A DNA stretch of 32,002 bases from Acidaminococcaceae bacterium (GTDB lineage: Bacteria > Bacillota > Negativicutes > Acidaminococcales > Acidaminococcaceae): NCBI GenBank assembly GCA_029004715.1, contig JAQVYX010000012.1, forward strand, positions 1 through 32,002, given 5' to 3'. Numbering within the stretch: position 1 is the stretch's first letter; every line of letters begins with the position of its first letter. Under the pieces are notes generated by a model, which saw nothing but the letters and a program-made list of their open reading frames with translations, did not search any database and was not told where the DNA came from. Shown here in pieces: positions 1 through 32,002 of this stretch. The translations under genes were made by a program, and so were the position numbers.

Positions 1-93
1 CAAACCCCAATATGTTAAACCTTTACCGATTAAGACATTAAGCCATTTCATACCTAAAATCTGATTTTGCACAAAATCCCAAATCATTTGCAT
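1..93 (-). CDS. YraQ/ArsP-type permease, N-terminal fragment (runs off window)
   Basis: Only the first 31 codons are present, because the gene continues past the window's left edge. The visible N-terminus begins MQMIWDFVQNQILGMKWLNV, the characteristic start of the YraQ/DUF318 permeases (the family of ArsP, which exports trivalent organoarsenicals). The start at 93 has a GGTGGGG ribosome site four bases upstream. A second ATG at 85-87 forms an ATGA overlap with the stop of the upstream arsR gene, so the two are translationally coupled. The ArsR neighbour supports a metalloid efflux role. The substrate cannot be read from this fragment. Confidence 0.6.
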   Translation of the reverse strand, partial: MQMIWDFVQNQILGMKWLNVLIGKGLTYWGL

Positions 94-380
94 AAAGCCC
101 CACCATCTTTACCATCATTTAATTTATTGACAAATTTTTTTAAATTTCCCAATACCTCTCCATTCAAAGAATAATGGGACCACTTACCATCACGCCTTAC
201 ATCTACAAGCCCACAATCACATAAGATTTTCATATGATGTGATAACGTAGGCTGCGTTATAATGAATTCTTCTAATAATTTACAAGCACACTTCTCCTCA
301 TCGGAAAGCATTTGTACAATCTTTAACCGCTTATCATCTCCCAAAGCTTTAAATATTAGCACATAATCAATATCTGGCAT
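84..380 (-). CDS. arsR: ArsR/SmtB-family metalloid-sensing repressor
   Basis: A 98-aa winged-helix repressor that would leave its operator on binding As(III)/Sb(III) or a related ligand. The sequence shows the ArsR core: FKALGDDKRLKIVQML, then a CxC pair in EKCACKLLE at the position of the classical ELCVC sensor, then the recognition helix in TQPTLSHHMKILCDCGLV. A further Cys lies near the C-terminus. I chose ATG 378-380 over an upstream in-frame ATG at 402-404 because GAGAGGTG sits six bases before it, and because the upstream start would fall in the operator. It overlaps the downstream permease start. A strong promoter and palindrome lie immediately upstream, consistent with autorepression. 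Confidence 0.85.
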   Translation of the reverse strand: MPDIDYVLIFKALGDDKRLKIVQMLSDEEKCACKLLEEFIITQPTLSHHMKILCDCGLVDVRRDGKWSHYSLNGEVLGNLKKFVNKLNDGKDGGALCK

Positions 381-396
381 TGTTTTCACCTCTCGT

Positions 397-445
397 ATAG
401 ACATCTATCTATGTGTAGTATAATCCTAATATAGACGTTTGTCAA
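397..445 (-). promoter_or_regulatory. arsR promoter and candidate ArsR operator
   Basis: Minus strand: -35 TTGACA (440-445), 17-bp spacer, -10 TATACT (417-422). The palindrome ATAGATGTCTAT (397-408) lies over the transcription start, where an ArsR dimer would block initiation. The operator role is inferred from position and symmetry. Confidence 0.75.
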
Positions 446-455
446 TATGTTAAGT

Positions 456-491
456 AAAAAAAATGGCAGATAGATTTTTTGTCCATCTGCC
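456..491 (-). terminator. Rho-independent terminator after the NlpC/P60 gene
   Basis: On the minus strand, GGCAGAT pairs with ATCTGCC and is followed by a run of eight T. It lies just after the NlpC/P60 stop codon at 498 and separates that gene from arsR. Confidence 0.85.
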
Positions 492-497
492 TCATTA

Positions 498-1193
498 TTA
501 AAATACCCTAGACGCACCCCAATAACGCGAGCTCCAATAGCTATTGGAAAGAGAAGCTACTGCAACACCCGTGCTTGACGCCGCGTGAATAAACTCTCCA
601 CCACCTAAATAAATACCACAGTGGCTGGGTCCTGATTCATAAGTTTGAAAGAACACCAAATCGCCAGGCTGTAAATCACTCATCGAAACCTTAGGGTTAT
701 CATAATATTGCACATCCGCTGTACGCGGAATGCTAATGCCCATTTTTGCAAAAACATACTGTGTGAAGCCTGAACAATCAAATCCCCACGGATTTGCTCC
801 GCCCCAAACATAAGGCACACCCATATATTTAAAGGCTGTGCTAATTAAACTTCTCACTAAACTACTGCCAAAACCACGACTAACCCCATATTCACTTCTA
901 CCTCTAGGTAACTCAGTACCCATGAGTGCATAATAGGTTTCCTCACCAACAATCCCATCAGCAGTCAAGCCTTGACTTGCTTGATATTTTTTTATAGCTG
1001 CAACGGTCTGTGCTCCATACACCCCATCAGGAATGCCAATATCATAACCTGCCAAAACTAGTTTTTGTTGAATTGCTGCAATCTCGACACTTTCGTCCCC
1101 TTGACGAAAAGCCGCATGCGCTTTTTGTGTCGGTAATAATAAAATAACAAAAGAAACAAGCACTAGAAAACACATGAGTGTCTTTTTGAAAAT
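498..1193 (-). CDS. Secreted NlpC/P60 peptidoglycan endopeptidase with PG-binding domain
   Basis: A cell-wall hydrolase expected to cleave stem-peptide bonds in the periplasm or wall. Counting from the first ATG (1173-1175), it has a signal sequence ending near AHA (19-21), a PG_binding_1 repeat (about 30-86) and an NlpC/P60 domain (about 110-225). The catalytic triad is visible: Cys134 in FDCSGF, His185 in SHCGIY and His197 in FIHAAS. That ATG gives a signal peptide with no positive n-region and has no ribosome site. Extending six codons to an in-frame ATT at 1191-1193 restores a basic n-region (IFKKTLM) and places GAGAGGGTG eight bases upstream, so I take ATT as the likely start. The gene follows a c-di-AMP riboswitch, a classic pairing for wall hydrolases. 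Confidence 0.85.
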   Translation of the reverse strand: MFKKTLMCFLVLVSFVILLLPTQKAHAAFRQGDESVEIAAIQQKLVLAGYDIGIPDGVYGAQTVAAIKKYQASQGLTADGIVGEETYYALMGTELPRGRSEYGVSRGFGSSLVRSLISTAFKYMGVPYVWGGANPWGFDCSGFTQYVFAKMGISIPRTADVQYYDNPKVSMSDLQPGDLVFFQTYESGPSHCGIYLGGGEFIHAASSTGVAVASLSNSYWSSRYWGASRVF

Positions 1194-1204
1194 TTAAACC
1201 ACAC

Positions 1205-1330
1205 CCTCTCGATTGACGCCTACGAAGTTAGCTGCCGGGTTCGGGATTCGAGAATCACCCTATTCCTCAGAAATTCACCCCACTATGGTTCCTCCGCTCT
1301 TGTTGCCAAGATTAGGCCTACGAAACTTTA
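1205..1330 (-). promoter_or_regulatory. Cyclic di-AMP riboswitch (ydaO/yuaA leader)
   Basis: On the minus strand, the conserved blocks of the ydaO-yuaA class appear in order: GGCCTAATCTTGGC, GCGGAGGAACC, GTGGGGTGAA, AGGGTGA, then CCCGAACCCGGCAGCTAACT followed by TCGTAGGCG. The class senses c-di-AMP and usually turns off wall hydrolase and osmolyte or potassium transport genes. I see no intrinsic terminator between the aptamer and the gene. The only plausible ribosome site (GAGAGGGTG, about 1203-1211) lies at the aptamer's 3' edge, so control here may be translational. That is inference. Confidence 0.93.
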
Positions 1331-1339
1331 TACCTGTAC

Positions 1340-1368
1340 ATTATAACAAAATATATTTAATCTGTCTA
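1340..1368 (-). promoter_or_regulatory. Promoter for the riboswitch-NlpC/P60 transcript
   Basis: Minus strand: TAGACA (1363-1368), 17-bp spacer, TATAAT (1340-1345). The -35 box overlaps the stop codon of the upstream glycosyltransferase gene. Confidence 0.8.
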
Positions 1369-2298
1369 TTTTTTCACCAAATGTTCACTAACTATATATA
1401 AAGGGCGTTGCTTAACTTCTTCAAAAACTCGTCCTACATATTCTCCCACTATACCTATGCCAACTAGCTGAATACCGCCTAAAAACAAGACACTTGCCGC
1501 GAGGGTAGTCCACCCTGGAATAGTGTCTTGCACAACATATTTTACATAAATAACATGCCCCAACAAAAAAATACTCCCAAACCCAAAGAAAATCCCTGCA
1601 TAAAATGCCCACCGCAATGGGACATTAGAAAAAGCCGTAATACCATCTAGAGCAAAATGCAACATTTTGCGAAAATTATATTTTGATTTACCGGCAAAAC
1701 GTGGCGGTGCCACAAATTCAACGGTAGTAGTTTTAAATCCCAAATTGTTAATCATTCCTCGTACAAAACGCGCCCTTTCGCGATATAAACGAAAAGCTTT
1801 TACCGCATTCTTATCCATAAGGCGAAAGTCGCTGCCACCGGGCGTAATATGTACAGTTGAAACGGTATTTATCATTTTATAGTAGGTAGTTGATGTAATG
1901 TTCTTAAAAAAAGAAGCATCCTCTGTTGCCTTACGTATAGTTTGTACTATTTCGTTACCATCTTCCCACAATCGTAAAATTTGTGGGAGCATTTCCGGCG
2001 GATGTTGTAAATCACCATCCATAGTTATGACTGCATCGCCTGTAGCATTGTCCAATCCACAGGTCAATGCCAATTGATGTCCAAAATTACGAGAAAACAA
2101 ATAAGCCTGTACCCTAGGATCTTTTTGTACAAGCTCATTAAGTAAAAGTGCCGTCCTATCTCTAGAACCATCATCTACAAAAATAAGCTCATAATCATAG
2201 GGCAAGGCACTCATTACTTTCGTTATTCTTTTGTAAAATTCACTAATATTATCCTGTTCATTAAACATAGGAACAACAACAGATATAAATTTATTCAT
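1366..2298 (-). CDS. Family 2 glycosyltransferase, GtrB/DPM1-like (polyprenyl-phosphate sugar transferase)
   Basis: A 310-aa enzyme of the polyisoprenyl-phosphate glycosyltransferase group (GtrB/CsbB/dolichol-phosphate mannosyltransferase type), expected to load a sugar from a nucleotide donor onto undecaprenyl phosphate at the cytoplasmic face. Evidence: SVVVPMFNEQDNI at the N-terminus, FVDDGSRDRT (40-49), the metal-binding DGD at 94-96 in MDGDLQHPP, the PPRFAGKSKY motif (198-207), and two C-terminal membrane helices (about 231-252 and 263-287). It follows trxA by 12 bases and has its own AGGGGAAT ribosome site, so it is probably co-transcribed with trxA. The lipid-linked sugar would need a membrane acceptor enzyme. 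A PMT/ArnT-like protein at 28475-30109 is one candidate, but the link is speculative. Confidence 0.85.
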   Translation of the reverse strand: MNKFISVVVPMFNEQDNISEFYKRITKVMSALPYDYELIFVDDGSRDRTALLLNELVQKDPRVQAYLFSRNFGHQLALTCGLDNATGDAVITMDGDLQHPPEMLPQILRLWEDGNEIVQTIRKATEDASFFKNITSTTYYKMINTVSTVHITPGGSDFRLMDKNAVKAFRLYRERARFVRGMINNLGFKTTTVEFVAPPRFAGKSKYNFRKMLHFALDGITAFSNVPLRWAFYAGIFFGFGSIFLLGHVIYVKYVVQDTIPGWTTLAASVLFLGGIQLVGIGIVGEYVGRVFEEVKQRPLYIVSEHLVKK

Positions 2299-2310
2299 TC
2301 TATAATTCCC

Positions 2311-2631
2311 CTATTTTAAGGCTTCCAGTGTTTTAAGCAAATCATTTTTCGAATGTAATCCCACTAAGCGATTAACTTCTTTACCGCCTTTAAAGAAAAC
2401 AATTGTCGGGATGTTTTGCACACCAAACTCGGTAGCCAACTCTCCTGCCATATCTACGTCTATCTTTGCTATAATCACATCATCAAGCTCATTGGCCAAA
2501 GATTCAACAATAGGTCCCAGCATTTTGCAAGGTCCACACCAAGGAGCCCAAAAATCCACCATGGCTGGTTTTCCAGCATTTAATACTTCTTTTACAAAGT
2601 CTTCCTGTTTATCGATATGTAATAAACCCAT
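2311..2631 (-). CDS. trxA: Thioredoxin
   Basis: A 106-aa single-domain thioredoxin that reduces protein disulfides in the cytoplasm. The active site WCGPC lies in VDFWAPWCGPCKML, and the cis-proline motif NIPT follows in GVQNIPTIVFF. Length and ends match the family exactly. The start is supported by AGGAGGTG seven bases upstream. Besides general redox work, it could regenerate the thioredoxin-linked arsenate reductase at 11302-11715; that connection is inferred from family knowledge, not linkage. Confidence 0.96.
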   Translation of the reverse strand: MGLLHIDKQEDFVKEVLNAGKPAMVDFWAPWCGPCKMLGPIVESLANELDDVIIAKIDVDMAGELATEFGVQNIPTIVFFKGGKEVNRLVGLHSKNDLLKTLEALK

Positions 2632-2658
2632 ATTGCACCTCCTATGATATTCCCACTA

Positions 2659-2687
2659 ATTATATAATACATCACTACTTTTGTAAA
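2659..2687 (-). promoter_or_regulatory. trxA promoter
   Basis: Minus strand: TTTACA (2682-2687), 17-bp spacer, TATAAT (2659-2664), placed just after the rnpB terminator hairpin. Confidence 0.7.
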
Positions 2688-2691
2688 ATAA

Positions 2692-2743
2692 ATACCGGTA
2701 AAAAATGCAACCTTCTCTATTTCTAGCATTTTTTTACCGGTAT
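2692..2743 (-). terminator. Long symmetric hairpin, probable rnpB terminator
   Basis: Arms ATACCGGTAAAAAATGC (2692-2708) and its near-complement (2726-2743) pair over about 17 bp, with a one-base bulge and a 17-base loop. A short T-rich tract follows on the minus strand. It lies 6 bases past the RNase P RNA 3' end. It is not a standard GC-rich terminator, but position argues for termination or 3' processing. Confidence 0.6.
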
Positions 2744-2749
2744 CAAATT

Positions 2750-3096
2750 GGTATGAGTGTTCACTAAGCCGAGTTCTGTTAACGATAATCATTTATCTTG
2801 ACTTACAGTTGCCTGCACGTTCTAGCGACACAACCCGGAAGGCTCAGCGGGCCGCTTCATCCCTTCCCTATTTGGTCTTGCTCCGAATGGGGTTTACCTA
2901 GCCAACCAATCACTTGGTTGCTGGTGCGCTCTTACCGCACCGTTCCACCCTTACCGACAGCCGTCGGCGGTACACATTTCTGTGGCACTTTCCTTGGGGT
3001 CACCCCCACTGGACGTTATCCAGCATCCTGCCCTATGGAGCTCGGACTTTCCTCGTCTGCCCTACGGCATCCGCGATTATCTTTCCCACTCATACC
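2750..3096 (-). ncRNA. rnpB: RNase P RNA, bacterial type A
   Basis: The catalytic RNA of ribonuclease P, which matures tRNA 5' ends. On the minus strand the hallmark blocks appear in order: GAGGAAAGTCCGAGCTCC, GGGGGTGACCCC with AAGGAAAGTGCCACAGAAA, GGTAAGGGTGGAACGGTGCG, GTAAACCCCATTCGGAGCAA and a terminal ACAGAA. The ends are set by a 10-bp P1 helix, GGTATGAGTG (3087-3096) against CACTCATACC (2750-2759), giving about 347 nt. Apparent open frames across this stretch are artefacts of RNA structure. Confidence 0.96.
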
Positions 3097-3100
3097 CACA

Positions 3101-3129
3101 AATCTATCATACTTCATTATCTACGTCAA
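3101..3129 (-). promoter_or_regulatory. rnpB promoter, overlapping the yhaM stop codon
   Basis: Minus strand: TTGACG (3124-3129), 17-bp spacer, TAGATT (3101-3106), with a start predicted 5-7 bases later at the rnpB 5' end. The TGA inside TTGACG is the stop codon of yhaM. Confidence 0.75.
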
Positions 3130-4052
3130 GCTTTGTTATACAAATATCTTTGTAACATCTTATTATATTCCCACGAATCTTTCTTTTGGAAGTTATCAAA
3201 CTGATTCATAATGGCATCAATTTCATCGGCGTAATGAACAACAAAGCTCTCCTTGGTAGCACAAGGTATCGGAGATCCTTTTTCCTTATCGCCGTGATGC
3301 GAAAATATAATATGCAAAATTGCCTGCAGTCTATCTCCCGTTAATTCCGGAATTTTGTCGCCTTCGGCTTTTAAACGCATACCCATAATAGAAATATGGC
3401 CTAATAACCTTCCTTCAGTAGTGTAAGGAAAACCTAGTTCCGGCGAAATCTCTGTCAATTTTCCAACATCATGTAATAAGGCTCCTGCCAAAACTAAATC
3501 ACGATCTACTCCTTCAATAGTATGTGCCAATGCTAACGCAATGTTAGCAGCACATACTGTGTGATGCATAAGGCCACCGACATAAGCATGATGAAGTCTC
3601 ATTCCTGCCGGATTAATAAGAAATTGTTCATAAGTCTCACCGGAAAAAATGTTTTTCACCAATTTAGCAAGGCCAATATCTTTTATACTAACAATCAAAT
3701 TATCTAATTTTTTTTGATATTCCAATAAATCTATATTACCGGAAGGCATTAGATGAGTAATGTCGTCATGTGCACCTATGTTATCTAATTTTTGCAAAAT
3801 AATCTGCAACGACATGTCACTGGCAAATTTATTAACATCGACACTTCCTCCGATGACAAAAGGTTTAGGAGCATCGATTTCTCTTAGCTTATTTACCAAT
3901 CCGGTCTCAAAACAGATAAAAGGAATACAACCAGAGTTATCTTCTAATAATCCTCTAGCAAAAGCTTTCCCATTAGAAGACGTTCCTATTTTCTGCAGCC
4001 TTACAATACAAGGTTGCTCTATTTTATCACCTATTACAAAATCCGTTATCAT
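3126..4052 (-). CDS. yhaM: YhaM-type 3'-5' exoribonuclease (OB fold + HD domain)
   Basis: A 308-aa homologue of B. subtilis YhaM, which removes nucleotides from RNA or single-stranded DNA 3' ends. An N-terminal OB-fold region (about 10-95) precedes an HD metal-dependent domain (about 155-290), with His163/164 in LMHHTVCAAN, the HD pair His194-Asp195 in LLHDVGK, and His252-253 in FSHHGDKEKGSP. The usual C-terminal YADEIDA segment is present. An ATG nine bases upstream (4059-4061) abuts the ribosome site. ATG 4050-4052 has AAAGGA eight bases before it and is preferred. It is the last gene of a trmK-nif3-yhaM run, 54 bases after nif3, and its stop overlaps the rnpB promoter. Confidence 0.88.
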   Translation of the reverse strand: MITDFVIGDKIEQPCIVRLQKIGTSSNGKAFARGLLEDNSGCIPFICFETGLVNKLREIDAPKPFVIGGSVDVNKFASDMSLQIILQKLDNIGAHDDITHLMPSGNIDLLEYQKKLDNLIVSIKDIGLAKLVKNIFSGETYEQFLINPAGMRLHHAYVGGLMHHTVCAANIALALAHTIEGVDRDLVLAGALLHDVGKLTEISPELGFPYTTEGRLLGHISIMGMRLKAEGDKIPELTGDRLQAILHIIFSHHGDKEKGSPIPCATKESFVVHYADEIDAIMNQFDNFQKKDSWEYNKMLQRYLYNKA

Positions 4053-4106
4053 GTTCTTCATCCTTTGCTCATTATATTTGGCTTTTAAGGCAATATTTAG
4101 CGTGTT

Positions 4107-4901
4107 TTATAAATGCCTTAGTATTTGTTCTTCTTCTGCTAGTATTATTTCAATAGTACGCTTATTTTCTTCTGCCCATGAGCTAAGCACCTGTTCCAAC
4201 TTTGTAACCACTGGCATTTCCGTAAACTGATGTCCGGCGTCAATAACATTAATCCCCTGATCTAAGGCTTTTTGGGCTACATGATATTTCAAATCTCCTG
4301 TCACAAAAGTATCAGCACCGGCGTCTAAAGCAGCCGCAATGAAATCACTGCCTGCTCCACCAACTACAGCTACCTTATATACAGGTTTGCCTGCATCGGC
4401 AAAAGCGATACCATCAGCAGCAAGAACTTTTTTCACATTTTGAGCAAAAGCTTCCAAAGTCAACGGTTCAGACAAGACACCAATGCGTCCCAAGCCCTGC
4501 TCTGGATGTTCTGGATTTTCAATAGCTACTACTTGGGTCAACGATAAAAGTTCCGCTAGAACATCGTTTACTCCTCCCACAGCAGCATCTAAGTTAGTAT
4601 GTGCAGCATATACTGCAATATCACTTTTAATAAGGGCATAAACGCACTCCATTTTAGCATCTGTAACTGCTAAAGTTTTGGGCAAATTAAAATACAGTGG
4701 ATGATGTGTAATAATCATATCAACTTTTGCTTCAATTGCCTGTTCAGCTACTTCCAGAGTTAAATCCAAAGCCAGCATAATTTTTTTCACCGGTGCATCG
4801 ACTTTACCCACAAGCAAACCTGGGTTATCCCAAGATTCTGCCAATGCGATTGGTGCAATTTCATTCATAGTCCAACAAATATCAGCTACTGTAGTTTTCA
4901 T
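4107..4901 (-). CDS. Nif3/YqfO family dinuclear metal-centre protein
   Basis: A 264-aa DUF34/NIF3 protein, the short form without the central PII-like insert found in B. subtilis YqfO. Members form hexameric rings with a two-metal site; a GTP cyclohydrolase-like activity has been proposed for some, but the physiological role is unsettled. Metal ligands are visible in ITHHPLYF, AAHTNLD and DAGHQFTE, with TGDLKYH near the C-terminus. The start is supported by GGAGGAATT nine bases upstream and overlaps the end of trmK by 20 bases. The trmK-nif3 pair is the standard arrangement downstream of sigA in Firmicutes. Confidence 0.93.
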   Translation of the reverse strand: MKTTVADICWTMNEIAPIALAESWDNPGLLVGKVDAPVKKIMLALDLTLEVAEQAIEAKVDMIITHHPLYFNLPKTLAVTDAKMECVYALIKSDIAVYAAHTNLDAAVGGVNDVLAELLSLTQVVAIENPEHPEQGLGRIGVLSEPLTLEAFAQNVKKVLAADGIAFADAGKPVYKVAVVGGAGSDFIAAALDAGADTFVTGDLKYHVAQKALDQGINVIDAGHQFTEMPVVTKLEQVLSSWAEENKRTIEIILAEEEQILRHL

Positions 4902-5583
4902 TGTATAATTCCTCCAATTTATTTTTTCTTCTTAAAAATTCTTGATACTTTTCACTATGTTTAGCAGCAGCGCTATTATCCATTGCTGTCAGTAAATACG
5001 CATACCTATCCATAAGGCGCTTTATATGTTTTGCTAAAAGTGGATGATGCGTTGCCAAAAGCAAAGGGCCTATTTCATAATAGACATCGTCTATAGGCTT
5101 TTCACAAGTACCTTTTTCGGCCACTATAACCTCATACAATTTATCCCCCTCCGGGATTAAATCCTCAGCATGCAAATGCCAATTATGCTGCAAAAGCCAA
5201 CTGCGCAAAAGTTCTGCTCTGTTCATCGGCTGCAAAACCAAACGTTCTAAAGATTCTACAACAGGGCTTGATTTTTCCAAAATATCAACCATGGTAACGC
5301 CACCCATACCGGCTATAACAACAATATCTGCTTCTCCGGGAGCAACAATAGATAGGCCATCTCCACAACGCACCTCAATAATATTTCCCAAACCGTACAA
5401 ATCTACCGTCCTTTGTGCAGCAGCACAAGGCCCTTCCGCTATATCAGCAGCGATGGCCCCGGTTATTTTACTCTCCTGAGCCAAAAGCACCGGCAAATAA
5501 GCGTGATCCGTGCCTACATCTACTATTTTTCTGCCATTAGGTATCCACTTGCCAATGGCATTTAGACGAGATCCAAAACTCAT
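4882..5583 (-). CDS. trmK: tRNA (adenine(22)-N1)-methyltransferase
   Basis: A 233-aa SAM-dependent enzyme that makes m1A22 in tRNA. The Rossmann SAM site is IVDVGTDHAYLP, followed by AADIAEGPCAAAQ and the catalytic-loop region VVIAGMGGVTMVDIL; LQPMNRAELLRSWL is typical of TrmK/YqfN. The start at 5581-5583 has GAGAGGGTG as ribosome site; a GTG three codons earlier has none. A TATAAT box at 5615-5620 suggests its own promoter, although I see no good -35. In B. subtilis the orthologue lies close to sigA; here about 8 kb of other genes intervene. Confidence 0.93.
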   Translation of the reverse strand: MSFGSRLNAIGKWIPNGRKIVDVGTDHAYLPVLLAQESKITGAIAADIAEGPCAAAQRTVDLYGLGNIIEVRCGDGLSIVAPGEADIVVIAGMGGVTMVDILEKSSPVVESLERLVLQPMNRAELLRSWLLQHNWHLHAEDLIPEGDKLYEVIVAEKGTCEKPIDDVYYEIGPLLLATHHPLLAKHIKRLMDRYAYLLTAMDNSAAAKHSEKYQEFLRRKNKLEELYNENYSS

Positions 5584-5714
5584 TTTTTGCACCCTCTCAT
5601 AACGTTATAGTCATATTATAGCATAATCAAAAGCCTTCCGCTAAACTGCCACAGAAAAGCTAAAGACAAATTTTTAACATTTACCCAAAACCACTAAATA
5701 AATTTTACCCCTCT

Positions 5715-6128
5715 TTATTCATAGGAATTATAAACTTTTGCAGCTCTTTTTTTGCTGGCACCAGCACTTATATACGACCCCTCTACTATCGTTTCATACC
5801 CTTTCTTTCTAATAATGCTTTTAATGTAATCCACATGTGGACATCTGTCAAAGTGGTGATTATCTGTTATCATGCAAGAAGCCAAATGAACGACAACTTC
5901 ATTTTTTTCAAGATTAGTTTTCTTATACGCCTTTTTAGAGAACTGTTCTAACTTCGCAGCAATACTCTTTCCACAACAGCCACCGCAAGTAAAAGAAATG
6001 TATCTGGTATCATCTGGATAATTCTCAAAAAGGCCATCCCTATTGTAAAAAGCATTAGTACAGGCAAAACCACTGCATCGCCTATGTGTTAGGTCGCATT
6101 GAATTATAATAACATATTTAGCAGTCAT
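5715..6128 (-). CDS. CGGC-domain putative metal-binding protein
   Basis: A 137-aa protein of the CGGC domain family, whose members carry a Cys-rich presumed metal site but have no established function. Visible features are SFTCGGCCGKSIAAKL (the family signature), an earlier Cys pair in HRRCSGFACTNAF, SCMITDNHHFDRCPH and the ending TIVEGSY. The cysteines and histidines could hold a metal cluster. It has a strong GGAGGG ribosome site and follows the zur terminator, so it is a separate unit. Lying next to a zinc uptake and regulation locus, it may handle zinc or another metal, but that is only positional inference. Confidence 0.8.
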   Translation of the reverse strand: MTAKYVIIIQCDLTHRRCSGFACTNAFYNRDGLFENYPDDTRYISFTCGGCCGKSIAAKLEQFSKKAYKKTNLEKNEVVVHLASCMITDNHHFDRCPHVDYIKSIIRKKGYETIVEGSYISAGASKKRAAKVYNSYE

Positions 6129-6284
6129 TATTATCCCTCCATATGTTTGAGTATATTTTAAAGAGAGCTTTACTTATTATATAACAAAAACTAGGTTTTT
6201 GAGAATTAAACTTTTGACTAGCAAATTAAATTTTTCTAAGGCCCCATTGCGAAAATCCGCCGAAAGAACATGCCACATTTGGTT

Positions 6285-6325
6285 AACGCAAAAAGCGACT
6301 CCCCTATATATCGGGAATCGCTTTG
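6285..6325 (-). terminator. Rho-independent terminator of the znuCB-zur operon
   Basis: Minus strand: AAAGCGATTCCC pairs with GGGGAGTCGCTTT across a TATATA-type loop, followed by TTTTTGCG. It is 34 bases after the zur stop. Confidence 0.8.
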
Positions 6326-6358
6326 CAAGTAAATTATCTATTTTTAATCATTTGCAGC

Positions 6359-6805
6359 TTAGGACTTTTTAGGAATATTGTTCTTGCACTCTTTACAATA
6401 TCCATATAGCTCCAGCTTGTGGTCTACAATAGAAAAATCAGTAGTAGCCTCAAGCTTCTTTTCAAAACTCTCTAAAGGACAATGGTCTATGTCAATTATC
6501 TTCTTACAACCCAAACAAATTAAATGGTGTCTGTGTGCAATAGGCTTTAACTCGAAAACAGCTTTGGCTTCCTCTAATAACGTTGTCTTGTTAATTATAT
6601 TTTTTTTATTAAACAGTTCTAAAATTCTATATATAGTTGATAAGCTGATAGTATCATCAGCTTGTTTCGCCTTAAAATATAAATCTTCAGCCGTTGCAAA
6701 GGTACTTGCTTCATGCAAGAGAGTCAAAAGCAAATTCCTTTGTTTCGTGCTTTTAAGCCCATGTTCTTTTAAATATTCTTTGTAATCGAGATTGTCCTCT
6801 ACCAT
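6359..6805 (-). CDS. zur: Fur-family regulator, probably the zinc repressor Zur
   Basis: A 148-aa Fur-superfamily repressor. The N-terminal winged helix includes GLKSTKQRNLLLTLL and TISLSTIYRILELF. The dimerisation/metal part holds HRHHLIC (91-97) and two CxxC pairs (Cys97/Cys100 and Cys137/Cys140) that form the structural zinc site. The start at 6803-6805 has AGGGAG nine bases upstream; an upstream in-frame GTG is not needed. Its gene is the last of a znuC-znuB-zur operon, 51 bases after znuB, so zinc is the likely signal. Manganese or iron cannot be excluded without knowing the operator specificity. Confidence 0.85.
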   Translation of the reverse strand: MVEDNLDYKEYLKEHGLKSTKQRNLLLTLLHEASTFATAEDLYFKAKQADDTISLSTIYRILELFNKKNIINKTTLLEEAKAVFELKPIAHRHHLICLGCKKIIDIDHCPLESFEKKLEATTDFSIVDHKLELYGYCKECKNNIPKKS

Positions 6806-6856
6806 AAAAATTATCTCCCTTTGCACTCCATAATATTCATTTTAAACATATTTCTT

Positions 6857-7678
6857 CTATTTGGCAAGTTTCAATATAGGCCCCGCATGGCAAACTATTT
6901 TTTGAAAAGTTAAAACTCCAAGCAAAAGAAAAACTGAAACAAGAGCAATAACTCCGCCAGGAGCAGCATTGATCCAATAGGACAAAAAAATACCGCTGAC
7001 AATATCAATAAAGCTAAATAAAATTCCATACAAAAGAGTTGGCTTAAAACCACGCTGCAGTTGTAGCGCAGTAGCAATTGGTAATGCAATCAAGGAACTT
7101 ATAACAAGAATACCTACTATTTGTATGGAAATAGAGATAGTGGCTGCTACTAGAATAGAGAAAACATAATTAATCCATTTTACATTAATTCCGGCAATCA
7201 AAGCCCCTTCCTCATCAAAAATCATAAACATCAACGAATGATAAAGTTGTGAAATAATGAATAAAGAAATTAAACTTAACGCTGATACTAGATAAAAATC
7301 CTGGCTGGTAACAGTAAGAATACTACCAAACAAAAAGGAATCAACATTTGCGTGTACAGCCCCAGAACTAATTAAAGTAATAGCAATACCCACAGACAAA
7401 GAAAGTATAACGACTAAGATTAATTCCGCATAATTTTTAAAATGCCTGCGTAGGCGTTCAATAACTACCCCAAAAAAAGATGTCAACAAAAAAGCGCCCA
7501 ATATCGGGTTAACATGTGACATCAAGCCTACAGCTACACCTGCTAAAGACGCATGCGCCAAAGTATCTCCCATCATAGAATAGCGTTTTAATACTAGAAA
7601 CATGCCAATAAGCGGACACAAAATAGAAATCAAAATTGCAATCATAAACGCATTTTGCATAAAATTATATTGAAACAT
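6857..7678 (-). CDS. znuB: Zinc ABC transporter permease
   Basis: The membrane subunit of a cluster 9 (ABC-3 family) metal importer, about 273 aa with roughly eight to nine hydrophobic helices. Family landmarks include FLVLKRYSMMGDTLAHASLAG, where the coupling region follows the second helix, and the C-terminal SYWINAAPGGVIALVSV. I take ATG 7676-7678, which has AGGAGTTG upstream and overlaps the end of znuC by 14 bases (tight coupling), instead of an upstream start inside znuC. It should pair with ZnuC (ATPase) and the lipoprotein encoded divergently at 8453-9373. Confidence 0.9.
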   Translation of the reverse strand: MFQYNFMQNAFMIAILISILCPLIGMFLVLKRYSMMGDTLAHASLAGVAVGLMSHVNPILGAFLLTSFFGVVIERLRRHFKNYAELILVVILSLSVGIAITLISSGAVHANVDSFLFGSILTVTSQDFYLVSALSLISLFIISQLYHSLMFMIFDEEGALIAGINVKWINYVFSILVAATISISIQIVGILVISSLIALPIATALQLQRGFKPTLLYGILFSFIDIVSGIFLSYWINAAPGGVIALVSVFLLLGVLTFQKIVCHAGPILKLAK

Positions 7679-8345
7679 ATTCTTCAACTCCTGTATTTTC
7701 CATAAGGTATTCATTTATGTAATTTTTAGGATTACACATATGGCCAATTCCGTTAGACATATGGTAAAGCAAATGTGAATTTCTAATAGCAGCCTTAAGG
7801 TTATGCTCTACACAAATAACAGTAATATGTTTCTCTCTGTTTAGGCTACGGATAAGCTGATAAATTTCATTTTGACTTTTTATGTCAATTCCGTTAGATG
7901 GTTCATCAAGCACTAACAAGTCAGGATTACCCATAACGGCTCTGGCAATAAAAATTTTTTGAAACTGTCCACCTGATAAAGTACCAATAAGAGCATCGGC
8001 ATATTCCTGCATGTTTACTAAGGCAAGACTCTCTGCAATCAAATTACTGCCTGGAAGGTGTCTTGCTTTTTGGTAACAAGTTAAAACCTCTTTCACTGTT
8101 ATAGGAAACTGTTTATTTAAACTCTCAAATCTTTGCGATACGTAAGCTGTTTGTTGAAACGTATTTTGTATAGTTCCTTTTGTAGGTGTTAGTAATCCTA
8201 ATATTAATTTAATAAGTGTGCTTTTCCCTGAGCCATTTTCGCCTAAAATTGAAATGTATTTACCATCCGACAACTCAAAATTTAGATTGTTTAATATATA
8301 AGGCGTATTGCCATAGGAAAAAGATAAATTTTTTATTTGAAGCAT
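7665..8345 (-). CDS. znuC: Zinc ABC transporter ATP-binding protein
   Basis: A 226-aa ABC ATPase that powers metal import. Walker A GENGSGKST (35-43), signature LSGGQ (123-127), Walker B LLVLDE (143-148) and the switch His181 in VICVEHN are all present. The start has TAGGAGGAAA directly upstream. It is first in the znuCB-zur operon and is transcribed away from znuA. The shared intergenic region holds a large palindrome covering both promoters. Confidence 0.93.
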   Translation of the reverse strand: MLQIKNLSFSYGNTPYILNNLNFELSDGKYISILGENGSGKSTLIKLILGLLTPTKGTIQNTFQQTAYVSQRFESLNKQFPITVKEVLTCYQKARHLPGSNLIAESLALVNMQEYADALIGTLSGGQFQKIFIARAVMGNPDLLVLDEPSNGIDIKSQNEIYQLIRSLNREKHITVICVEHNLKAAIRNSHLLYHMSNGIGHMCNPKNYINEYLMENTGVEEYVSI

Positions 8346-8367
8346 ATATTTCCTCCTACTGATTAGC

Positions 8368-8437
8368 TTGACATATTTGTTATATTATTATATCCTATTT
8401 TTAGTTGCGAATGCAAACCATTAGCAACTAAAAATAG
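8368..8437. promoter_or_regulatory. Divergent znuA / znuCB promoters with large palindromic operator
   Basis: Plus strand: TTGACA (8368-8373), 17-bp spacer, TATCCT (8391-8396) for znuA. Minus strand: TATAAT at 8389-8394 (in GGATATAATAAT), with a weak TTGCAT -35, for znuCB. A 43-bp inverted repeat (8395-8437) has arms CTATTTTTAGTTGC and GCAACTAAAAATAG, then one mismatch, AATG/CATT and a CAAAC centre. It covers the znuA start site and the znuCB spacer/-35, as expected for a repressor controlling both. Assignment to Zur is inferred. Confidence 0.75.
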
Positions 8438-8452
8438 TAAAGGGATGATAAC

Positions 8453-9373
8453 ATGAAGAAGTTTTTGTCGTTAAGTTTTCTTTTAATAGTTATGGTGATT
8501 AGTTTAACAGGGTGCGGATCTACCTCCCCCACAAAAGGTCAACCGCAAACTAATAACAAGGTAAAAGTTATGGCATCATTTAATGCTATGCAAGAAATTG
8601 CCGAAGCAATCGGCAAAGATAAAATTGAAGTGGAATCCATAATACCAAATGGCACTGAGCCCCATGATTTTCAGCCTAATGCCAAAAATCTAAAAGGCTT
8701 ACATACAGCCAAGATATTTATTTATAACGGCCTAGATATGGAAAAAGGTTGGCTTGATAAAGCCATTGCTGCTGCAGATAATAAAAACTTATTACTTGTA
8801 GAGGCCTCCAAAGGAGCAAAAGCTATCCCTGCTAGGGAAGGTACCGAAGCTGCCGAAACCGGTGACCAAAATGACCCACATTTGTGGTTAAGTGTAAAAG
8901 GTGCCCAATTGGAAGCTCAAAACATAAAAGAAGCCTTGATTAAGGCTGATCCTAAAAACAAAGATTTTTATGAAAAAAATTATACCGATTTTACTAGGCA
9001 ATTAGAGCAATTATACAAAGAATATGATCAAAAGTTTAAAACCGTGAAACGCAAAGATTTTGTTACAGGCCATGCTGCTTTTGCCTATTTGGCAAGAGAC
9101 TTTGGACTCAAACAAAATAGCGTAGAAGATGTTTTTGCTGAAGGCGAGCCAAGCGCTAAAAAATTAAAAGAATTAACCGACTATTGTAAAAAACAAAAAA
9201 TAAACACTATTTTTGTAGAAGACATGGTAAGTCCTAAAGTTTCCGAAACTTTGGCTAAAGAAGTCGGAGCAAAAGCAGTGAAAATTTATACACTAGCAAG
9301 CCGAGAAGATGGTAAAACTTACATTCAAAGCCTACAAGCCAATTTAGAGAAAATCTATGCAAGTTTAAAATAA
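8453..9373 (+). CDS. znuA: Zinc-binding lipoprotein of the ZnuA/TroA family
   Basis: The extracytoplasmic solute-binding component of the metal importer, 306 aa. A lipoprotein signal ends in LTGC with lipidated Cys21. Cluster A-1 metal ligands are His71 (GTEPHDFQP), His143 (NDPHLWL) and His207 (VTGHAAFAYL), with an acidic fourth ligand probably in SRED (about 284-286). Between the first two ligands, where many zinc-specific ZnuA proteins have a His-rich loop, this protein has only a short acidic stretch (EGTEAAETGDQ). Specificity for zinc over manganese therefore rests mainly on three His ligands and context. The ribosome site AAAGGGATG precedes the start. It is the only gene of the locus on the plus strand. 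Confidence 0.92.
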   Translation: MKKFLSLSFLLIVMVISLTGCGSTSPTKGQPQTNNKVKVMASFNAMQEIAEAIGKDKIEVESIIPNGTEPHDFQPNAKNLKGLHTAKIFIYNGLDMEKGWLDKAIAAADNKNLLLVEASKGAKAIPAREGTEAAETGDQNDPHLWLSVKGAQLEAQNIKEALIKADPKNKDFYEKNYTDFTRQLEQLYKEYDQKFKTVKRKDFVTGHAAFAYLARDFGLKQNSVEDVFAEGEPSAKKLKELTDYCKKQKINTIFVEDMVSPKVSETLAKEVGAKAVKIYTLASREDGKTYIQSLQANLEKIYASLK

Positions 9374-9398
9374 AATTTTTTCTATCTTTGCTAATACT

Positions 9399-9446
9399 CC
9401 TCTTACATTAATGCTTAAAAAGTATTAATGTAAGAGGATATTTTTG
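9399..9446 (+). terminator. znuA terminator
   Basis: CCTCTTACATTAAT pairs with ATTAATGTAAGAGG (14 bp) across a CTTAAAAAG-containing loop and is followed by ATATTTTT. It lies 25 bases past the znuA stop. Confidence 0.85.
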
Positions 9447-9705
9447 TAATTAAATATAAAACTTCATATACAGAAATCCAGTAATATTGCAATATTATCC
9501 CCAAAACACACAAGATTAGCTTTTAATTCAACTTTTTTTGTTTATTCTTGGCTTTTATTGTACTCAAAGTGTTAGTATGAATAATAGGATTTAATATTGG
9601 TATTTTTTTTAGAGAAAATTACGCCTAAAAATATACATACGCAGCTTTCTAAAGCTAAAATAATTAATGTTGCACAATTAAGTTTAAGCAAATAAGGAGA
9701 AAATT
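9447..9705. other. Gene-free stretch before the SGNH gene, with a 16-bp palindrome
   Basis: An AT-rich non-coding stretch. The one distinct element is the perfect palindrome TAATATTGCAATATTA (9482-9497), a possible operator. A weak promoter candidate, TTGTAC at 9559-9564 with an AT-rich -10 at about 9582, would serve the SGNH gene. No RNA or short gene could be supported. Confidence 0.4.
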
Positions 9706-11088
9706 ATGGAAAAAAAGTCTTGTAGAAATAAGTTTTTACTCAGTTTATCGCTGTGTTTTTCAATATTTGTGTTAGCAACGGGGTTTGCTCCTAAACATTT
9801 AAATATAATCTCCGACTGTATCGCCTCTAACGTGCAGTTGCAAGCTAGCAAAGCAGTTCCCACCAGTCATTTCACCAAACAAAACCCAGCTTCTCTAAAA
9901 CCTTGGCTAACTTGGACTAAGGTCAAAGGAGCCGTAGTCTATGAATTAGAACTATCTACTACTCTGCCGAAAAATCCTGAATCAGTTACAAAAGACTCCA
10001 ATTGTTTTTATTCAACAAAACAAATTTATGTCAATGGATTTAACGCCGATTTATCCCAAAATTTAACGGGCAACCATTTCTATTGGCGCGTGCGCGGACT
10101 TGACATCGAGGGTAACCCCATCAGCGATTTCTCCGATGCCGAAAAGGTTTATGTTGATCCTAAAGAAGACGTTATTGCAAAACCTATTCCCACTGCAATT
10201 TTCAATCAGGGACCAGGTTCCATATTGCTATATCCTGTTTATGACTGGATTCCTATTAGCGGAGCCGCAAAATTTGAAGTTGAAATCCTAGACGCTTTGC
10301 CCGAGAACCCCAATGGTATCGCTCCTTCTATCCATAGAATCGACTCAGCCATAGTTACTGGTTCTGAGTATTATGACGAAAAGCCTAGAGTTTCTGATGA
10401 ACCCTTCTATTGGCGTGTTCGCGGCCTGGACAATGATGGTAATCCCGTAGGAGTATATTCTGACGCTGGAGAATTAACTGTAAGCACGACTCCGCGCATC
10501 TCTGTGGCAACATTTGGTGACAGTATTACTCACGGCGGTGGTGGCATTTCCTATTCCCCTTCAAACTGGGAATATGACTACCAACATTACTTAGATTTTC
10601 CCACAATAAACCTTGGAAGAAGCGGTGACACTAGTCAAACAATGGTTGACCGTTTTGAGCAGGATGTTTTACCGTTCCACCCTCGGTATCTTATAATTAT
10701 GGGTGGAACCAACAGTTTGCGCGGAGGCGTACCCGCCGCTGAAGTAATTGCAAATTTGCAAACATTAAAAGAAAAATGTCTGGAAAACCATATCCGTCCC
10801 GTGTTTTTAACCCTGCCGCCAATTAACCCGGCTAATATAAAAAGAGCTTTTAATGAATCCACCGTTTCTGACTGGCAAGAACAAATACAGCTAGTTAATG
10901 AGTTTATACTCACTCAAGTATATATAGACATAACACGCGACATGAGCTGTCCCAATGGAATTCTTCCTGAAAAATTAGCTGTTGACGGTTTACATCTGGA
11001 TATTGATGGGAAAAAGATAATGGCGGATGCCATTAATGCTGACTGGCCCCGTATTGAAAGAATACCTTGGCACAAATGGTTAGATTAA
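9706..11088 (+). CDS. Secreted SGNH/GDSL hydrolase with two N-terminal Fn3-like repeats
   Basis: A 460-aa exported esterase/acyl-hydrolase type protein. An N-terminal signal sequence (about 1-27) is followed by two related beta-sandwich repeats (about 60-150 and 160-258), each with a PLK/VYDWxxxxGAxxxELE-like opening and the closing motif FYWRVRGLD (125-133 and 234-242), as in Fn3-like wall or carbohydrate-associated modules. The SGNH domain (about 264-460) has Ser273 in GDSIT, the glycine block GRSGDTS (304-310), Asn336 in GGTNS, and Asp427/His430 in DGLHLD, so the catalytic set is complete. The substrate is unknown; deacylation of a polysaccharide or lipid is typical. AAGGAG precedes the start, and it has its own terminator. 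Confidence 0.85.
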   Translation: MEKKSCRNKFLLSLSLCFSIFVLATGFAPKHLNIISDCIASNVQLQASKAVPTSHFTKQNPASLKPWLTWTKVKGAVVYELELSTTLPKNPESVTKDSNCFYSTKQIYVNGFNADLSQNLTGNHFYWRVRGLDIEGNPISDFSDAEKVYVDPKEDVIAKPIPTAIFNQGPGSILLYPVYDWIPISGAAKFEVEILDALPENPNGIAPSIHRIDSAIVTGSEYYDEKPRVSDEPFYWRVRGLDNDGNPVGVYSDAGELTVSTTPRISVATFGDSITHGGGGISYSPSNWEYDYQHYLDFPTINLGRSGDTSQTMVDRFEQDVLPFHPRYLIIMGGTNSLRGGVPAAEVIANLQTLKEKCLENHIRPVFLTLPPINPANIKRAFNESTVSDWQEQIQLVNEFILTQVYIDITRDMSCPNGILPEKLAVDGLHLDIDGKKIMADAINADWPRIERIPWHKWLD

Positions 11089-11185
11089 AGCATTTTACTA
11101 AAAATATAAATGTTTTGCATGTTAAGCAACAAACTTCAACTTTACTTCTAAAGAGTTTTTAACTATCTACACCAAAAACTATACT

Positions 11186-11221
11186 AAAAGCCATCTAAAA
11201 TTAAATTTAGATGGCTTTTTA
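11186..11221 (+). terminator. Terminator after the SGNH gene
   Basis: AAGCCATCTAAA pairs with TTTAGATGGCTT and is followed by T5. The A-rich 5' flank would also let it work for the arsC transcript arriving on the minus strand. Confidence 0.8.
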
Positions 11222-11301
11222 TGCGCTTTTGAAACTAATAAGTAGTAGCATAAGCTATAAGATATCACAAAACTTAGCTGTTAATAATTGGATGTCAAAA
11301 T

Positions 11302-11715
11302 CTACAGGCTTTGATTCTCAATACGTTTTTTTAAATCCAAAACTTTTTGCTTGATAATATCCGCCGTCTGTAAAAATGCTTTTCTCTCTTTTCCGGTTGG
11401 ATCCTCTAGGCCCCAATCTTCTCTATACCTACAGGGAACAAAAGGACATGCCACCTGGCAGCCCATGGTTACAAGTATATCAATTTTAGGCAGTTCTGCT
11501 AACAGCTTTGGTTTTTGTGTTTCATTCATATCAACGCCATAAAGTTCTTTAATAAGGCTAACAGCATCTTGATTAATCGCTTCCTTAATCTCTGTACCCG
11601 CCGAACAGGTTTCAAAAACATTAGCAGCAAAAATTTTAGCGATTGCCTCCGCCATCTGTGAACGGCAGGAATTATGCACACATACAAAAGCTACTACCGG
11701 TAGTTTTTTATTCAT
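11302..11715 (-). CDS. arsC: Arsenate reductase, thioredoxin-linked (LMW phosphatase fold)
   Basis: A 137-aa enzyme reducing arsenate to arsenite, which the neighbouring Acr3 then exports. The phosphatase-type P-loop is Cys12 to Arg18 (VCVHNSCRS), and the redox relay cysteines lie in TMGCQVACPFVPC (Cys86, Cys90, Cys95), followed by the conserved YREDWGLEDPTG. It belongs to the Gram-positive/S. aureus pI258 class, which uses thioredoxin instead of glutaredoxin. AAAGGAGTG precedes the start. It is third in the arsR-acr3-arsC operon, 24 bases after acr3. Confidence 0.93.
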   Translation of the reverse strand: MNKKLPVVAFVCVHNSCRSQMAEAIAKIFAANVFETCSAGTEIKEAINQDAVSLIKELYGVDMNETQKPKLLAELPKIDILVTMGCQVACPFVPCRYREDWGLEDPTGKERKAFLQTADIIKQKVLDLKKRIENQSL

Positions 11716-11739
11716 AGTTTTACACTCCTTTATCTTGTC

Positions 11740-12792
11740 TTATTTAGCGTCCGGAAACCATTTTTTAGTGCTGTTAGCAATTTTTACAAGAGTTAGCATT
11801 ACCGGCACTTCCGTTAATACTCCCACAACAGTTGCCAAAGTCGCACCTGATTGTAAACCAAATAATGATATGGCAACAGCTACTGAAAGCTCAAAAAAAT
11901 TGGAAGCTCCAATCATACCAGCAGGCGCTGCAACATCATGAGGCAGTTTCCACAATTTAGCCCACCCATATGCAATAAAGAACACTAAAAATGTCTGTAT
12001 AGTCAAAGGAACCGCAATAAGCAATATATTTATAGGATTCTCTATAATAGTCTTGCCTTGAAAAGAAAATATTATTATCAAGGTTAGTAAAAGCCCAATA
12101 ACTGTAACCTTACTAAATTTTTGTATAAATATATTTTCGAAATAATCCAACCCTCTATTTTTTGTTATTACTTTTCTGGAAAACCAGCCGGCTGCAAGCG
12201 GTATTACAACAAACAAAACTACTGATAAGAAAAGTGTCATCCAAGGTATTGTAATATTATTAATGCCTAAAAGAAAAGCTACTATAGGCACAAAGGCCAC
12301 TAAAATTATCAAATCATTAGTTGCTACCTGCACCAAGGTATAAGCAGGATTTCCCTTAGTTAAATTGCTCCAGACAAATACCATTGCAGTGCAGGGTGCG
12401 GCACCCAGTAAAACAGCTCCCGCCAAATACTCTTTAGCAGTAGCAACCGGAATAATATTTCCAAATACTACATATAAAAAGAAATAGGCAATCCCATACA
12501 TTGTAAAGGGTTTTATCAACCAATTTGTCACCCAGGTCACAATTAATCCCCTAGGATTCTGCCCCACCTGTTTAATACTTGCAAAATCAATCTTTAACAT
12601 CATTGGGTATATCATTAACCATATGAGGATGGCCACGGGGATTGATACATTAGCATATTCAAATCTGCTTAAAAGTTCTGGCACCTCTGGCAAATAAACA
12701 CCTATCATTACTCCTATGGCCATACAAATAATGACCCATATTGACAAATATTTTTCAAAAAAGCCAATGTCTGTCACTTTTTCTTTGTTCAT
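11740..12792 (-). CDS. acr3: Arsenite efflux permease, ACR3 family
   Basis: A 350-aa inner-membrane exporter of the BART superfamily with about ten hydrophobic segments. The signature AVLLGAAPCTAMVFVWSNL contains the Cys essential for arsenite transport in characterised Acr3 proteins, and GMIGASNFFELSVAVAI is the second conserved block. ATG 12790-12792 is chosen because GGGAG lies about nine bases upstream; in-frame ATG and GTG codons slightly upstream overlap this ribosome site. The gene lies between arsR and arsC, all reading left. Confidence 0.92.
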   Translation of the reverse strand: MNKEKVTDIGFFEKYLSIWVIICMAIGVMIGVYLPEVPELLSRFEYANVSIPVAILIWLMIYPMMLKIDFASIKQVGQNPRGLIVTWVTNWLIKPFTMYGIAYFFLYVVFGNIIPVATAKEYLAGAVLLGAAPCTAMVFVWSNLTKGNPAYTLVQVATNDLIILVAFVPIVAFLLGINNITIPWMTLFLSVVLFVVIPLAAGWFSRKVITKNRGLDYFENIFIQKFSKVTVIGLLLTLIIIFSFQGKTIIENPINILLIAVPLTIQTFLVFFIAYGWAKLWKLPHDVAAPAGMIGASNFFELSVAVAISLFGLQSGATLATVVGVLTEVPVMLTLVKIANSTKKWFPDAK

Positions 12793-12863
12793 GTACTTAT
12801 CTCCCATCACAACTATAGCTGCAAATATTCCCTGTTAATTATAATAAATCTCTCCTTTGAATT

Positions 12864-13211
12864 TTAAGCATGTTCGCACTCATTTTCACCTTTTTGCAAG
12901 CGTTCCGCGAGACTTTTTAGATCATCCGCATATAAATCCATACTTCTCAAATTATCATAAACTAAGGTGTCAACAAACTTTAAATGATTATTATTGGATA
13001 ATGAATAATATGCCCACTGCGCAGCTTTTCGGTCTTTTACAAGGCCGGCATTCTTAAGATAAATCAAATGCCTGGAAGCCTTTGCCTGTGAAATATGCAG
13101 AATTTCCATGACATTGCAAACACAAAGTTCTTTTTCATATAACAAATTTAAAATTCTAAGCCGAGTTTCATCTGATAGAGCCTTTAAAATCTCTAATACC
13201 TTATCTTCCAT
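12864..13211 (-). CDS. arsR: ArsR-family arsenic-responsive repressor
   Basis: A 115-aa winged-helix repressor of the arsR-acr3-arsC operon. It carries the classical As(III) sensor motif ELCVCNVME in helix alpha-3, the core LKALSDETRLRILNLL, and the recognition helix in SQAKASRHLIYLKNAGLV. The C-terminus ends in a Cys/His-containing ENECEHA. ATG 13209-13211 has GAGAGGTG upstream, the same leader pattern as the arsR at 84-380. A candidate operator lies directly upstream at 13239-13254. Confidence 0.9.
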   Translation of the reverse strand: MEDKVLEILKALSDETRLRILNLLYEKELCVCNVMEILHISQAKASRHLIYLKNAGLVKDRKAAQWAYYSLSNNNHLKFVDTLVYDNLRSMDLYADDLKSLAERLQKGENECEHA

Positions 13212-13238
13212 TAATACACCTCTCGCTTCTTTATAATC

Positions 13239-13261
13239 GCATATACGCTTATGCAATTATA
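13239..13261 (-). promoter_or_regulatory. arsR-acr3-arsC promoter (-10) and candidate ArsR operator
   Basis: Minus strand: -10 TATAAT at 13256-13261. Immediately downstream lies an imperfect inverted repeat, GCATA-N6-TATGC (13239-13254), over the expected start site. I could not find a convincing -35 at the right spacing. Confidence 0.55.
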
Positions 13262-13445
13262 ATATACTATCAAAGGCAAAAATACAAGGGTTTTGCTAAA
13301 CTTACTTCTTAGCATCTAAAACTCCTCTAAATACTTTCTAAATCAAAGCATACATACTTAACTATTTTCTTCTAGCATTTTTATGTGCCCCTCACTTTAG
13401 GTCACTGAATTTTAATAATTTTAGTCCTGTACCAAAAATAGGCAG

Positions 13446-13479
13446 AAAAAAGCGGCATCCGAAAACCTCGGAAGCCGCA
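13446..13479 (-). terminator. Terminator of the tRNA gene
   Basis: Minus strand: GCGGC-T-TCCGA pairs with TCGGA-T-GCCGC and is followed by six T. It begins about ten bases past the tRNA 3' CCA. Confidence 0.9.
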
Positions 13480-13488
13480 TTATTTCGA

Positions 13489-13563
13489 TGGTGGGCCCAT
13501 CTGGGATCGAACCAGAGACCAACCGGTTATGAGCCGGTGGCTCTACCGCTGAGCTATAGGCCC
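13489..13563 (-). tRNA. tRNA with CAT anticodon (elongator Met, or Ile2 if modified to lysidine)
   Basis: A complete 75-nt cloverleaf with an encoded CCA tail. Acceptor GGGCCTA pairs with TGGGCCC (one T-G wobble), the D stem is GCTC/GAGC with a seven-base loop, the anticodon arm is ACCGG-CTCATAA-CCGGT and the T arm is TCTGG-TTCGATC-CCAGA. The CAT anticodon, the GC-rich acceptor and the lack of an initiator-type 1-72 mismatch exclude initiator tRNA. The GC-rich body resembles tRNA-Ile2, but Met versus Ile2 needs a model-based call. Confidence 0.93.
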
Positions 13564-13607
13564 GACAGTAAGTCGTAGGAAGTATTCCCTACAAAACCAA
13601 CGTTAAC

Positions 13608-13636
13608 ATTGTATAATAAAACAATGTCACTGTCAA
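13608..13636 (-). promoter_or_regulatory. tRNA promoter
   Basis: Minus strand: TTGACA (13631-13636), 17-bp spacer, TACAAT (13608-13613). It starts only ten bases past the rpoD stop. The sequence ACAATG...CATTGT followed by TTTTATT, which could act as a weak rpoD terminator, overlaps this promoter. Confidence 0.8.
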
Positions 13637-13645
13637 GGCCATTGT

Positions 13646-15700
13646 TTATTCTAAAAATTCTCTTAAAGGCTTGCTACGCTTAGGACTACGTAATTTTCTT
13701 AAAGCTTTGGCTTCAATCTGGCGAATACGCTCACGAGTAACACCGAAATGTTGCCCCACTTCTTCCAAAGTACGAGTACGTCCATCTGCCAGTCCAAAGC
13801 GCAATTCTAAGACTTTACGCTCACGTGGGCTCAAATGTTCTTGCAAAACGCTCCCTAACTGCTCTTGCAGCAAAGTATAAGATGCTGCGTCTGCAGGAGA
13901 CGGTGCCTCTTGGTCTTCTATGAAATCTCCCAAATGCGAGTCCTCTTCTTCACCAATAGGTGTCTCTAAAGAAACCGGTTCTTGGGCAATTTTTTGAATC
14001 TCACGGACCCTATCAACAGTGGTATCCATTTCTCTAGCTATTTCTTCCGGCAAAGGCTCTCTGCCTAATTCCTGTAATAACTGCCTAGAAACACGAACTA
14101 ATTTGTTAATAGTCTCAACCATATGTACAGGTATGCGAATTGTTCTTGCTTGATCAGCAATTGCTCTCGTAATAGCCTGTCTAATCCACCAAGTCGCATA
14201 GGTACTGAATTTAAAGCCCTTGTTGTAGTCGAATTTCTCCACGGCCTTAATTAAGCCCAAGTTTCCTTCTTGAATCAAATCTAAGAACAACATACCTCTG
14301 CCAACATAACGTTTTGCAATACTTACTACTAGTCGCAAATTGGCTTCTGATAAACACTTCTTGGCATCTTCACCGCGTTCTAAAGTTTGTTTCAACACAG
14401 CAGCATAGTTATTCTCCAGCTTTTCGATTAAAGCTTGAGTCTCAGGCTTAACCTGAGTTTTTTCCATTTTAGTTTTAATTACTGCAAAAATTTCGCGTAA
14501 CTCTAATAAATGGTTAGCTTCGATTTCAGAAGTTTGCCTTTTCAAAGTTATCTTTTTCTTGGGAGTGATAATTCTAACTTTATTATCCGCCAATAATTTT
14601 CCTAGACGTTTTTGCTCATCTTTAGTAAATTCTCTACATAACTGCTGATACTCATCATACTCCAATGCTTCTTGTTTTTGCGCTATAGAATATACCTTGC
14701 CAAAAACTTTATTTACCGCTCGCTCCTGGCACCAAATTGTTTCTATCTGCAGTAGTTCTTCCGCGCGTTCAGCCAACTTCTCTATTTTAAGCCGTTTATT
14801 AACTTCCGGTATAATAGCATTAGCTGATACTAAATCATTAATGATATAGTGAGCCTGATTGCCCTTATCCATGCGTTTAGCTAATTTTATCTCATCGTCA
14901 CCAGTCAAAAGCGGTACCCGGCCTATTTCTTTTAAGTACATTCTAACAGGATCATCAATATTAATACCTTCAGGCACTGATAGGTTAGCAAGCTCGCTTT
15001 CATCTACTTCTTCGCTATCGTCAGCAGTGGTTGGGCCTTCTTCATCGCCACCATCATCAATGACTTCAATGCCCTTAGCAGCAATCTGAGCATATATATT
15101 ATCCATATCCTCTACTGTCATAGTCTCTACCAACTGCAAAGTGTCCTGTATTTCGCGATAGGTGAGAACGCCGGCATGATTTTTAGCCAATTCTATAAAT
15201 TCCGCAACATACTCATTAGGACTTTTTGCCTTTTCCAGCTTACCAATTTTAGGCTTACCGTTGGTATTATTAATAACTAAATTTTCTAATGGGTTAAAAA
15301 CTTTGTCTTCCTTTTTGAATTTTGCAGCTGACTTTTTCGTTTTTTTACGTTCAGTTTTACCTGCGCTAACAATTTTAGCAGCCCTTATATTCACAGCTGG
15401 TTTGGTTTCCTTCTTAGAAATATCATTTGCTTCTATTTTAAAAATATCTTTCACTACTTTCTTTGGAGTAACTTCAACTGTCGTTTTATAAACAGCTTTT
15501 ACTACCTTTTTAGAATTACCTTTTATACAATCTTCGGCTATCGCTGTCTTACCAACTTTATCGTTCACTTTTTGTGGCACAGTCTTGATTATCTGCTCTG
15601 CCGCCGTTTTTTTAACGGTTTCTTTAGTTGTTATTTTTTCTAACTTAGTAGTATCGGCAATCTTCACTGCCTTCTTGGCTGTTACTATAGTTTTAGCCAT
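13646..15700 (-). CDS. rpoD: Primary sigma factor RpoD/SigA, with long N-terminal extension and large insertion
   Basis: The housekeeping sigma factor, 684 aa against about 370 in B. subtilis. A Lys/Thr/Ala/Val-rich low-complexity extension covers residues 1-155. Region 1.1 is at about 160-215 and an acidic linker ([20 protein letters not shown]) follows. Region 1.2 is [17 protein letters not shown] (249-265). About 160 residues (281-443), predicted helical and charged, intervene before region 2 ([22 protein letters not shown] onward). Regions 2.3-2.4 ([20 protein letters not shown]), 3 and 4 ([28 protein letters not shown], 644-671) are textbook. The ribosome site AAAGGAGGG is strong, 17 bases after dnaG. 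The insertion occupies the site of the non-conserved region of proteobacterial sigma-70. Confidence 0.97.
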
Positions 15701-15717
15701 AACGTTCCCTCCTTTCT

Positions 15718-17553
15718 TTAGTTCATATTTTGTTTGCTTTTAGCCTCATTGCTAAGAAGAATAATTTTCTTTTCCTCATTCTTTATTCGCCGACATTCGG
15801 ATAATTCCTGCAAATATTTTTCATTACCTTGTTTTTCATATTCAGCCGCAGAAAAACTATGTTGTTCAAATTCCTTTTCCAAAGCGGCAAGTCGCAGTTG
15901 GCGTAAGCAATCTAATAACATTTCCGTTAACTCGGTGGAAGGTAATTCCATGCGCAAAATATTTGTCAACTCTGAAGCACTATTTTCCGCTAAAACTTCA
16001 AATAAATCTACAGATAAATTTTTACTGCCTTTTCGCAACTGAAAAATGGTTTTGTCAAAAATTTCTGCTCGCTCATTACTTGCAAATTTTATCTTTTTGA
16101 GCTGTTCCAGCAAATTTTCTGTCAAAACATCTTTACTCTTAATCAAAGCAAAGAGCAAATGTCTTTCGGCTTGTTCGGAAATATTTGTAGCCTTTGGTGT
16201 TAAATAAATAGCATTGGGCACAAAATTATCTTGCTTATTATGATGTTTTATCTTGTTATATTCACTTTGAATTAAACCTTCATCAATAGTTATCCTACGT
16301 GCCAAATCGCGAATTCTTTGTGCAACTTCAATATCATTTTTGCATTCTAAAAGGAATGGTAGTATGTTCGACACGGCTTGAACTTTTCCTGCTAAAGTCG
16401 TTATATTATTTTCCTCTAACTGCCGTTTTATTTGAAACTCAATACCATCAATTGCTTCTTCTATTAATTTTTCATAAGCTTCTTTGCCATGTTTGCGCAC
16501 AAAATCATCAGGATCTTTACCATCAGGCACCTGCATAACCTTAACCCTAAGATCTGCATGCAAAGCTATGGGCACTGCCCTTACCGTTGCTTCTGCTCCA
16601 GCTCTATCACTATCAAAAGAAAAAATTACTTCCGGAACTAAACGCTTGAGCAACCGTGCATGCTGCTCAGTAAATGCGGTTCCCATAACTGCTGCTGCCC
16701 ACGTAATTCCCACAGCATGCAAGCTAATAGCATCCATATGTCCTTCCACCAAAACAACTTTTTGTTGTGCTTTTATAGACTTTAGTGCCGCGTCTAAGCC
16801 AAACAAAATATTACGCTTACTAAACCACTCCGTTTCACCGGTATTCATGTATTTTGCTTCTTTAGCTTCTTTATTAAGAACTCTTCCAGTAAAACCTACT
16901 ACTCTACCTCTTATGTCTCGTATAGGTATCATAATCCTGCCTCGGAAGCGATCATAAATCCCTCCGCTGCCCTTTTGATTCACAAGACCTGCTTTAATCA
17001 TAGTATCTTCTGTAACGCCTTTACCTTTCAGTGCTATATGCAGTTTATTATAATCAGGCGGAGCCATGCCAAGAACAAAACTATCTATTATTTTTCTAGT
17101 AATTCCTCTTGCCGCCAAATATTTTAATCCTATTTCTCCGTATCTCGTATTTACTAAGCACGATTGAAAAAATTTAGCAGCCATTTCATTGGCTATATAT
17201 ACTTCTTTGGCTTGCATTTCTCTAGCTATTTCCTCAGGATTTTTTTCTCTCTCAGGAATGGCAATATTAAATTTACCAGCTAAAAATTTGACGGCTTCAG
17301 CAAAACTGCAGTTTTCAATTTTCATAATAAAACTGAAAACATCACCACCAACGCCACAACCAAAACAGTGAAATAGGCCTTTACTTTCATCTACAGTAAA
17401 AGAAGGCGTCTTTTCGCCATGAAAGGGACAACATCCCCAATAGCGGCCGCCCTTCTTTTTAAGAGGTACATAGTCAGAAATAATTCTTACGATATCAGCC
17501 TGCGCTCTAACCTGTTCTTTGAAATTTTCGTACTTTTCTTTCATTTCTTCCAT
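15718..17553 (-). CDS. dnaG: DNA primase
   Basis: Synthesises RNA primers at the replication fork. 611 aa with an N-terminal zinc-binding domain (Cys42, His45, Cys63, Cys66 in CPFH...HCFGC), the primase core with [20 protein letters not shown], and a TOPRIM domain with Glu270 (VLVEGHMD) and the DxD at 314-316 (FSFDSDRAG). A C-terminal helical DnaB-binding domain spans about 460-611. An in-frame ATG three codons in (GGAAGAA just upstream) is an alternative start. It lies between dgt and rpoD in the classical order. Confidence 0.96.
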
Positions 17554-17593
17554 AGCATCAACATCCTAAATTTATCATACTATATATATTCCC

Positions 17594-17622
17594 TATAAAA
17601 CATTATTATCCTCTTTTTACAA
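17594..17622 (-). promoter_or_regulatory. Candidate dnaG-rpoD promoter
   Basis: Minus strand: TTGTAA (17617-17622), 17-bp spacer, TTTATA (17594-17599), in the 100-bp gap between dgt and dnaG. Confidence 0.5.
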
Positions 17623-17653
17623 CTGTTTCTGATTTAACAATGCGGTCTGAAAT

Positions 17654-18637
17654 CTAAATAATAGGCTCAAAATATTTACGAAAAATCCGTACAGCGGCCT
17701 CATCTGTAAGTCCAGCCACATAGTCAATACACACCTGCTCAACACCAAAGCTCTCTATATAAGCTTGTTCTTCTCTGGGCAATCTTTCCGGCAACTCAAG
17801 AAACATGTTCATAAGTGTTTTTACAACATGCTCTGCTTTTTTTTGCTCTATCATCATAGCCGGGCAAGTATATACCTGATCAAACATGAAACTGCGAAAA
17901 GCGCTTACAGCCTCTTCATAATAAGAATCTAGATTTATCTGTGGTTTGTTTAACGAAAGTTCAACTATATTATTGACCAAAACATCTAAAATAACGCTAG
18001 GATCAGTACCTAATCTTTTGGCCACCATTTCAGGCAAGCTATCTGGTCCAATCATGCCTACACTAGACCCATCATCATAATCATGGCACAAATAGGCAAT
18101 ACGATCACAACGCCTTACTATCATACCTTCTAATGTTGTAGGTAAAATTTCTCCCGTATGGCACAAAATAGCTTCCCTTACTTGCACTGTTAAATTAAGT
18201 CCACGCCCATTGCGTCCATAAATATCTGCAACTCTAAGACTCTGTTCATTGTGGTGAAAATTGCCAACGCATTCTGCCATAGCCCGTTCTCCTGCATGTC
18301 CAAATGGTGTATGCCCAATATCATGGCCTAGGGCAGCAGCCTCTACCAAATCTTCATTTAAGTCTAGTGCACCGGCGATGGTTCGTGAAATCTGTGCTAC
18401 TTCCATACTATGAGTCAAGCGCGTACGATAATGATCACCTGAAGCCAAGTAAACTTGAGTTTTGTGTTTTAGTTTACGAAAAGCAGTACTATGTAGAATT
18501 CTGTCTCTATCACGTTGAAAAGCCGTGCGAATAGGATCCATTTCTTCTTCATGTATGCGCGTAGCCATTGTACTTTTTGTGGCCCAAAGAGCTAATAATT
18601 TTTGCTCTCTTGCTTCTGTCTTTTCTCTAATTTGCAT
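17654..18637 (-). CDS. dgt: dGTPase-like deoxynucleotide triphosphohydrolase (HD domain)
   Basis: A 327-aa HD-superfamily enzyme that converts dNTPs (typically dGTP) to the nucleoside and triphosphate. The core has His76 (RLTHSMEVAQ), the His105-Asp106 pair (GHDIGHTPFGHAGE) and a downstream Asp in RRCDRIAYLCHDYDD. The length fits the short 'dGTPase-like' subgroup found next to dnaG in many Firmicutes. The start at 18635-18637 is set by AAGGAG; longer in-frame extensions would run through the promoter and the start of the divergent lptA-like gene and are rejected. Confidence 0.9.
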   Translation of the reverse strand: MQIREKTEAREQKLLALWATKSTMATRIHEEEMDPIRTAFQRDRDRILHSTAFRKLKHKTQVYLASGDHYRTRLTHSMEVAQISRTIAGALDLNEDLVEAAALGHDIGHTPFGHAGERAMAECVGNFHHNEQSLRVADIYGRNGRGLNLTVQVREAILCHTGEILPTTLEGMIVRRCDRIAYLCHDYDDGSSVGMIGPDSLPEMVAKRLGTDPSVILDVLVNNIVELSLNKPQINLDSYYEEAVSAFRSFMFDQVYTCPAMMIEQKKAEHVVKTLMNMFLELPERLPREEQAYIESFGVEQVCIDYVAGLTDEAAVRIFRKYFEPII

Positions 18638-18701
18638 AATATACTCCTTGCATAGTTTTTTTGTGTTAATTTTGTTATACTTAAGCACAGAGGTGATTAA
18701 A

Positions 18702-19178
18702 ATGAAGAAAATTCTTATGTCCATGTTCCTGTTTATTTTTCTGCTTATTCCAGCGGTCTGCCTAGCTTCGCCAGCCATCAAGTATGATAAACAGCACTTT
18801 GACCCTGCACGCGGTATTTATTATTTAGAGGGCAATGTTTCCGTTACCGTAGGACAGCGCGTCATTTCCGCTGATAAAGCGCAAGTAGAAATGTATGCTA
18901 TAGAAGTTCATGCCCAAGGCGATATTCACTTACAACAAGATGATATTGACTTTTATGGCGATACAGTTGACGTCTATGGCAGCAGTAAAACAGCTGAAGT
19001 TAATGGCAATCTTAGTTTTACCCAAGGCAATATAGCTATTACTGCAGATTCAGGAACTTTTAATTGGGGAACTAAAAACGCAGTTTTTATAGGCAACGTA
19101 CAAGCAACGACGCCCAATGGGACCTTGAAGGCAGATAAAATCGTCTATAATATTCGTACGCATGAAATAAAAAATTGA
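18702..19178 (+). CDS. LptA/OstA-like periplasmic protein
   Basis: A 158-aa exported protein with a clear signal peptide (MKKILMSMFLFIFLLIP..., cleavage near CLA-SP). The body is a series of short beta-strand repeats typical of the OstA/LptA jellyroll: YYLEGNVSVTVGQRVISADKAQVEM, then DDIDFYGDTVDVYGSSKTAEVNGNL, then ITADSGTFNWGTKNAVFIGNV, ending GTLKADKIVYN (each quoted stretch abbreviates one repeat). Such proteins bridge lipopolysaccharide transport between membranes, so this marks a diderm cell. AGAGGTG precedes the ATG. It is alone on the plus strand, divergent from dgt by 64 bases, and inserted into an otherwise co-directional conserved cluster. Confidence 0.82.
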   Translation: MKKILMSMFLFIFLLIPAVCLASPAIKYDKQHFDPARGIYYLEGNVSVTVGQRVISADKAQVEMYAIEVHAQGDIHLQQDDIDFYGDTVDVYGSSKTAEVNGNLSFTQGNIAITADSGTFNWGTKNAVFIGNVQATTPNGTLKADKIVYNIRTHEIKN

Positions 19179-19184
19179 TTCTCT

Positions 19185-19220
19185 AAAACAGGCATCGCAA
19201 TCATGCGATGCCTGTTTTTT
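19185..19220. terminator. Bidirectional terminator between lptA-like gene and ppsR
   Basis: AAAACAGGCATCGCA pairs with TGCGATGCCTGTTTTTT around ATCA. A-tract and T-tract on opposite sides make it usable from both converging transcripts. Confidence 0.9.
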
Positions 19221-20040
19221 ATATATTTGTATCTAAATTTTTTTGCGTACATTCTAAAATCATGCCGGCAGTTTCCTCAATCGCCCTATTAGAAACATTA
19301 ATAATTGTGCAATGAATTCTACGCATTATCGCTTTAGCATATTCCATTTCTTCATTAATACGCTTCATATCTGCATAGCTGGCACCATCGGATAACCCCA
19401 TAGTTTTAAGTCTTTCAGTACGTATTTCATTTAATTTGAACGGATCAATTAACAGCCCTATTACTTTATGAGGTGGGACCTTAAACAATTCTTCCGGTGG
19501 TGGTATTTCCGGTACCAAAGGCACATTTGCTACCTTTAGTTGTTTGTTGGCCAAATACATACTTAAAGGTGTTTTAGAAGTTCGTGATACACCAATAATG
19601 ACTATATCAGCTTTTAACAAACCCCAGGGGTTTTTCCCATCATCATATTTAATTGCAAACTCCACCGCCGCTACTCTCTTAAAGTATTCATGATCTAAAG
19701 CATGAATTAATCCCGGTTGGTTTTTTGGTAACAGACCTGTTGTTTTTTCAATAGATTTTAACATTGGCCCCAAAATATCCACTACCTCAACATCATGTTC
19801 CATCGCTTTTTGTGCTATAGTCTGGCGCAATTCGGGAGAAACAATAGTATAACAAACAACTGCGTTATGTTCTTTAGCTTCTTGCACAATTTTTTCTACT
19901 TGTTCAGCATTCTTCACATAAGGGACGCGAATAATATCAAATTTTTCTTGACCAAACTGACTCACTGTGGCCTTCACTACAGACTCAGAAGTATCACCTA
20001 TAGAATCAGAAACTGCATATATTATTGGAGTATTAGCTAT
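19219..20040 (-). CDS. ppsR: PEP synthase/PPDK regulatory kinase-phosphorylase, apparently AUA-initiated
   Basis: A DUF299 bifunctional enzyme that inactivates PEP synthase (or PPDK) by ADP-dependent threonine phosphorylation and reactivates it by Pi-dependent phosphorolysis. The P-loop is GVSRTSKT (150-157 from the start used here), followed by PLSMYLANKQLKVANVPLV and GLLIDPFKLNEIRTERL. The first canonical start, a GTG at 19975-19977, would delete the conserved N-terminal strand. Reading further upstream without a stop gives (I)ANTPIIYAVSDSIGDTSES, the standard family N-terminus, beginning at ATA (20038-20040) eight bases after GGGAGGT; ATC and ATT codons lie one and two codons further up. 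Full length is then 273 aa, as in the family. It overlaps the CcpN-like gene by eight bases. PEP synthase is encoded just upstream. Confidence 0.9.
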   Translation of the reverse strand: MANTPIIYAVSDSIGDTSESVVKATVSQFGQEKFDIIRVPYVKNAEQVEKIVQEAKEHNAVVCYTIVSPELRQTIAQKAMEHDVEVVDILGPMLKSIEKTTGLLPKNQPGLIHALDHEYFKRVAAVEFAIKYDDGKNPWGLLKADIVIIGVSRTSKTPLSMYLANKQLKVANVPLVPEIPPPEELFKVPPHKVIGLLIDPFKLNEIRTERLKTMGLSDGASYADMKRINEEMEYAKAIMRRIHCTIINVSNRAIEETAGMILECTQKNLDTNI

Positions 20041-20695
20041 GATAATTACCTCCCTTTCCTTCCGCTAACTCGACTAACAATCTAGTAAAATTTGTTTTGG
20101 TGATACGACCGACTACTTCAAAAGCATGAGGCCTGTCTTCAACGCATTTAACCACCGGCATACAATCAATTTCGTTATCAATAAGTCTCCTAGCCGCTAC
20201 TGCAACCGAATCATCAGGAGTTACAGTAATAAGTTTTATTAGCGGTGTCATTACCATAACAATCGGCAACGCATGCAAATCTGTATTAGTATTCATCGCT
20301 ACTTTTAAAAGATCCTTACGTGATACAACGCCAGCTAAAAGACCTTCTTCACTAGTAATAAAAACCGTGCCAACATCTTCTAAAAACATAATTACAATAG
20401 CATCATAGGCACTTTTATCATGATTAATAACAACAGGTACTGATTGGATATCTCTTACGCAAATACCGGATATTTCTTCCAGCAACATGCCCAAGGTATT
20501 TTTCCCCGTAAAATAATAGCCTACCTTTGGCCTGGCATCTAAAATACCACTCATAACTAAAATTGCCAAATCCGAACGCAAAGCAGCACGTGTTACATTC
20601 AATTGAGAAGCAATATGTTCACCGGTAATAGGGCCTTCTTGTCTAACAATCTCTGCAATTTTTTTCTGTCTGCAACTTAAAGAAATATGACCCAC
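20033..20695 (-). CDS. ccpN: CcpN-like HTH-CBS transcriptional regulator
   Basis: A 220-aa homologue of B. subtilis CcpN/YqzB, a repressor of gluconeogenic genes that responds to adenine-nucleotide state. The N-terminal winged helix (about 5-65) has RQKKIAEIVRQEGPITGEHIA and NVTRAALRSDLAILVMSGIL, then ARPKVGYYFTGK, followed by two CBS domains (about 75-135 and 145-205). The GTG at 20693-20695 is used; AAAGGA is only two bases from it, so the exact start is uncertain. It overlaps ppsR as in B. subtilis (yqzB-yqfL). Its upstream palindrome recurs in the ppsA promoter, pointing to autoregulation and control of ppsA. Confidence 0.9.
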   Translation of the reverse strand: MGHISLSCRQKKIAEIVRQEGPITGEHIASQLNVTRAALRSDLAILVMSGILDARPKVGYYFTGKNTLGMLLEEISGICVRDIQSVPVVINHDKSAYDAIVIMFLEDVGTVFITSEEGLLAGVVSRKDLLKVAMNTNTDLHALPIVMVMTPLIKLITVTPDDSVAVAARRLIDNEIDCMPVVKCVEDRPHAFEVVGRITKTNFTRLLVELAEGKGGNYHS

Positions 20696-20712
20696 ATCCT
20701 TTCTAAAACATA

Positions 20713-20740
20713 TAATAGTATATACTATTATATACTATTA
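20713..20740 (-). promoter_or_regulatory. Palindromic operator candidate upstream of the CcpN-like gene
   Basis: A perfect 18-bp palindrome, TAATAGTATATACTATTA (20713-20730), is followed by a direct repeat of its right half, TATACTATTA (20731-20740). It sits 18 bases before the gene. A TATAAT (20727-20732, minus strand) falls inside it, although no good -35 is seen. Confidence 0.6.
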
Positions 20741-20831
20741 GAACACTAAAAACCCTTTTTTCTCTAAAAAAAATCTACAATTGCCATTAATTTTAAATTC
20801 CTCATACGCTGTTTCTTCTATATGGTAACAT

Positions 20832-20861
20832 AAAAAACCCCGCTTCCATAGGAAGCGGGGC
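20832..20861 (-). terminator. ppsA terminator
   Basis: Minus strand: CCCCGCTTCC, TATG, GAAGCGGGG, then T6, starting 14 bases past the stop of ppsA. Confidence 0.93.
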
Positions 20862-20874
20862 AACTTTTAGACAA

Positions 20875-23259
20875 TTACCACTTTAAATCTTCATCATCAC
20901 ACTTGCGTCCCTTGCCTGTCAATGCATCTAACATAATACGTTGCTCAACTTGAGCCACCATTTTTTTAGTAAATTTAACAGTATCAGGATTTACAGACAT
21001 ACTATCTATGCCACTTCTAACCAAAAATTCAGCAAATTCAGGATATACACTAGGAGCTTGACCACAGATGGATACTGTTTTGCCTTCGCTATGGGCAACA
21101 TCAATAAGATGTTTTACAGCACGGCGTACAGCCAAGTCGCGTTCATCAAAAATATGCGCAACTGTATCATTATCGCGATCACAGCCTAAAGTCAGCATAG
21201 TCAAATCATTTGAACCTATAGAATAACCATCAACGAATTTATTAAATTTATCCGCAAGGATAATGTTAGCGGGAATTTCCGCCATCAACCAAACCTTAAA
21301 ATCTTTTCCCCTTTGCAATCCTTCTTGAGCCATTAAGTTAATTACTTTTTCACATTCCTCAACTGTTCGACAGAAAGGAATCATAACATTAAGGTTCTTT
21401 AGTCCATATTCTTCACGTACTTTACGCACGGCAGCAATTTCCAATTTAAAAGCTTCCGTATATTTAGGATCATAGTAACGAGAAGCTCCACGCCATCCTA
21501 ATAGAGCACTTGGTTCATAGGGTTCAAACTCGTCTCCGCCCTTCAAATCACGATACTCACTAGATTTAAAATCACTGAAACGCAAAGTTACAGGGCGTGG
21601 TGCCATAGCTTGGCAAACTTGACGGAAACCTTCAGCTAATTGATCTACAACTCTTTCCGGATGTCCGGATTTTATTAAATACAAAGGATGTTCATGAATA
21701 TAAGTAGTCCAAATAAATTCTTCACGCATAAGTCCTATGCCATCACAAGGCAGTCCAGCATATTTTTCAGCTAATTCAGGATCTCCTAAATTCATGTAAA
21801 TTTTAGTTCCTGTTACCGGGAAAGTTTCAGCAGCAACTACAGTACCGGAAACTTCTTCCTTTTTCTGCGTGCTTTCTAAGATCCCCTCATAAACAATGCC
21901 ATTGGTAGCATCTACTGTGATATCGGTATCATTAGGAATTGTGTTAGTAGCAGCCTCTCCGCGGCTCTTCGTACCTACTATACAGGGAATACCAAGTTCA
22001 CGGCTGACTATAGATGCATGGCAAGTCATGCCACCGCTATCGGTAACAATAGCCTTTGCTCTCTTCATTGCCGGCACCCAGTCCGGAGCCGTCATTTCTG
22101 TAACAAGAATTTCTCCATCTTTAAATTCATCAATATCCGAAGGATCTAATATTACATGAGCCCGCCCACCGACTAGTCCAGGGCTCGCCGGCAATCCTTT
22201 TACAATTACATTACGGTCTATAGTCATAGCACTGGTCGTATTTTTTTTCTTACTGCCATCTTTATTGCGGCGTGACCAAACTGTCTCAGGACGAGCTTGT
22301 AAAATCCAAATTTTACCGTTGCGTTCATCAACGCCCCACTCCATATCCATATAACAGCCATAATGTTTTTCAATCTTTTTGGCATATCCGGCTAATTCTA
22401 AAATTTGTGCGTCAGTAAGAGTTTGTTTTTTCCTGTCTTCTTGAGGAACCGGTACTTCTTCACAATCTCCACCCTCTTTACGAATCAGCATAATTTCTTG
22501 CTCATTAACGTCACGTTCGATAATCTTCATATCATCTTTAGAAACAATATAGCTATCAGGAGTTACAGTACCTTGTACTACATATTCGCCTAAACCATAG
22601 GCAGCTTCAATCATAATATTTTTATCATCGCCGGTTGCTACATTAACCGTAAACATAACACCCGCGCTCTTAGAAAATACCATCATCTGTATAACTGCAC
22701 TAAGGGCAACCTCAATATGGTCAAACCCTTGTTTCTCACGATAATAAACTGCACGATCTGTGAAACAAGAAGCATAGCATTCCTTAACTTTGGCAATGAT
22801 AGTATCTGCTCCCTTTACGTTTAGATAAGTGTCTTGCTGACCAGCAAAACTAGCATCTGGTAAATCTTCAGCAGTAGCGCTAGAACGAACAGCCACATAT
22901 GGCATTTCAGTTCCTACTTTTTCTGCCAATTGGTCATAAGCCTTAGATATAGCTTCCTGCAAATCTTGCGGCATATTTTCAGCCATAATAGTCTGGCGCA
23001 GACGAGAGCATACATCACGCAATAATGCACCGTTTTCTACGTCAGTTAACTCGGACAATATAGTCCGCATTTTTTCTTTTAGGCCACTCTTCTCAATAAA
23101 GTATCTATAAGCGTAAGCCGTAGTAGCAAAGCCATAGGGAACAGGCACATCAGTTTTAGAAGTCATTTCACCAAGGGATGATGATTTACCACCTACAAGG
23201 GCTACATCTCCGCGTTCTAATTGCTCAAACCAAAGTAAAAATTGCTCTTCTTTTTTCAT
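20875..23259 (-). CDS. ppsA: Phosphoenolpyruvate synthase
   Basis: Makes PEP from pyruvate and ATP for gluconeogenesis. 794 aa, the length of E. coli PpsA and shorter than PPDK (about 870-880). Domains in order: the ATP-grasp nucleotide-binding region (LVGGKSSSLGEM at 22-32, SSATAEDLPDASFAGQQDT), the central swivelling domain with phospho-accepting His414 in GGMTCHASIVSRELGIPC, and the C-terminal TIM barrel ending in CGQAPSVYPEF with catalytic Cys732. The Thr two residues before His414 is the presumed PpsR target. AAAGGAG precedes the start. Encoded with its likely protein regulator (ppsR) and transcriptional regulator (ccpN-like) immediately downstream. Confidence 0.93.
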   Translation of the reverse strand: MKKEEQFLLWFEQLERGDVALVGGKSSSLGEMTSKTDVPVPYGFATTAYAYRYFIEKSGLKEKMRTILSELTDVENGALLRDVCSRLRQTIMAENMPQDLQEAISKAYDQLAEKVGTEMPYVAVRSSATAEDLPDASFAGQQDTYLNVKGADTIIAKVKECYASCFTDRAVYYREKQGFDHIEVALSAVIQMMVFSKSAGVMFTVNVATGDDKNIMIEAAYGLGEYVVQGTVTPDSYIVSKDDMKIIERDVNEQEIMLIRKEGGDCEEVPVPQEDRKKQTLTDAQILELAGYAKKIEKHYGCYMDMEWGVDERNGKIWILQARPETVWSRRNKDGSKKKNTTSAMTIDRNVIVKGLPASPGLVGGRAHVILDPSDIDEFKDGEILVTEMTAPDWVPAMKRAKAIVTDSGGMTCHASIVSRELGIPCIVGTKSRGEAATNTIPNDTDITVDATNGIVYEGILESTQKKEEVSGTVVAAETFPVTGTKIYMNLGDPELAEKYAGLPCDGIGLMREEFIWTTYIHEHPLYLIKSGHPERVVDQLAEGFRQVCQAMAPRPVTLRFSDFKSSEYRDLKGGDEFEPYEPSALLGWRGASRYYDPKYTEAFKLEIAAVRKVREEYGLKNLNVMIPFCRTVEECEKVINLMAQEGLQRGKDFKVWLMAEIPANIILADKFNKFVDGYSIGSNDLTMLTLGCDRDNDTVAHIFDERDLAVRRAVKHLIDVAHSEGKTVSICGQAPSVYPEFAEFLVRSGIDSMSVNPDTVKFTKKMVAQVEQRIMLDALTGKGRKCDDEDLKW

Positions 23260-23303
23260 TTTAAATCTCCTTTTATCATATGCTTTTTATAATGAGCTTC
23301 TTT

Positions 23304-23343
23304 ATATAGTATACACTATATCATATTTATACGCTATATTCAA
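23304..23343 (-). promoter_or_regulatory. ppsA promoter with CcpN-like operator candidate
   Basis: Minus strand: TTGAAT (23338-23343), 17-bp spacer, TATAGT (23315-23320). The near-palindrome ATATAGTGTATACTATAT (minus strand; 23304-23321) covers the -10 and start site. It shares the core AGTATA/TATACT with the palindrome upstream of the CcpN-like gene. Confidence 0.7.
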
Positions 23344-23371
23344 TAATAAAATCTAGAAATCTTGGATATAA

Positions 23372-25429
23372 TCAGAGAACTATAAGACTTAAATCTCCTA
23401 CAATATTGGCAAGCTCTTTAACCTGTCCCAGTAAAGCTAAACGGTTGTTTTTTATATTTTCATCTTTGTCCATAACCATGACCGCTTCAAAAAAATTATT
23501 TACAGGAGCAGCTAATTGGTCACCTTGTTGCAAAATTTTAGCATAATCATATTTAATGAGTGCAGGAATAGCTTCTTTGTTTAACCGCATTAAGATTTCA
23601 TGCAATTCGTTTTCCACCGGGTCTGTAAATAAGACTCTGCTAATAGCAGCCTCGCTCACTGCGTGCTTGCAAATGTTGTCTACCCGCGTAAAGGCTTGAA
23701 TACTAATTACTGCTGCCGGAGTAGTAACATAGTCGGCCAAGGCTTTTGCCCTAGCAAATAAGTCAACTAGGTCGTCATTAGTCTTGTCAGCTAAAACCGC
23801 ATCTACTACATCGTAACGTATTCCACTATCTAACAGCATATTTTTAACTCTCTGTAAGAAAAATTCTTGTAATTGCGGAACTAATTTTTTAATATTTTCT
23901 AGAGAAACATTAAGCAATTCCAACGCCTCTGCCAAGGTCTTTTTTAATGAAAAATGATAATTAGCATCAAGGGCAATATTAACTACCCCTAGTGCTTGTC
24001 TACGCAAGGCATAAGGATCTTGTGAACCGCTGGGTGCTTTACCTCTGCTAAAAGTAGCCACTATATTATCAATTTTATCAGCGATACCTATGAGACGGCC
24101 TAAATCACTTTTCGGTAATTCATCTCCTGCGAATCGCGGTAAATAATGTTCATAAATAGCCGTCGCCACTTCCGGTTGTTCGCCATCTAAAAGCGCATAT
24201 TCACGCCCCATAACACCTTGCAGTTCGGTAAACTCTGTAACCATGCCTGTAACAAGATCCGCCTTAGATAGCAAGGCTGCTTTTGTTAGGGCTTGCATAT
24301 CCACTGCTACCGCAATTTCTTCCTGTAATTTAGTCGCTAAGGTATCTAAGCGCATGGTTTTATCGAACATATTACCTAAACCGTGTTGAAAAGCTAGCGT
24401 TTTAAGTGAGTCGCGGTGTGTGGCAAGAGATTTTTCTCTGTCTAAGTCGAAGAAGAACTCCGCATCACTAAGACGTGCCCTTAGCACTCTTTCATTACCA
24501 CGTGCTACGATATCCAAATTTTTGTCGTCACCATTACGCACGGTAATAAATTTAGCCAATAACTTTCCTTCTGGGGATAGTACTGGGAAATACCTTTGAT
24601 GATCACGCATGGGTGTGATTACTGCTTCTTTAGGAAGTTGCAAGTATTTATCATCGAAATGTCCACACAAAGCAGTTGGATACTCTACCAAATACAAGAC
24701 TTCTTCCAATAAATCTGCATCAATAGCAACTACCCCTTTTTCTACTTTCCCCAAATTAACTATCTGTTCTCTAATCATGTCGCGGCGTTTATCTTGATCC
24801 ACTACTACAAAATTATCAAATAATACCTGCTCATAATCGGCAGCAGTAGGAATAACAACTGCCCCCTTACTTAAAAAACGGTGTCCCATAGTTTTATTTC
24901 CTGATTGTACGCCTGTAATTTCCAACGGAATTACTTTGTTGCCCAATAAAGCAACCAGCCATCTAATAGGACGCACAAAACGAAAATCATAATCTGCCCA
25001 CCGCATATTTTTAGGAAAAGCAAGGGAATGTATAATATCCATAAGCATAGCTGGTAAAAGCTCGCTTACCACTTGTCCTTGTAAATGTTTTACAGCATAG
25101 ACATATTCACCACGAACTTCTAAGCTCTTCACATCAACGCCTTGCCCACGAGCAAAGCCTATAGCCGCCTTTGAAGGTGCACCTTCAGACCCAAAAGCGA
25201 TTTTAACCGAAGGGCCTTTACTTTCCACCATAGAATCAGTTTGGGTATCAGCAACTCCATTAGCAATAAAGGCCATACGCCTTGGAGTACCATAAACTCT
25301 CACAGAATTAAAAGGAATACGTAACTCTTGCATTTTATTTTCTGCCATAGTTTTTAATTGTGCCAAAATATCCGGCATGAATTTAGCAGGTATTTCTTCA
25401 GTTCCTATTTCAAATAATAAAGTTTTCAT
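23372..25429 (-). CDS. glyS: Glycyl-tRNA synthetase beta subunit
   Basis: The 685-aa beta chain of the bacterial alpha2beta2 glycyl-tRNA synthetase, which binds tRNA. It starts with the invariant LLFEIGTEEIPAKFM and continues with VRVYGTPRRMAF, MRWADYDFRFVRPIRWLVAL and ITPMRDHQRYFPV. An HD-like core and a C-terminal anticodon-binding domain (FTRVDNICKH, PVENELHE) follow. The ATG shares one base with the glyQ stop (TAATG), so the two subunits are translationally coupled. No obvious terminator lies between it and the ppsA promoter. Confidence 0.97.
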   Translation of the reverse strand: MKTLLFEIGTEEIPAKFMPDILAQLKTMAENKMQELRIPFNSVRVYGTPRRMAFIANGVADTQTDSMVESKGPSVKIAFGSEGAPSKAAIGFARGQGVDVKSLEVRGEYVYAVKHLQGQVVSELLPAMLMDIIHSLAFPKNMRWADYDFRFVRPIRWLVALLGNKVIPLEITGVQSGNKTMGHRFLSKGAVVIPTAADYEQVLFDNFVVVDQDKRRDMIREQIVNLGKVEKGVVAIDADLLEEVLYLVEYPTALCGHFDDKYLQLPKEAVITPMRDHQRYFPVLSPEGKLLAKFITVRNGDDKNLDIVARGNERVLRARLSDAEFFFDLDREKSLATHRDSLKTLAFQHGLGNMFDKTMRLDTLATKLQEEIAVAVDMQALTKAALLSKADLVTGMVTEFTELQGVMGREYALLDGEQPEVATAIYEHYLPRFAGDELPKSDLGRLIGIADKIDNIVATFSRGKAPSGSQDPYALRRQALGVVNIALDANYHFSLKKTLAEALELLNVSLENIKKLVPQLQEFFLQRVKNMLLDSGIRYDVVDAVLADKTNDDLVDLFARAKALADYVTTPAAVISIQAFTRVDNICKHAVSEAAISRVLFTDPVENELHEILMRLNKEAIPALIKYDYAKILQQGDQLAAPVNNFFEAVMVMDKDENIKNNRLALLGQVKELANIVGDLSLIVL

Positions 25430-26307
25430 TATTTTTTGCCCCCCTTTATAAGCGGATAGCCCAATTTTTCTCTTTGTTCAACATACGCAGCAGCACACAA
25501 CCTTGCCATAGCCCGCACGCGTCCAATAAACGCTGTGCGTTCACTTACACTGATGGCTCCTCTGGAATCTAGTAAATTAAAGGTATGTGAGCACTTTAAT
25601 ACATAATCATAGGCCGGGCGAATATTCCCGGTGGCAATAACTCTTTTAGCTTCCGCTTCATATTTGTTGAATAAATCAAATAAAAGATCAATATCTGCAA
25701 TTTGAAAATTATAAAAAGATTGTTCAACTTCATTTGTATGGAAAACATCCCCATACGTAATGCCATCGACCCATTCGATATCAAATACGTTTTCTACTCC
25801 TTGGATATACATAGCCAAACGTTCCAAACCGTAAGTTATTTCAACGGTAACAGGTTTTACGTCAATACTTCCTACTTGTTGGAAGTAAGTAAATTGAGTA
25901 ATTTCCATACCATCTAGCCAAACTTCCCAACCCAGTCCCCAAGCTCCCAAAGTAGGTGACTCCCAGTTATCTTCTACGAAACGAATATCATGTTCTTCTT
26001 GATGTATGCCCAATTTAGCCAAACTTTCCAGATATAACTCTTGAATGTTATCCGGTGACGGTTTTACAATTACCTGGAATTGATGATGTTGGAACAGTCT
26101 GTTAGGGTTATCTCCATAACGCCCATCAGCAGGGCGACGAGAAGGCTCTACGTAACATACACGCCATGGTTCTGGTCCTAGTACCCTTAAAAAGGTAGCT
26201 GGATTCATCGTTCCTGCGCCCTTTTCAATATCATAGGGTTGTGCCATAATACAATTTTGCCTACCCCAAAAGTCTTGAAGGGTCAAAATAATAGTCTGAA
26301 AATTCAT
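25429..26307 (-). CDS. glyQ: Glycyl-tRNA synthetase alpha subunit
   Basis: The 292-aa catalytic alpha chain charging tRNA-Gly. Class II signatures include [56 protein letters not shown] and [14 protein letters not shown] (each abbreviated from a contiguous conserved N-terminal block), with [18 protein letters not shown] and [13 protein letters not shown] further on. The start has AAGGAGGAG seven bases upstream. A glycine T-box leader precedes it, so expression should rise when tRNA-Gly is uncharged. Confidence 0.97.
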
Positions 26308-26370
26308 AAATACTCCTCCTTAAAATATATCTTACAAGTTTTAAGCATAATTAAGCTCATAAGAAGGCAT

Positions 26371-26519
26371 AAAAAAAGCCCTCGTCCTTGTAATATAGAT
26401 CTAAACTATATTACAGGGACGAAAGCTTTTTAGCTCCGCGGTTCCACCCTGCTTGCCAGTAAACCTAGCCACTCTTATCTTACTAATTGCTCCCGGCTGC
26501 CATTCCGTTCATTGCTTAT
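26371..26519 (-). promoter_or_regulatory. Glycine T-box riboswitch with ultrashort Stem I, controlling glyQS
   Basis: Minus strand: the invariant T-box AGGGTGGAACCGCGG (26436-26450) precedes a strong terminator hairpin (26378-26424, TGTAATATAG/CTATATTACA core) ending in T7 (26371-26377). The specifier GGC (26499-26501) is followed by A and lies in an eight-base loop closed by CGG/CCG, with the kink-turn elements AATGA on its 5' side and GAGCAATT on its 3' side. The promoter at 26526-26554 puts the transcript start near 26519, leaving only about 18 bases before the specifier. The long distal part of Stem I that reads the tRNA elbow in ordinary glyQS T-boxes is therefore absent. Confidence 0.92.
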
Positions 26520-26525
26520 ACAGAA

Positions 26526-26554
26526 AATATAACAAACTAAGCTGTATTTGTCAA
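26526..26554 (-). promoter_or_regulatory. glyQS promoter
   Basis: Minus strand: TTGACA (26549-26554), 17-bp spacer, TATATT (26526-26531). Confidence 0.85.
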
Positions 26555-26593
26555 ATCATTGGTTCACATTCTTTTTGAAATTTAGCCCTTTAT

Positions 26594-26728
26594 TTGTCAT
26601 ATATATGTTCTATACTTTAAACATAGTAAGAACCACCCCTTCTTACTATAATCTTCCCCATCAAATCATCATAAACAACTTCCTTTTAAGAAAAAACCCA
26701 TTTGCTTCCCCAAGCGAATGGTTTTTTT
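26594..26728 (+). ncRNA. Candidate C-rich small RNA, copy 1 (with promoter)
   Basis: Promoter-like TTGTCA (26594-26599), 16-bp spacer, TTTAAA (26616-26621), or TATACT at 26611-26616 as an alternative -10. The RNA would start at about 26623, where a 10-bp hairpin begins (ATAGTAAGAA/TTCTTACTAT, 26623-26649) presenting the loop CCACCCC. A linker with TCTTCCCCATC (26652-26662) and ACTTCCTTTT follows, then a terminator hairpin with loop CCCC (GCTTCCCCAAGC) and T7, ending near 26728. Length is about 106 nt. The plus strand is favoured because one stem position is a U-G wobble here but would be C-A on the other strand. Expression and function are unproven. Confidence 0.55.
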
Positions 26729-26765
26729 CTTGGGTTCACATTCTTTTCAAAATTTTGCCCTTTGT

Positions 26766-26900
26766 TTGTCATATATATGTTCTATACTTTAAACATAGTA
26801 AGAACCACCCCTTCTTACTATAATCTTCCCCATCAAATCATCATAAACAACTTCCTTTTGAGAAAGACCCATTTGCTTCCCCAAGCAAATGGGTTTTCTC
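26766..26900 (+). ncRNA. Candidate C-rich small RNA, copy 2 (with promoter)
   Basis: Same layout as copy 1: TTGTCA (26766-26771), hairpin ATAGTAAGAA/TTCTTACTAT with CCACCCC loop (26795-26821), linker TCTTCCCCATC (26824-26834), and terminator hairpin ACCCATTTGCTT-CCCC-AAGCAAATGGGT followed by TTTCTC. Relative to copy 1, the terminator differs at two stem positions, and both changes turn a wobble or mismatch into a Watson-Crick pair, so the fold is kept or improved. The predicted transcript is about 103 nt. Confidence 0.55.
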
Positions 26901-26903
26901 TTT

Positions 26904-26950
26904 ACAAAAAACCTTCAACAGTTATAATACTACAACTATTGAAGGTTTTT
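26904..26950 (-). terminator. Terminator of the 159-aa hypothetical gene
   Basis: Minus strand: AAAAACCTTCAA, AGTT, a loop, AACT, TTGAAGGTTTTTTG. It overlaps the stop codon of the gene at 26949. The T tracts on both sides suggest it also stops any plus-strand read-through from the small-RNA repeats. Confidence 0.85.
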
Positions 26951-27428
26951 AAATTCCAAAGTAATCATATACCTGCTGCATTATGCTTTGAGCATTTTCC
27001 GAGCTAAGCCCGGTTCTTTGCGCCATTTTTACAATTCCCAGCATTTGTTCTTTAAGATATTTAGCAAAATGCTCTTTATCCATAGATAAGTTTTCGCCAT
27101 TACTTTCACCGGTAGAGCACTCCAAAATAGTCAAAAGTTTCAAAGTACCGGTTTGCTTCTCTGCTAAATAAAACATATAAGGAAACCTGGCATTGAGTTG
27201 TTGGACAAAATTTTTAATTAGTGGATCCTGCCAAATCTCCTGTTCAGTATAGCCATCAAAATAAAATGCGAATTTACCACAAAATTTTTTAGCAAATTCA
27301 ATATTTTCACCTACATACTGTAAAAGATCAAAATAACGCTGAGTTTTCTTAGTGGTTAATTCTTCTTTCGTAATTAAAAATTTTATGTATTCTTCATTTT
27401 CCAGATAACTTATAAATTTTTCATCCAT
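26949..27428 (-). CDS. Hypothetical protein, 159 aa
   Basis: I do not recognise this protein. It is soluble-looking and rich in charged and aromatic residues, with no signal peptide or membrane segment. Two features stand out: a Phe/Tyr-rich central part (FAKKFCGKFAFYFDGYTEQEIW, about 45-66, abbreviated; and LNARFPYMFYLAEK, about 78-91) and a helical C-terminus (KYLKEQMLGIVKMAQ...SIMQQVYDYFG). The likely ribosome site AGAGAGG is 13-14 bases before ATG, which is rather far. It follows the WYL regulator by 60 bases on the same strand and ends in a clear terminator, so it may close the membrane glycosyltransferase-WYL operon. Confidence 0.7.
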   Translation of the reverse strand: MDEKFISYLENEEYIKFLITKEELTTKKTQRYFDLLQYVGENIEFAKKFCGKFAFYFDGYTEQEIWQDPLIKNFVQQLNARFPYMFYLAEKQTGTLKLLTILECSTGESNGENLSMDKEHFAKYLKEQMLGIVKMAQRTGLSSENAQSIMQQVYDYFGI

Positions 27429-27488
27429 TTTCTAAACATCTACCTCTCTGAAATAAAGGTTTTTAGTTTCTGTGTACTCTAAATGCTT

Positions 27489-28472
27489 TTAGTATAATTT
27501 GCTTATATTACGAAGATAATCTTTAAACACTTTACCCACGGACTCAGGTGTCAGTATTTTAATTCCAGTGCCAAACTCCACTAACCAAGCAAAAAAAAGT
27601 TGGTTAACAACAAGGTCTACACTAATAGCAAAACCTAGACTGTCGCTTTTCTTTATTATAAGATCCTGTCCAAACCTGTCTATCATTGCTCCCGTCAAAG
27701 AATTATCGCAATAAAGGCAGACTTTTTGTACTTTCCCTGCATCCATGCCAAAATGTTTTTTTGTATGAATTGTAAGATCCAAACCTTGCTTCATTGTAGC
27801 AAAATCACAAGGTTTGTCTAAAATTGTTACTTCCGACATTTTATCAACTCTGTAATATTTAAAATCACGGGTTTCATTGCTATAAACTGCTAAATAATAC
27901 TTGTCATTATCCCAACACAAAACACAGGGGTTCACAACAAATTTGCCCGTATTTCTACGAACTTTTTCTTTTTTTTCTAAAATCCATTCCCAATAATTAA
28001 ATGCTACTTTCTTTTTTATCGCAATGGCTTTGTGTATTTTGTCTACGGCAGAATACACACTCGCATGCATATTTTCAATACGATTGCGTACTTGCACTCG
28101 TCTTTGTAACTCTTTTGCATTGTAGGTACAAGTTAAATGTTCCAACTTTTTAATAAGTTTAATACTTTTCTTCCTAGTAATAAACTTAGATGTTGCTACA
28201 ACATCTGCTAAAATTTTTAGTTCAGGCAACGCAAACTCTCTATTAGCTAAAAAATATTCATTAGAGCGTCCACGTCGACACTCTATATCCATACCAAACT
28301 TTTGCAAATCTACAATATCGTCATAAATACTTTTGCGTTCCGCTTTAATACCCAACGCAGCTAGCCGTAAAATTATTTCATTGACGGTGAGTGTATGATT
28401 TTCATTGGTAGCGTCCCACAGCAGCTTGCGGACATATAACAATTTTAGTTTTTGATTTTCTGATTTCGGCAT
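27489..28472 (-). CDS. WYL-domain transcriptional regulator
   Basis: A 327-aa helix-turn-helix regulator. The N-terminal HTH (about 1-85) includes LTVNEIILRLAALGIKAERKSIYDDI and LQKFGMDIECRRGRSNEYFL. A WYL domain (about 145-235) has KVAFNYWEWILEKKEKVRRN and NPCVLCWDNDKYYLAVYS, and a WCX-type C-terminal domain (about 240-325) follows. WYL proteins sense nucleic-acid or nucleotide ligands in several systems, including defence islands and DNA damage control, but no such effector is encoded here. Its start is two bases after the stop of the membrane glycosyltransferase gene, so the two are co-expressed. Target genes are unknown. Confidence 0.85.
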   Translation of the reverse strand: MPKSENQKLKLLYVRKLLWDATNENHTLTVNEIILRLAALGIKAERKSIYDDIVDLQKFGMDIECRRGRSNEYFLANREFALPELKILADVVATSKFITRKKSIKLIKKLEHLTCTYNAKELQRRVQVRNRIENMHASVYSAVDKIHKAIAIKKKVAFNYWEWILEKKEKVRRNTGKFVVNPCVLCWDNDKYYLAVYSNETRDFKYYRVDKMSEVTILDKPCDFATMKQGLDLTIHTKKHFGMDAGKVQKVCLYCDNSLTGAMIDRFGQDLIIKKSDSLGFAISVDLVVNQLFFAWLVEFGTGIKILTPESVGKVFKDYLRNISKLY

Positions 28473-28474
28473 TT

Positions 28475-30109
28475 TTATCCCTGCCTATTTTCTGTAAGAA
28501 CAACCCATTTATCGTTGAATTCATGCTTTTGCCAATGTCTAGGCATATTTTTTATAAATTCAGCGACGTCATCTTCATAAACAATAGCCGCTACATTTTT
28601 TATTTCTTCGGCTTTTTTATAAGTAGAAAAAGGCATGACATCCTTTACTGACCAACTATAGGCCTTGGGGATATAATCCGCTACTTCATTGGCTTCAATA
28701 AGTTTTACTATCCGCCTACCAGAGTAAAATACAGCTGAAGTAGGATACCGTCCTGAAGAGACTATATATGTATCTTCAGAAACTTGTTCTTTTAAATATA
28801 AGGCGGCAAAATAGGCCGAACGCAACCGTAAAAGGGGTTGACATATAACTTGAGCCGCTATGACATTAAAACAAAAACCCGCTATAGCAATCGCTGTTAC
28901 GGTTTTTAACCAGTTACCTCCACGCTTCCATATAGCAAAACAGCCAATAAAATAGATAAGAAAATAGCAAAGAGCCAAAATAAATATTTGCTGAACATTA
29001 TCCACTAAATCAGAGTTCCTACTTTTAATCCACTGGGCAGCTATGGTTAAAATGCCAAAGAAAAATAGATTATATGCCAAAACACCTTTAAATGCCAACC
29101 GTTCTTTTTGCTCTATAAAATATGCCGCTACTAAATACGCTAAAGGTAAAAATATTGGGTAGGTATAAGTTATATATTTTGTGGCCATATTTTGATAGAA
29201 AAAAAATATTACAAAAACCCAGAGCAATAAAAATTTTTCTCTTGCTGCCGGAGCTATCCACTTATGGGCTTTTCGCAAAGTATTCTTTAGCATGCCAGGC
29301 AAAAAACCAACCCAAGGGAAAAAAGCCAGCATATTTATTAGTAAATAATAATAAATTACATTGTCCTTGGGATGTTCTGAAACTGTAGCTCGCAAAAAGT
29401 TGTGCGTGCCTAAAAAGCTTCCTAGAAAATCCTGGTGCAAGTAAATCATGGTTATATACCAAGGGCCTGCTAGCACTAGAAATAATAGTGTACCACTAAC
29501 AAGCTTTGCTTTACGCAGCTCTTTCCAGTTGCGTTCCCACAAAAGAAATAGGACTATAACTAGCCCTGGCAGCAAGAACCCAATTGGTCCCTTTGTTAAT
29601 GTTGCCAAGGCAGAAAAAGCATAGGTTCCGTAATAATATTTTTTGTTAACACCTGAATAAGCCAAATAAAAAAACAGCAAGGTACCATTAAAGAAAAAAA
29701 ACAAGGCTCCATCGGTAAGTATGGATTTAGAAATTAAAAAGAATTGAATGGTCGTAAGTATAATAACTCCGCTGTAAAAACCCACTTTTTCTGAATATAG
29801 CTTTTTCCCACCCCATGTGGCTAATAATAAACCTAAAAGACCCGTAAGCGCAGGAAAAAATCGAGCTGCAAATTCCGTAAACCCAAAAAATTTAAACCCT
29901 AAAGCAATCATCCAATACACAAAAATGGGTTTATCATACCAAAAACGACCATAAATTTGTGGTGATATCCAGTTACCACTTAGAACCATCTCTTTGGCAG
30001 TAAGAGAATAATTGGACTCAACACTATCTGTAATAAGTAATGAACTATTTAAAAAGAATACTAGGAATATAGCAGCAGCCCAAAATATGAGCCAACTTTT
30101 TTTAGACAT
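28475..30109 (-). CDS. ArnT/PMT-like membrane glycosyltransferase
   Basis: A 544-aa integral membrane GT-C enzyme that would move a sugar from a polyprenyl-phosphate carrier to an acceptor (lipid A, protein or wall polymer) on the outer face. About 11-13 hydrophobic helices are followed by a soluble C-terminal part (about 435-544). The first extracytoplasmic loop has acidic DSVESNYSLTAKEML-like residues and the YDKPIFVYW motif typical of ArnT/PMT proteins. ATG 30107-30109 is set by GGAGGG; an upstream in-frame TTG is rejected. A short inverted repeat (30121-30149) lies right against the ribosome site. The GtrB-like enzyme at 1366-2298 could supply its lipid-linked sugar, but they are 26 kb apart. 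Confidence 0.82.
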   Translation of the reverse strand: MSKKSWLIFWAAAIFLVFFLNSSLLITDSVESNYSLTAKEMVLSGNWISPQIYGRFWYDKPIFVYWMIALGFKFFGFTEFAARFFPALTGLLGLLLATWGGKKLYSEKVGFYSGVIILTTIQFFLISKSILTDGALFFFFNGTLLFFYLAYSGVNKKYYYGTYAFSALATLTKGPIGFLLPGLVIVLFLLWERNWKELRKAKLVSGTLLFLVLAGPWYITMIYLHQDFLGSFLGTHNFLRATVSEHPKDNVIYYYLLINMLAFFPWVGFLPGMLKNTLRKAHKWIAPAAREKFLLLWVFVIFFFYQNMATKYITYTYPIFLPLAYLVAAYFIEQKERLAFKGVLAYNLFFFGILTIAAQWIKSRNSDLVDNVQQIFILALCYFLIYFIGCFAIWKRGGNWLKTVTAIAIAGFCFNVIAAQVICQPLLRLRSAYFAALYLKEQVSEDTYIVSSGRYPTSAVFYSGRRIVKLIEANEVADYIPKAYSWSVKDVMPFSTYKKAEEIKNVAAIVYEDDVAEFIKNMPRHWQKHEFNDKWVVLTENRQG

Positions 30110-30120
30110 AAATCCCTCCG

Positions 30121-30149
30121 GCAAAGATATGCTGAAAAATCATCTTTGC
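30121..30149 (-). repeat. Inverted repeat next to the glycosyltransferase ribosome site
   Basis: GCAAAGAT (30121-30128) and ATCTTTGC (30142-30149) form an 8-bp stem with a 13-base loop in the mRNA leader; the ribosome site GGAGGG follows two to three bases later. No T tract follows, so it is not a terminator. Confidence 0.6.
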
Positions 30150-30218
30150 AATATGATATCATAAATAGAGGCTGTATTAAAGTAATTTTCCTCTTTGCCG
30201 TAATATTTCATTTATGCA

Positions 30219-31622
30219 TTATGCTGCCGGTTCTTCTACTACATTACTCGCAGGCACTAAAATATAGGTCAGTCCATAGGTAACAATACAAAATAACCAC
30301 TCAGCATAAATAACATGTGGTAAAAAACGTACAGAAGGAACTAACTGCCACACAACTAAAACAATTAGACCAACTAATAAAGTATTAAACCCTGCTGCTT
30401 TGCTGGTATGTTTGGGAAAAAATAACGCCATGATAACAATAACGCTAAAGGCTGCTGTCAAAGACAGCCCTATCATAATAGTTCCCAATATTCCTGATAC
30501 GCTCATGGCCATAAATACCGTTAAAGCTCCTGAAATAATAATGCATAACCGCATTACCGACAATTGTTTAGCCTCACTGCAATTAGGATTTATAAATTTT
30601 TTGTAAATATCATTAGAAAACATAGTGCCTGCGCTTAAGAGCAAATTGCAAGCTGTAGATACATCTGCCGCCCATAACGCAGCTAAAGTGACACCTGCTA
30701 AAATAGGTTGAAGGCTCACAATAACTTGAGGCAATGCAAGAGCTGCCTGTGCCTCGGGATAAGTCGCCTTGGCCACAATGCCTAAAAGTGCCGCCATAAA
30801 ACCTACCGGAATCATCAAAATGCCGCCCCATATAAAACCTTTACGAGCAACAGTAGCTGTTTTAGCCCCTAGCGAAATCTGAATTATACTTTGCAAAGAA
30901 AGATTTACCGTTATCAAAACAACAATCCAGGTTGTAATACCTTTTATACCAACCCCGGCAATAGGATCAAACCAAGGAACATTTGCAGGAAGCTGAGCAA
31001 GCAAATTTCCCATACCGCCAATATTAGTTAATTGAATTATAGTAGCGACAGTAATACCACCATAAATAAGAATTATGTTCAATACATTTGCTAAACTTGC
31101 GGACCACATGCCGCCAATAAAAGTAATACTGATGAAAACTACAGCACTAATTAGCATCCCGGTGTGAAAATCAAAAACATCAGGCATAATGGCATGTAAA
31201 ATACTGCCACCTGCGATATACTGCAAAGAAATAATGACTAGCTGAATAACTATTTGACAAATAACGCCTAAAACAACAGCCTTACTATCATGGTAACGCG
31301 CAATAAGTTCTGAAATAGTAGTAATTTGCGCAGCACGATACCTTTTTGCTAAAAATGCTCCCATAACAATAGCTCCTATACCCCAAGCAATTGTATACCA
31401 ACCTGCTGACAGCCCTACTTTAAAAGCATGTTCTGATACCCCTATGGTAGATGCGCCACCTACGGCAAGTCCTATGATGGTAACCCCTATAAGCGGTGCG
31501 GATAATTTTCTACCGGCCAAAGCAAAATTTTCTGCAGTTCCCTCAATACGTTTTTTTGCATACCAACTAATAGCAAAAAGAACTCCAACATACAAAATTA
31601 AAATAGCGAGTGATATTGACAT
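30219..31622 (-). CDS. Sodium:solute symporter (SSS family), T-box controlled
   Basis: A 467-aa transporter with about 13 hydrophobic helices. The N-terminal part has the SSS landmarks: FALAGRKLSAPLIGVTIIGLAVGGASTIGVSE and SAGWYTIAWGIGAIVMGAFLAKRYR (both abbreviated from one continuous block), then TISELIARYHDSKAV and FIGGMWSASLANVLN. ATG 31620-31622 is chosen because GGAGGTAGG is seven bases upstream; a TTG further up overlaps it. The substrate is not evident from sequence. The leader upstream is a T-box, so the substrate should be an amino acid or its precursor; the specifier reads most simply as UUC (Phe), with GUU (Val) as alternative. No terminator is seen after it. Confidence 0.87.
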   Translation of the reverse strand: MSISLAILILYVGVLFAISWYAKKRIEGTAENFALAGRKLSAPLIGVTIIGLAVGGASTIGVSEHAFKVGLSAGWYTIAWGIGAIVMGAFLAKRYRAAQITTISELIARYHDSKAVVLGVICQIVIQLVIISLQYIAGGSILHAIMPDVFDFHTGMLISAVVFISITFIGGMWSASLANVLNIILIYGGITVATIIQLTNIGGMGNLLAQLPANVPWFDPIAGVGIKGITTWIVVLITVNLSLQSIIQISLGAKTATVARKGFIWGGILMIPVGFMAALLGIVAKATYPEAQAALALPQVIVSLQPILAGVTLAALWAADVSTACNLLLSAGTMFSNDIYKKFINPNCSEAKQLSVMRLCIIISGALTVFMAMSVSGILGTIMIGLSLTAAFSVIVIMALFFPKHTSKAAGFNTLLVGLIVLVVWQLVPSVRFLPHVIYAEWLFCIVTYGLTYILVPASNVVEEPAA

Positions 31623-31680
31623 CTTACCTACCTCCAATAATAAAATATTATAAAGCTTTTGCCGGAAGTCTTTTCTTCTA

Positions 31681-31980
31681 AATAAAAAAGCCCTTCCTGC
31701 TTTTCACAGAAAGGGACGAATAATTCGTGGTACCACCCTAATTGACGCAAAAATCCCAAAAAAAAAGAACCCGGCTTCTGGGACGAACATTAGCCGCGGT
31801 ACCACCCATTTGGAATGCATTGCATCCACTCAACTCCTTAACGCGGAAAACGATCCAACTTACTAAAGTTCAGTCGATAGCTCAAGAGGGAACTTCATCT
31901 GTAGTTTCGTTACCGGCTCTCACTATTCCGGCTCGCTTTAAGCTACGCAAACAAATTACTTTTCTCTATCATTGCTGTGT
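31681..31980 (-). promoter_or_regulatory. T-box leader with one Stem I and two antiterminator/terminator modules
   Basis: Minus strand: a full-length Stem I begins near AATGATAGAGAAAAGTA (about 31965-31972 onward), with an apical GAGCCGGAATAGTGAGAGCC and closing CCTCTTGAG. Counting as in glyQS T-boxes (codon, one base, five bases, GAG), the specifier is UUC at 31890-31892. The first T-box GGGTGGTACCGCGG (31794-31807) is followed by a CGTCCC...GGGA terminator with T9 (31751-31786). Only about 55 bases later comes a second T-box, AGGGTGGTACCACG (31726-31739), with its own terminator (31682-31717: CCCTTTCTG/CAGGAAGGG, T6). There is no room for a second Stem I. The -35 of the promoter lies beyond or at the window edge. 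Confidence 0.9.
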
Positions 31981-32002
31981 CAATATTAATTTATGAGTAA
32001 AT

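Follow-up and report, generated by a model that had tools for sequence, protein, structure and literature searches.

The window, by which we mean the whole stretch of 32,002 nucleotides analysed here, is one contig (G000:C12) of an Acidaminococcaceae genome. Between glyQ, which has a T-box leader, and a gene for a 159-aa protein it contains two direct repeats (26556-26725 and 26728-26897), each of which encodes one candidate small RNA (sRNA) on the plus strand. In agreement with the tandem arrangement of the original prediction, the repeat units are 170 nt long, have a spacing of 172 nt and are 87% identical in an ungapped and 94% identical in a gapped comparison. Direct reading of the sequence also bears out the claim of about 95 identical bases, as the segment from TTTGTCA to CTTCCTTTT at 26593-26687 is repeated unchanged at 26765-26859. 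The T-box leader of glyQS (26412-26521, minus strand) scores 45.7 bits and thus falls below the Rfam cut-off of 93. A near-perfect 20-bp hairpin between sRNA copy 2 and the 159-aa gene (26907-26950) is likely a bidirectional terminator. The gene for the 159-aa protein (26949-27428, minus strand), which is without a Pfam or NCBIfam match, adjoins the sRNA in several genera (L100, L101, L105 and L113 too); the two are convergent in the window, in G014 and in G009 but point the same way in Acidaminococcus, which has the look of an in-place inversion of the sRNA segment. The individual features of the two copies are the following:

26563-26616, plus strand: activator-type promoter of copy 1 with a diverged direct repeat (TTCACATTCTTTTTGA), AGCCCTT, TTTGTCA and the -10 element TATACT at 26611-26616 (from the sequence and a grid of 35 promoters)
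26735-26788, plus strand: promoter of copy 2, TTCACATTCTTTTCA...GCCCTTTGTTTGTCA...TATACT, with the box beginning 48 nt upstream of the -10 element (from the same grid of 35 promoters)
26623-26729, plus strand: predicted sRNA of copy 1, about 107 nt (from the fold; model match 26620-26685)
26795-26901, plus strand: predicted sRNA of copy 2, about 107 nt (from the fold; model match 26792-26857)
26623-26649 (copy 1) and 26795-26821 (copy 2), plus strand: 5' hairpin of 10 bp with loop CCACCCC (from the fold and helix covariation)
26653-26686 (copy 1) and 26825-26858 (copy 2), plus strand: conserved single-stranded core CTTCCCCATCAAATCATCATAAACAACTTCCTTT (columns near or at 2 bits in 30 sequences; core-pattern scan)
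26688-26731 (copy 1) and 26860-26903 (copy 2), plus strand: intrinsic terminator with loop CCCC (from the fold, terminator prediction and relatives)

The 5' ends of the predicted RNAs were deduced from the -10 element and the 3' ends from the T-tract. Copies 1 and 2 fold with energies of -28.1 and -32.6 kcal/mol, respectively (z = -9.9 and -8.8), values equalled by none of 200 shuffles, and both show the foretold 5' hairpin with loop CCACCCC and terminator with loop CCCC. The copy 1 terminator was called on the plus strand (0.1 calls expected). The differences between the copies in the terminator stem had been said to favour the plus strand, and they do: U-G becomes U-A and an unpaired C becomes C-G, whereas the first of them yields an A-C mismatch when read on the minus strand, even though the minus strand as a whole folds well too. 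One detail needs correction, in that the three C-rich motifs were all described as UCCCC-type while the one in the 5' loop actually reads ACCCC. On the plus strand the core lacks a start codon, and it is conserved at the level of single bases. With its own promoter, an intrinsic terminator and a conserved unpaired stretch devoid of an ORF, each copy displays the general features of a trans-acting intergenic sRNA.

Relatives of this RNA were found by DNA search in many genera of the Acidaminococcaceae. A covariance model built from the hairpin and the core and run over 381 genomes of the class, the check proposed at the outset, placed homologous copies with hairpin and C-rich sites in 31 of 59 Acidaminococcaceae genomes and in 12 of 18 genera (E<1e-7). 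The refuting condition set at the outset, a lack of homologous copies with conserved hairpins in related genomes, is thus not borne out. Among the 381 genomes there were no matches of this strength outside the Acidaminococcaceae; those weaker outside matches that were inspected lack hairpin, core and terminator and are mostly coding-like, and a wider distribution was therefore rejected. A scan for exact matches to the core pattern in the genomes of 84,980 species returned 28 stretches, every one from this family, namely from Acidaminococcus, Phascolarctobacterium, Candidatus Avacidaminococcus and other Acidaminococcaceae, including two under the submitter label Acholeplasmataceae. Six genera of the Acidaminococcaceae, among them the large genus g13, are without the sRNA. 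In one g13 genome (G013:C12:95667; L243:1168, plus strand) a similar operator and -10 element are followed by a short stretch that contains CAGCCCCTC and ends in a hairpin; it may be a shortened relative.

Copy number ranges from one to four per genome, and many genomes have a single copy. The window's own genome and G047 have four each, those of G047 being in tandem; G052 has three good copies and a weaker one, and G012 has two. Beyond the pair in the window, the copies of the own genome are at G000:C89:107-227 and G000:C67:8664-8788; both have a shorter core and a shifted operator and lie at contig ends, so that the assembly may hide additional copies. Of the tandem copies in G047 (G047:C1:158046-158797; L248) three have rearranged cores. 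All four have ACUUCC as well as a linker with a CCCC run, and the diverged paralogs also retain the 5' hairpin; the ends of the core thus outlast its middle. In G034 (G034:C5:27450; L241:951, plus strand) promoter, 5' hairpin and CCCUUCCCAUC are intact and the remaining core and half of the terminator stem are deleted; this copy is either a decayed gene or an assembly artefact.

Constraint within the family is strong. The 5' helix covaries: in 29 sequences 91% of its cells are paired and 27 cells are changed on both sides, a level reached by 0 of 500 shuffles, and slid versions of the helix attain at most 69% pairing. From genus to genus the terminator stem has a different sequence, but the loop remains rich in C: of 30 aligned copies 27 have CCCC, two paralogs from the own genome have CCC and one A. 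intestini copy has GAAU. Conservation is highest in the linker core CUUCCCCAUCAAAUCAUCAUAAACAACUUCCUUU, whose columns are at or near 2 bits in 30 sequences and which takes the form CCCUUCCCAUCAAAUUCAUCAUAAACAGCUUUCC in Phascolarctobacterium. The ACCCC of the 5' loop is kept in Acidaminococcus and in the clade of the window but is replaced by GAUGA, GAACA or similar in most Phascolarctobacterium copies, and the triple C-rich motif is therefore a feature of a clade and not of the whole family, since Phascolarctobacterium-type copies have only two such sites. The initial reading of the repeats as sRNA genes thus holds for the plus-strand pair, the kept hairpin and the C-rich sites; it did not single out the longer linker core, and its triple layout is not family-wide. 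Gene anatomy, family, covarying hairpin, retained C-rich loops and the rigid operator described next are all direct results of computation.

Aligned on TATACT and counted from the start of the -10 element, 35 distinct promoters of the family fall on one 11-bp grid, with TTCACA at -48, TTCA at -37, GCCCTT at -26 and TTTGTCA at -18. A rigid TTCACA-N5-TTCA repeat is thus located exactly 48 nt upstream of an invariant TATACT. No -35 element is found 16-18 nt from the -10 element, TTGTCA being only 11 nt away, and a promoter scan does not list this promoter; what stands of the promoter-like element proposed earlier is hence the invariant -10 and not a promoter of the ordinary spacing. Direct repeats of 11 bp in phase with the -10 element are typical OmpR/PhoB-family sites, and the layout is typical of an activator-dependent promoter with a putative direct-repeat site of this type. 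The same box in the form TTCAYA-N5-TTCA, again at 48 nt from the -10 element, precedes a two-component operon in several Acidaminococcus genomes and in G014. In Acidaminococcus this operon encodes, besides an OmpR-family response regulator and a sensor kinase, a secreted protein of 94 aa, and relatives of its promoter retain the repeat, with four units in G014. In one such operon (L203:2501-4930; G023:C1) the secreted protein is Gly/Gln-rich and the kinase is Met/Gly-rich between its membrane segments; this system possibly senses metal or the envelope.

But is this operon the switch of the sRNA? At E<=1e-60 the box-linked response regulator is found only in Acidaminococcus and G014 and is absent from the genome of the window and from most sRNA-bearing genomes. 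We therefore rejected it as the universal regulator and regard it as a fellow member of the regulon or as one version of the regulator, not as the proven switch. Matches to the box pattern other than those at the sRNA are about as frequent as control matches, and the only box in 430 kb of the own genome is that of the sRNA promoter itself. In G003 (G003:C5:55104-55157, minus strand) the same operator, AGCCC and a TATCCT at 48 nt occur before a gene for a 79-aa thioredoxin-like protein. Control by the Pho regulon was considered as well; the pst operons of two relatives carry TTTACA/TTAACA repeats and not the sRNA box, and a plain Pho explanation is disfavoured. There is an appreciable though clearly smaller chance that the sRNA is real and pairs with mRNAs but is switched by something other than an OmpR-type two-component regulator, for instance by another activator or an alternative sigma factor. 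The missing -35 element, the confinement of the box-bearing operon to Acidaminococcus and G014 and the pst operons without the box are all in line with this. Phased 11-bp repeats are, however, what OmpR/PhoB-family sites generally look like, and that the two-component operon bears the same repeat at the same distance, in four units in G014, again points to a regulator of the OmpR type.

The complement of the core, AAAGGAAGTTGTTTATG, resembles a ribosome site followed by a start codon. When the linker was set against 20 stretches sampled from the own genome (about 400 kb in all), it paired with translation starts at -13.1 kcal/mol as compared to -9.6 kcal/mol for coding windows, a difference greater than that of 58 of 60 shuffled linkers, the other two being as good. 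The proposed pairing with ribosome sites thereby gains statistical support that is only modest, as a fair affinity for ribosome sites is to be expected of every C-rich RNA. A TonB-dependent receptor (G000:C11:27444-27459) stands out most clearly as a single candidate target: the stretch AAAAGGAGATTGTTTATGA, which holds its ribosome site and start codon, comes close to the complement of the core and would pair with UCAUAAACAACUUCCUUUU. With this discovery case excluded, the TonB receptors of relatives pair at -15.7 kcal/mol versus -13.1 kcal/mol for other genes (p = 0.01 in a post hoc comparison), and we consider TonB-dependent receptors weak candidates for sRNA targets. The OmpM porins were discarded as conserved targets, their mRNAs pairing worse than average. 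Hfq is present in 7 of 7 genomes tested. Together, the pairing statistics, the TonB lead and the presence of Hfq lead us to infer that the sRNA masks the ribosome sites of several mRNAs. In G004 (C160; L104:4067, minus strand) the gene just downstream of an sRNA copy has a ribosome site, AAAGGAAGTTGTCTATG, with 12 nt complementary to the core.

A single target with long complementarity common to the whole family was not found. The pattern AGGAN{2,4}YTGTTTATGA matches mostly the sRNA itself and scattered genes, many of them exported, and one long common target was rejected; the bias towards exported proteins is also seen in genomes without the sRNA. That no family-wide target matches is one of the points in favour of the alternative that the RNA mainly binds a protein, as a sponge or scaffold, with the core as protein site and the C-rich sites secondary. 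The core, moreover, exceeds a typical multi-target seed in length and constancy, and its AUCAUAAACAAC is akin to A-rich chaperone sites. We nevertheless hold this alternative to be unlikely, given that the reverse complement of the core reads as a ribosome site plus start codon, that start regions pair better with the linker than with its shuffled versions, and that the diverged paralogs retain the anti-Shine-Dalgarno-like ends of the core and not the middle.

It is very improbable that the minus strand is the functional one, with the reverse complement of the core serving as a short leader ORF or ribosome site. Although AAAGGAAGTTGTTTATGATGA on that strand resembles a Shine-Dalgarno sequence plus start codon and the terminator hairpins are almost symmetric, the plus side alone bears the conserved operator and -10 element, and the wobbles in the stems favour the plus strand. 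A minus-strand peptide was rejected in addition because the reading frame is not conserved, one clade having MMI-stop and the other MMNLMGRV-stop owing to offsetting 1-nt indels. Least credible of all is that the element has no function, be it an ordinary repeat or a mobile palindrome; the tandem and multi-copy occurrence and the two copies at contig ends might suggest this, but it is at odds with the low copy number, the retention of the flanking genes in several genera and the strong constraint on promoter, hairpin and core.

We therefore favour, with fair confidence, a trans-acting sRNA that is switched on by a response regulator and masks ribosome sites. Each repeat would be a complete sRNA gene comprising activator site, -10 element, 5' hairpin, single-stranded linker and intrinsic terminator. 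A response regulator of the OmpR type, which most likely senses envelope or metal stress, would activate a promoter that has no -35 element of its own by binding the 11-bp TTCACA-N5-TTCA repeat, located some 60 to 46 nt ahead of the start, and one to four gene copies would raise the RNA dose. The exposed CUUCCCC and ACAACUUCCUUU would then base-pair with several mRNAs at their purine-rich ribosome-binding sites, and the C-rich loops may provide extra grips. Pairing would block translation of the targets, probably with the help of Hfq. In this scheme transcription, regulator, ribosome-site pairing, repression and the list of targets are all inferred. A more far-reaching version, which we put forward only tentatively and think rather doubtful, is that of an envelope-stress sRNA of diderm Firmicutes, in which a regulator of the OmpR type activates a C-rich RNA encoded in several copies and this RNA in turn represses exported proteins, TonB-dependent receptors among them; such a system would have arisen independently of LhrC and of the proteobacterial porin sRNAs.

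Acidaminococcus and Phascolarctobacterium are often found in the human gut and belong to those Firmicutes that possess an outer membrane. In many gut Acidaminococcaceae, this RNA probably switches off other genes via their ribosome-binding sites. The family would offer an entry to post-transcriptional control, possibly control of envelope stress, in diderm Firmicutes, and is compact, well conserved and easily testable in cultured A. fermentans, A. intestini and P. faecium. The original prediction that no such family has been described in Negativicutes agrees with our searches, as neither Rfam nor the open-licence papers searched contain a counterpart in this class, and these papers describe no small regulatory RNA for Acidaminococcaceae.

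The envelope-stress sRNAs of Gram-negative bacteria, of the MicA, RybB and CpxQ type, are driven by a stress regulator and lower outer-membrane proteins. The RNA of the window would follow the same logic if the reading of the operator and the TonB-receptor hint hold, but it shows no homology to them, the main porin OmpM is not target-like here, and its regulator class is a putative one. Among Firmicutes, FsrA, RsaE/RoxS and other UCCC-motif sRNAs are G-poor and mask Shine-Dalgarno sequences with exposed C-rich stretches (PMC4132741). The RNA of the window is likewise G-poor with exposed C-rich stretches, which would act in the same manner. It differs from FsrA and RsaE/RoxS in layout, promoter and host range, and matches neither at the Rfam gathering score or at E values up to 5. 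More similar is LhrC of Listeria, a multicopy sRNA of 111-114 nt with three C-rich sites and a response-regulator promoter element at about -53 to -75 (PMC4132741). Our RNA is also multicopy, is about 107 nt long, is C-rich in 5' loop, linker and terminator loop, and has a putative response-regulator element upstream, here a conserved 11-bp repeat that is shared with the Acidaminococcus two-component operon and sits where an element for induction by an envelope-stress two-component system, as in LhrC, would be expected. The three redundant C-rich sites of LhrC have their equivalent in the window and in Acidaminococcus, whereas Phascolarctobacterium-type copies have two only; the motifs are ACCCC/UUCCCC, conservation peaks in a linker core of 34 nt, and the family was found in Acidaminococcaceae only. 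A cmscan of 26300-27000 against all Rfam models listed no LhrC match up to E = 5, and membership in a known RNA family was rejected. The analogy to LhrC drawn originally is therefore good in anatomy and does not extend to homology with LhrC, FsrA or RsaE. Such an LhrC-like anatomy in an RNA that is not homologous to LhrC would clearly be convergent. The RNA of the window represents a new family within a known kind of sRNA; by analogy it is closest to LhrC in its presumed function and its layout, and it is not a member of the LhrC family.
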